A stretch of 36,396 nt of DNA from a virus: positions 1 to 36,396 of IMG/VR virus record IMGVR_UViG_3300045930_000120; one strand, given 5' to 3'. A program made the translations under genes and the position numbers. How positions within the stretch are numbered: position 1 is the first letter of the stretch; the number at the start of each line of letters is the position of its first letter. Of the stretch, positions 1-36,396 are shown in pieces. Under the pieces are notes generated by a model. It made no database searches. It saw only the letters and a program-made list of their open reading frames with translations, and had not been told where the DNA came from.

Positions 1-23
1 ACCGCATTGGAGAGGGGCAAGAA

Positions 24-221
24 ATGAAACTGCTGCTAATCGCGGCATTGCTGCTCGGCGGTTGCACCGCGATTCCACCCGACGCCTTCCAGCCGGTTGG
101 CTTCTCGACTTATGGCCGCACGCCGGACGGCAAGCCGGTGCGGCTGTGGACCGATTACGCCACCGGCACCACGACCGGCACCATCGACGGCCAGTCGGTC
201 GGCCAATTGCACAGTTATTGA
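24..221 (+). CDS. small predicted lipoprotein
   Basis: A 65-residue protein with a short hydrophobic N-terminus ending in a lipobox (LLGGC, Cys14), so it should be lipidated and membrane anchored, with the remainder periplasmic. The mature part has no motif I recognise. A purine-rich ribosome binding site (GGAGAGGGG) precedes the ATG. It heads a tightly packed plus-strand group that runs into a small membrane protein, a superinfection immunity protein and the integrase. From that setting I infer a lysogeny-expressed accessory or exclusion role; small phage lipoproteins of this kind can block superinfection. The function is inference from context only. Confidence 0.75.
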   Translation: MKLLLIAALLLGGCTAIPPDAFQPVGFSTYGRTPDGKPVRLWTDYATGTTTGTIDGQSVGQLHSY

Positions 222-239
222 AAACGTGAGGGGGAAGAC

Positions 240-464
240 ATGAAAGCACTGATCGTCATCACCTGCTGCGTCATCATTGGCGGCGTCGGCTACTACGGAG
301 TGAAAGAATACCGCACTGCGCGGCATACGTCCGAATGCAAGCACCTAGCTTCAGCGGCCCGTGGGTCGGCCTACATGGCCGAGCACAGCATTGACTCGTC
401 CATATGGAACGAAACGCTCAAGGACACAGCGAAGGAAATGGCCGCTTTGGATTGTCGAGACTGA
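240..464 (+). CDS. small single-pass membrane protein
   Basis: A 74-residue protein with one N-terminal hydrophobic segment (about residues 3-20) that could be a membrane anchor or uncleaved signal. A charged tail follows, containing Cys33 and Cys72. The start is supported by a strong GAGGGGGA ribosome binding site. The 18 bases from the preceding TGA-like stretch through the ATG are identical to those in front of the next gene. I do not recognise a family. Its place between a lipoprotein and a superinfection immunity gene suggests an accessory membrane protein made in the lysogen. Confidence 0.7.
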   Translation: MKALIVITCCVIIGGVGYYGVKEYRTARHTSECKHLASAARGSAYMAEHSIDSSIWNETLKDTAKEMAALDCRD

Positions 465-474
465 GGGGGAAGAC

Positions 475-666
475 ATGAACGATAATGCCGCAATCATCGG
501 AATTCTGTTTGCATTGTATTTTCTGCCTGCGTTCATCGCGTCGAAGCGCAAGCACAAGAACAAAGACCCGATCTTTATCATCAATCTTTTTTTCGGCTGG
601 ACCTTGATCGGCTGGGTGGCATGCCTCGCCTGGAGCCTGTCGCATCAGGAGATGAAGAATGCCTAA
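475..666 (+). CDS. superinfection immunity protein (Imm_superinfect-like)
   Basis: A 63-residue membrane protein with two hydrophobic stretches (about 5-19 and 33-54) separated by a basic loop, SKRKHKNKDP. The layout YFLPAFIASKRKHKN followed by NLFFGWTLIGWV matches the PF14373 superinfection immunity family, named after T4 Imm, which blocks DNA entry of related phages at the inner membrane. An in-frame start 114 bases upstream exists, but the ATG at 475 has the GAGGGGGA ribosome binding site and begins the conserved domain. It overlaps the integrase start by eight bases, so both are probably on one transcript. The family call rests on pattern recognition without a database search. Confidence 0.85.
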   Translation: MNDNAAIIGILFALYFLPAFIASKRKHKNKDPIFIINLFFGWTLIGWVACLAWSLSHQEMKNA

Positions 667-1729
667 GACCCGCACGCCGCATCTCAATGCCGAGACGCGC
701 AATGGCATCACCAAATATTACCACCGCATCGGTCAGGGCAAACGCGCCCTGATCGATCGTCCCTACGACACGCCGGCCTTCTGGGACGAGTATCGGCGGC
801 TCGAGGCCGGCGGCGAAAAGCCAGTGCCGCAGAAGGTCGACCGCCAGTCGCTGGCGTGGCTGATCATGGAATACCAGCGCAGCCCGCACTGGCAGAACCT
901 GAAGATCAAGCGGCAGCGCGAGGCGACCTACCGGCGGGTGATCCAGACCGACGGCGACTACCCGTTTGCCGAGGTCACCCGCACCCATATCGAGAAGGGC
1001 ATGACCAAGCGACTGGAGGAAGGGCGGCCGACGATGGCCAATTCCTTCCTGCAGCACATGAATGCCATCTTCGAATGGGCGGTCGACAACCAGCTGCTGG
1101 CCAGGAACCCCTGCTGGAAAATCAGGAAGATAAAAATCCCGAAGAACGACGGCATCCGCATCTGGACCGAGGGTGAGCTGGAAGCTTTTCGGCGCTTTTA
1201 TCCGGTCGGCACACTGTCGCGGCTGGCCTTTGATATTATGCACTACACCGGGCTGCGCCGCTCCGATGCGATCCGGCTCGGGCCGAAGCATGTGGCACCG
1301 GACGGCACCATCGCCATCCGCGCCCAGAAGAACGCGGTGGTCAGCTACAGCGTGATGACGCCGGAACTGATGGCCTCGATCAATGCGGCGTGGAAGGGCG
1401 GTGATGTTTTCCTCGTCACCGACCAGTTCAAAAAACCGTTTGCCGATGCGGCCTCGTTCGGCGTCTGGTTCTGGTATCAGTGCCGCAAGGCGGGGCTGGA
1501 CGGGTTGTCGGCGCACGGCATCCGCAAGGCCACCGCCACCGCCGCCGCCGATGCCGGCGCCACGCCGCACGAACTGATGGGCATGTTCGGCTGGCTGCGG
1601 CTGTCGACCGCCGCGCTTTATACCGAGAAGGCCGACCGCAAGAACAACGGCCAGCGCGCCGCAAGACTGGCCGCCGATCGGAATGCGAATGTGGTGCTGT
1701 TTCCGGCGAAGCCGCTGAGGAAGGTCTAG
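659..1729 (+). CDS. int: tyrosine recombinase, phage integrase
   Basis: A 356-residue site-specific recombinase that should integrate and excise the phage at an att site. The N-terminal part (about 60-165) looks like the SAM-like core-binding domain. The catalytic domain shows the Arg box at TGLRRSD (about residues 198-203), the second box HGIRK (His286, Arg289), Trp312 in the usual third-box His/Trp position, and the nucleophile in LYTEKAD (Tyr321). All expected active-site positions are therefore visible. The start ATG has AGGAG seven bases upstream and overlaps the end of the immunity gene. The length is normal for the family. The att site cannot be fixed from one genome; the tRNA-like segment at 4565-4670 is a candidate. 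Confidence 0.95.
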   Translation: MPKTRTPHLNAETRNGITKYYHRIGQGKRALIDRPYDTPAFWDEYRRLEAGGEKPVPQKVDRQSLAWLIMEYQRSPHWQNLKIKRQREATYRRVIQTDGDYPFAEVTRTHIEKGMTKRLEEGRPTMANSFLQHMNAIFEWAVDNQLLARNPCWKIRKIKIPKNDGIRIWTEGELEAFRRFYPVGTLSRLAFDIMHYTGLRRSDAIRLGPKHVAPDGTIAIRAQKNAVVSYSVMTPELMASINAAWKGGDVFLVTDQFKKPFADAASFGVWFWYQCRKAGLDGLSAHGIRKATATAAADAGATPHELMGMFGWLRLSTAALYTEKADRKNNGQRAARLAADRNANVVLFPAKPLRKV

Positions 1730-1749
1730 ACCCCCCTTTACATAGAAAC

Positions 1750-1769
1750 AAACGATAGGCCGTTTTTTT
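1750..1769 (+). terminator. weak intrinsic terminator after the integrase
   Basis: AAACG (1750-1754) can pair with CGTTT (1761-1765) around a six-base loop, followed directly by a T run to 1769. The stem is short and AT-rich, so termination would be partial. The rest of the gap to 1892 is AT-rich for this genome and holds a possible promoter (TTGTCG at 1780-1785, 17 bases, TTATGG at 1803-1808) for the next gene. Confidence 0.35.
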
Positions 1770-1891
1770 ATAAACGCGCTTGTCGTGTGACCAAAATTAT
1801 GTTTATGGTGGACGATTGGCTGGGCAAAATCCGCCAAATCCAGTCCAGCCAAGTTTTAGTCAAGCGTTCTATGGTTGGGAGGTTTTGAGTT

Positions 1892-2905
1892 ATGGCGAGC
1901 ATACGCACCAAGGGGAAAACCCTTTCCGCAATTCCTGTCGATGATAACAAGGCGGTCGGCACCGTTTCGCTCAATGAACTTGAGCATTTCGGCATCAAGT
2001 CGCCGGCCTTTATGGCTAAGACCAGCGAAAAGCAGCTGGAAAAACAGGATCTGCCGTTCAAAAAACTGCGGCAGATCGTGCAGCGTGTTTGGGATAAGTC
2101 CCGCCATACGCGGGCTGATCTCTATAAGGTCTATATCGGCCGTCTCTATGACAGCACCGTGCTTGGCGATACGCCGCCGATCACGCTCTACGTGCCCGAA
2201 CTGGGCACGCCCGGCGATCAGGTAATCGAGTTCGCCTACAACGCTCCGGTCATCGCAATCGACGGCGAAACCCAGCTTGAGGCACGTTTCCGTCTGCGCG
2301 ACGAGAACGAAGAAACCGGCGACATGCCGTTCGCCGTCACCATGCATCACGGCATCTCGGAGGATCATGCGATGAAGATCCTCCACGACTACAATCACTA
2401 CGCCAAACCGATTCCGGAATCGAAACTCGGCACCAAGAATATCGATGGGCCGATGTCGATTGCCATTCACGACGCCATCAAGCAGGCCGGCATGGCGCAA
2501 TCGGATCTCAATCTGACCGGCTCAATTGCCAACAAGAAGACCATTGCCGCATTCAACCAGGCTATGGCGTTTATCGCCGGATACGCTGCCGGACCCATGG
2601 CGCTCAAGCGCACTGCGACCAGCTGGTATAGCGGGCTGAATAGCGCCGGCAATGCAGCCATCAACGGCACCTGCGTGCCGTCGTTGTCCGATCTGTTTGT
2701 CACCGCAAGCAAGCGCAAGGAGATCGGTTCGGCACAGCCGATGCTGTGGCAGGTCGCAGGCGTGCTGGCTGGTGAAGGCCACAAGCCGAGCACCGTGAAC
2801 TGGGATGCCGCCTTGCAGACCTACGTGGCGACCTCGCCGAAACAGGCCGGCAAGTCAAAAGTATCGGACCGCCTGCAGGCGGTCTACGACGCAATGGCCA
2901 GCTAA
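1892..2905 (+). CDS. divergent DGQHR/DndB-like protein
   Basis: A 337-residue protein. Residues about 118-180 have the layout of the DGQHR domain seen in DndB-type proteins: a beta strand ending in AIDGETQLEARFRL at about 122-135, then a helix-rich stretch with DYNHYAKPIPESKL at about 166-179, where the family has a conserved D/N-x-N followed by K-P/S. The diagnostic Gln-His-Arg of DGQHR is replaced by Glu-Thr-Gln. It is therefore either a diverged member that has lost that function or a protein of similar fold. GGGAGG lies nine bases before the ATG. It directly precedes a ParB-like gene in the same orientation, and the DGQHR fold has been related to ParB N-terminal domains. No dnd modification genes are visible here, so DNA sulfur regulation is unlikely; the role is unknown. 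Confidence 0.5.
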   Translation: MASIRTKGKTLSAIPVDDNKAVGTVSLNELEHFGIKSPAFMAKTSEKQLEKQDLPFKKLRQIVQRVWDKSRHTRADLYKVYIGRLYDSTVLGDTPPITLYVPELGTPGDQVIEFAYNAPVIAIDGETQLEARFRLRDENEETGDMPFAVTMHHGISEDHAMKILHDYNHYAKPIPESKLGTKNIDGPMSIAIHDAIKQAGMAQSDLNLTGSIANKKTIAAFNQAMAFIAGYAAGPMALKRTATSWYSGLNSAGNAAINGTCVPSLSDLFVTASKRKEIGSAQPMLWQVAGVLAGEGHKPSTVNWDAALQTYVATSPKQAGKSKVSDRLQAVYDAMAS

Positions 2906-2983
2906 CAAGCGAACCGTATTCGATCAACGTCAGGATGGCGGCGCAACTTTTGCCGCTGTCCTGATTTGCCCCGAGGGAGACCC

Positions 2984-3997
2984 ATGAATAGCAGAACCGA
3001 CATTGAAACCCGGCAGGGACAGATCGGCGTCGACTTTTCCATGCAGACGTTCCAGCGCAGCGGCGATGCCCGCTCCGCGCCGATCAACATCACCAAGGTG
3101 CTGGTGGACCGCATCGAGGTGGGCAAGCGCAAGCGCAAGACCGATGACAGCACCGTCGCCGCCTTGCAGGCGGATATCCGCGCCATCGGGCTGCTGCAAC
3201 CGATCGGACTGCGCCGCCAGAAGGACAGCCCCGATTACGACCTGATCTGGGGCCTGCATCGGTTCCTCGCTTTCAAGCGCGGCTGGGAGAATGCCCAGCG
3301 GCTTCTGGCGGAACGCGGTGACCGGGATCAAGAGGCGCTGGACGAGGCAAAGCTCTGGCAGCAGGTGCCGGCCGTCGTCCATGACTGGATGCCCAACGCC
3401 GACGCCGAGATGAAGGAGATCAGCGAAAACCTGCACCGTAAGGAGCTGTCGCCCAATGAAGCGAAAATCCAGCGGGCCAGGTATGTGTTGCTTTTGAAAA
3501 AGCTGGGCGAAGTGATCCCTGCTGATGAAAAGCGCTCGGATAATGCCAGCAATCAATATTCCGGCAAGAAGAAAGAGGGTGGCGAAAGTGACTTGCGTCA
3601 CCCTCCCAAAGAAACGGCGACCGAGAAAGCAGCAAAGGATCTCGGTGTTACTTCAACAACAATCAGGAATGACTTCCAGGCCGTTTCCAAGATGGCGAGC
3701 GCGGTTGCGCGCGAAACCGATGCACCGCCGGTCAAGGTGACGCCGGAAAGCCCGGCGGAGAAAATCGAGGAGGCGGTCGAACTGGCGAAACTGGCGTCGG
3801 ACGAAAAGGTGCCGGTCACCAAAACCGAAGCGCACATGACCATTGTACGCGTCGATGTCACCGATCCGAAGCAGCTACTGGCATGGTTCAGGGAACGGCT
3901 GGACGACGCCAGGAAGCCGATGACGATCGCTTATCTGCGCGAATTGCATCGTGGCATCAGTCAACTGATCGACGAGGCGACTGGGCGCATTCGCTGA
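2984..3997 (+). CDS. ParB-like DNA-binding protein
   Basis: A 337-residue protein with a ParB/Spo0J N-terminal domain. IGLLQPIGLR (about 68-77) and IWGLHRFLAFKRGW (88-101) correspond to ParB box I with its G-x-H/R-R element. ENLHRKELSPNEA (148-160) corresponds to box II. A helix-turn-helix-like segment follows at about 211-236 (KAAKDLGVTSTTIRND). The C-terminus is charged, as in ParB dimerisation regions, but not clearly homologous. I chose ATG 2984, with GAGGGAGA upstream, over an upstream in-frame TTG. No ParA ATPase is present, so this is not a standard partition pair; regulation, an accessory partition role or DNA bridging are alternatives. Two long perfect inverted repeats begin seven bases after its stop and are candidate binding sites. 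Confidence 0.8.
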   Translation: MNSRTDIETRQGQIGVDFSMQTFQRSGDARSAPINITKVLVDRIEVGKRKRKTDDSTVAALQADIRAIGLLQPIGLRRQKDSPDYDLIWGLHRFLAFKRGWENAQRLLAERGDRDQEALDEAKLWQQVPAVVHDWMPNADAEMKEISENLHRKELSPNEAKIQRARYVLLLKKLGEVIPADEKRSDNASNQYSGKKKEGGESDLRHPPKETATEKAAKDLGVTSTTIRNDFQAVSKMASAVARETDAPPVKVTPESPAEKIEEAVELAKLASDEKVPVTKTEAHMTIVRVDVTDPKQLLAWFRERLDDARKPMTIAYLRELHRGISQLIDEATGRIR

Positions 3998-4004
3998 CAA
4001 GAGA

Positions 4005-4045
4005 TCGCATGGCGGGCGGGAGAACGGCGCATAGCCGCCATGCGA
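4005..4045. repeat. 11-bp perfect inverted repeat after the ParB-like gene
   Basis: TCGCATGGCGG (4005-4015) is the exact reverse complement of CCGCCATGCGA (4035-4045), separated by 19 bases. It starts seven bases after the ParB-like stop codon and is directly abutted by a second long inverted repeat. As RNA it would be a stable 3'-UTR hairpin; as DNA it is a candidate protein-binding or cruciform site. There is no T run, so it is not a terminator by itself. Confidence 0.65.
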
Positions 4046-4088
4046 GTGCAGGGATGGATATTTGTCGCCGCGTTGTCCGTCCCTGCAC
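4046..4088. repeat. 13-bp inverted repeat abutting the previous one
   Basis: GTGCAGGGATGGA (4046-4058) pairs with TCCGTCCCTGCAC (4076-4088), 13 pairs with one G-T wobble, around a 17-base loop. It begins at the base immediately after the first inverted repeat ends. A normal terminator follows at 4098, making three hairpins in a row. That is more than transcription termination needs. Confidence 0.65.
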
Positions 4089-4097
4089 CCCCAATAG

Positions 4098-4122
4098 CCC
4101 GGCTTCGGCCGGGTTCTTTTTT
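4098..4122 (+). terminator. intrinsic terminator of the ParB-like transcript
   Basis: Perfect stem CCCGGC (4098-4103), TTCG loop, GCCGGG (4108-4113), followed by TTCTTTTTT. This is a textbook Rho-independent terminator on the plus strand, 100 bases after the ParB-like stop codon. Confidence 0.9.
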
Positions 4123-4150
4123 GCCCGCGAACAGGCCGGAAACAGAAGGT

Positions 4151-4220
4151 GAATTAAACAAATTCAACAAATTTGCTATACGGGATAACTCCGCGGGAAT
4201 TAAACAGTTTAAGCGGGAAT
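4151..4220. promoter_or_regulatory. AT-rich repeat cluster with operator-like palindrome
   Basis: GCGGGAAT occurs as a direct repeat at 4193-4200 and 4213-4220, exactly 20 bases apart. Between them is the near-contiguous palindrome TTAAAC-A-GTTTAA (4200-4212). A partial copy, CGGGAT, lies at 4181-4186. Related copies in inverted orientation occur further on (TTAATTCCTGC at 4308-4318, ATTAAATCCCGC at 4348-4359). GAATT/AATTC (4151-4155, 4161-4165) is another short inverted repeat. A possible plus-strand -10 box is TATACG at 4177-4182, with a poor -35. The arrangement fits an operator, an iteron group or a partition site; which of these cannot be told from sequence. Confidence 0.45.
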
Positions 4221-4484
4221 AAATGCCGGAAAAGCCAACAACATCAATGGGGCAAGTTGAACATTCGCTTCTTGCTATTTTCAGTAAGCTGCAACGATAT
4301 CAACGACTTAATTCCTGCGAAATTTCACGAACATTCAATAATCCGGCATTAAATCCCGCAAGGCGCGGGATTGGGAATCCGCTTTTGTTCTGCTAGGAAA
4401 ACCGGCGTGGCGGGATCCAGCGAGACCCGCCTCTTTGCCGGCCGGCGAGGGTTGAAGCCCCTTTTCCTCGCCGCCGGTTTTTTT
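4190..4484 (+). ncRNA. candidate noncoding RNA between two terminators
   Basis: The stretch between the ParB-like terminator (4122) and the next strong terminator (4438-4484) has no convincing reading frame on either strand but a lot of plus-strand secondary structure. AATCCCGC/GCGGGATT (4352-4359 with 4365-4372) forms a perfect 8-bp hairpin. A compound stem then uses CCGGC with GCCGG (4402-4406, 4437-4441) and GGCGGG with CCCGCC (4409-4414, 4426-4431). Because a terminator closes it independently, a short RNA starting near 4190 is plausible. The promoter is only weakly supported, and no known RNA family is recognised. Confidence 0.35.
4438..4484 (+). terminator. strong intrinsic terminator, overlapping an alternative hairpin
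   Basis: GGCGAGG (4444-4450) pairs with CCTCGCC (4466-4472). The stem extends past a one-base bulge through CCGG and CCGG (4438-4441 with 4474-4477), followed by seven T (4478-4484). The bases 4438-4441 are also needed by the upstream hairpin 4402-4441, so the two folds compete at their boundary, as in attenuators. It ends plus-strand transcription about 190 bases before the convergent minus-strand operon. Confidence 0.8.
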
Positions 4485-4564
4485 CTGGATTTTCCTGGCC
4501 TATGTTGTGAGTGGCATGATTGCGTAGGCCAGTTAGACGATGATGCGAGCGATCGCAGCATTTA

Positions 4565-4670
4565 GGACGTACTGGTATCGCTGCGGATTAACAACCGCAG
4601 AACCTCTCTCGGAGATGGTTCGCTGCTAAGGTCGGCGACCATGGGTTCGAATCCCATCCAGTCATGTCCA
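4565..4670 (+). ncRNA. tRNA-like structured element
   Basis: The 3' part is a textbook T-arm: ATGGG (4641-4645), loop TTCGAAT (4646-4652), CCCAT (4653-4657). It is followed by an acceptor-like strand ending in TCCA (4667-4670). GGACGTACTGG (4565-4575) pairs with 4658-4669 over 11 bp, with one bulged C. Inside are CTGCGG/CCGCAG (4581-4586, 4595-4600), AACCTCTC with GAGA-T-GGTT (4601-4608, 4612-4620) and GGTC/GACC (4630-4633, 4637-4640). The second internal hairpin has a three-base loop, not a seven-base anticodon loop, so it is not a normal tRNA. CATGATT (4515-4521) can pair with the same 3' strand instead. It could be a decayed type II tRNA, a tRNA mimic, or an attP carrying the 3' end of a host tRNA. 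The 3' end stops four bases from the minus-strand operon. Confidence 0.45.
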
Positions 4671-4674
4671 TTTC

Positions 4675-4866
4675 CTAGACGGCAATTCCGAGCAGCGGCA
4701 GCGCCCGCAGCAGGATCACCAGCACGGCGATCACCAGGATGATGGCGCGGGCGATCTGCTTGAAATTGGCCTCCAGCGGCAGCAGTTCGACGCAGTAGAT
4801 GATGATCCACGCAACGAGGCCGACCACCAGCACCACGATCAGCAGCGAAATCAGAGCTTCAATCAT
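4675..4866 (-). CDS. small two-helix membrane protein (Thivi_2564-like)
   Basis: A 63-residue, almost entirely hydrophobic protein with two membrane segments (about 4-25 and 38-60) around a short loop ELLPLEANFKQIA. The pattern matches the small Thivi_2564-type membrane proteins common in proteobacteria and phages. It is the last gene of the long minus-strand late operon and its start overlaps the previous stop as ATGA. A holin role is possible from size, topology and operon position, but the endolysin gene is about 22 kb away, so I keep the call general. Confidence 0.7.
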   Translation of the reverse strand: MIEALISLLIVVLVVGLVAWIIIYCVELLPLEANFKQIARAIILVIAVLVILLRALPLLGIAV

Positions 4867-5393
4867 TGCCGTTTTCCTTTCGATTTTCCTTCCCCATGTC
4901 CGCCCTTGCCCTTGCCGGGATTGTCGCTGTCGCTGTGACCTGGGTCATTCCCGTGTCCGCGGTTATGATCGCCCGATCCACCAGGATTTCCGCCGCCACC
5001 AGAGCCGCCCCCGCCTCCGCCGCCTCCGCCCGGTGGCGTTCCTCCGCCGCCACCACCACCACCACCGCCACCGCCACCATCATCAGCGCCGCCACCGCCA
5101 CCGGAACCGGCTCCCGCACCACTACCAGCGCCAGGATTGCCACCACCGCCACTGCCGCGGCCACCAGCAGCGTTGTCGCCGGTTCGAGCACCACTATTGC
5201 CCCCAGTGCGTGGCGGCGCTGTACGGCCCTCGCTGCGGCGTTCTGCGGGTCGGCTGCCCCAGTCGAGGTTGCAGGTGTTCGGGTAGTAGCGCTCTAATAG
5301 CCGGCACTGCTCTCTGGTAAGCCTTATGGTCTGCATCGAGCAGGTGGCGAGCAGCAGAGTCGGAAATATAAAAACATATCGTCGCAGCCTCAC
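4863..5393 (-). CDS. glycine-rich secreted or lipid-anchored protein
   Basis: A 176-residue protein starting at a GTG that overlaps the previous stop as GTGA. The N-terminus is a signal sequence with a lipobox-like site (LLATC, Cys18; Thr before the Cys is unusual). Residues about 20-50 contain two more cysteines. From about 60 onward it is a low-complexity tract dominated by Gly, with runs of ten or more, plus Ser, Asn and Pro, ending in a basic, His- and Lys-containing tail. No enzyme motif is present. The glycine tract is encoded by GGN-repeat DNA and could vary in length by slippage. It lies between two small membrane protein genes at the end of the late operon; the function is unknown. 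Confidence 0.65.
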   Translation of the reverse strand: MRLRRYVFIFPTLLLATCSMQTIRLTREQCRLLERYYPNTCNLDWGSRPAERRSEGRTAPPRTGGNSGARTGDNAAGGRGSGGGGNPGAGSGAGAGSGGGGGADDGGGGGGGGGGGGGTPPGGGGGGGGGSGGGGNPGGSGDHNRGHGNDPGHSDSDNPGKGKGGHGEGKSKGKRQ

Positions 5394-5851
5394 CGCTCAC
5401 CCCGTTCTCCCTCTCGTCCCCGGATGTCGTCGTATTGCCAGATGACGGCCGGCGGCTCGCCAAGGCCGTGCAACGCATCGATCATCGTTTGCAGGATGAC
5501 GCACAGCGTCTGCTGCTCCTCGCCGCTCGGCTCGCGGGTCATGACGGCGCCGAGGCTGTACCGGGTCTGGCCTTCGAAGGCGATGCCGGTGGTGACCGCA
5601 AAAGAATAATCCGCGCCCCGCTCCCTGGCCTTGACGAGGCGGCAGGCGGTGCTGGTCGGCTCGATCGCATAGCTTGACAGGAAACGATCCAGAAGGGCGG
5701 GATCGGACACCAGCCGATAGACCACGTAAGCCGGCACCAGGCCACACAGCAGGAGAAGGATAGCCACGGCATTTTTGGGTGTCAGTCTTTCAAGGAAACC
5801 CAGGCTGGCGGTAACGTTGCTCGGCGGCGCTGGTGGCGGTGTTATAGCCAT
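5390..5851 (-). CDS. membrane-anchored hypothetical protein
   Basis: A 153-residue protein with a Pro-rich N-terminus, one membrane segment at about 27-47 (AVAILLLLCGLVPAYVVYRL) and a soluble C-terminal domain of about 100 residues with two Cys (70, 117). The ATG at 5851 was chosen because the reading frame upstream is antisense-like and lies inside the neighbouring gene. It overlaps the previous stop by ten bases and the next start by GTGA. I do not recognise a family. Position among late genes after the tail fibres suggests a lysis-associated or envelope protein; that is inference. Confidence 0.65.
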   Translation of the reverse strand: MAITPPPAPPSNVTASLGFLERLTPKNAVAILLLLCGLVPAYVVYRLVSDPALLDRFLSSYAIEPTSTACRLVKARERGADYSFAVTTGIAFEGQTRYSLGAVMTREPSGEEQQTLCVILQTMIDALHGLGEPPAVIWQYDDIRGREGERGER

Positions 5852-6483
5852 GCCGCGGCGCAGATGGATTCTTGCGTGTTGGCGCTGGCCACCGACACGC
5901 TGACATTGCTGCCGGCCGTCGTCGCAGCCAGACTGGCGGCGGTGACGCGAAAGCTGCTGATCTGCAGGTCGTGGTCCTCGGTCAACCCCGACCATGTAAA
6001 GGCATTGCTTGAGTTGGCGGAAGCACAGCCGATCACCACGCCGCTGGCCGGGAAGTCGATCAGCACCGCCGGATCGTTGCCGGTGCCGGATGCGGTGTCG
6101 GTGGGCGTCGCCGAGGCATAGCTCGCGATTGTATAGACATGCATCGACTGGATCGACACCGCGCCGCTCACGGTGAAGGAAAAGGCGACCGAACCGCCGC
6201 TGGTCACCTCGCGATAAAGGATGCCGCAGCCGGTGCCGGTGGCGGCGCTGCCGCCGAACTGCACGGCGATCGTCGCCGCCGAGCCATCGATGCTGCCGCC
6301 GGTGATGGTACGGCCGGAGACGGTGCTGCGCACATGCTCGGCGCACATCACCACCAGCCGGGTGCCGGCGGCGGCGCCGATGTCGACATTGCCGCTGGCC
6401 ACGCCGATGGTGCCGCGATAGGTGAGCGTCGGCCCGGCCGGCGCAGCGGCGGCAAACCGGTACGGATTGAGCAGGAAGCTCAT
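5842..6483 (-). CDS. Ser/Thr/Ala-rich appendage protein
   Basis: A 213-residue protein beginning MSFLLNPYRFA, rich in Ser, Thr, Ala, Gly and Val with alternating beta-like patterns and no charged catalytic cluster. Its composition and stretches such as WSGLTEDHDLQISSFRVTAA resemble phage fibre-associated or decorating proteins. The first half of the large protein at 27601-28914 is of the same type. It sits directly after tail-fibre-like genes, and its start overlaps the small ORF upstream as ATGA. A virion appendage role is likely but not proven. Confidence 0.65.
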   Translation of the reverse strand: MSFLLNPYRFAAAAPAGPTLTYRGTIGVASGNVDIGAAAGTRLVVMCAEHVRSTVSGRTITGGSIDGSAATIAVQFGGSAATGTGCGILYREVTSGGSVAFSFTVSGAVSIQSMHVYTIASYASATPTDTASGTGNDPAVLIDFPASGVVIGCASANSSNAFTWSGLTEDHDLQISSFRVTAASLAATTAGSNVSVSVASANTQESICAAAWL

Positions 6484-6584
6484 GTGCGGGTTCCGATCAG
6501 CGTTGCTGCATAGAATATCGAGCGGGTGGCATCACGTTGCAGCAGCTTGGCAGCGAATACGGCGTGACTGCCACGCATGTTCAT
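6480..6584 (-). CDS. 34-residue ORF in the tail fibre cluster
   Basis: A short ORF whose stop overlaps the next start as ATGA, the junction used throughout this operon. GAGG lies eight bases before its second ATG (6578), so the protein is 34 or 32 residues. It ends in LIGTRT, the same six residues that end the 159-residue protein immediately upstream, although the codons differ. It fills the only gap in this part of the operon. Too short for a family call; probably a genuine small structural or accessory peptide. Confidence 0.5.
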   Translation of the reverse strand: MNMRGSHAVFAAKLLQRDATRSIFYAATLIGTRT

Positions 6585-6591
6585 CGCCTCG

Positions 6592-7071
6592 TCAAGTCCT
6601 AGTACCTATTAGAGCGATTTTCAGCCCTTTTGCCGTTCCATCCCCAACTTGCAAAATATCAACCCGCATCTCCGCATCATCCGCTAATGACGCATCGCTG
6701 ATAACAGCGGCGGTGGCGGCGGTGGTCGAGGTCTTCTCTGTATTATCAACTGTCAGTTTGGTGGACAAAATGGTTGTCCCACTTTCCATGATATCGACGG
6801 TGAAGGTCGAGCCGGAGGTCTGTGCGGTGGTGAGCGAGGCGCGCACCGCCGTCAGCGTGACGGCATCCGGCATCCGGAACGTGACCTTGGCCGTGCCGGT
6901 GGTGAGCGCCGTGGTCTCGTCCGAGCAGGCGACGATCAGTTCGAAGACGCCGCCGGCAGCCGCGGCGTAAAGCTCGGTGAAATTGTCGTTGGCCTTGTCG
7001 AAGGCATCACGGATCGGATCGCCGGTGCCATCGTTCGGTGCCGCGCCAATGTCGATTACTTGCTGTGCCAT
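6592..7071 (-). CDS. tail fibre-type protein
   Basis: A 159-residue protein. The N-terminus IDIGAAPNDGTGDPIRDAF followed by DKANDNFTELY (about 6-35) is a common motif of phage tail fibre and tail spike proteins. The remainder is beta-rich (about 40-150) with a Thr-rich stretch. ATG 7071 has GAGG about nine bases upstream and follows the tail-tip protein by four bases; the longer frame upstream is shadow sequence. It probably attaches to the tail tip and takes part in receptor binding. Confidence 0.75.
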   Translation of the reverse strand: MAQQVIDIGAAPNDGTGDPIRDAFDKANDNFTELYAAAAGGVFELIVACSDETTALTTGTAKVTFRMPDAVTLTAVRASLTTAQTSGSTFTVDIMESGTTILSTKLTVDNTEKTSTTAATAAVISDASLADDAEMRVDILQVGDGTAKGLKIALIGTRT

Positions 7072-7075
7072 TGTC

Positions 7076-10000
7076 TCAAGCCTCGTCCGCTGTATGCGCA
7101 ATCGTGTCGGCGGTGAGCACCGTGGTGTCGGCGGTGAAGTTCTCGACCTGCACATGCACGGCATAGCCCTGCAGCGAGTCCAGCGGGTCGCGTTCGGACG
7201 ACACCACGATATAGCCCTCGCTCTCGCCGCCGAAGTCAGCCGGATCGACATTCTGCGAGGTGCCGGCAATGCCGCTGTACGTGTGCAGCACGACACCGTC
7301 CATGTCGGTCAGCGTCACTGTCGTGGTCTGTCCGGTTTCCGGTGTCACATCGCCGTCCGTCCATGCCTTGACGATCGCTGTCTCGGTCTCCCGGTTGCGC
7401 CTGGCCCAAGTGACCGGGATCGGGTCGACGCCGATGCAGTCGACAAGGCCGGCAAAACCATCGTCGCCATTGACCTTGACGTTGGCCGGTCTGAGCGGCA
7501 GGTGCGGCCGGCCGGTCATGGTCGCCGAAACGATCGGTGCCGCCTCCGCATCGAGCAGACCGAGCGAGGTGCGGATCAGCGCCTTGTAGTCGACCGTTTC
7601 GCCCTCGGCGCGGATGAGAACATCGTCGGCGAACACCATGCCCTCGTCGATGAACCACACCGAAGCCCCGGCCGCCCACGCCCGCGGCACGGTGTCGAGC
7701 ACGCCACGCCGAAACGTATAGCCGCCCGCGCCAAAGCCGGTAATAAGGCACAGTTCCTGGTCGTCCTCGCCGGTCCCCTCGATCAGCATCAGGCCGCCCT
7801 CGACCGGGCCGCTGCCCTGGGTGCGATCGGGAAACGCCAGGATGGTCGAGGTGGCCTCGGCCGCCAGCGCGCCCGGCAGCGTGGCATGGCTGGCGATCGT
7901 CTTGGTGCCGATGTCGGCAAAGCCGGTGCTGCCGGCAGCGTCGGTGACCTCGCCGTAAAGCTCGAAACTGTCGGTGTCGCCGCCGTCCTCGGCCGCCAGC
8001 ACGCCGGCGAACACTTCCGGATAGTCCAGCCCTTCCAGCAGCGCCGCGTCGACCATGTTGATGGTGATGTAATAGGGCAGCGTGAGAACCAGCGAGAAAT
8101 CGGCCGGCGATGGCGCCTCGGAGCTATCCTCCCAGGCGGTTGCCGGCGGCAGCTCGTAATCGGCCAGCGCCAACGAGAAGACGTCCTCGACCAGCGAGGT
8201 GCGGACCATCGAATCGCCGGGCTTGCCGTAGTCGACCGGGCCGACCCGCATGACGATGGAATCAATGCCGTCCTCCGGTGAGTTCAACACGCAGCAGTCG
8301 CCGGGCAGCAGATCCCACGCAGTGCGGTTGATCTCCATGTCGCACTTGGCCAGCGGTGTCGATGCCGACCTGAGATCGCGCTGCGCCAGGCGCATGGCGA
8401 GATCGCTCCGTCTCACGCCGTAGTAGTTGCGGCCATCCGAGACGATGCCGCCCTGCTGCTCGATGTTGGCGAGATCCTGGGCAACGACCGTCTCGTTCTC
8501 CTCGTTCAGCGGCTGCGTCCATGTGACGATGATCTCGTTGATCGTCTCGCCCCACAACTTGCGCGAAAAGTTGGTGACCACCGCGTTGTCCGGCGTGAAT
8601 ACCGGCAGCGCCGGCACCGAATAGTCGTTGCGGATCAGCTTCAGCGTTAGAAGCCCGTTGCGCGGATTGACGAACAAGGTCGCCTCGATGTGGTCGAGCA
8701 CCTCGGAAATGAAGTCCTCGATCGCCGCCTGCTGGGTCCAGATCATCGACAGGCCGAAACCCTCGTTGTAGAGCGTCACCGCCGCCGCCTCGAAGCCAAT
8801 GACGTCAATCGCCGAGGTCGGCGCCCCCATCCCCCAGTCGGTGTTGATGAGGCATTCGAAAATGATGTGGGCGGGATTCGCGTCGAACGGTCCCAGCGGC
8901 ATCAGGAACCATGTCGAGCAGACCAGGTTGTGCTGCGCCATGAAGGCGCTGCCCCAGCGCGCATTGATGCCGCACCAGTCGTAGGGTTCATCCTTGTTGA
9001 CGTAAGCCGTGCTGTCGACGGTGATCGTCTTGACGGTCGCCAGCGTCGTCACGTTGAGCATGTAGAAGCGCGCCACGCCGATCGAACCGACCGGCATGTC
9101 CGGCACGCAGATGACATTGCCGCCGATTTCGCAGCGCTTGCCGAGCATGCCGCCCGGCAGGCCGATGCCGGCGCCGAGGTCGGTGCGCTGGCGCTTGAGA
9201 ACGGTGAGGTCGGGATTGAAGATCAGCAGGTCGCCATTGGTGCAGCAGATCAGCACCTCGTCGGACGATTGCAGGTAATGCACCCACCGCAGGCTGCGTC
9301 CGGCCATGCCCGCCGGCAGCGTTTCGCTCAGTGAAAATGTATCGCCCGCCCAGTCGACGAGGATAAAGCCGGTGGCGCTGGTATCGCCCTTGCAGTAGGC
9401 GTAACGGGTGCCCATCGAAATTTCGTCGACCAAGTGGCTGCCGCCGGCAAAGGTCCGCGGCTGCGACCACTCGACCTCCCAGGCGGCGCCCAGCCCCTTG
9501 CGCAGCAGAACCCACGGCCCGCCAAGAAGCGCCGGTCCCACATAGGCCAGCGCATAGCCGACGCCGTCGATGACGATGTCGTCCATGGCGAAGCCATAAT
9601 TGTAGTCGCTGCCGCCGGCAGCAATAATCCATGTATGCAGCGGAATCGTCTGAATGACCGCGAGCGATTCGCTGTAGAGACTGCGCACCGTAAACGATGT
9701 CGGGTCGGTTCCGCTCGCATCGCCGCCGGTGCGATGGAACAGTTCACCGTCCTCGGTGATATGGATGAGGCCGCCGGCGTACTGGTTGAACGTGCCGGGA
9801 TCAAAACTGCGCTCAGTGCCGGCCGGCAGGCTGTAGACATGGATGGTCCCGGCCGCGTCATTGGCATAGACATTCCAGTCCAGATGGGTGTCCCACTGGC
9901 CGGCATCGTTGCCGCTGCCGATGGCGCCGAAGTCGAGGCCCGGCCCGTCCATCAGCTCGCTCGATCGATAGATGCGCGCATAGAAGGCCGACAGGCCGAT

Positions 10001-10432
10001 CGGCGTCCGCGCCACCTCGACCCAGACGCCGGGCAAATATGGCGAATTGGCCTGCCAGTAGAAACTGGAGAGACCATGCGCGCCCGGTCCGGAGAAGAAC
10101 ACCGACGAGATGCCGCGATAGGCCGGCATTGTCGCCGCCGTGCGACCGTGCTTCTGCGCCAGGATTTCCGGCATCACCTGATCGTCCTGGCCAGGCAGCC
10201 AGGTGACGGAACCCGCCACGCCGCCTTCCTTCTTGAGGCCGCCGAACAGTTCGCCGAGATCCATCAGATAGGTGCCGAGGCCGGTAATGAACCGCGGCCA
10301 GGTCGGCATCCATGCCTGTTTTTCATTGATGATGATGTTCGACAAATAGTCGACCGGCCCCCAGCAAACCCCGAAATGAATCGACATGCCGTAGGTGGTG
10401 ACGTCCTGTTTCGGCTTTTTCTTCTTACCCAC
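7076..10432 (-). CDS. tail tip/host specificity protein
   Basis: A 1118-residue protein, the second largest block in the tail module, starting at GTG 10432 with AAGGA upstream. The N-terminus is very basic (GKKKKPKQD) and followed by GMSIHFGVCWGPVDYLSNI. The middle (about 480-800) has the pattern of tail hub proteins of the lambda J / GTA gp15 type, including an IIFECLINTDWGMGAP-like segment near 500. The C-terminal third is beta-rich and suited to receptor contact. It is preceded by three small to mid-sized tail-tip genes and followed by fibre genes, as expected for the central tip or baseplate hub. Domain limits are approximate. Confidence 0.85.
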   Translation of the reverse strand: MGKKKKPKQDVTTYGMSIHFGVCWGPVDYLSNIIINEKQAWMPTWPRFITGLGTYLMDLGELFGGLKKEGGVAGSVTWLPGQDDQVMPEILAQKHGRTAATMPAYRGISSVFFSGPGAHGLSSFYWQANSPYLPGVWVEVARTPIGLSAFYARIYRSSELMDGPGLDFGAIGSGNDAGQWDTHLDWNVYANDAAGTIHVYSLPAGTERSFDPGTFNQYAGGLIHITEDGELFHRTGGDASGTDPTSFTVRSLYSESLAVIQTIPLHTWIIAAGGSDYNYGFAMDDIVIDGVGYALAYVGPALLGGPWVLLRKGLGAAWEVEWSQPRTFAGGSHLVDEISMGTRYAYCKGDTSATGFILVDWAGDTFSLSETLPAGMAGRSLRWVHYLQSSDEVLICCTNGDLLIFNPDLTVLKRQRTDLGAGIGLPGGMLGKRCEIGGNVICVPDMPVGSIGVARFYMLNVTTLATVKTITVDSTAYVNKDEPYDWCGINARWGSAFMAQHNLVCSTWFLMPLGPFDANPAHIIFECLINTDWGMGAPTSAIDVIGFEAAAVTLYNEGFGLSMIWTQQAAIEDFISEVLDHIEATLFVNPRNGLLTLKLIRNDYSVPALPVFTPDNAVVTNFSRKLWGETINEIIVTWTQPLNEENETVVAQDLANIEQQGGIVSDGRNYYGVRRSDLAMRLAQRDLRSASTPLAKCDMEINRTAWDLLPGDCCVLNSPEDGIDSIVMRVGPVDYGKPGDSMVRTSLVEDVFSLALADYELPPATAWEDSSEAPSPADFSLVLTLPYYITINMVDAALLEGLDYPEVFAGVLAAEDGGDTDSFELYGEVTDAAGSTGFADIGTKTIASHATLPGALAAEATSTILAFPDRTQGSGPVEGGLMLIEGTGEDDQELCLITGFGAGGYTFRRGVLDTVPRAWAAGASVWFIDEGMVFADDVLIRAEGETVDYKALIRTSLGLLDAEAAPIVSATMTGRPHLPLRPANVKVNGDDGFAGLVDCIGVDPIPVTWARRNRETETAIVKAWTDGDVTPETGQTTTVTLTDMDGVVLHTYSGIAGTSQNVDPADFGGESEGYIVVSSERDPLDSLQGYAVHVQVENFTADTTVLTADTIAHTADEA

Positions 10433-10607
10433 GGCGTTCCTTCGCCTTCACGATATCGGCAGCGATGTCATCGCCGGATGCCAGGAATTTTTCAGTCGCA
10501 ATGCCGTTGCGGATGAAGTCCCTGAAGTCGAGGCCATGGCGGCCAAACCAGTCGCGCGTGCCTGCCACGCAATGCCCGGCGCGCCGCACATCGTCGATGG
10601 TGATCAT
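10425..10607 (-). CDS. small tail assembly protein
   Basis: A 60-residue protein beginning MITIDDVRRAGHCVAG, then RDWFGRHGLDFRDFIRNGI (about 18-36). Short proteins of this pattern stand just before the large tip protein in many siphoviruses, including D3112-like transposable phages. Its ATG overlaps the previous stop (ATGA) and its stop overlaps the next gene's start. No catalytic motif. The longer reading frame upstream of 10607 is antisense-like and rejected. Confidence 0.75.
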   Translation of the reverse strand: MITIDDVRRAGHCVAGTRDWFGRHGLDFRDFIRNGIATEKFLASGDDIAADIVKAKERRG

Positions 10608-10879
10608 GCGTTGATCTGGAATGTGTTCTTCTGCTTTTCGCCGAACCATAGAACGTTCAGTCCCTTGACGGTGAGCGTGCCGAAGACGACCGGCACCGGC
10701 TTGCCGGCCTCGGCCACCGGATTGTCGACGTCCTGCGCCTCCGGCGGCTTCGGCGTTTTCGGCTTCGGCCGCAGCAGGAAGGCAATGACCTGAAACGCAA
10801 TGGCGACCAGCAGCCAGATGAACCAGCCGCCGGTCTCGTCGCGCCAGAAACGCCGCAGGAGATCGAGCCAGCGTCTCAT
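10604..10879 (-). CDS. membrane-segment-containing tail tip protein
   Basis: A 91-residue protein with a basic N-terminus, one strongly hydrophobic segment (about 19-37, FIWLLVAIAFQVIAFLL), a Pro/Lys linker, and a C-terminal motif VPVVFGTLTVKGLNVLWFGE (about 62-81). That motif resembles the first strand region of tail hub proteins (V-x-Y/F-G-x-x-x-x-x-G-x-x-x-W). It may be a separately encoded N-terminal piece of the hub, with the hydrophobic part buried in the tip or used at entry. Confidence 0.7.
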   Translation of the reverse strand: MRRWLDLLRRFWRDETGGWFIWLLVAIAFQVIAFLLRPKPKTPKPPEAQDVDNPVAEAGKPVPVVFGTLTVKGLNVLWFGEKQKNTFQINA

Positions 10880-11718
10880 CAGTAATAGTTATTCCGGTAG
10901 CCGATCGGGTTCTTGGTCGGGATCCACGGACAGCCGCCATGGTTGTGGATGTTGTTGAACAGGTTCAGGCAGTCGTCCATCTGATGATTGCAGCCGAGAA
11001 TCACACTGACCGTGTCGGATGCAGCGAGATCCCGCAGCAGACCGCCGAGCGACAGCGTGTTGCCGCTGATCGACAGGATCTTTCTTTTCTCAAGGCCGCC
11101 GTCATCGTTGGTCCACTGCATAATGCCTTCGCGGAATTTCGATGGGTCAAAAGAACCGTTCCAGCCAGCACCGAGTGTCGCCGAGGTGCCGGACACCGAC
11201 GCCACCGTGGCGGTCACCGTCGAGGCCGCGCGATTGGCCCGGCACTGGTCGCCGTAAAGCACGTGCGGGCAGCCGAGCTGGTAGTGGCGCCGGAGTCCCG
11301 GCCGGCGCAGCGAGGAAGAAACCGGCTCGCAGGTGACCACGCATTCGTCGCCCTCGCGACCGACCGACAGCACGCGACCGGACCAGACGACCAGGAATTC
11401 CGGCGGATCGGTGTCGGTCAGATGGCCCTGGCGGATGATCAGCGTCACCGGCTCGGTTGGCGGATAGACGCGGAACATCTCCGAGAATTCGATGTCGCGC
11501 GGCAGGCGGATGGCGATGGTGGTGCGGTCGAGCGTGCCTGACGACACCACCGCATCGCGCATCACCGGCTCTGGATCGTAAGTGACATCATCCGAGACGA
11601 TCGCCTGCTCGGCATCGGTGACGGCGAAATAGGTCAGCGGCACCGCATTGTAGATGAACTGGTAGAGCGTCACCGGCATCGCCTTCTGGCGGCTGGTTTC
11701 TATGGGTGCGAAAGCCAT
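10879..11718 (-). CDS. tail protein, phage BR0599/DUF2163-like
   Basis: A 279-residue protein with the conserved C-terminal signature of this family: QLGCPHVLYGDQC (about 151-163) and later GCNHQMDDCLNLFNNIHNHG, a set of cysteines and histidines that suggests a metal or disulfide site. In GTAs and many siphoviruses this gene precedes the peptidase or hub genes and encodes a distal tail or hub component. It abuts the previous gene (TAA then ATG). Length and order agree with the family. Confidence 0.85.
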   Translation of the reverse strand: MAFAPIETSRQKAMPVTLYQFIYNAVPLTYFAVTDAEQAIVSDDVTYDPEPVMRDAVVSSGTLDRTTIAIRLPRDIEFSEMFRVYPPTEPVTLIIRQGHLTDTDPPEFLVVWSGRVLSVGREGDECVVTCEPVSSSLRRPGLRRHYQLGCPHVLYGDQCRANRAASTVTATVASVSGTSATLGAGWNGSFDPSKFREGIMQWTNDDGGLEKRKILSISGNTLSLGGLLRDLAASDTVSVILGCNHQMDDCLNLFNNIHNHGGCPWIPTKNPIGYRNNYY

Positions 11719-12912
11719 TTATTCCACCGCCAGGTTCTCGATCATTTGCATGGACAGCTTGATCTCGGCGATATCCTCGCGCGGCCACGACATGGTCATG
11801 GCATCGGAAGCAAACCGCCACACCGGCAGCCATGACACGAAATCGATGCCGTCCAGCGGCACCGTCTCGCTCCACGCCGGCGTCACTGTCAGCATCGAGT
11901 TGTCGTCCGAGGGATTGATCGCGGTGACGCTGCGGGTGAGCCAGCTGCCGTCCGTCTTCTTCACTCCGATGGCGTTCCAGATATTGCTGCCGGAATAGAC
12001 GGTATCGGTCTCGCTACCTTCGACGATCAGCGAGGTGCCACCGGAGGAAAAGCCGCCGGTCGCCACTAGGTCCGGCTGCCAGGTTGGCATGTAAAATTCG
12101 TGCTGGCGTCCCTTCATGCGGTCGAAGAAGGCGCGGATCTGGTCGGCGTGCTCGAAATCGCAAGCGGTGTACATGGCTTCGAACAGCCGCGTCGACCAGT
12201 TGATCGGAAAAAACCGCCGCACCCGGCCGAAGCCGAAGTCGACCGCGGCGGCGGCTTCCTGCACCCGATCGTTGCCGATTTCGGCCCAGCGGTTCGGCGT
12301 GACCAAAAAAACCTCGCGGCCAGCCAGCGTGGCGGCGGCGGTACCGGGATCCTCTATCGGCTCCGAGCCGGGATCGACATGGAAGGTGATCGAGGCCTCG
12401 ACCACATTGTGGGTGCGCGAGGTGAGCGGCGCTGGGATGGAAGGATCGAGATAGCCGGTGAGGGAAGGGGAAAGACGGGTCGGTGCCGGCCAGGCTTCGA
12501 CGTCGGTTTCCTCGAAACTGACGGTGGTGCCGGTGATGTCGTCCACGGTGCGGAAGGCAGTCCTGAAGCCGCTGTCGAGGATCAGCGTGGCGCCTTCGAA
12601 GATCCACGACGGCACCGGATCGATGGTGAGCGCGGAAAAGCCTGGTGGCAGGCCGTCGTCGAATTCGACGAAGCGCACCCGCTCCGGAATGGCCAGCGGC
12701 ATCCGCTGCGCCGTCACCATGGCGCGGTCAAAGGCGCGGGTGTTGTCGTCGCAGAGAGCGGACAGGTATTCGATGCGTTTGCGCGGCGTCTGTCGCAGCG
12801 CCCGCCGCTGCTCCTTGCCGTTGCGCGAGACGAGGATTTCGGTGCGGTATTCGCGCGTGACGTCATAGGTCGCCCGGTTGAAGGACGGCCCGAACGGGAA
12901 CAGCGTCGCCAA
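11719..12912 (-). CDS. tail tip structural protein
   Basis: A 397-residue protein directly after the tape measure gene, beta-rich, with an N-terminal segment KRIEYLSALCDDNTRAFDRA (about 45-64). By position it corresponds to a distal tail protein. The apparent start is TTG 12912, set inside a run of seven T and six bases after the tape measure stop; the next usable in-frame start would remove much of the conserved N-terminus. The unusual start and T run might lower or modulate its translation. Confidence 0.75.
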   Translation of the reverse strand: MATLFPFGPSFNRATYDVTREYRTEILVSRNGKEQRRALRQTPRKRIEYLSALCDDNTRAFDRAMVTAQRMPLAIPERVRFVEFDDGLPPGFSALTIDPVPSWIFEGATLILDSGFRTAFRTVDDITGTTVSFEETDVEAWPAPTRLSPSLTGYLDPSIPAPLTSRTHNVVEASITFHVDPGSEPIEDPGTAAATLAGREVFLVTPNRWAEIGNDRVQEAAAAVDFGFGRVRRFFPINWSTRLFEAMYTACDFEHADQIRAFFDRMKGRQHEFYMPTWQPDLVATGGFSSGGTSLIVEGSETDTVYSGSNIWNAIGVKKTDGSWLTRSVTAINPSDDNSMLTVTPAWSETVPLDGIDFVSWLPVWRFASDAMTMSWPREDIAEIKLSMQMIENLAVE

Positions 12913-12917
12913 AAAAA

Positions 12918-15371
12918 TCAGCCCTGCATCGCCTGGCGGAAGGCGCCCGGCTGCGCCCGCACCGCATTCAGGATGACGTTGACGCCGTCCGGCCGCGACA
13001 AGGCTTCCGACAGGAAGGAGCCGCTGTCGAATGTGTTGACGACTGTGGTGCGGGTGTTGACGGACGGAGCGGCCGACTGCTGCCGTGCCGCCTGCGCGCT
13101 GTGCAGCATCTGGCTGAGGTTGGGCAGCACGAAGCCGCCCGACGCATAGCCGGGAGCGCCGCGGTTGATGGCTTCCAGCAGATCGCGGTGCTGCCTGGTG
13201 GCCTTGGCGTTGACGACGAATTCTTGGCCGTGAACGATACCGGCTGCTCGGCCGACCGGCTGATCGCCGGTATAGCCGCCAGAGGCAAAGCCGAACATCG
13301 GCATGCCACCCATGGGCGCGCCGAACAATGAGCCAAACAAATTCCGGAACGCCATGTTCAATGCGAACGACAGCAGCTGATCTGCAATCCGGCTGATGGC
13401 GTTGTAGAAGGCGGTCGCGGCATCAGTACCATTCCTGAGATCCTGGACGATGCCGGTGATCGCCTGGGTCGCCATGCTGGCGAGCATGCCAGCCATTTGC
13501 ACCCGCAATTGCTCCTGCGCCCTTTTGTGAGTCTCGGCTTCCTGAGTGGCCTTGCGCTGTTCCTCGGCCAGTCGCGTCGTTCGCAGCGCCAGTTCCTCAG
13601 CCTTGAGTCCAGTCGCTGCATACTGCTCGGCCAGCTGCCGATTCTTCTCCTTCTGCGCATCGGTGATGCTGCCGTATTGCGCCACGGTGGCGGCATCAAG
13701 CTGCTTGGCGACGGTGGCAGCCTCCTGTGCTGCCTTCTCCCGCGCCAGAGCCGCCGTCTTGTCGTCAGTTGATCGCGTCGAATCGCCGCTGATTGCGTTC
13801 TCCCTTTCCTGGGCAGCGATCTTCGTGTTGATTGAGGCGACCAGCTCGTCATATGTCTGCTTTTGTTCGCGATTGGCTCCGGCCCGCCGGTTGGCATAGG
13901 CCAGCACGTCCTCGCGGGTGGCTCCGCCGCCAAGCACTTCCGGATTGGCTGCCACCGCCCGACCCATGCCGGGAATATCGCGGATGCGGGTGCCGGGTGC
14001 CGCCTGCAACACCTTGACGGCACCGCCCGACCCGAGGAAGTGCGCCAGTTGCAATGTCGCTTCTGTGACTTCCTGTCCGGCATTTTTGAGATCGCGCGCA
14101 TTCTCGGTCGCATAGGCGCGAATCATGCGCCGGTTAGTCTCGACATCGGTGCGCATCGCCAGAATGGCAGCATCCGACATGCCGGCCGCTTCGGCGGCGA
14201 AATTGCGCTTGAACACTTCCAGCCAGGTTGATTCGAGGAATTGGCCGGCGCCGACTGCCGTCGATCGCGGATTGGCCGCAGCAGACCGGCCACCGCTTTC
14301 GGCCTGGATCACCCGCTCGACAAAACCGTCAATCGCATCCGCTGCACCTTCAAGTGATTTATTGAGCAGATCGACCCGGTTCTGTCCGGTGATGGGGCCG
14401 AGATCGAGCGGCCCACCGGCACCGGGAAACTGAAAACCGAGCGTCATGTTCTTGAGGTCGGTTTCCGCCTGGCGGGCTTTTTGCGAAACCGCATCGAGCT
14501 GCGTGGTCATCGCCTGCAATTTCTTGACAAGCTCATCAGCTCCCGCAACGCCGCTCGCCATCAGCGCGTCGACGACCGGTTTGATGTCCTCAGCGGTCGC
14601 CTTATTCTCCTTTAGCTTCGTATTCAGTTCATCCCATTTGTTGGCGAATTCGGACACTTTCTCCTGCGGCAGTGCCAACGTTATTTTCAACGCGAGGTCG
14701 GCAGCTTCCCCTGCCAGATCCTCGACTTGCTTGACCACCGGCTCATAGGCCTTGGCGACTGCAACGGCAGTACCTGCAGCGGCATCATTGAGCTTTGCTA
14801 TGCGCTCCAGCTCGTCGGCCAGCGCCTTGACGGCCGGCAATTGCTCGCCATAGGCATCGGCGACCCGACGCAGCATGGCGGCCTGTTCCTTGATCGCCTT
14901 GCTGGTCTTATCGGCGCCGTCCTCTGAATCGGAGAAATAGCTTGCGGCGACCGAGGCGAGCAGCCCGAAGCCAACGACGGCGAGATTGATCGGATTGACC
15001 ATACCGGCCATTGCAGCGCCTAGCGTACGGGCGCCTTGGGCTAAACCGCCGCCGCCGAGCTGTTGCGCAATCTGGCCCAATTGCATCTGCAGGGCGCGGA
15101 TACCCTGGCCGGAAGCGAGGCCGGAAAAGATGTCGTTCAATTGGAATTGCAGGATCCGCGCATCGTTCTGGATCTGCTGCGCGGACTTGCTGAAATTGTC
15201 GTTAATGGCAGTGAGGCCACGACCGCCACTGGTCTTGCCAATATTGGATACTGCCTTTTCGGCCGCCTGCGCGGCACGCTCGGTCTGCCGCACGGCAGTC
15301 TTCAATGCCGCTTCGTAATCCTTGAGATTGGCGCGTAGCGTTACGACTACGGCTGCGTCGTCAGCGGCCAT
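12918..15371 (-). CDS. tail tape measure protein with lytic transglycosylase-like domain
   Basis: An 817-residue protein that sets tail length and is ejected into the cell. Residues 10-60 and 150-310 are coiled-coil-like; a hydrophobic patch lies at about 115-145. Residues about 349-500 look like a lysozyme/SLT fold: VERVIQAESGG with candidate catalytic Glu358, AVGAGQFLESTWLEVF (372-387), and the typical helix pairs after it. This would open the peptidoglycan during DNA entry. A second charged coiled-coil region (about 520-640) and a Gly/Phe-rich C-terminus (FGSLFGAPMGGMPMFGFASG) follow, as in other tape measures. It is preceded by an HK97-gp10-like gene. Confidence 0.9.
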   Translation of the reverse strand: MAADDAAVVVTLRANLKDYEAALKTAVRQTERAAQAAEKAVSNIGKTSGGRGLTAINDNFSKSAQQIQNDARILQFQLNDIFSGLASGQGIRALQMQLGQIAQQLGGGGLAQGARTLGAAMAGMVNPINLAVVGFGLLASVAASYFSDSEDGADKTSKAIKEQAAMLRRVADAYGEQLPAVKALADELERIAKLNDAAAGTAVAVAKAYEPVVKQVEDLAGEAADLALKITLALPQEKVSEFANKWDELNTKLKENKATAEDIKPVVDALMASGVAGADELVKKLQAMTTQLDAVSQKARQAETDLKNMTLGFQFPGAGGPLDLGPITGQNRVDLLNKSLEGAADAIDGFVERVIQAESGGRSAAANPRSTAVGAGQFLESTWLEVFKRNFAAEAAGMSDAAILAMRTDVETNRRMIRAYATENARDLKNAGQEVTEATLQLAHFLGSGGAVKVLQAAPGTRIRDIPGMGRAVAANPEVLGGGATREDVLAYANRRAGANREQKQTYDELVASINTKIAAQERENAISGDSTRSTDDKTAALAREKAAQEAATVAKQLDAATVAQYGSITDAQKEKNRQLAEQYAATGLKAEELALRTTRLAEEQRKATQEAETHKRAQEQLRVQMAGMLASMATQAITGIVQDLRNGTDAATAFYNAISRIADQLLSFALNMAFRNLFGSLFGAPMGGMPMFGFASGGYTGDQPVGRAAGIVHGQEFVVNAKATRQHRDLLEAINRGAPGYASGGFVLPNLSQMLHSAQAARQQSAAPSVNTRTTVVNTFDSGSFLSEALSRPDGVNVILNAVRAQPGAFRQAMQG

Positions 15372-15372
15372 C

Positions 15373-15768
15373 TTAGGCTAAGCCTTCTTTGCGGATTGCA
15401 TCGGTGATCGCCCTGCGCATGCGCCGCTGCGCCGCCTTGCGATTGGCGCGAAAGGACGGCAAGAGGAACGGCTGCGCCGGCATTTTCTGAGTGCCGAATT
15501 CCAGCAGCCTCGCCACTTGGTAGCCGTCGTTTTCGGTCGAGCTGTCGCCAGCGGTGATGGCAATGTAAAGCCCGCCGCGCTTGCCTTCCTTGACGCCGTG
15601 TTGGCGGATCGAATCGCGCACTTCGCCAGTTTCCACCGGCACCCGCAGCCTGGCGCCAGCGACAATGCGGTCGGCGCTTTCTACCATGGCGATTTCAAGT
15701 TGCGCCCGCGCCTGTTTCGGCAACTGGTCGACCAACTTGCGCCTCAACCTATCAACGCCCTGCACCAT
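15373..15768 (-). CDS. HK97 gp10-like tail/connector protein
   Basis: A 131-residue protein matching the HK97-gp10-like pattern: an N-terminal helix with DRLRRKLVDQLP, then ARLRVPVETGEVRDSI (about 56-71), and a C-terminal segment VARLLEFGTQKMPAQPFLLP (about 86-105), which is the family hallmark. Such proteins sit at the head-tail joint or tail terminator. In most genomes the gene lies before DUF3168 and the major tail protein; here it stands between the chaperone and the tape measure. Its start overlaps the end of the frameshifted chaperone product by 17 bases. Confidence 0.85.
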   Translation of the reverse strand: MVQGVDRLRRKLVDQLPKQARAQLEIAMVESADRIVAGARLRVPVETGEVRDSIRQHGVKEGKRGGLYIAITAGDSSTENDGYQVARLLEFGTQKMPAQPFLLPSFRANRKAAQRRMRRAITDAIRKEGLA

Positions 15769-16383
15769 TCTTCTTTTCCCGCGCCTCCTTCAGCGTCAGC
15801 GGCGACTGTCGCGATTGCATCCAGGTCCAGAGTTCCTTGGCTTCCCCATCGGACAGCTTTTTGCGGTCGTCCTTCGAATCGTGCGCTTCCATCCAGTGAT
15901 CCATTACCGCCACGAATTCCCACACCGTCATTTTCTTGAGGTCGTCAGGCGCAATGCCCATCAGGACGCCGTTGCCGAGGATGCGTCCGAACCGGATCTT
16001 TCCGTTTGGGAGATCGTCGACCCGTTCCGCATCTCCCCGGATTTTCCCGGCGGTTCGTCCGGCGCTCCATGCAAGGCCGCCGACAGGATCTTGACCGCCA
16101 GGATTCCGAGTCCATCGGTGCCGCCGATATCCTGCGGCCGCTGCTCGACATGGGTGCGCACCAGCCGGTTGGCCGATACGGCATCCATGCCGGCACCGAT
16201 CAGACCGAGCCGGATGACGCTCGGTATGTCCTCCATCCGCCATTGACTGGCGGCCAGTCGCATCAACACGATGCTCGGCCCGGCCTCGCACTTCTCCTGC
16301 AGCTCGATCAGTTCGCCCCAACGCAGGCAGAAGTCATGACTGTCGCCGCCGAAGTCGGCGGTTATCCTGCCAGTCCGGCTCAT
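15752..16383 (-). CDS. tail assembly chaperone, frameshifted long form (G-T type)
   Basis: Joining two frames by a -1 shift gives a 210-residue protein: residues 1-114 from the frame starting at 16383, then 96 residues from the overlapping frame (IRGDAERVDDLPNGK to the end at 15752). The C-terminal part contains GIAPDDLKKMTVWEFVAVMD, which resembles the small TAC_6-type chaperones that are a separate gene in GTAs. The second frame has no plausible start of its own next to a ribosome binding site. As with lambda gpG-T, the long form would recruit tape measure and tail tube protein; the gene lies exactly between these two. The slip site is described separately. Confidence 0.8.
15961..16383 (-). 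CDS. tail assembly chaperone, short form (GTA TAC_11-like)
   Basis: The unshifted product is 140 residues. Its first 114 match the gene-transfer-agent chaperone pattern: TADFGGDSHDFCLRWGELIE at about 8-27, LEKC-like helix, SVIRLGLIGAGMDA at about 55-68, and LVRTHVEQRP at 74-83. The ATG overlaps the major tail protein stop (ATGA). The last 26 residues are low-complexity Ser/Thr-rich sequence translated over the shift region, as is usual for the short form of frameshifted chaperones. It would be made in large excess over the long form. Confidence 0.85.
   Translation of the reverse strand: MSRTGRITADFGGDSHDFCLRWGELIELQEKCEAGPSIVLMRLAASQWRMEDIPSVIRLGLIGAGMDAVSANRLVRTHVEQRPQDIGGTDGLGILAVKILSAALHGAPDEPPGKSGEMRNGSTISQTERSGSDASSATAS
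16008..16048 (-). promoter_or_regulatory. -1 frameshift signal: GGGAAAA slip site plus stem
   Basis: On the minus strand GGGAAAA (16048-16042) lies in the zero frame as G GGA AAA, the classical X XXY YYZ arrangement used by lambda-like tail chaperone genes. Four bases later GGGAGAT (16037-16031) is the exact reverse complement of ATCTCCC (16014-16008), giving a 7-bp stem with a 16-base loop. Slipping back one base enters exactly the frame that stays open to 15752. Stop of the zero frame is at 15961. Confidence 0.85.
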
Positions 16384-16826
16384 GGCGTGGCGGTCCAGGT
16401 GGCGGTGACGGCGCCGTCAGACTGGGCACTGATGTTAAGCGTCACGTAGCCGCCGGCTTCGGCAGCGAAGGCTTCCGAATCGAGATGGAACTTGCCTTCG
16501 ATCACCTTGGTGCCGATATCAAAATCAATGGTCACCCGCATCGGTATGCTGTCAGTCGACATGGCGGCCGCGTCCCAGTCCGGGACACTCTCCGCCGCCG
16601 CCACGCCCTCGCCGGTGATGGTGGCGGTCTGGCTCTGCACGGTGCGACCGACCCAGACCGGCGCGTCGGGATCGGTACAGTCGGGAATGTTGATTTCCTG
16701 CAGGTTCTTGGAAATCGTCACCCCCTTCGACGTGAAGCCGCATGGTGCCGCATAGACCGGCGGCGTGGCGTCATCGCCTAACTCTATAATCATCTTGCCT
16801 TGCTTCGCAACCGTCGGTTGAGCCAC
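16380..16826 (-). CDS. major tail (tube) protein
   Basis: A 148-residue protein starting at GTG 16826, with AAAGGAGAA about six bases upstream; the longer frame to 16943 runs through a hairpin and the ribosome binding site and is rejected. It is beta-rich, with segments CGFTSKGVTISKNLQEINIP (about 31-50), a repeated Thr/Ile pattern and a C-terminus of YVTLNISAQSDGAVTATWTA. Placement between DUF3168 and the tail chaperone, and the strongest ribosome binding site in the region, both fit the tail tube subunit. Its stop overlaps the chaperone start (ATGA). Confidence 0.85.
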   Translation of the reverse strand: MAQPTVAKQGKMIIELGDDATPPVYAAPCGFTSKGVTISKNLQEINIPDCTDPDAPVWVGRTVQSQTATITGEGVAAAESVPDWDAAAMSTDSIPMRVTIDFDIGTKVIEGKFHLDSEAFAAEAGGYVTLNISAQSDGAVTATWTATP

Positions 16827-16846
16827 TGGAGTTCTCCTTTCACATG

Positions 16847-16871
16847 AAACAGCCGCCCGATTGGACGGCTG
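16847..16871 (-). promoter_or_regulatory. hairpin in the leader of the major tail protein gene
   Basis: On the minus strand a 9-bp stem (16871-16863 with 16858-16850, one G-T wobble) and a four-base loop are followed by TTTC, and then by the ribosome binding site and GTG start. It could be a weak terminator of upstream transcription or a 5' stabilising hairpin for an abundant message. The 77 bases between the two genes here are unusual in an otherwise overlapping operon. Confidence 0.5.
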
Positions 16872-16902
16872 CGATTGCACTGTCTGGTTAGCGAATGTCA
16901 GA

Positions 16903-17313
16903 TCACCCGCGTTGCACGCCTGCTTCAAACGACAGAATGGCATGTGAGGTTAAGCCGTCCGGGTCGCGGACAAACCGGGTATTGCGGTGTTCGAAGTAGG
17001 CCATGCCGTTCGAGGTCAGCGGCATCAGCGCTTCCTTGTCGTGCAACGCGGCGCGCACCGCATCGGCGATTTTCTTCACCTCGGGAAAGCCAACCGCTCG
17101 GCTCCAGCAGTCGATCTGCTGGGCGACGATCAACCCGGTGATGCAGTCGGCGTCGTCGAAGACGCTATCAACCGGGCCTATTGACGCGTAGGGGAAGGCT
17201 GAGTTGGCGGGGACTGCATCGTAAACACGCCCATTAATGAGAGATGTTACGACTGGATCTGCTTTAAGGCGCTGGATCACAGATCCTTGAATTTCAAGCT
17301 CAATGTTGGCCAT
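16903..17313 (-). CDS. tail completion protein, DUF3168-like
   Basis: A 136-residue protein with the DUF3168 layout: LKADPVVTSLINGRVYDAVP (about 15-34), PYASIGP (about 41-47), then helix EVKKIADAVRAALHD (78-92) and the end strand SHAILSFEAGV. Members close the top of the tail tube or bridge head and tail. Its ATG is the base right after the stop of the HNH gene upstream, with no own leader. This suggests that the HNH gene was inserted directly at its 5' end. Confidence 0.85.
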   Translation of the reverse strand: MANIELEIQGSVIQRLKADPVVTSLINGRVYDAVPANSAFPYASIGPVDSVFDDADCITGLIVAQQIDCWSRAVGFPEVKKIADAVRAALHDKEALMPLTSNGMAYFEHRNTRFVRDPDGLTSHAILSFEAGVQRG

Positions 17314-17895
17314 CTACTGCAGCCACTTCCAGATTTGGTTCGCTTGGATTTTCTTGATGTTAGAGCGACCCACGCCAAATTTCTCTGCGATTTCGCGCTT
17401 TGACATCTTGCCGTTCAATGCGCGTATTTGACGGACTTTTTCGGATGTCAGCTTAGCCATACCACTCCGTTCACCACGCGGAGCGGTTCCATGAATCACT
17501 GCATCCGCCTGATTTTCTTTCGGCGTTTTCCAGGATAGATGCCGACCGTTCACACAGCCTAGGTGACCTTTCCCACATGAATGAGCCGAGTCATATTCCG
17601 GCGACGGCGGTCGGCCGTGCACCATTTCGCAGACGATGCGTTGCACATAACGGTTTTGGCCTTTTATCCAGATCACGCCCCGACCGTGATTTCCGGCAAA
17701 CGGCCAACAAATGCATGCATCCGAAGTCGAACGAGCGGCATTCTCAATGAAAGCTAGCCTGACGCGCCTCGTCTCTGGGATTCCAATGGGATCCTTATAT
17801 TTCAGCCAGCGGTTATAGTGATTATGACACCAGCCGCGCGCGCGAGCAGGCTTGCTGCATTCCGAAATCGCGCATAAAGCCTTTTTGCTAACCAT
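17314..17895 (-). CDS. HNH homing endonuclease with C-terminal HTH
   Basis: A 193-residue protein from ATG 17895, which has GGAGG at 17901-17905. An N-terminal Cys/His knuckle (CAISECSKPARARGWCHNHY, about 8-27) is followed by an HNH_3-type core (CICWPFAGNHGRGVIW, then SAHSCGKGHLGCVNGRHLSW). The C-terminal KLTSEKVRQIRALNG and SKREIAEKFGVGRSNIKKI form a DNA-binding helix-turn-helix. This is the standard shape of free-standing phage homing endonucleases, which cut a phage-free copy of the site and spread by repair. It separates connector genes and has no structural role. Confidence 0.85.
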   Translation of the reverse strand: MVSKKALCAISECSKPARARGWCHNHYNRWLKYKDPIGIPETRRVRLAFIENAARSTSDACICWPFAGNHGRGVIWIKGQNRYVQRIVCEMVHGRPPSPEYDSAHSCGKGHLGCVNGRHLSWKTPKENQADAVIHGTAPRGERSGMAKLTSEKVRQIRALNGKMSKREIAEKFGVGRSNIKKIQANQIWKWLQ

Positions 17896-18000
17896 CAGAG
17901 CCTCCACAACAGGTTCGAATTGGCGAGAGGCCGCAGTGGTGTTAGCGCACCCTGCGGCTTCGTTTAGTATCGCATTTTCAAACGCTTGCAGCATTCACTT

Positions 18001-18243
18001 TCATATCCCGCCGTCACTTCCAGACGTTCCACTATCTGATCCCACTGAACCATCCGACGTGGCCGCGGAGACAGCGGCCGCTACAGCCTCGGTCTCACCG
18101 GATCCGTTCAGCCGTGCCTTGCCGTCGCTTTCCTCGAAATTTGCGAAAATGCCCTTGCGCTTGCGGCCGAACACGATGGTGCCGACCTTCGCCGTCAGCC
18201 TGCGAACAGCCTCGCGCCGCTCCTGGCAGGACTTGCAAACCAT
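18001..18243 (-). CDS. small protein with Cys pair and Ser/Gly-rich tail
   Basis: An 80-residue protein starting [20 protein letters not shown]: an N-terminal C-x-x-C and a basic helix, then [14 protein letters not shown], then a low-complexity Ala/Ser/Gly/Asp tail. No clear ribosome binding site. It lies between two homing endonuclease genes, where HK97-like genomes usually have the gp10-like gene. I do not recognise a family; it may be a small accessory head-completion factor or a residual reading frame, though the ordered N-terminus suggests a real protein. Confidence 0.5.
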
Positions 18244-18287
18244 CAGCCGGTCGCCACGCCGGTATGTTTCTGTGCTATACTCGCGGA

Positions 18288-18947
18288 ATGACTCGCGGAC
18301 AGATAATCGATCTCACTGGCAAGACGTTCGGACACTTGACGGTTATTCGGCGCGAACCTTCGCACGGTGATACGCGATGGCTTTGCCAGTGCTCTTGTGG
18401 CAGTCCGCCACGAATTGTTTACGGCCAGAAACTTCGTGAAGGTCGTTCTAAGACGTGTGGCTGCAAGGGATTGAAGCCGATAGTTCCTGGCGACATTTTT
18501 GGGCGATGGACTGTCCTTAGCGGTCTGCGTCATGGCAAGCGGCAGCGCATGTTCTATCGCTGTCGCTGCACTTGCGGTGCCGAAAACGTTGTTTCTTCCG
18601 TGCATTTGCGATCTGGCGAGTCTCTGTCCTGTGGATGTTTCGCCCGCGAATTTGCGTCTACGCTCCTTTCGACACACGGCATGAGCAGACACCCGCTTTA
18701 CGCGATTTGGCACGGCATTCATGATCGTTGTTTCAATCCGAAAAGCCAGGCGTTCCAATACTATGGAGCGCGCGGCATTACTGTTTGCGAACGGTGGCGG
18801 GACATCCATCTGTTTGTTGAAGATGTCAGTCCGCGACCTGTTGGCATGTCGCTGGATCGTATCGACAACGATGGTCCCTATGCGCCGGATAATGTGCGTT
18901 GGGCAACAGCCACGGAACAACGCAACAACCGCAGAGATTCTAGGTAG
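18288..18947 (+). CDS. HNH/AP2-type homing endonuclease, opposite strand
   Basis: A 219-residue protein from ATG 18288; the open frame upstream is shadow. It contains two similar zinc-knuckle modules: [15 protein letters not shown]...CQCSCG...CGCK, and FGRWTVLSG...[11 protein letters not shown]...CGC. The C-terminal nuclease part is [20 protein letters not shown], then [13 protein letters not shown] and [20 protein letters not shown], a pattern frequent in phage intron-type or free-standing endonucleases. It points against the surrounding operon, and its 3' end overlaps the connector gene by eight bases. A possible -10 (TATACT, 18276-18281) sits close to the ATG, so it may be expressed independently. 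Confidence 0.85.
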
Positions 18948-19299
18948 CAACACCACCCTCCACAAGCAATGTCATCATCGAGCGGTTCGTCGTGTCGCGG
19001 CGGATGTCGCGGATGTTGTAGGCCAAGCCGTTGCGCACATCGCGCATCTGCCAGTCATTGCCGATCAGCGCCGTCTGGCTGTCGATCCGAAGATTGACCT
19101 GCATCGGCTGCCGGCCGGCCAGCCGCGCCTGCATCACCGCTTCCGAACCGGGCAATGTCCGATATTCGGCCCGCCGCTGGAACTGCTCCTCCCAGGGTCC
19201 AGACACTTCATTGCCCCAGCCGTCATCGATCGTTGATCGACGGTCGAAAGCGACATGCCGGTAAAGCCGCCCGGCCCCGGTCTGGATCAGCTTCTCCAT
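18940..19299 (-). CDS. head-tail joining protein (SPP1 gp16/HK97 gp7-like)
   Basis: A 119-residue beta-rich protein with [20 protein letters not shown] (about 28-47) followed by [12 protein letters not shown] and a strand pattern ending in [18 protein letters not shown]. This is the typical layout of the head-tail joining family (PF05521), where an ATG-near basic loop and the central GSE-x-x-x-A-x-R segment are conserved. It follows the gp6-like connector gene with a two-base gap, matching HK97 order. Its end is overlapped by the convergent homing endonuclease gene, but the frame is complete. Confidence 0.8.
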
Positions 19300-19301
19300 T
19301 C

Positions 19302-19643
19302 TTACGCCAGCGCCGGATCCCGCCAGCGATGCAGCAAAGCGGTCACTTCCGGCGTCAAGTAGCCCATGGCAACGTTCGGGTTGTCATGTTCGCCGCCGGC
19401 ACGGTCGTCATAGAGCTTCGACAGGATCAGCTCGATCGCCGCTGCCACGTCGTCCGGCACCGTGACGTCGGTCCAGTCGACGATGGACGGATCCTCGGGA
19501 TCAATCGTGCCGACGGTTTTCTTGATGTAGACAAGCGCGATGGCCGAAGCCTGGGCGATCTTGCGGGTGATGTCGGCATCGTCGTCGGTGTGATCCACTC
19601 TGAGGTGGCTCTTAGCGACATCAAGGGTGAGCAGCGCGACCAT
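19302..19643 (-). CDS. head-tail connector protein (HK97 gp6-like)
   Basis: A 113-residue helical protein: LTLDVAKSHLRVDHTDDDAD (about 6-25) is the characteristic start of the gp6-like/QLRG connector family, followed by helices ITRKIAQASAIALVYI and DDVAAAIELILSKLYDDRAG (about 63-82). Members form a ring under the portal. It lies downstream of the portal and the collagen-like gene and upstream of the joining protein. Confidence 0.88.
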   Translation of the reverse strand: MVALLTLDVAKSHLRVDHTDDDADITRKIAQASAIALVYIKKTVGTIDPEDPSIVDWTDVTVPDDVAAAIELILSKLYDDRAGGEHDNPNVAMGYLTPEVTALLHRWRDPALA

Positions 19644-19650
19644 TGCACGC

Positions 19651-20187
19651 TCACCTTCTCACCGAGCGGCCTTCCTTGACCGCCAGTGTCCAGTCTTTCG
19701 AACCATAGCCCGGCTTCTCGTCAGTGTCGGTATTGCAGTGATACGTCGATCCGCCGAACGTCACCATGTCGCCGCGCTGGTAGCTTTTCTCGGCCCGGTA
19801 GATGTCGCGATAGATCGGCACCGGGAAGGTGAAACGGTATTCCTTGACATCATCACCGCGCGTGAACTTCAGCGTGAGGGTTCGCTCGCCGTCGTGCTCG
19901 ACCGAGAAGTCCGTAAGGTTGAATCCGTCGCGGCCGTCCTTGCCATTCTCGCCGGGAAATCCGCGTGGGCCGGAATCCCCGCGATCTCCAGGCAGGCCGT
20001 CCCGTCCGTCGCGGCCGACTTCGCCTCTCTCGCCCCTATCGCCAACGGGGCCGGGATCGCCTTTCTCCCCTTTCTCGCCGCGTTCCGGCTTACGCTCCTC
20101 CAGCACCTTCAGCCGATCAGCCAACGCCCGCAGTGGCCGATCGATAGCATCGAGGATGGCGTCGACCATTTTGGAAACGTCAAGCAT
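19651..20187 (-). CDS. collagen-like protein with carbohydrate-binding-like C-terminus
   Basis: A 178-residue protein from ATG 20187 (AAAGGTGGG upstream), overlapping the portal stop by eight bases. An N-terminal helix (1-30) leads into about 15 Gly-X-Y triplets ([20 protein letters not shown] and onward, to about 88). A beta domain follows ([20 protein letters not shown]) and a C-terminal segment [20 protein letters not shown] with later W, resembling the fold of type 5/12 chitin-binding modules. Probably a trimeric fibre on the head or portal vertex that binds cell-surface glycans. Such a gene is uncommon between portal and connector. Confidence 0.75.
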
Positions 20188-21601
20188 AAGCCCACCTTTC
20201 CGCTGATTTGCGCGCCAGCTCGGCGATAAAGGCGTCGTCGTCCCATGCCTTGGATGGCGGCGGCACCGGTCCCGGTTCGGTTTCGCCAGATGGCGCTGTC
20301 GGTGCCGCTGGTGCCGGTTCCGGCTTTGAGAACGGCGAGTCCTGGTCCCGCTCATCGAGTGCAGCCAGGCTGAAATTCTGCTGCTGCAGGTAGGGTGACG
20401 CGCCGCCCTTCACCGGCTTCAGGTCGAACTGCTGGCGTGCCTCGTTGGGTGACAGGAAACCGGCCCCGATAGCATCGGCCGCCGCCTTCACCTTGGCCGC
20501 CGTATCCATCCGGAGCAGCCCCTGCAAATCGAACTCGGTGCCGTACGGTTTCGGCAACTCCAGTCCCTCATCGAGCGAGACTTCCATGTTCTCGATCAGC
20601 GATTGCAGGCAGTTGGAATAGTATTGCTGCTCCAGCTGCTCGACATTGCCAGCCGTCTGCTTGGTATCGATCACCTTGTAGACCGGGACATGGAAGCAGG
20701 AGCAGACCGTCTCGGCCGTCCATCTCAACTGCTCGATCAACTGCGCATCGACGGCATTGATCGCCATCGGCTCATATTTCAGATTGTCGGCCAGCACAGC
20801 CACGCGGCCGTAATTGGCACCACGGAAATTGGTCTCCCATTTGGTTTTGACAAATTCAGCTGTTGAGTCAGAGACAGCACCGGGTGCCAGCAGAAGGCCG
20901 CTCGGCTGCGAGTTGTTGGCAAAGAAATTGGCGGAATTGTCCTGGATCTTCAGCCCCTGCAGCGCCGCAAGGCCGCTAGCGTAGATCGGCGACACGCCGA
21001 CCAGCGGATGGTAGAGCGGCACCATCAGGTCGTGGATGATCTCGCGCGCCGGCACGGTGATATTCTCACCCTGGCCGATGCCGGCCAGATCGGCGACATC
21101 GCCGCGCCGCAGATCGTAATAAACGTCGCCATTCGGCGCCACCAGTGGCGTCACCTTCGTGGGATCGAGCACATACATTGCCACCACGACACCGCGCTGG
21201 TCGCGTTCCTTCAGCACATAGGTATTGCCGTGAACCAGTTTGGATGTGACCCACTGTTCGTAAAACTTGATGCGGGTCTGGAAATGGTTGGGCTTTCTCA
21301 GCACCGGCGAGAACGCCGGCGATTCGGTTTCTGTCCAGATACCGTTCGAATCCTCCTCGACCAGTTTGACGCGCAGCTTGCCAATGTCGGAAGCGATCAG
21401 CGTGACGCAGGCGAAAACGGCGGAATAGGCAAGCACATCGCCGACGCGCAGTTCGTCATTGCGCTGCCAGGCACCCGGATAATGATCGCCGACGATCAGC
21501 GGCCACCAGCCGCGGCCGGATCCGATCCCGCCCCAGTTTGAGACCGGCTGCAACGTTTCGCGTGGTGCCGCCCGTGTGATCGACAGTCCGAGAATGTTCA
21601 T
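20180..21601 (-). CDS. portal protein, HK97 family
   Basis: A 473-residue protein with the HK97-type portal signature: [20 protein letters not shown] (about 57-76), [18 protein letters not shown] (about 121-138), a [20 protein letters not shown] stretch, and the C-terminal [18 protein letters not shown] with a Pro-rich tail. It forms the dodecameric ring through which DNA is packaged. Its ATG overlaps the previous stop by one base (TGATG). Position after capsid and before connectors is normal. Confidence 0.95.
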
Positions 21602-21849
21602 CAGTCGTTGTCTTCCGCCTTCAACTGGCGGGTCTTGTAGGTCTTTTTCGGCTTCTCCTCAGCCGGCTCGCTCACCTCCTCGGCCGGTTCCTTTTTCGCC
21701 GCCTTCTTGGGCTTGTCCGGCGCTTTGCCAGCCCGCTTGGTGGCAAGCAGCGTCCTGGCATAGCGGTCGGAGATTTCGAACGTCTCGCCGGCCTTCACCA
21801 GCCTGCCGGCGATCTTCATGACCCTGTTGGCGATCAGCTGCACCACCAT
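21601..21849 (-). CDS. small Lys-rich protein between capsid and portal
   Basis: An 82-residue protein from ATG 21849 with AAGGA eight bases upstream; upstream in-frame sequence overlaps the capsid gene and is rejected. Residues 1-45 (MVVQLIANRVMKIAGRLVKA) look like a small folded unit. Residues 45-82 alternate Lys, Glu, Ala and Pro. Small genes of this kind are frequently found next to the portal in HK97-like phages; function unknown, possibly a minor capsid or scaffold-associated factor. Confidence 0.65.
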   Translation of the reverse strand: MVVQLIANRVMKIAGRLVKAGETFEISDRYARTLLATKRAGKAPDKPKKAAKKEPAEEVSEPAEEKPKKTYKTRQLKAEDND

Positions 21850-21867
21850 GGGAAACATCCTTTCGGG

Positions 21868-21904
21868 AAAAGGCCGGCCGCCACCGGGAACGTAAGCGGC
21901 CGGC
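21868..21904 (-). terminator. terminator-like hairpin after the capsid gene
   Basis: On the minus strand GCCGGCCGC (21904-21896) pairs perfectly with GCGGCCGGC (21881-21873), followed by C and TTTT. It lies 14 bases past the capsid stop, inside the operon. It is probably a partial terminator or a 3' processing barrier that keeps capsid message more abundant than portal message. Confidence 0.65.
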
Positions 21905-21917
21905 AGGCGAGGGAGGC

Positions 21918-23849
21918 TTATGCGACCGCGCCGGTGTAATCGACGCCGGTAAGATAGGCCACGGCCGTGTCCGCGATGCGCCTCCAGGTGATCCACCGCT
22001 CGGCCCGGATGCCGACGCAGTTGTTCTGCCAGAGGTTGAATGTCGCGACGCTCGGATCAGCCGGCGCATCGTTCAATTCCAGCGTTGCCTCACGCGAGAT
22101 CGAGATCGAAACACCGCCATCGTCGGCAACCATGATCTGGTTTGCGTCAATCACCGCCAGGATGCCGGCAGGCACAGCATTGGAGAGAACCACCGGAACG
22201 CCAAGCAGGGAACCTGCATCGGCACCGGTCGGATTCAGTCCAGCGAACTCAGCCTGGCCCAGCGGATTTTTCAGCATGCCGAGCTGCATGCCGATCTTCT
22301 TCGTCGTGATGAAGACAGGCGTTTCGAAGTCCGCTGCCGCGATCAACAGCGTCTGGATGTCGGCATTGGCATCCTCGGCACTGGTGCCGCCCGAAGGCGT
22401 GCCGGTGACGCCGTTCAGGATCGAGCCGGGCCGAACCCCGGCTGACGCCGCGATCGCCGGATCGATGAAATTCTGATCGAGGAATTTGGTAATCACCTTG
22501 ACCAGATTTGAACGAACCTCGGTCTCGGCGTTCGGTCGCGAAAACCGCACCAGTTCCTCGGACAGCACCACGATCCCGGCGACCTTGTTGACGCCGAGCG
22601 TGATCTCTCCGAACTTCATTTCGCCGACCGGCTTGGCCTTCGCCTCGCCGACCCACTTCACCAGGCTATCCTGCACAACGGTGACAAGCCGGGTGTTGAA
22701 CGGTACGGTTCTGAGACCGGGAATCCGCCCGATGATCGTCGCTGGCCGGATCAGGTCCAGCACTTCGTCAGCCATCGTCCGGTATTCGACCAGCGGCGCT
22801 GCCCAGTCAGCATCAGTGGTCGTGCCGACAGTAACCGCTGCCTTCAGCGCAAGTTCGACCTCCGGCGTTGAATCCTTCCACCGCTTGGCGATCTCGGCGG
22901 CGTGCATCACATTGCCTTCAGCGGCAGCGAACGCCATCACGTAGCGGGTGAACGCCGTGCCTTTTGGCAATACCTGTTTCAATTGCACCGCTGCACGGGG
23001 CCGCTCTTCCACCACTGTCGGTGCGCGGGTGCCAGTCGGAACCTGCTCGACCGCTTTTGCCTGGGTCCGATTGGTGGATTCCAGCGATTTCAGCCGATTG
23101 AGGTCAGCGTCGATCGCCTTGATTTCATCCTGCAGGGTGTCGAACTCTTCCTGCTCGGCCTCGTCGCTGGTGCGGCCTTCCTCGATGGTCTTGTTCATGA
23201 TTTCGTTCTGTCTTGCGGCCTTGGCGGCCCTTGTCGCCTCGAATGCGGCGATCTGGTCAGCGAGCGTTTTCATCGCTCCATTCCTTTCACGGTCGCCCGC
23301 AGCGCCGGGCAGGGTTTTGATTGCGCCCGAACCGCCGGGCTGGGAAAGGCGAACGACGTCGCGGCCTGTCGCGGCCCTGTCGATCGACCTGATCTGAGTT
23401 ATGGTGGCGTCGGCATTGGCCGGCACCGTTACTAGGGACAATTCCAGCACCTCGCTTTTGACGAAGCGCTGTGGTCCCCACGGCGCCTTGGCATCGATCG
23501 GCTCGGCCTCGAGGGCGCGAAAACCGATCGAGACACCTCTGATCAGCCCAGCCTTGATTTCGGCCCAAGCGGTGTCGATTCGCTCCTTCAGCGATGGCGG
23601 CTCCTCGACCCTGGCCAGCCGGGCTGAGAATTCGATGCCGTCCTTTGTCGCCCTGGAGAATTTCACCCGGCCGACCGGGCGATGACTGTCGTGCTGGTGC
23701 AACAATGGCAGATCTGCGGCTGCCGAAACGCCCAGCGGCTCGACGATATCGCCCATGCGGTCCGGCGTCGGCGTCGTCGCAATGCCGCAGATCTCGCGTT
23801 TTTCCTGGTCGATCGACTTGACGTCGAGCACCGAATAGGCCCGGTCCAT
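21918..23849 (-). CDS. fused prohead protease and major capsid protein (HK97 fold)
   Basis: A 643-residue protein. Residues 1-150 are the HK97-type prohead protease: IATTPTPDRMGDIVEP, then LPLLHQHDSHRPVGRV (candidate catalytic His51 or 53), RGVSIGF (Ser107) and LELSLVTVPANADA. Residues about 193-265 form a charged coiled coil, the delta/scaffold domain. The remainder is HK97-fold capsid (VPFNTRLVTVVQDSLVKWVG in the N-arm region, and LLGVPVVLSNAVPAG near the end). In most phages the protease and capsid are separate genes. Here an internal ATG at residue 193 with its own ribosome binding site could give the 451-residue capsid precursor alone. Confidence 0.93.
   Translation of the reverse strand: MDRAYSVLDVKSIDQEKREICGIATTPTPDRMGDIVEPLGVSAAADLPLLHQHDSHRPVGRVKFSRATKDGIEFSARLARVEEPPSLKERIDTAWAEIKAGLIRGVSIGFRALEAEPIDAKAPWGPQRFVKSEVLELSLVTVPANADATITQIRSIDRAATGRDVVRLSQPGGSGAIKTLPGAAGDRERNGAMKTLADQIAAFEATRAAKAARQNEIMNKTIEEGRTSDEAEQEEFDTLQDEIKAIDADLNRLKSLESTNRTQAKAVEQVPTGTRAPTVVEERPRAAVQLKQVLPKGTAFTRYVMAFAAAEGNVMHAAEIAKRWKDSTPEVELALKAAVTVGTTTDADWAAPLVEYRTMADEVLDLIRPATIIGRIPGLRTVPFNTRLVTVVQDSLVKWVGEAKAKPVGEMKFGEITLGVNKVAGIVVLSEELVRFSRPNAETEVRSNLVKVITKFLDQNFIDPAIAASAGVRPGSILNGVTGTPSGGTSAEDANADIQTLLIAAADFETPVFITTKKIGMQLGMLKNPLGQAEFAGLNPTGADAGSLLGVPVVLSNAVPAGILAVIDANQIMVADDGGVSISISREATLELNDAPADPSVATFNLWQNNCVGIRAERWITWRRIADTAVAYLTGVDYTGAVA
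23266..23288 (-). promoter_or_regulatory. internal ribosome binding site and start for capsid alone
   Basis: On the minus strand GAAAGGAA (23288-23281) and GGAG precede ATG 23273 (residue 193 of the fusion, MKTLADQIAAFE). This is where independent capsid precursors usually begin. AAGGA to ATG spacing is about eight bases. In-frame initiation here would yield capsid subunits in excess of protease-fusion chains. Confidence 0.65.
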
Positions 23850-25532
23850 CTATCCGCCTCCTGAAAAAACCACCTGATAGGTCGGCATACGCTTCGGCTC
23901 CGGATTGCGGGCCATCAGCATCACCGCGTTGAAGGCCGCCACCAGCGGGTCGATCTTGGCCTTGCCGGCCGTCTGCTTGGTGATCAGCACCGCATTGCCG
24001 CGCTGCTCGATCTTGGCGTTGCCGACGCACCACGCCATCAGCGGCTGCGCCGCATGCCAGAGCGTACCGTCCTTCAGTTTGCGCTCGGCGCCCTGGATGG
24101 CCGGCTGCAGCCGGTAGCCCTGGCCGATGCCCAGCATCTGGCCTTCGGAAATGCCGCGGCCGGCCAGCTCCTCGACCAGCTGCGCAATCCCCATCGGATC
24201 GACGCCGACGCCGCCCTTTTCCGGCAGCAGCCCGGCATCGCGAATCTTCTCCACGATGTCGGCCGCCTCGCGGATGTCCTGGGTATCGTCGCTGCAAATG
24301 GTGAGATCGCCAGCGGCGGCGAAATCTCTGAGCTGCCCGGAAATCACCTTGCGGCGTTCCAGTACATCCGGGTGCGCCCAGGCATGGCCCCAAAGAAGCC
24401 ATTCGCGGGTGGTCCTGTCGCGGCCGATAACGGCAAGCCCGAACAGGTCGTCCAGTCCGCCGCCATCGATCCCCACCACCGCGACATCGGACCTAGCGAT
24501 CAGCGAATCCAGCGTGATCGATTCGTCGCCGGCGTTCTCCCAGTAGGAAGCGCCGACCCAGGCGTCGCTGTAGAGCGCCAGCCCGATCTCGACGTTGAGG
24601 TGCTTCGAGCAATGCACCCGAAGCTCGGCCTCGCCGGCCACTTCCGCCTTGCGGAACTCGTCGGCCAGCCATTCCGAATCCACCGAAACGCCGAGGTTGG
24701 GGTTGGTGATGCGGACATTGGCCGGATCGAGGTAGGCGCCGGAAGCCACCATCTCCTCCGGGAATTCGTAGATCACCGGCAGCGACCGCTTGTCCTCTAT
24801 TCTGCCGTCGCGGACCTGGCGGAAGTAGGAAAGCTTCTGCCGGAACACGCCGGCCGGCGGTTCGTCGGACTGGGTGCTAAGATAGATCACGAACCCTTCC
24901 GGCCGCGACACCAGGCCGCCGACCACTTCCCTGAGCATCGAATCGGCGTCGGCCCGCTTGCCGAACAGCCACAGTTCGTCGATCAGCACGCCCGCCGCCT
25001 TCTTGCCGGTGACCGTGTCTTTATCCGCCGCCAAGACCTTCAGCGAAGCGCCGGTCACCCGGTGCTGGATGGTGCGGTAGTGGATGTTCGGCTTCAGAAG
25101 GTCAGACAGCACCGGGTCGGCGGTCACCATGTCCATCGCCGGCTTGAACGAGTTCTGCGCCACCTCCAGCGTCGGTGCCACGATCAGCAGCTCGGCCGAC
25201 TTGCGCCAGTTGCGGATGAGCGCAGTGAGCATGATCGCCGCGGCAATGGTGCTCTTCGAATTCTTCTTGCTGACCAGGAGAAAAAACTCCCGGATCAACC
25301 GGCGCCCGGTCTCGGCGTCATAGGCGCCGAAGATGGTGGCGGCGAAGTCCAGTACCCATGGCAGCGAGCACTCGCCGATCGGCGGCTCATGCGGCGCATC
25401 GACGATCTTCAGCGACCTGAACACGTCCATGGCAGCGGACGCCTGATCGGGAAAGATCGGCTCGCAGGGAATGATTTTGCGCCCGGCGAGAATGCGTTCG
25501 CGCCAGTCCGGACAGGCCGTGGTCCAGGTCAT
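23850..25532 (-). CDS. terL: terminase large subunit
   Basis: A 560-residue packaging motor and nuclease of HK97 type. The ATPase domain has a Walker A variant LLVSKKNSKST (about 85-95) and Walker B VLIDELW (about 182-188) and a STQSDEP coupling motif (about 218-224). The RNase H-like nuclease domain shows GIDGGGLDDLFGLAVIGRD (about 353-371), GVGVDPMGI further on, and KIDPLVAAFNAVMLM near the end with the last acidic residue. It starts at ATG 25532 overlapping TerS (ATGA), and its stop abuts the protease-capsid start. Full length. The type of genome end cannot be decided from the sequence alone. Confidence 0.97.
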   Translation of the reverse strand: MTWTTACPDWRERILAGRKIIPCEPIFPDQASAAMDVFRSLKIVDAPHEPPIGECSLPWVLDFAATIFGAYDAETGRRLIREFFLLVSKKNSKSTIAAAIMLTALIRNWRKSAELLIVAPTLEVAQNSFKPAMDMVTADPVLSDLLKPNIHYRTIQHRVTGASLKVLAADKDTVTGKKAAGVLIDELWLFGKRADADSMLREVVGGLVSRPEGFVIYLSTQSDEPPAGVFRQKLSYFRQVRDGRIEDKRSLPVIYEFPEEMVASGAYLDPANVRITNPNLGVSVDSEWLADEFRKAEVAGEAELRVHCSKHLNVEIGLALYSDAWVGASYWENAGDESITLDSLIARSDVAVVGIDGGGLDDLFGLAVIGRDRTTREWLLWGHAWAHPDVLERRKVISGQLRDFAAAGDLTICSDDTQDIREAADIVEKIRDAGLLPEKGGVGVDPMGIAQLVEELAGRGISEGQMLGIGQGYRLQPAIQGAERKLKDGTLWHAAQPLMAWCVGNAKIEQRGNAVLITKQTAGKAKIDPLVAAFNAVMLMARNPEPKRMPTYQVVFSGGG

Positions 25533-25810
25533 TGGACGTGCTGTGATCTCTCAGGAGCAGGCGGAACGGTGAACTGGGTGGCAGCCTCAATTGCTGCCTC
25601 CTTGCGCTCGGCTTGCTTGGTAGGTGCCTGGGCCGATGCTGGCCCTTCAATGGTGCGAAGCACATGCATTGCCATGGCGTCACGGCGGCGTGCTGTAACG
25701 GTCGAATCGTTGATCACATGCATCGCGTACTCAAGCGCGGTGTTGAAATGCGGCCTTTCCTCGAACTTGCGGGGCCGTCCACCAGGATTGGCAGTTTTTG
25801 CTTCAGTCAT
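25529..25810 (-). CDS. terminase small subunit-like protein
   Basis: A 93-residue protein with NPGGRPRKFEERPHFNTALE (about 8-27), a GRP-type N-terminus common to small terminase subunits. A helical middle (RRRDAMAMHVLRTI) and an Ala/Pro/Gln-rich tail follow. Its stop overlaps the TerL start as ATGA and it follows an HNH gene, the standard packaging order HNH-TerS-TerL. Shorter than most TerS proteins and without a visible HTH, so the call leans on context. Confidence 0.75.
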   Translation of the reverse strand: MTEAKTANPGGRPRKFEERPHFNTALEYAMHVINDSTVTARRRDAMAMHVLRTIEGPASAQAPTKQAERKEAAIEAATQFTVPPAPERSQHVQ

Positions 25811-25846
25811 TGGTCCGGATTTTTTGCGAATGGGCAGCGCGCCGGT

Positions 25847-26224
25847 CTAGCCGGGAGGGCCGTTTTGGGGCGAAACCCTCCCCCCCGCCATGCGTTCGGC
25901 CCGCTCCTCGCGCTGTTTGGCGCTATTGTGACATTCAGCACAAAGCGTTTGGAATGGACCAGACCAGAAGGCCTTGGCATTGCCTCGATGTGGCTTGATG
26001 TGATCACAGACCAACTGTGCGCTGGGTGTTACATGGCCGCAGCGCTGGCACCGGAAGCAGTCCCGCACCAACACCGACCAGCGTAGCTGTTGCCAACGGC
26101 TGGTCTTGTACCAGCGCCGCCAAGGCTGGGTATCATCCCGATAACGGGACTGCGCAGCCTCATCATTCGGCGCATAGCCGAGGATGGGCGGAAGGGTTGC
26201 GAGTTGTGGCTTGAGGTTCTGCAT
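25847..26224 (-). CDS. HNH endonuclease of the packaging module
   Basis: A 125-residue protein with RDCFRCQRCGHVTPSAQLVC, then DHIKPHRGNAKAFW and LCAECHNSAKQRE: two C-x-x-C pairs and the D-H...N...H core of HNH nucleases. In HK97-like phages the HNH gene beside the terminase (gp74 type) acts with TerL in cutting the genome. ATG 26224 (MQNLKPQLATLPP) begins the usual conserved N-terminus. An alternative GTG at 26266 has a better ribosome binding site (GGTGGGG, eight bases) but would place the upstream hairpin inside the coding region. Confidence 0.85.
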   Translation of the reverse strand: MQNLKPQLATLPPILGYAPNDEAAQSRYRDDTQPWRRWYKTSRWQQLRWSVLVRDCFRCQRCGHVTPSAQLVCDHIKPHRGNAKAFWSGPFQTLCAECHNSAKQREERAERMAGGRVSPQNGPPG

Positions 26225-26226
26225 AC

Positions 26227-26250
26227 AGAAAACCCGGCGCGTGGCCGGGT
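26227..26250 (-). terminator. hairpin with short T run before the packaging HNH gene
   Basis: On the minus strand ACCCGGC (26250-26244) pairs with GCCGGGT (26238-26232) around a five-base loop, followed by TTTTC. It fits a weak intrinsic terminator between the lysis block and the packaging block. If translation of the HNH begins at the alternative upstream GTG, the hairpin lies within its codons and ribosomes would override it. Confidence 0.5.
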
Positions 26251-26313
26251 AAGTGGTGGGCTTCACTAACAATTCCCCACCTAGAGTTTCATTGCTTCAA
26301 TCGGTTACCAATG

Positions 26314-26802
26314 TCAATGCGCTTTGTGGTAGAAGCCCCAGATCCAGGCTAGTTCATCCAGTGAATTGCGCAGATTGTCAGCCGCAGTCAGTCTGGCCCG
26401 TTTCACGGGAAACATCTCGGACAGTGCCCTGCCATAGCCGCACACTGCGACGAGCAGCATGTAATTGCGCAGACCAAGCTGTTCCCTGCAACGCTGCAGT
26501 TCTCTTGAGGCGTCAACGACCTCATCGGAAATTGACAGCACAGTGCGTACATCGACATGTTCAAAGGTCTGCTTTCGCCGCAATCCTGAACTTGTTTCCC
26601 AGACTCGACGGAAGCGACCGGCTGCAGCTTCTTGATGGGGTTTTAGGAATCCACGCACCGATAGCGATACGATAGCCGATTCTCTGGCGTTGACTGTCAC
26701 CTTGGTTTTCTTCGGATTGCCCGGTCCTTCCGCATGATCGGCAGTGAATAACGGATTATCGACCTCGACCGTCACCAATTCGACTTTCCGGTTCATCGTC
26801 AT
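26314..26802 (-). CDS. DUF6456-like protein
   Basis: A 162-residue protein (MTMNRK start at 26802, overlapping the previous stop as ATGA; 26796 is an alternative with GGGGAT seven bases upstream). ARESAIVSLSVRGFLKPHQE then AAGRFRRVWE (about 50-80), and ISDEVVDASRELQRCREQLG, LLVAVCGYGRALSEMF and LRNSLDELAWIWGF resemble the C-terminal domain called DUF6456, found in alphaproteobacterial chromosomal and phage proteins, sometimes with an HTH. No HTH part is seen here. It stands before packaging genes, where late regulators or small terminase helpers can occur. The family call is tentative. Confidence 0.55.
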   Translation of the reverse strand: MTMNRKVELVTVEVDNPLFTADHAEGPGNPKKTKVTVNARESAIVSLSVRGFLKPHQEAAAGRFRRVWETSSGLRRKQTFEHVDVRTVLSISDEVVDASRELQRCREQLGLRNYMLLVAVCGYGRALSEMFPVKRARLTAADNLRNSLDELAWIWGFYHKAH

Positions 26803-26903
26803 ATCCCCATGATCCATTCGAAGGCGATCCAGGCCAGCACCAGCGTGCAAAAGAACAGCCCCATCAGCAGCCAGAATTCCATGCCGTTCTTCTCGTCGCT
26901 CAT
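26799..26903 (-). CDS. 34-residue single-pass membrane peptide
   Basis: MSDEKNG is followed by a hydrophobic segment (FWLLMGLFFCTLVLAWIAF, about 10-28) and a short tail. Its ATG overlaps the endolysin stop (ATGA) and its own stop overlaps the next start (ATGA), so it is embedded in a translationally coupled chain and is almost certainly translated. Immediately downstream of a muralytic enzyme, a one-helix peptide could be a pinholin-like or antiholin-like lysis factor, but there is no sequence signature for that. Confidence 0.65.
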   Translation of the reverse strand: MSDEKNGMEFWLLMGLFFCTLVLAWIAFEWIMGI

Positions 26904-27613
26904 CCTGGCCTCGCGAGTATCAGTTCACCGTTCAGCGTCACCGAAACCCTTGCACCGGCCGATGCGGTGATCGCCACGTCCACCGTCTCAAACCCCGGCA
27001 CGATATCCGGCAGCTCCGGTTCTTCCGGCACTTCCGGTTTGGTCACCGGCTCGGAGGGCGGCGGGATCTCCGTCAGTTCGCGCGCCGCCTCGCAGGCCAG
27101 CCAGACAATATCGGGACCGATCAGCGCCTTGTTCAGCCCGTCGCCGGCATAGTAGCTCTGGCCACGCTCGACGATGCGATGGGCGCCCTTCATGCGGCTG
27201 GGCACCGGAAACGACGCCCATTCCTTGGCCAGGCCGATCATGAACGTGTCGGTCGACGTGCTGGCCGACACCCATGGGCGATATCCACGCCGGATCAGCA
27301 GCTCGTAGCCCAGCCGGTCCTGCATGGCGGCGTTGAAGATTTCCTGGCCGGAGAGTTCGCACCTGGCTTTCAGATCGCTCAGGGTTGCCCGCATGAACTG
27401 ATAGGCGCCACTTGCCGATGAACCAAAGTTCTTGGTGAAACCAAGCTGGTGATGCATCAACTCATCGATGGTCATCGCGGTGATGGGTTTCGTGAGTTTT
27501 CCTTGATTGTGGCCATAGATGACCTCATAGGCAGTTCCATCAGCCCGTCCCGTTTCCGTGACCCTGATGAGGCTCATGACCTCATGTGCCGGTGCCGGGA
27601 TCACGCCGCCCAT
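26900..27613 (-). CDS. endolysin, lambda R/GH104-like muralytic enzyme
   Basis: A protein of about 237 residues. The catalytic domain (about 10-150) begins HEVMSLIRVTETGRADGTAY with an early Glu in the position of the lambda R catalytic residue, then YEVIYGHNQGKL, SSASGAYQFM (the family's GRYQ element), and GLAKEWASFP. The C-terminal part (about 180-235) is Pro/Glu-rich and ends in a small beta unit (VDVAITASAGARVSVTLNGE). There is no signal peptide, so release needs a holin. ATG 27613 is used; GTG 27604 overlapping the previous stop as GTGA is an alternative. An upstream ATG (27667) would overlap the preceding gene by 67 bases. Confidence 0.8.
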   Translation of the reverse strand: MGGVIPAPAHEVMSLIRVTETGRADGTAYEVIYGHNQGKLTKPITAMTIDELMHHQLGFTKNFGSSASGAYQFMRATLSDLKARCELSGQEIFNAAMQDRLGYELLIRRGYRPWVSASTSTDTFMIGLAKEWASFPVPSRMKGAHRIVERGQSYYAGDGLNKALIGPDIVWLACEAARELTEIPPPSEPVTKPEVPEEPELPDIVPGFETVDVAITASAGARVSVTLNGELILARPG

Positions 27614-28914
27614 GACGACCCATCCCAATGCTTGACCGGCTTCTGCACCCATGCCGAGCCGTTCCACACCTTCACTGGCTTCTCAACCCACGCCGAGCCG
27701 TTCCAGACGCCGACGCCGGCCATGGCTGCGGTGGCGACGGAAACCGCTCCGACAGCCGCCGTCACGGCCTGGCCGGTGACGGGTACGGTGACAGCCTGCC
27801 TGGCGTCGACCGTGACGGCGCCCACCGAAGCCGCGACCTGCTGCCCGGTGACCGGTGCAATAGCGCCACCGATCGCGGTGACAGGACCGGCCGCAACGGC
27901 GGCGGATTGGCCAAGCACTGAAGCGGCAGCCTTGCCGGTGGCGGTAACAGCGCCGACTGATGTGACCGCTTCCTGGCCACTGACGGGAACGGAGACATCC
28001 ACCCTAGCGGTCGTCGAGACGGTGACGCTGCCCACCGAAGTCGTAACGCTTTGCCCGGCGGCCGAAACATTGGCCTTGGCGGCCACGGTGACGCTGCCTG
28101 CTGAGGCCGTAACCGCCTGGCCACCGACATCAACCGTAACATTCGCGCCAGCCGAGGGTGTATCGACGGTGACGCTGCCCACGGCTACGGCGACCGACTG
28201 GCTGGTGGCCGGCACCTGGATAGTTGAGGTGATTTCCTCGAAGGCGACAAACGCGAGCACGTTGTCGGATGTTGACGCCGTGCTGAGCGTTTCCCCGGTC
28301 AGCGTAGCAATCTTGCGACCGCCAATGCCGCCGATGTTCGTCGTGGCAGAACCGCCAGAAGTAAACTGCTGGCCGAACAGCACGGCGCTGCCGCCGGCCA
28401 TGGTCACGACCATGTTCGCGGCATTCTCATGCGCGCCAGCGCCGACGAAGAGATATTGTTTTGACGGCAGGCCGGAAATTGTCGCCGACGATCCGGCCGC
28501 ATCGCCCACACCCTGCGCGGTCGCTGCTACTTGTACGCTGTTAGTTGCATCCTTCGAGAAAGGCTGGGCAACCGCGCAACGGGCATAGTTTGTCGTCGTG
28601 TTGGTGATTGTGATCGTGTCGCTGGTCGCGAGTCCGGTCGTAAGAACCGAATACCAGATCGAAGCATGAGCGCCGGTCTGCGCGGCGCCCTGGCCATTCC
28701 TGTAACCATGCGCGAGCGTGTAGACATTGCCCCTGGAATCGGTAACGCCGGCGATATTGTCGGCGCCGGCGGCATCGGTAGTGCCTGCATTGTCGGACGC
28801 GACGACAATGACCATAAGGCGGCCGGCGCTCACCGCGCCCGTCGTCGTAATAACCAGGCTTGTGCTTGCCTTGGAGTTGGCCTGGCCGACAGCCGTCAGA
28901 ACACCAAATGCCAT
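27601..28914 (-). CDS. repeat-containing fibre/appendage protein
   Basis: A 437-residue protein with AGGTG before the ATG. Residues 1-225 are a Ser/Thr/Ala-rich beta domain. Residues about 230-390 contain seven tandem units of roughly 20 residues, each with a core like GQSVTTSVGSVTV (G-Q-x-V-x-x-S/A-V-G-x-V-T-V), suggesting a beta-solenoid or stacked sheet. The C-terminus holds three W-N/D-G-S-x-W units (VWNGSAWVEKPVK type), a known end motif of phage fibre proteins. It lies between structural genes and the endolysin. A receptor-binding or decoration role is likely. Confidence 0.75.
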   Translation of the reverse strand: MAFGVLTAVGQANSKASTSLVITTTGAVSAGRLMVIVVASDNAGTTDAAGADNIAGVTDSRGNVYTLAHGYRNGQGAAQTGAHASIWYSVLTTGLATSDTITITNTTTNYARCAVAQPFSKDATNSVQVAATAQGVGDAAGSSATISGLPSKQYLFVGAGAHENAANMVVTMAGGSAVLFGQQFTSGGSATTNIGGIGGRKIATLTGETLSTASTSDNVLAFVAFEEITSTIQVPATSQSVAVAVGSVTVDTPSAGANVTVDVGGQAVTASAGSVTVAAKANVSAAGQSVTTSVGSVTVSTTARVDVSVPVSGQEAVTSVGAVTATGKAAASVLGQSAAVAAGPVTAIGGAIAPVTGQQVAASVGAVTVDARQAVTVPVTGQAVTAAVGAVSVATAAMAGVGVWNGSAWVEKPVKVWNGSAWVQKPVKHWDGSSWAA

Positions 28915-28948
28915 AGCAGCACCTAATCAGGGCGACCTGCGCCGTGCA

Positions 28949-29401
28949 TCAGGCAATCCGGATAATCGCCTGGGTCGAGTTCGCCGGCGGAAACAGGATT
29001 GTAAAATCGCCCGAACTGCTCGACTTGTCGGCCAAAAAATCCAGCACCACCACTGCCGCGTCGGCGATCGGCGTCGTTAACGTATCGTTGTAAATCAGCG
29101 CGCCCCTTGCCGTGATGGTCGACGCCGACCAGGTGAGGTCGTCGAAGTCGGTCCATGCCGTGGTCGTGGTCAATGACGGCATCGACGCCGGTATCGTCAG
29201 CACCTTGCCGGTCGCCGTATAGGTGCCAGTGGCGCCATGCTCGCCGGACGACGTGTAGGCCGTGGTCGAGGCGTTGAGCGTGGCTGAATTCGTATACAGC
29301 GCCAGCTTGAAGGAATTGCCGCCCGAGGTGGAGAAATTCATCCTCCCGGCCAGCAGATCCTGCTTGAAGTTGGAGCAGACATAGTCCCCGGAAAAAGCCA
29401 T
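28949..29401 (-). CDS. virion-associated protein of unknown function
   Basis: A 150-residue protein with GAGGAG eight bases before the ATG. The N-terminus CSNFKQDLLAGRMNFSTSGG then NSFKLALYTNSATLNASTTA (about 9-48) is a pattern I associate with small structural proteins found in many phages of Gram-negative bacteria. The C-terminal half is beta-rich and ends FTILFPPANSTQAIIRIA. No enzyme motif. Its neighbours are fibre genes on both sides, so it is probably part of the adsorption apparatus or a decoration protein. Confidence 0.7.
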   Translation of the reverse strand: MAFSGDYVCSNFKQDLLAGRMNFSTSGGNSFKLALYTNSATLNASTTAYTSSGEHGATGTYTATGKVLTIPASMPSLTTTTAWTDFDDLTWSASTITARGALIYNDTLTTPIADAAVVVLDFLADKSSSSGDFTILFPPANSTQAIIRIA

Positions 29402-29413
29402 CTTTTGGTCTCC

Positions 29414-29644
29414 TCACTTCCGATAGGCGCGGTCGGACGCGATCGCCCGCCGAATGCCTTCGAGAACGATCACCAGCATCTGTTCGCGGAACGCCAGCGC
29501 CTGGTCGCGGATCGGCTGCGGCGCGTTGTCGCCGATCACGATCAGCCGCGAAACAATCCGCTCGGCGAAATATTCCGGCGAATGGCCGCCATTCGACGAG
29601 GTGACGACAGTGACGCTGCCGACGCTGATCGACGGGCCGCTCAT
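29414..29644 (-). CDS. small conserved-type structural-region protein
   Basis: A 76-residue protein whose ATG overlaps the upstream stop as ATGA. After a short Ser/Val strand region come GGHSPEYFAERIVSRLIVIG (about 19-38) and DQALAFREQMLVIVLEGIRR (about 47-66), two amphipathic helices. Similar small helical proteins with a G-H-S-P-E/D element occur beside tail fibre genes in phages and may act in assembly. The name is positional; the longer open frame upstream is shadow sequence. Confidence 0.65.
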   Translation of the reverse strand: MSGPSISVGSVTVVTSSNGGHSPEYFAERIVSRLIVIGDNAPQPIRDQALAFREQMLVIVLEGIRRAIASDRAYRK

Positions 29645-30351
29645 GTCGTGTCGATCCAGATGTCGCCGACGCCCGGAGAAGAGGGCGCGGTCGAGGACAC
29701 CGTGATCAGCGGGATCACCTGCCACGCCAGACTGCCGCGGGCATAAAGCTCGCCATCGTTCGGTGCCTCGCCGATCCCGGTGTCCGGCTTCTGCACGATG
29801 ATGCCGGTGCGCGCGTTCACCAGCGCCGAGCCGCCTTCGATCCAGGTCACCGTGAAATCCCAGTAAGTGCCCATGTCGGCAATGGCGGTGATGGCGTAGT
29901 GCTGCCACTGACTCGCGTCGGCCTTGCGCTGGATGAGGAACTTGTCGCCGACGTTGATCTGCCTGAGCATCAGCGCCGCATCGTTGTTGGTGGCCGTCTG
30001 CTCGTGGATGTAGATGTGGGTCGCCAGCGTCTGGTTGGCGTTGTTCATCCTGAAATTGCCGGCAATCGGCGGCGGCGTATAGTTGGATGCGTTGAACGTG
30101 TAGTCGAAATAGCCGAACAGCCCGGCCCCGGTCGCCGATTCCACATCCGCCATCGTGGCGTAGTAGCTGCTGTCATGGCCGTCGAACAGATCGGCATTGA
30201 GGCCGGAACCGGGGCCGTCCACGGTGAGCAGCTTGGCCAGCACCTGCGCCGCGGTGTCGGGTGAGCCATCGGCACCAGGCGGACCGGGAACGCCGGGATT
30301 TCCTGTTGCCCCGGTTGCACCCTTAATGTTAGTTTCGAGGTTCCAGGCCAT
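29641..30351 (-). CDS. tail fibre protein with short collagen-like N-terminus
   Basis: A 236-residue protein. An N-terminal strip of about six Gly-X-Y triplets (GATGATGNPGVPGPPGADG, about 11-29) leads to VLAKLLTVDGPGSGLNADLF then DGHDSSYYATMAD (about 37-69), a motif common in tail fibres. A beta-rich C-terminal domain follows, ending in PSSPGVGDIWIDTT. It would be a trimeric fibre. Its start codon lies only 14 bases from the divergent homing endonuclease start, and the two ribosome binding sites overlap on opposite strands. Confidence 0.8.
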   Translation of the reverse strand: MAWNLETNIKGATGATGNPGVPGPPGADGSPDTAAQVLAKLLTVDGPGSGLNADLFDGHDSSYYATMADVESATGAGLFGYFDYTFNASNYTPPPIAGNFRMNNANQTLATHIYIHEQTATNNDAALMLRQINVGDKFLIQRKADASQWQHYAITAIADMGTYWDFTVTWIEGGSALVNARTGIIVQKPDTGIGEAPNDGELYARGSLAWQVIPLITVSSTAPSSPGVGDIWIDTT

Positions 30352-30365
30352 CAGGAGGAACTCCG

Positions 30366-30746
30366 ATGTCGTGCAGCTTTGAAGGATGCCAGGAAACAGT
30401 CAAAAAACAGGGCCTGTGCAGCGCTCACTATCGGCAAAAGGTACGCGGAATCCCGCTGCAGCCATTGCAGCGCTTGAACAGCGTCGAAGCCAAGCTTGCC
30501 ACCTATAGCAAAACGGTTGGCGATTGCATCATATGGACTGGTGTCAAACAGAGTCGCGGCTACGGCCGCATTACCATCAGCGGCGAGAGATTCCTCGCGC
30601 ACCGCATCGCCTATGAGCGCAAGCATGGTTACGTTCCGGAGCATCTTGATGTTCACCATAAATGCGGCAACAAGCTCTGCATAAACACCGATCATCTGGA
30701 GCTTTTGCCGCACGGCCCGCATATGCGCCTTCATAACCACCGATAG
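30366..30746 (+). CDS. HNH homing endonuclease between two fibre genes
   Basis: A 126-residue protein with a strong AGGAGG seven bases before the ATG. It has an N-terminal CSFEGCQETVKKQGLCSAHY zinc knuckle (3-22) and an HNH_3 core: CIIWTGVKQSRGYGRI (about 54-69), AHRIAYERKHGYVPEHLDVH (about 79-98), and HKCGNKLCINTDHLELL (about 98-114). It points against the operon. Its 3' end overlaps the collagen-like fibre gene by 16 bases and its 5' end nearly touches the next fibre gene, so it fills exactly the gap between them. No separate promoter is evident. Confidence 0.88.
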   Translation: MSCSFEGCQETVKKQGLCSAHYRQKVRGIPLQPLQRLNSVEAKLATYSKTVGDCIIWTGVKQSRGYGRITISGERFLAHRIAYERKHGYVPEHLDVHHKCGNKLCINTDHLELLPHGPHMRLHNHR

Positions 30747-31486
30747 ACATCCCCGGTCGTTTCATCGAGATACATGTCGCCCGTCAGCATGCCGGTACCG
30801 TCGGTTGGCGGTCCTGCACCGGTAAACCACAGTGAACCACGAACACCAGGCGGTCCCGGCGCGCCACTGCCATCACCTGTGACCACTGTCCAGCTTGCGT
30901 TTTGCCGGGCGTATTGCTGGCCGTCGGCAGGTGCTTCGGGAATGCCGCCGCCACCGTCAATCACCACAGTGCCGCCGCCGCCACCCGGCTGCCCGTCATC
31001 ACCTCTTTCGCCTTTCTCCCCTTTCCTGCCGCGCGGAATCTTGAGGTTGAGCGTCTGATGTGGCGACTCTCCGGTGATGGTCGCATCGGCCTTCTCATTC
31101 GGCCCGACCGTCACCACCTTGCCGATCGACAGTTCGTTGGGCGGCCCCGGCTCACCCTTGTCGCCCTTCAAGCCTTGTACGCTGTCGCCCGGATCGCCTT
31201 TCTCGCCGTTGACACCAGGCTCCCCGTCACGGCCATCGACACCATCTTTTCCGTCGACGCCATCCCTGCCGGGCAGCCCTTGCTCGCCTTGAGGGCCAGG
31301 AACAGGCTCTGGCTGCGGGCCAGCCGGCACGTCGGTCAGCACCGGCTTGCCGCGGACAAGCAGACGCTTGCCGTCAAACACCAGATCCTCGGTGCCGCCC
31401 AGCCGGGTCGAACTTTCCCACAGCGCCAGCTGGTCGGCCTCACCGGAGCCGGACACCGCGCGGCGGAAGGGCGCAAGCTCATTCAT
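30731..31486 (-). CDS. collagen-like tail fibre protein
   Basis: A 251-residue protein. The N-terminal 40 residues (DQLALWESSTRLGGTEDLVF) look like an attachment domain. A long Gly-X-Y tract follows (about 62-125, GPQGEQGLPGRDGVDGKDG and onward), then a short beta insert (SPHQTLNLKIPRG), a second Gly-X-Y tract (about 150-165), and a C-terminus with GDMYLDETTGDVYRWL. Fibres of this type usually continue after DVYRW with a G-x-x-W segment, so the last residues may have been cut short by the adjacent homing endonuclease gene, which overlaps the stop. Its ATG overlaps the upstream stop (ATGA). Confidence 0.8.
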   Translation of the reverse strand: MNELAPFRRAVSGSGEADQLALWESSTRLGGTEDLVFDGKRLLVRGKPVLTDVPAGPQPEPVPGPQGEQGLPGRDGVDGKDGVDGRDGEPGVNGEKGDPGDSVQGLKGDKGEPGPPNELSIGKVVTVGPNEKADATITGESPHQTLNLKIPRGRKGEKGERGDDGQPGGGGGTVVIDGGGGIPEAPADGQQYARQNASWTVVTGDGSGAPGPPGVRGSLWFTGAGPPTDGTGMLTGDMYLDETTGDVYRWL

Positions 31487-31668
31487 GCCGGTTCGTCCCC
31501 TTCCTCCTCGTCACCGGCGCCATTGTCGTCCTCGCTGGCGGCGGCTGTCTCGATCTCCGAAACCTTGGCGGTGAGCGTCGCCGTCACGTCGGCCACCGAC
31601 ACGCCCGACTCCAGCGCTTCCTGCACCAGCGCCGCCAGCTCGTCGGAGAAATCCGCGATGTCCATCAT
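31483..31668 (-). CDS. small acidic protein
   Basis: A 61-residue acidic protein, from ATG 31668 with GGAGGG close upstream (31665 is an equally good ATG). It is an amphipathic helix DFSDELAALVQEALESGVSV (about 5-24), a second helix, and a Glu/Asp-rich tail (EDDNGAGDEEEGDEPA). No known family. Its stop overlaps the fibre gene start as ATGA, so it may be a chaperone or adaptor made with the fibre; this is inference. The 40 bases upstream of it separate it from the zinc-ribbon gene. Confidence 0.65.
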   Translation of the reverse strand: MMDIADFSDELAALVQEALESGVSVADVTATLTAKVSEIETAAASEDDNGAGDEEEGDEPA

Positions 31669-31709
31669 CTTGCCCTCCGGTTTTAGCAATCGGCGCGAAT
31701 ATACCACAT

Positions 31710-32009
31710 CTAGTCCACCGTTTTCATCGCCAGCACCAGATCAAGCAACTGATCAATATTCGCCTCGATGGCCAGCGCTTTTGCGAACGTTTCCTGGCTG
31801 ATTTCAATTGTCGTCCAGCGATAGCTGCAACCGTGGCATTTCCGTCGCCGCCTCGTGCCATAGGACGTCGGTCTGCAGTCGACAACGCCAGCCTGGCCGC
31901 CGCATTTCGGACACAGCCGCTGGTCAATGGTGAATTCCTTGCCCGGCAATCGGCGCAACGACCCTGCTCCGGCGGGTGGTGGTTGCAGAAACGTCAGCGT
32001 GTCGCCCAT
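31710..32009 (-). CDS. zinc-ribbon protein, NrdR-N-terminus-like
   Basis: A 99-residue protein with GAGGAA before the ATG. CPKCGGQAGVVDCRPTSYGT (33-52) followed by RRRRKCHGCSYRWTTIE (53-69) mirrors the zinc ribbon of the NrdR repressor: C-P-x-C, V-x-D-x-R, R-R-R-x-C-x-x-C, R-[FW]-T-T. NrdR's ATP-cone is missing; instead there is a short helix. It may bind DNA or RNA, or act as a transcription factor of the early operon. The role is unknown. Confidence 0.75.
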   Translation of the reverse strand: MGDTLTFLQPPPAGAGSLRRLPGKEFTIDQRLCPKCGGQAGVVDCRPTSYGTRRRRKCHGCSYRWTTIEISQETFAKALAIEANIDQLLDLVLAMKTVD

Positions 32010-32019
32010 TGGCTGTTCC

Positions 32020-32229
32020 TCAGTCGCATGAATTCGCCCGTGAGCCGTAAACCTGCCAGGAACCGTCCTCCAGCCGCTTCAGCGCCGAAAACCACGTCCC
32101 GTAGCCGAGCGGGTGGTACTGCGCGGTGATGCGGCCGATCGCATCGTCGACGAACTCACGATCGCCGGTGATCGTGTAGTAGGTCATGGCGCCGGAACTT
32201 TTGGCGTCGACAGTGCCATGGGTGCTCAT
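32020..32229 (-). CDS. small early protein of unknown function
   Basis: A 69-residue protein with segments YYTITGDREFVDDAIGRITA (about 17-36) and PLGYGTWFSALKRLEDGSWQ (about 40-59), a mixed alpha-beta pattern suggestive of a compact domain. Its ATG overlaps the upstream stop (ATGA). Nothing identifies a family. It is one of three consecutive small, coupled early genes. Confidence 0.6.
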   Translation of the reverse strand: MSTHGTVDAKSSGAMTYYTITGDREFVDDAIGRITAQYHPLGYGTWFSALKRLEDGSWQVYGSRANSCD

Positions 32230-32438
32230 GGCTGTTTCCCAATCCTCGCCACCATGCCGCTCACCTCGGCGTCCTTAAGCCTGGTGTTGGCCAGGAGATC
32301 GGTGGTCTCATCCAGCTCGGCATTGAGGTGCTCGATTTCGGCAATCAGCGCCTGCAGCACGTCGAGCGGCATGATCACGGTGGTCTTACGCGCCTTCTGC
32401 CGCTGCAGGGCCTTGGCCTGCTCTAGGGCGTTGCTCAT
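32226..32438 (-). CDS. small coiled-coil-like early protein
   Basis: A 70-residue, mainly helical protein: EQAKALQRQKARKTTVIMPL then DVLQALIAEIEHLNAELDE (about 26-44), with heptad-like leucines. Start and stop both overlap neighbours as ATGA. It could dimerise; no DNA-binding motif is evident. Function unknown. Confidence 0.6.
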   Translation of the reverse strand: MSNALEQAKALQRQKARKTTVIMPLDVLQALIAEIEHLNAELDETTDLLANTRLKDAEVSGMVARIGKQP

Positions 32439-32635
32439 AGCTGCCCCTTCAGCATTTCGATGCCGCGCGCAATGACCGTCAGCTTGGCCTTCAGCGCGTC
32501 GATATCCTGCGAAACCGTGGTGCGCGGCGGCTGCGGCTCGCCATTGCCGCCAGGGTGCGGCGCGTGCTTCAGCTTCGGTGCATTGGGAAAGTCCCGCTCC
32601 AGAGCGGTCTGGATCTCTTTTGCCATTTCGTCCAT
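32435..32635 (-). CDS. small early protein with C-terminal helix
   Basis: A 66-residue protein: an N-terminal helix (DEMAKEIQTALERDFPNA), a Pro/Gly-rich middle (PHPGGNGEPQPP), and a C-terminal helix (DIDALKAKLTVIARGIEMLK). No family recognised. It directly follows the DUF1376 gene with one base between the stop and this start region, so it is part of the same translation chain. Confidence 0.6.
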   Translation of the reverse strand: MDEMAKEIQTALERDFPNAPKLKHAPHPGGNGEPQPPRTTVSQDIDALKAKLTVIARGIEMLKGQL

Positions 32636-32636
32636 G

Positions 32637-33275
32637 TCAGTTCCCTTTCAGTTTTTCGAAGAGGTGTCCCGGTACTGTTTCGGCGGCCAATGCCGCCAGC
32701 TTTTCCGCAAGCTCCGGTCCTGGCGGGTCGTGGCCGTTGTTTTTTGGCATGGCCGGCGAACGGCCCTCACAGCCGGGTGAGCCGGCCATTGCCGCACTAT
32801 CGTCTCCGTCTTGCGCGCGGAGGTAAGGCACTTCCTTAGAAGATTTATCTTTCGGGTTCGGGAACGCGCGCGCGAGTGTACCAGCACCCTTTGTTTTCCC
32901 GCGTTTTTTTGGGGTTCCTGTCACACCCAAAGCCGCACCCTTTGCCGCACCCTTTGCCGCAGGGTTCCTGGTCTGGAATTCATGCCGTTTTTCTATCTCC
33001 TCGTCGGCCCGGCCATTGCGCAGATAACCATCGGAATCAACCCACAGTTTGCCAAACCAGATCAGCCGCTCGACCGCTTTTGATGCATCGACGGCACGTG
33101 GAACGCCGAGCAGATGCCGCAGCGCATAAGGATCGTTCAACACTCGACCGTCCTGGTCGTAGATTGCGCAAAGCAGCCGGATGTAATCGCCCACATTGGC
33201 CGCCGACATGTCTTTCGTGCCGTCCAGAAAGTCGGTGGGATAGAAGCGGAAGTGTGGGATTTTCTTGCGCGGCAT
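32637..33275 (-). CDS. replication-associated DUF1376 (YdaU-like) protein
   Basis: A 212-residue protein whose N-terminal 95 residues are a clear DUF1376 domain: HFRFYPTDFLDGTKDMSAAN (8-27), VGDYIRLLCAIYDQDGRV and LIWFGKLWVDSDGYLRNGRA. The family is winged-helix-like and occurs at phage replication loci, where it often stands next to helicase loaders. The C-terminal half is Lys/Ala/Gly-rich and disordered (TPKKRGKTKGAGT), ending in a helix. It is the only replication-type gene in the window; no helicase, primase or initiator accompanies it. The start overlaps the HNH stop by one base (TGATG). Confidence 0.85.
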   Translation of the reverse strand: MPRKKIPHFRFYPTDFLDGTKDMSAANVGDYIRLLCAIYDQDGRVLNDPYALRHLLGVPRAVDASKAVERLIWFGKLWVDSDGYLRNGRADEEIEKRHEFQTRNPAAKGAAKGAALGVTGTPKKRGKTKGAGTLARAFPNPKDKSSKEVPYLRAQDGDDSAAMAGSPGCEGRSPAMPKNNGHDPPGPELAEKLAALAAETVPGHLFEKLKGN

Positions 33276-33643
33276 CAGCTCTTGCCCCGCAGATGAAATA
33301 GCTCATGGCAATTACGGCATAGCGCCGTCAGATCGGCTGGATCCTCGAAACCACGCCGCTCGTAAGTCCGGTGATGGACATCGAGGTCGCCGGCGAAATT
33401 GCAGACCTGGCAACGATATCCGGCCGCAGCAAGCGCTCCCTTGCGCTTTTCCCGCCATTCCGGCGTCTGTAGATAATCCCGGTAAGGCATGGTCGCGAGA
33501 TGGTGGTGACGCTGCGCATTCTGCTTCCTGACATAAGCCCAGAATTCATCCTGATGCTGATATGCCCATATCCAGAATTGCTCGACTTGCTCGCGCTCTT
33601 CAGCGGTCTTATAGACGCGGCAGTGAGCCATCTCGTCTATCAT
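33275..33643 (-). CDS. early HNH endonuclease
   Basis: A 122-residue protein from ATG 33643, overlapping the VRR-NUC stop (ATGA). A helical N-terminal part (EQVEQFWIWAYQHQDEFWAY) and a linker with PYRDYLQTPEWREKRKGALA lead to the nuclease core AGYRCQVCNFAGDLDVHHRT (about 79-98) and LTALCRNCHELFH. The C-x-x-C pairs and H-H...N...H are intact. The layout resembles general HNH nucleases that act in phage DNA metabolism rather than homing types, and no gene is interrupted by it. Confidence 0.85.
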   Translation of the reverse strand: MIDEMAHCRVYKTAEEREQVEQFWIWAYQHQDEFWAYVRKQNAQRHHHLATMPYRDYLQTPEWREKRKGALAAAGYRCQVCNFAGDLDVHHRTYERRGFEDPADLTALCRNCHELFHLRGKS

Positions 33644-34032
33644 CCCGCCACCCTCACGGCACCCCACGTTTTTAGGATCTGCACGGCGCCGTCGAACGAA
33701 TTGGCCCAGTTGGCTTTTCCGCCCGCCGCCTTCACCTGATGCAGGAAATCAAGCTGTTCAGGTGTTGGTTTAAGACCGCCGCGCTTCAGTTCAAGCGCAT
33801 GCACAATTCCGTCCGGCGGCGCAATCAGAATAAAGTCGCTCACACCCGGTAAGACCAGCATGCGTTTTAGGCGCGCGCCTGTGACCCGATCCCGTCCTTC
33901 GCCATTAGGGCAATGAAAAGCGATCCAGCCAGGTTTGAGCGAAACGCGGATAAGATCCGCAACGGCACAGTGCAATTTGAATTCCAGCGGTGGTGGTGGT
34001 TTCCGCATGCGGAAGAAAGAGAGCTGGTTCAT
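33640..34032 (-). CDS. VRR-NUC domain nuclease
   Basis: A 130-residue protein with the PD-(D/E)XK-type VRR-NUC core: IAFHCPNGEGRDRVTGARLK (about 37-56), LPGVSDFILIAPPDGIVHAL (about 61-80) and ELKRGGLKPTPEQLDFLHQV (81-100), containing the conserved G-V-x-D, E-x-K and Q. Phage members act as Holliday-junction or flap nucleases in recombination and replication. Start and stop overlap neighbours as ATGA. Complete. Confidence 0.92.
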   Translation of the reverse strand: MNQLSFFRMRKPPPPLEFKLHCAVADLIRVSLKPGWIAFHCPNGEGRDRVTGARLKRMLVLPGVSDFILIAPPDGIVHALELKRGGLKPTPEQLDFLHQVKAAGGKANWANSFDGAVQILKTWGAVRVAG

Positions 34033-34559
34033 GGGACATGACTCCAGCGCTGGCCGAGCTTGATTTTGCTGATTGCCTGGAACTTGACATCGAAACGATC
34101 GGCAATTGACTTCTGCTTTTCACCCAATGCCAGGCGGCGGCGTATTTCGGCAATGTCGTCAACGCGTAAGCGTGCGTTCTTGAGCTTTCCTTCACGTGCC
34201 AGTTTAGCAAGATCCGGTCGGACTGGGTGAAGCCGTCCCTTGGCCACCGCATCCCGCATATTGTCGCTAGACGAGGCTGGTCGCAGATGGGTCGGGTTGA
34301 TGCAGGACGGCCGATCGCAGCTGTGCATTGCCACCTGACCGGCACGAAGACCGCGGAACTGCTCGCATACGTATCGATGGACATACAGGTTCTTCAGCCC
34401 GCCCACGCTGAACTTGCCATAGCCCTTGGCATTCTTTGCGCCTTGCCAGATCCAGCAATCGCCATCCTGGACGGTGCGGCTTAACAGATGCTCCAATACC
34501 TTTGCCGGCGGCAGCTTGCGTGGTTTTCTTGTGGTGAACAGGTGGAGCTGGTGGTTCAT
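34029..34559 (-). CDS. HNH homing endonuclease with C-terminal HTH
   Basis: A 176-residue protein: HNH_3 core DCWIWQGAKNAKGYGKFSVG (about 34-53), LYVHRYVCEQFRG and AMHSCDRPSCINPTHLRPAS (about 77-96), then a Lys/Arg-rich linker and a helix-turn-helix DIAEIRRRLALGEKQKSIA with RFDVKFQAISKI. Its first residues MNHQLHLFTTRKP resemble those of the downstream nuclease (MNQLSFFRMRKP), and both junctions are ATGA, so it fits seamlessly into the operon. Typical free-standing homing type; not expected to be needed by the phage. Confidence 0.85.
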   Translation of the reverse strand: MNHQLHLFTTRKPRKLPPAKVLEHLLSRTVQDGDCWIWQGAKNAKGYGKFSVGGLKNLYVHRYVCEQFRGLRAGQVAMHSCDRPSCINPTHLRPASSSDNMRDAVAKGRLHPVRPDLAKLAREGKLKNARLRVDDIAEIRRRLALGEKQKSIADRFDVKFQAISKIKLGQRWSHVP

Positions 34560-35497
34560 GCCGTGGCCACCTCGGCAAACAGCGGCAGGTCATTGACAAT
34601 GCGCGATTGCGCCATCGCGGCATAGGTTGGATTCAGCTCGATCAGGATGGCGTTGCGGCCGAGTCGGTCGGCGACCAGCCCGGTGGTGCCGCTGCCGCCG
34701 AACGGATCGAGCACGATGCCGCCTTTCGGACAGCCGGCCAGGATGCACGGCTCGACCAATGCCGGCGGAAAGGTAGCGAAGTGCGCGTCGGCAAACGGGA
34801 AAGACGGGATTGTCCAAACGTTGCGGCGGTTGCGGGTTTCGCGCGGCCCGATCAGATGCAGATTGTCATGCGTGCTTCGCGGGAATATTCCGTCGCCGAT
34901 ACCTTTGAGCGGTCGGACGTTATTCGGCCCGTCCGGATAATTGGCTTCCTCCGCAATCGCCTCGGCGTCGTAGAAGTAGCGTTCGCTCTTGGCCAGCAGC
35001 CAGATCTTCTCATGGCTGGATGTCGGCCGGTCGCGCACCGATTCCGGCATCGGGTTCGGCTTATGCCAGATGATCTCCGAGCGCACCCACCAGCCCGCAT
35101 CTTGAAGCGCAATGGCCAGCCGGTTCGGCACCATGCACAGGTCTTTGGGTTTGAGCACGCCGCCGATGGTGCCGAACGGCTTGTCGCGAAAGGTGCGGTC
35201 GTCGTCGCCCTTCAGTTTGGTGTCATGCGCTGAGCGACCATTGATCTGCGCAGCGTAGCTGTCGCCGTAATTAATCCAAGCTGTGCCGGTCTTTTTCAGC
35301 AACCGTTTGGCCGCTTCGAAGACGTCCACCATGACGGCGATATGCTCGCCCAGTGTCGGCTCGAGGCCAAGCTGTCCCGGCACGCCATAATCGCGCAGCC
35401 CCCAATACGGCGGCGAGGTGACGATGCAGTCGACGCTCTCGGCCGGCATGGCGCGCATGACGTCGCGGCAGTCGCCGGTCAAGACGCGCACGCTCAT
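34556..35497 (-). CDS. site-specific DNA methyltransferase (beta-type order)
   Basis: A 313-residue amino-methyltransferase. Motif IV TSPPYW (27-32) comes first, preceded by GDCRDVMRAMP. The SAM-binding motif I DPFGGSGTTG (264-273) and motif X-like NAILIELNPTYAAMAQSR (283 onward) are at the end, the circularly permuted beta order, as in CcrM and many N4-C and N6-A enzymes. EKIWLLAKSERYFYDAEAI in the middle is typical of phage orphan methyltransferases. No partner restriction gene is present, so it likely protects phage DNA or alters gene regulation. The target sequence cannot be read from the protein. It neighbours a GcrA-like gene, and GcrA works at methylated GANTC. Confidence 0.9.
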   Translation of the reverse strand: MSVRVLTGDCRDVMRAMPAESVDCIVTSPPYWGLRDYGVPGQLGLEPTLGEHIAVMVDVFEAAKRLLKKTGTAWINYGDSYAAQINGRSAHDTKLKGDDDRTFRDKPFGTIGGVLKPKDLCMVPNRLAIALQDAGWWVRSEIIWHKPNPMPESVRDRPTSSHEKIWLLAKSERYFYDAEAIAEEANYPDGPNNVRPLKGIGDGIFPRSTHDNLHLIGPRETRNRRNVWTIPSFPFADAHFATFPPALVEPCILAGCPKGGIVLDPFGGSGTTGLVADRLGRNAILIELNPTYAAMAQSRIVNDLPLFAEVATA

Positions 35498-35667
35498 GCC
35501 GACCCTCCTGGTTGCTCAGGACGCGGCGGAAAATGATCCTTGGCGTAGCGGTGTTTCCAGTATTCAAGTTCCTTGCGCAGCCGTTCGATCTCGTCGGCGG
35601 CAGCGGCGGCATACGGATAGCCTAGCCCTGCGTGTAGCTGCCGCAGTATCTCCACGATGTCGCTCAC
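35494..35667 (-). CDS. small helical early protein
   Basis: A 57-residue protein from GTG 35667, which overlaps the gcrA-like stop as GTGA and has GGGAGG six bases upstream; the longer open frame is shadow. It consists of two helices: SDIVEILRQLHAGLGYPYAA and ADEIERLRKELEYWKHRYAK, the second heptad-like. Proteins of this shape (a DIVERLR-like start) are common small phage ORFs. Function unknown. Confidence 0.65.
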   Translation of the reverse strand: MSDIVEILRQLHAGLGYPYAAAAADEIERLRKELEYWKHRYAKDHFPPRPEQPGGSA

Positions 35668-36170
35668 CCGCTGCCTCCCGCCCGCGATTTGGCCCGGTGA
35701 TAGTCGCAGTAGGAATTGCCGAATTCTGTCGATGCCCCACAAAAGAGATATCCCCCGACGACTGCCGCCTCAGACTCAGGCCAGCGGCATTGATTGGCGC
35801 CGAGGTTCATGATCGGCACCAGAAGCATATGCGGCTTGGCCGCCGGTTTGGCCTTCTCCGCCCACGCCTTTTTCCGCCCCTCGCGCTCTTCCCAGGCGCC
35901 CCAGTCGGCGGTGACCTTTTTGGCCGACGGCGGATCCTGGATTTCAGGTGGTGCCACGATGGGTTTCCGTGCCGGCTTGTATTTCTTGCGCCGCGGCCGC
36001 TCGGCCGCGCACTTGTCTGTCCACAGCTTGTTCAACTGCTCGTCGCGGTGCAGGCGGCCCAGCACGGCGTTCTTCGACAGCCCGAAGACGACCGAAATGG
36101 CGCGCGCATTGCAGCCGGCCGACACCAGCTGCGCGACAAGGTCAGGGTTCCATTGCGGCGTCTGCTGCAT
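35664..36170 (-). CDS. GcrA-like cell cycle regulator homologue
   Basis: A 168-residue protein with GGAGGGG four bases before the ATG. N-terminal WNPDLVAQLVSAGCNARAIS then VVFGLSKNAVLGRLHR (7-42) matches the GcrA DNA-binding helix-turn-helix. The middle is Lys/Arg/Pro-rich. The C-terminal NQCRWPESEA (about 125-134) and YLFCGASTEFGNSYCDYHRA (about 141-160) match the GcrA end domain. In Caulobacter, GcrA binds sigma70-RNA polymerase and activates promoters with methylated GANTC sites. Here it is the first gene of the leftward operon. It may steer host or phage transcription. The N-terminal HTH carries AVLGRLH where hosts have AVIGKVH, a conservative change. Confidence 0.85.
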   Translation of the reverse strand: MQQTPQWNPDLVAQLVSAGCNARAISVVFGLSKNAVLGRLHRDEQLNKLWTDKCAAERPRRKKYKPARKPIVAPPEIQDPPSAKKVTADWGAWEEREGRKKAWAEKAKPAAKPHMLLVPIMNLGANQCRWPESEAAVVGGYLFCGASTEFGNSYCDYHRAKSRAGGSG

Positions 36171-36290
36171 TCAACCCCTCCATGACGGCCGCCGGGCAGA
36201 CCGGGGAACGGCACACCCGGCGGCGCCTTTCCGCTCGACCAGCGTTCGGGCCGGCTGCTGCGGAAACTGTGGGCGGCGAATTTGCCGCAC

Positions 36291-36325
36291 TTGCACAAAT
36301 TGTACCTCTCCGGTAAAATTACCGG
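36291..36325. promoter_or_regulatory. divergent control region with 16-bp palindrome
   Basis: CCGGTAA-AA-TTACCGG (36310-36325) is a near-perfect palindrome with two central bases. It covers a plus-strand -10 box TAAAAT (36314-36319) spaced 17 bases from TTGCAC (36291-36296), a plausible promoter reading rightwards. On the minus strand TACAAT (36304-36299) could be a -10 for the gcrA-like operon, with a poor -35. A shorter palindrome ACAAATTGT (36295-36303) lies beside it. A repressor binding the long palindrome would occlude the plus-strand promoter. The remaining bases 36171-36290 and 36326-36396 show no further feature I can support. Confidence 0.45.
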
Positions 36326-36396
36326 CACAACAACAACGGGGCGGTTACTCTCTTGGTGCAGGCACTTCCACGTGCTCAACGAACGGCCGCGCGACA

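Follow-up and report, generated by a model that had tools for sequence, protein, structure and literature searches.

Introduction

Orphan ParB proteins are common on mobile elements, and a DndB-like protein has been found to bind ATP/GTP (PMC12704722); for the orphan ParB-fold proteins, almost no sites or partners are known (PMC12704722). In B. subtilis, the site parS-359 is located within the parB gene itself (PMC4442127), and KorB of plasmid RK2 acts as a clamp and repressor together with KorA, with silencing over long range (PMC11790492). DndB (PF14072) is a palindrome-binding repressor of dnd operons (PMC4507180) whose action is ATP-dependent (PMC4507180, PMC12704722), and the motifs of the DGQHR domain, a QR pair and FxxxN, were defined earlier (PMC4619093).

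The gene pair described here, P0001 and P0002, can be compared with each of these systems. P0002 resembles the orphan ParB-CTPase-fold proteins (PMC12704722) in its ParB_N domain with Boxes I, II and III, in its location on mobile DNA and in having neither a ParA neighbour nor a ParA-binding motif, while it differs from them in being paired with a DndB-like gene of the ParB/Srx superfamily and in carrying a position-locked intragenic palindrome. As with Spo0J/ParB of B. subtilis and parS-359, a palindromic candidate site lies inside the parB-like coding sequence; unlike that system, the cassette is without ParA, and its candidate palindrome is 31 bp long and differs in sequence between two phages. 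The likeness to KorB-KorA lies in a ParB-type protein that is proposed to work at promoters alongside another DNA-binding protein, whereas the partner is DndB-like rather than KorA-like and repeated operators were not found in the window. P0001, in turn, shares with DndB a QR pair, a DGxTQ/DGQHR region and an HDxN motif, with dyad-binding regulators as precedent, but it falls below PF14072 detection, has the signature DGETQ and is not accompanied by dndC in either record. The locus offers a natural pairing of an orphan ParB with a DndB-like protein, together with a specific and testable candidate DNA site.

Gene order in the window phage

The window, that is, the whole stretch of 36,396 bp that was analysed, is the virus record IMGVR_UViG_3300045930_000120 and represents a temperate tailed phage by its gene content in profile searches. 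Its structural genes comprise terminase, portal, a fused protease/major head protein, tape measure and tail genes, and its early block includes a DNA methylase and a GcrA-like protein. The integrase is followed on the same strand by P0001, P0002, two inverted repeats and an intrinsic terminator. The genes and the candidate promoter are located as follows:

659–1729, same strand as the gene pair: tyrosine integrase, upstream of the pair
1780–1809, + strand: weak sigma70-like promoter candidate TTGTCG-N18-TATGGT (relaxed pattern), 5' of the pair
1892–2905, + strand: P0001, putative DndB/DGQHR-like gene, 337 aa, with a Q64R65 pair, the signature D124-G-E-T-Q128 and H165-D-Y-N168
2984–3997, + strand: P0002, orphan ParB-like gene, 337 aa, after a 78 bp gap from P0001

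A strict promoter scan gave no sigma70-like match upstream of the pair, and the candidate at 1780–1809 comes from the relaxed pattern only. Both open reading frames of the pair were confirmed as genuine genes.

P0001, a putative divergent relative of DndB

The original prediction had assigned to P0001 a DndB/DGQHR relationship with an altered signature, and had proposed profile searches of both proteins of the pair. These recognise the ParB domain of P0002 (see below) and not P0001, which has no direct match in Pfam or NCBIfam profiles or PHROG. PF14072 (DndB) has no match at E ≤ 10 in the window phage or in G001, the second phage with this pair, and the DGQHR profile TIGR03187 does not match P0001; the DGQHR pentapeptide is replaced by DGETQ in both phages.

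A connection to DndB was obtained by way of another protein. A tblastn search with P0001 against 7.3 Gb of plasmids gave one match (E = 7e-4), to a Streptomyces avidinii plasmid protein annotated as DndB, which is itself an accepted PF14072 member (50.9 bits against a cut-off of 29.1). When the profile of P0001 and its G001 homologue was compared by hhalign with the S. avidinii DndB, a probability of 95.5% was reached over 163 columns, including DGETQ. These matches support the view that P0001 is a divergent DndB/DGQHR relative, linked via an intermediate sequence, and in this form the proposed relationship is upheld.

At the signature position P0001 reads IDGETQL, so the letters had been given correctly, but they are not a change private to this protein. 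The same DGETQ is present in the S. avidinii plasmid DndB protein (PF14072), and relatives from Nocardiopsis and Sinorhizobium have the variants DAETQ and DGQTQ, respectively; DGETQ would therefore be the mark of a subgroup and not of P0001 alone. All five sequences compared keep D-x-x-T-Q and D-x-N, and of the QR pair the Q. Measured against the motifs of PMC4619093, Q64R65 is present and HDYN168 keeps the N, with L replacing the F of FxxxN. P0001 has lost the arginine that DGQHR has, and that ParB Box II has in GxxR, so its nucleotide use is not to be assumed.

Control of dnd modification was rejected for this pair on the absence of dndC and of TACGN10CGTA: a search for dndC (TIGR03183) gave no match at E ≤ 1 in either record, and the DndB operator TACGN10CGTA is absent.

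P0002, an orphan ParB-like protein

P0002 matches ParB_N (PF02195) with a Pfam E of 1.1e-6 (29.0 bits against a gathering score of 26.3) and PHROG 3264, 'ParB-like partition protein', with E = 8.7e-22, in line with the ParB domain that had been predicted for the second gene; its G001 homologue reaches 26.6 against 26.3 bits for ParB_N. The motifs of P0002 are Box I LQADIRAIGLLQP (including GLLQP), Box II GLHRFLA and Box III ENLHRKELSPNE (ENLHRKEL), and Boxes I–III align with the Noc and Spo0J structure chains. Box III is followed by a linker, a weak HTH-like segment and a C-terminal domain that is kept in G001. AlphaFold models from the two-sequence alignment had pLDDT values of 43 and 40, too low for a fold search.

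As predicted, no ParA was found: a ParA-type ATPase (AAA_31) is missing at E ≤ 1 from the 36.4-kb record and from G001, with a search that gave a match in 14 of 14 control genomes. The ParA-binding motif (L/F/I)G(K/R)G(L/F/I), defined in PMC12704722, is absent from both ParB-like proteins, of the window and of G001, and P0002 scores 20.8 bits against the cut-off of 58.45 of the full-length ParB model TIGR00180, which it does not reach. We therefore take P0002 to be a ParB-superfamily member that, on the features examined (the lack of ParA and of a ParA-binding motif and the TIGR00180 score), is not part of a ParABS system.

The same gene pair in a second phage

Among 2.9 million viral contigs there is one other pair, in IMGVR_UViG_3300018476_000014 (67,551 bp), the record referred to as G001. 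Protein and pattern scans of viral and genome contig collections for further relatives led to G001 only, and in phage and plasmid collections the matches to the cassette proteins were distant throughout. P0001 and P0002 are 65% and 56% identical between the two phages, and the gene order is the same, with an 87-bp gap in G001. The portal, head and terminase of G001 differ from those of the window; it appears to be podovirus-like and carries a DNA polymerase A/SNF2-helicase module. Its pair lies directly 5' of the DNA polymerase gene, in the replication module. Because the polymerase gene is split across the contig ends, we infer that the G001 contig is circularly permuted.

Gly-rich tail repeats apart, the genomes of these two unrelated phages share clear homology in the pair alone, which indicates that it moves as a cassette. 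Both cassette genes are judged to be under purifying selection from their codons, in which positions 1 and 2 are better kept than position 3; for P0001 and its G001 homologue, positions 1/2/3 are identical in 74/81/49%.

A two-gene cassette common to unrelated phages, which in the window stands beside the integrase in the manner of a moron, may also be an inter-element conflict or nuclease module, in which the two ParB/Srx-fold proteins would be Osa-like NTPase/nuclease effectors against competitors and not regulators. The ParB/Srx protein Osa is a precedent for such an effector; DNase and ATPase activities have been described for members of ParB/Srx, and DndB has been drawn into the same idea (PMC10853773). 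We nonetheless consider this improbable: PADLOC gives no defence family, and the G001 pair beside the DNA polymerase, with its palindrome found again at an early/late promoter, is a better fit to core regulation.

A palindrome inside the parB-like gene

The linker-coding part of P0002 contains a candidate DNA site next to the HTH-like segment:

3575–3605, unstranded: 31-bp palindrome GAGGGTGGCGAAAGTGACTTGCGTCACCCTC, 13/15 pairs, in linker-coding DNA just 5' of the HTH; candidate nucleation/operator site
3617–3688, + strand: HTH-like segment of P0002, aa 212–235, Pfam HTH_DeoR E = 0.01, below cut-off; region kept in G001

When all 31-bp palindromes of the window were ranked, the one at 3575–3605 was the only one with at least 13 pairs. 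It is centred on nt 3590, position 1 of codon 203. The parB-like gene of G001 has its own 31-bp palindrome with 14/15 pairs (contig positions 1056–1086), and the centres fall in both phages on codon position 1 of aligned codons, 203 in the window and 211 in G001; between these centres and the HTH the alignment is ungapped. Synonymous recoding reached the observed pairing in 1 of 400 trials for the window and in 0 of 400 for G001, and for the window's only such palindrome to lie so near the homologous place, a few bases away at most, we calculate a chance of roughly 2e-4 (7 or so of the 36,396 positions). The two palindromes have position and size in common and differ in sequence, which is what joint divergence of a site and its binder would produce. 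That the position of a candidate site is kept in two unrelated phages despite a different sequence suggests that a site can travel inside the very gene that encodes the protein presumed to bind it.

The window palindrome is present in a single copy in the window. Two of its 15 pairs are broken, and as one of them is G-U-compatible on the sense strand, an RNA role of this palindrome is possible; its RNA folding has z = −4.65. In G001 the arms TTCTCTGTCAC-N5-GTGACAGAGAA occur in exactly two copies, with no other copy across the 2.9 million viral contigs. The second copy (19789–19815) is situated in a divergent intergenic region between a leftward early block and a rightward terminase/head block, 13 nt 5' of the −35 element of a promoter, TTGCCG-17-TATATT at 19829. 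Counted in the manner of KorB operators, G001 has two exact candidate sites, one of them at a divergent promoter, and the window a single candidate site. Since both G001 copies are fully Watson-Crick, without G-U pairs, and their sense RNA folds no better than the antisense, they would look like DNA-level protein sites.

Two further motifs were rejected. A short operator common to both phages was not obtained, the G001 motif having no window copy at fewer than 8 mismatches, and GTAAC, considered as a motif around the cassette of G001, was insufficiently enriched there and does not occur in the corresponding parts of the window.

The origin of phage lambda is located within its initiator gene O. 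By analogy, the pair could be a replication-initiation site with an initiator module, the palindrome being an intragenic origin element, and both the intragenic position of the candidate site and the G001 pair directly preceding the DNA polymerase are compatible with this. We give it very little weight: there is a single palindrome and there are no iterons, and no helicase-loader partner adjoins the pair in the window. Hardly more probable is partition or maintenance of a non-integrated phage state, without ParA or with that of the host, for which the palindrome would be the centromere. Boxes I–III and a parS-like single candidate palindrome in a parB-like gene agree with such a function, but the window phage has an integrase, ParA is found in neither record and no ParA-binding motif is present, and G001 encodes a lytic-type replication module. 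For the plasmid-like maintenance considered in the original prediction, no positive support was found.

Hairpins between and after the genes

The transcribed region of the pair contains further inverted repeats outside the coding sequences:

2929–2965, + strand: intergenic stem-loop, 15 bp including 4 G-U, 7-nt loop; counterpart in G001 at L002 7040–7080
4005–4045, + strand: 3' UTR inverted repeat A, 11-bp arms (4005–4015/4035–4045), 19-nt spacer
4046–4088, + strand: 3' UTR inverted repeat B, 12/13-bp arms (4046–4058/4076–4088), 17-nt spacer
4096–4122, + strand: intrinsic terminator AGCCCGGC-TTCG-GCCGGGTT plus CTTTTTT, hairpin 4096–4115 plus T-run

Repeats A and B had been taken for tandem perfect palindromes at the end of the pair and for possible ParB sites. 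They do abut and stand right after the stop codon, but they are not perfect palindromes, as they have spacers of 19 and 17 nt and the arms of B are complementary at only 12 of 13 positions, the sole mismatch being U-G in the mRNA sense. The hairpin of B reaches −28.2 kcal/mol in sense against −22.0 kcal/mol in antisense, the composite of A and B has an RNA folding z of −5.4, and the repeats end 8 nt upstream of the intrinsic terminator. By chance, arms as long as those of A and B are expected 0–2 times per window. In the 3' UTR, Rfam gave matches to SorX and rsmX far below their gathering scores. The spacers, the U-G pair, the adjoining terminator and the RNA folding speak against the 3' repeats as ParB operators; their features are those of RNA hairpins upstream of a terminator. 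The palindrome at 3575–3605, which the original prediction had overlooked, is a better candidate site than these repeats.

The intergenic stem-loop folds at −25.1 kcal/mol in sense and −18.3 kcal/mol in antisense; as its G-U pairs are in the sense strand and its antisense is much weaker, it is an RNA-type hairpin. The hairpins between and after the genes are best read as elements of mRNA processing, translation or termination.

The main rival to a protein-bound DNA site extends this reading to the linker palindrome, which would be one more mRNA hairpin in an operon whose position-conserved stem-loops tune translation, processing or termination, while the proteins act elsewhere. Strong stem-loops are indeed found at three matching places in both phages (intergenic, linker and 3' end), the intergenic W1/G1 and the 3' W3b use sense-strand G-U pairs and are 6–12 kcal/mol weaker in antisense, and the window linker palindrome has the folding z of −4.65 given above. 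However, every pair in the linker palindrome of G001 and in its promoter copy is Watson-Crick, both are equally stable in antisense, and an exact arm copy at a divergent promoter fits a protein-binding DNA site and not an mRNA element of a coding linker. We regard this alternative as unlikely.

A possible clamp or repressor without ParA, partnered by a DndB-like protein

The explanation that we favour, if with somewhat less than even confidence, is a mobile two-gene cassette that encodes a ParA-less ParB-type DNA clamp or repressor and a DndB-like partner. The ParB-like protein would recognise, through its HTH, the ∼31-bp palindrome in its own gene (3575–3605); alternatively, the DndB-like protein may bind there, alone or together with the ParB-like protein. 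At the palindrome the ParB-like protein would close as an NTP-dependent clamp, which could spread or repress nearby and so bring about autoregulation of the cassette in the temperate window phage. In G001 it might also control the early/late divergent promoter with the second exact arm copy and thereby time transcription. The DndB-like protein would act as a co-regulator or as the partner of the clamp, in the way that KorB has KorA, and the RNA hairpins between and after the genes would set expression together with the terminator. What the analysis shows is the identity of the genes, their conserved pairing, the absence of ParA, a position-locked intragenic palindrome in both phages and its promoter copy in G001; binding, NTP use, spreading, regulation and partnership of the cassette proteins are properties that we infer.

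Weighed against the clamp or repressor reading are the unlike sequences of the two palindromes, the single copy of the window palindrome with its two broken pairs, the number of gene pairs (n = 2) and the link of P0001 to DndB through an intermediate. A ParA-less DNA-binding or regulatory cassette, as opposed to dnd control or classical partition, stays the best class of explanation, as the original prediction had it. It is also possible, though doubtful, that the pair forms a two-protein NTP switch, in which the DndB-like and ParB-like proteins would be ParB/Srx partners, the clamp would load at the palindrome of its own gene and the partner would position or lock it at promoters; the gene would then itself serve as the centromere-like site for loading, and between phages the cassette would move as one self-contained regulatory element.

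For an orphan ParB the partner is unusual, and the candidate site is embedded in the gene; the cassette suggests a self-contained DNA-clamp or regulatory device rather than a chromosome-segregation system. Short DNA fragments make site recognition by an orphan ParB, its nucleotide choice and the function of its partner testable.

DGQHR and ParB-like genes in other phages

In the Microcystis phage Mvi-Yong1342-1 (PP496355), a DGQHR gene is directly followed by a ParB-like gene and then by a replication protein. The order of the first two genes is that of the cassette; unlike the cassette, this locus has no intragenic palindrome (best 11/15), and a relation of its DGQHR protein to P0001 is not detectable. 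At ten other sampled phage DGQHR loci, neither motif nor profile revealed a ParB neighbour, so that with 1 of 11 DGQHR loci, that of the Microcystis phage, the pairing was rejected as a rule among phages. The co-occurrence of the two genes that had been anticipated is therefore seen in G001, where the pair is kept, but does not extend to a general DGQHR-ParB pairing. At the prophiGD43A-1 DGQHR locus, a neighbouring protein of 99 aa is annotated as ParB-like.

Further palindromes and candidate operators in G001

In G001, the second phage with the gene pair, palindromes and repeats were located as follows.

8203-8233 of locus L002: perfect 31-bp palindrome GGTGTTGAGTCAGGT-G-ACCTGACTCAACACC, directly 3' of the stop codon of the ParB-like gene
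19577-19873 of G001 (locus L007): ATAATGT-AAC-ACATTAT and GTAAC-type repeats, divergent early/late intergenic region

The 9-mer GTCACCTGA is common to the palindrome behind the ParB-like gene and the intragenic palindrome. ATAATGT-AAC-ACATTAT overlaps the rightward -10 element of the intergenic region and, judged by sequence, looks like a further candidate operator, as do the GTAAC-type repeats.

The early region of this phage also encodes a MoxR/VWA-like pair.

11915-14598 of L007, - strand: VWA/metallopeptidase-like DUF2201 protein, adjoining an ATPase (phrog_1297)

Related genes in another phage and on plasmids

3189-4711 of L004 (Microcystis phage PP496355): DGQHR-domain gene and ParB-like gene, then a replication protein
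5677-7167 of L011 (Sinorhizobium americanum plasmid B): DGQTQ DndB-like protein, annotated as hypothetical

In the Microcystis phage, the DGQHR-domain gene overlaps the start of the ParB-like gene, both being annotated as 'hypothetical'. A few kb away from the DGQTQ gene is a queCDE/DpdB cluster for 7-deazaguanine modification of DNA, which includes a DGQHR protein of its own. The linear Streptomyces avidinii plasmid NZ_CP108617 carries a DGETQ DndB-like gene, adjoined by an XRE regulator, near each end; since the two copies are end-located, oppositely oriented and score identically, they suggest terminal inverted repeats.

Putative attachment site and host of the window phage

4593-4664 of the window: remnant resembling a tRNA, with T-arm, anticodon-like arm and a closing stem that extends it to about 4565-4676
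34556-36170 of the window, - strand: DNA methylase (N6_N4_Mtase) gene adjoining a GcrA-like cell-cycle regulator gene

The remnant, downstream of the cassette, has a canonical T-arm (ATGGG-TTCGAAT-CCCAT) and was called as tRNA-Leu(aag) by ARAGORN at pseudogene thresholds only; default settings found no tRNA in the window. It is possibly an attP core matching the 3' end of a host tRNA, in which case the cassette would sit between integrase and attP, or possibly a decayed tRNA. The adjoining methylase and GcrA-like genes point to an alphaproteobacterial host.
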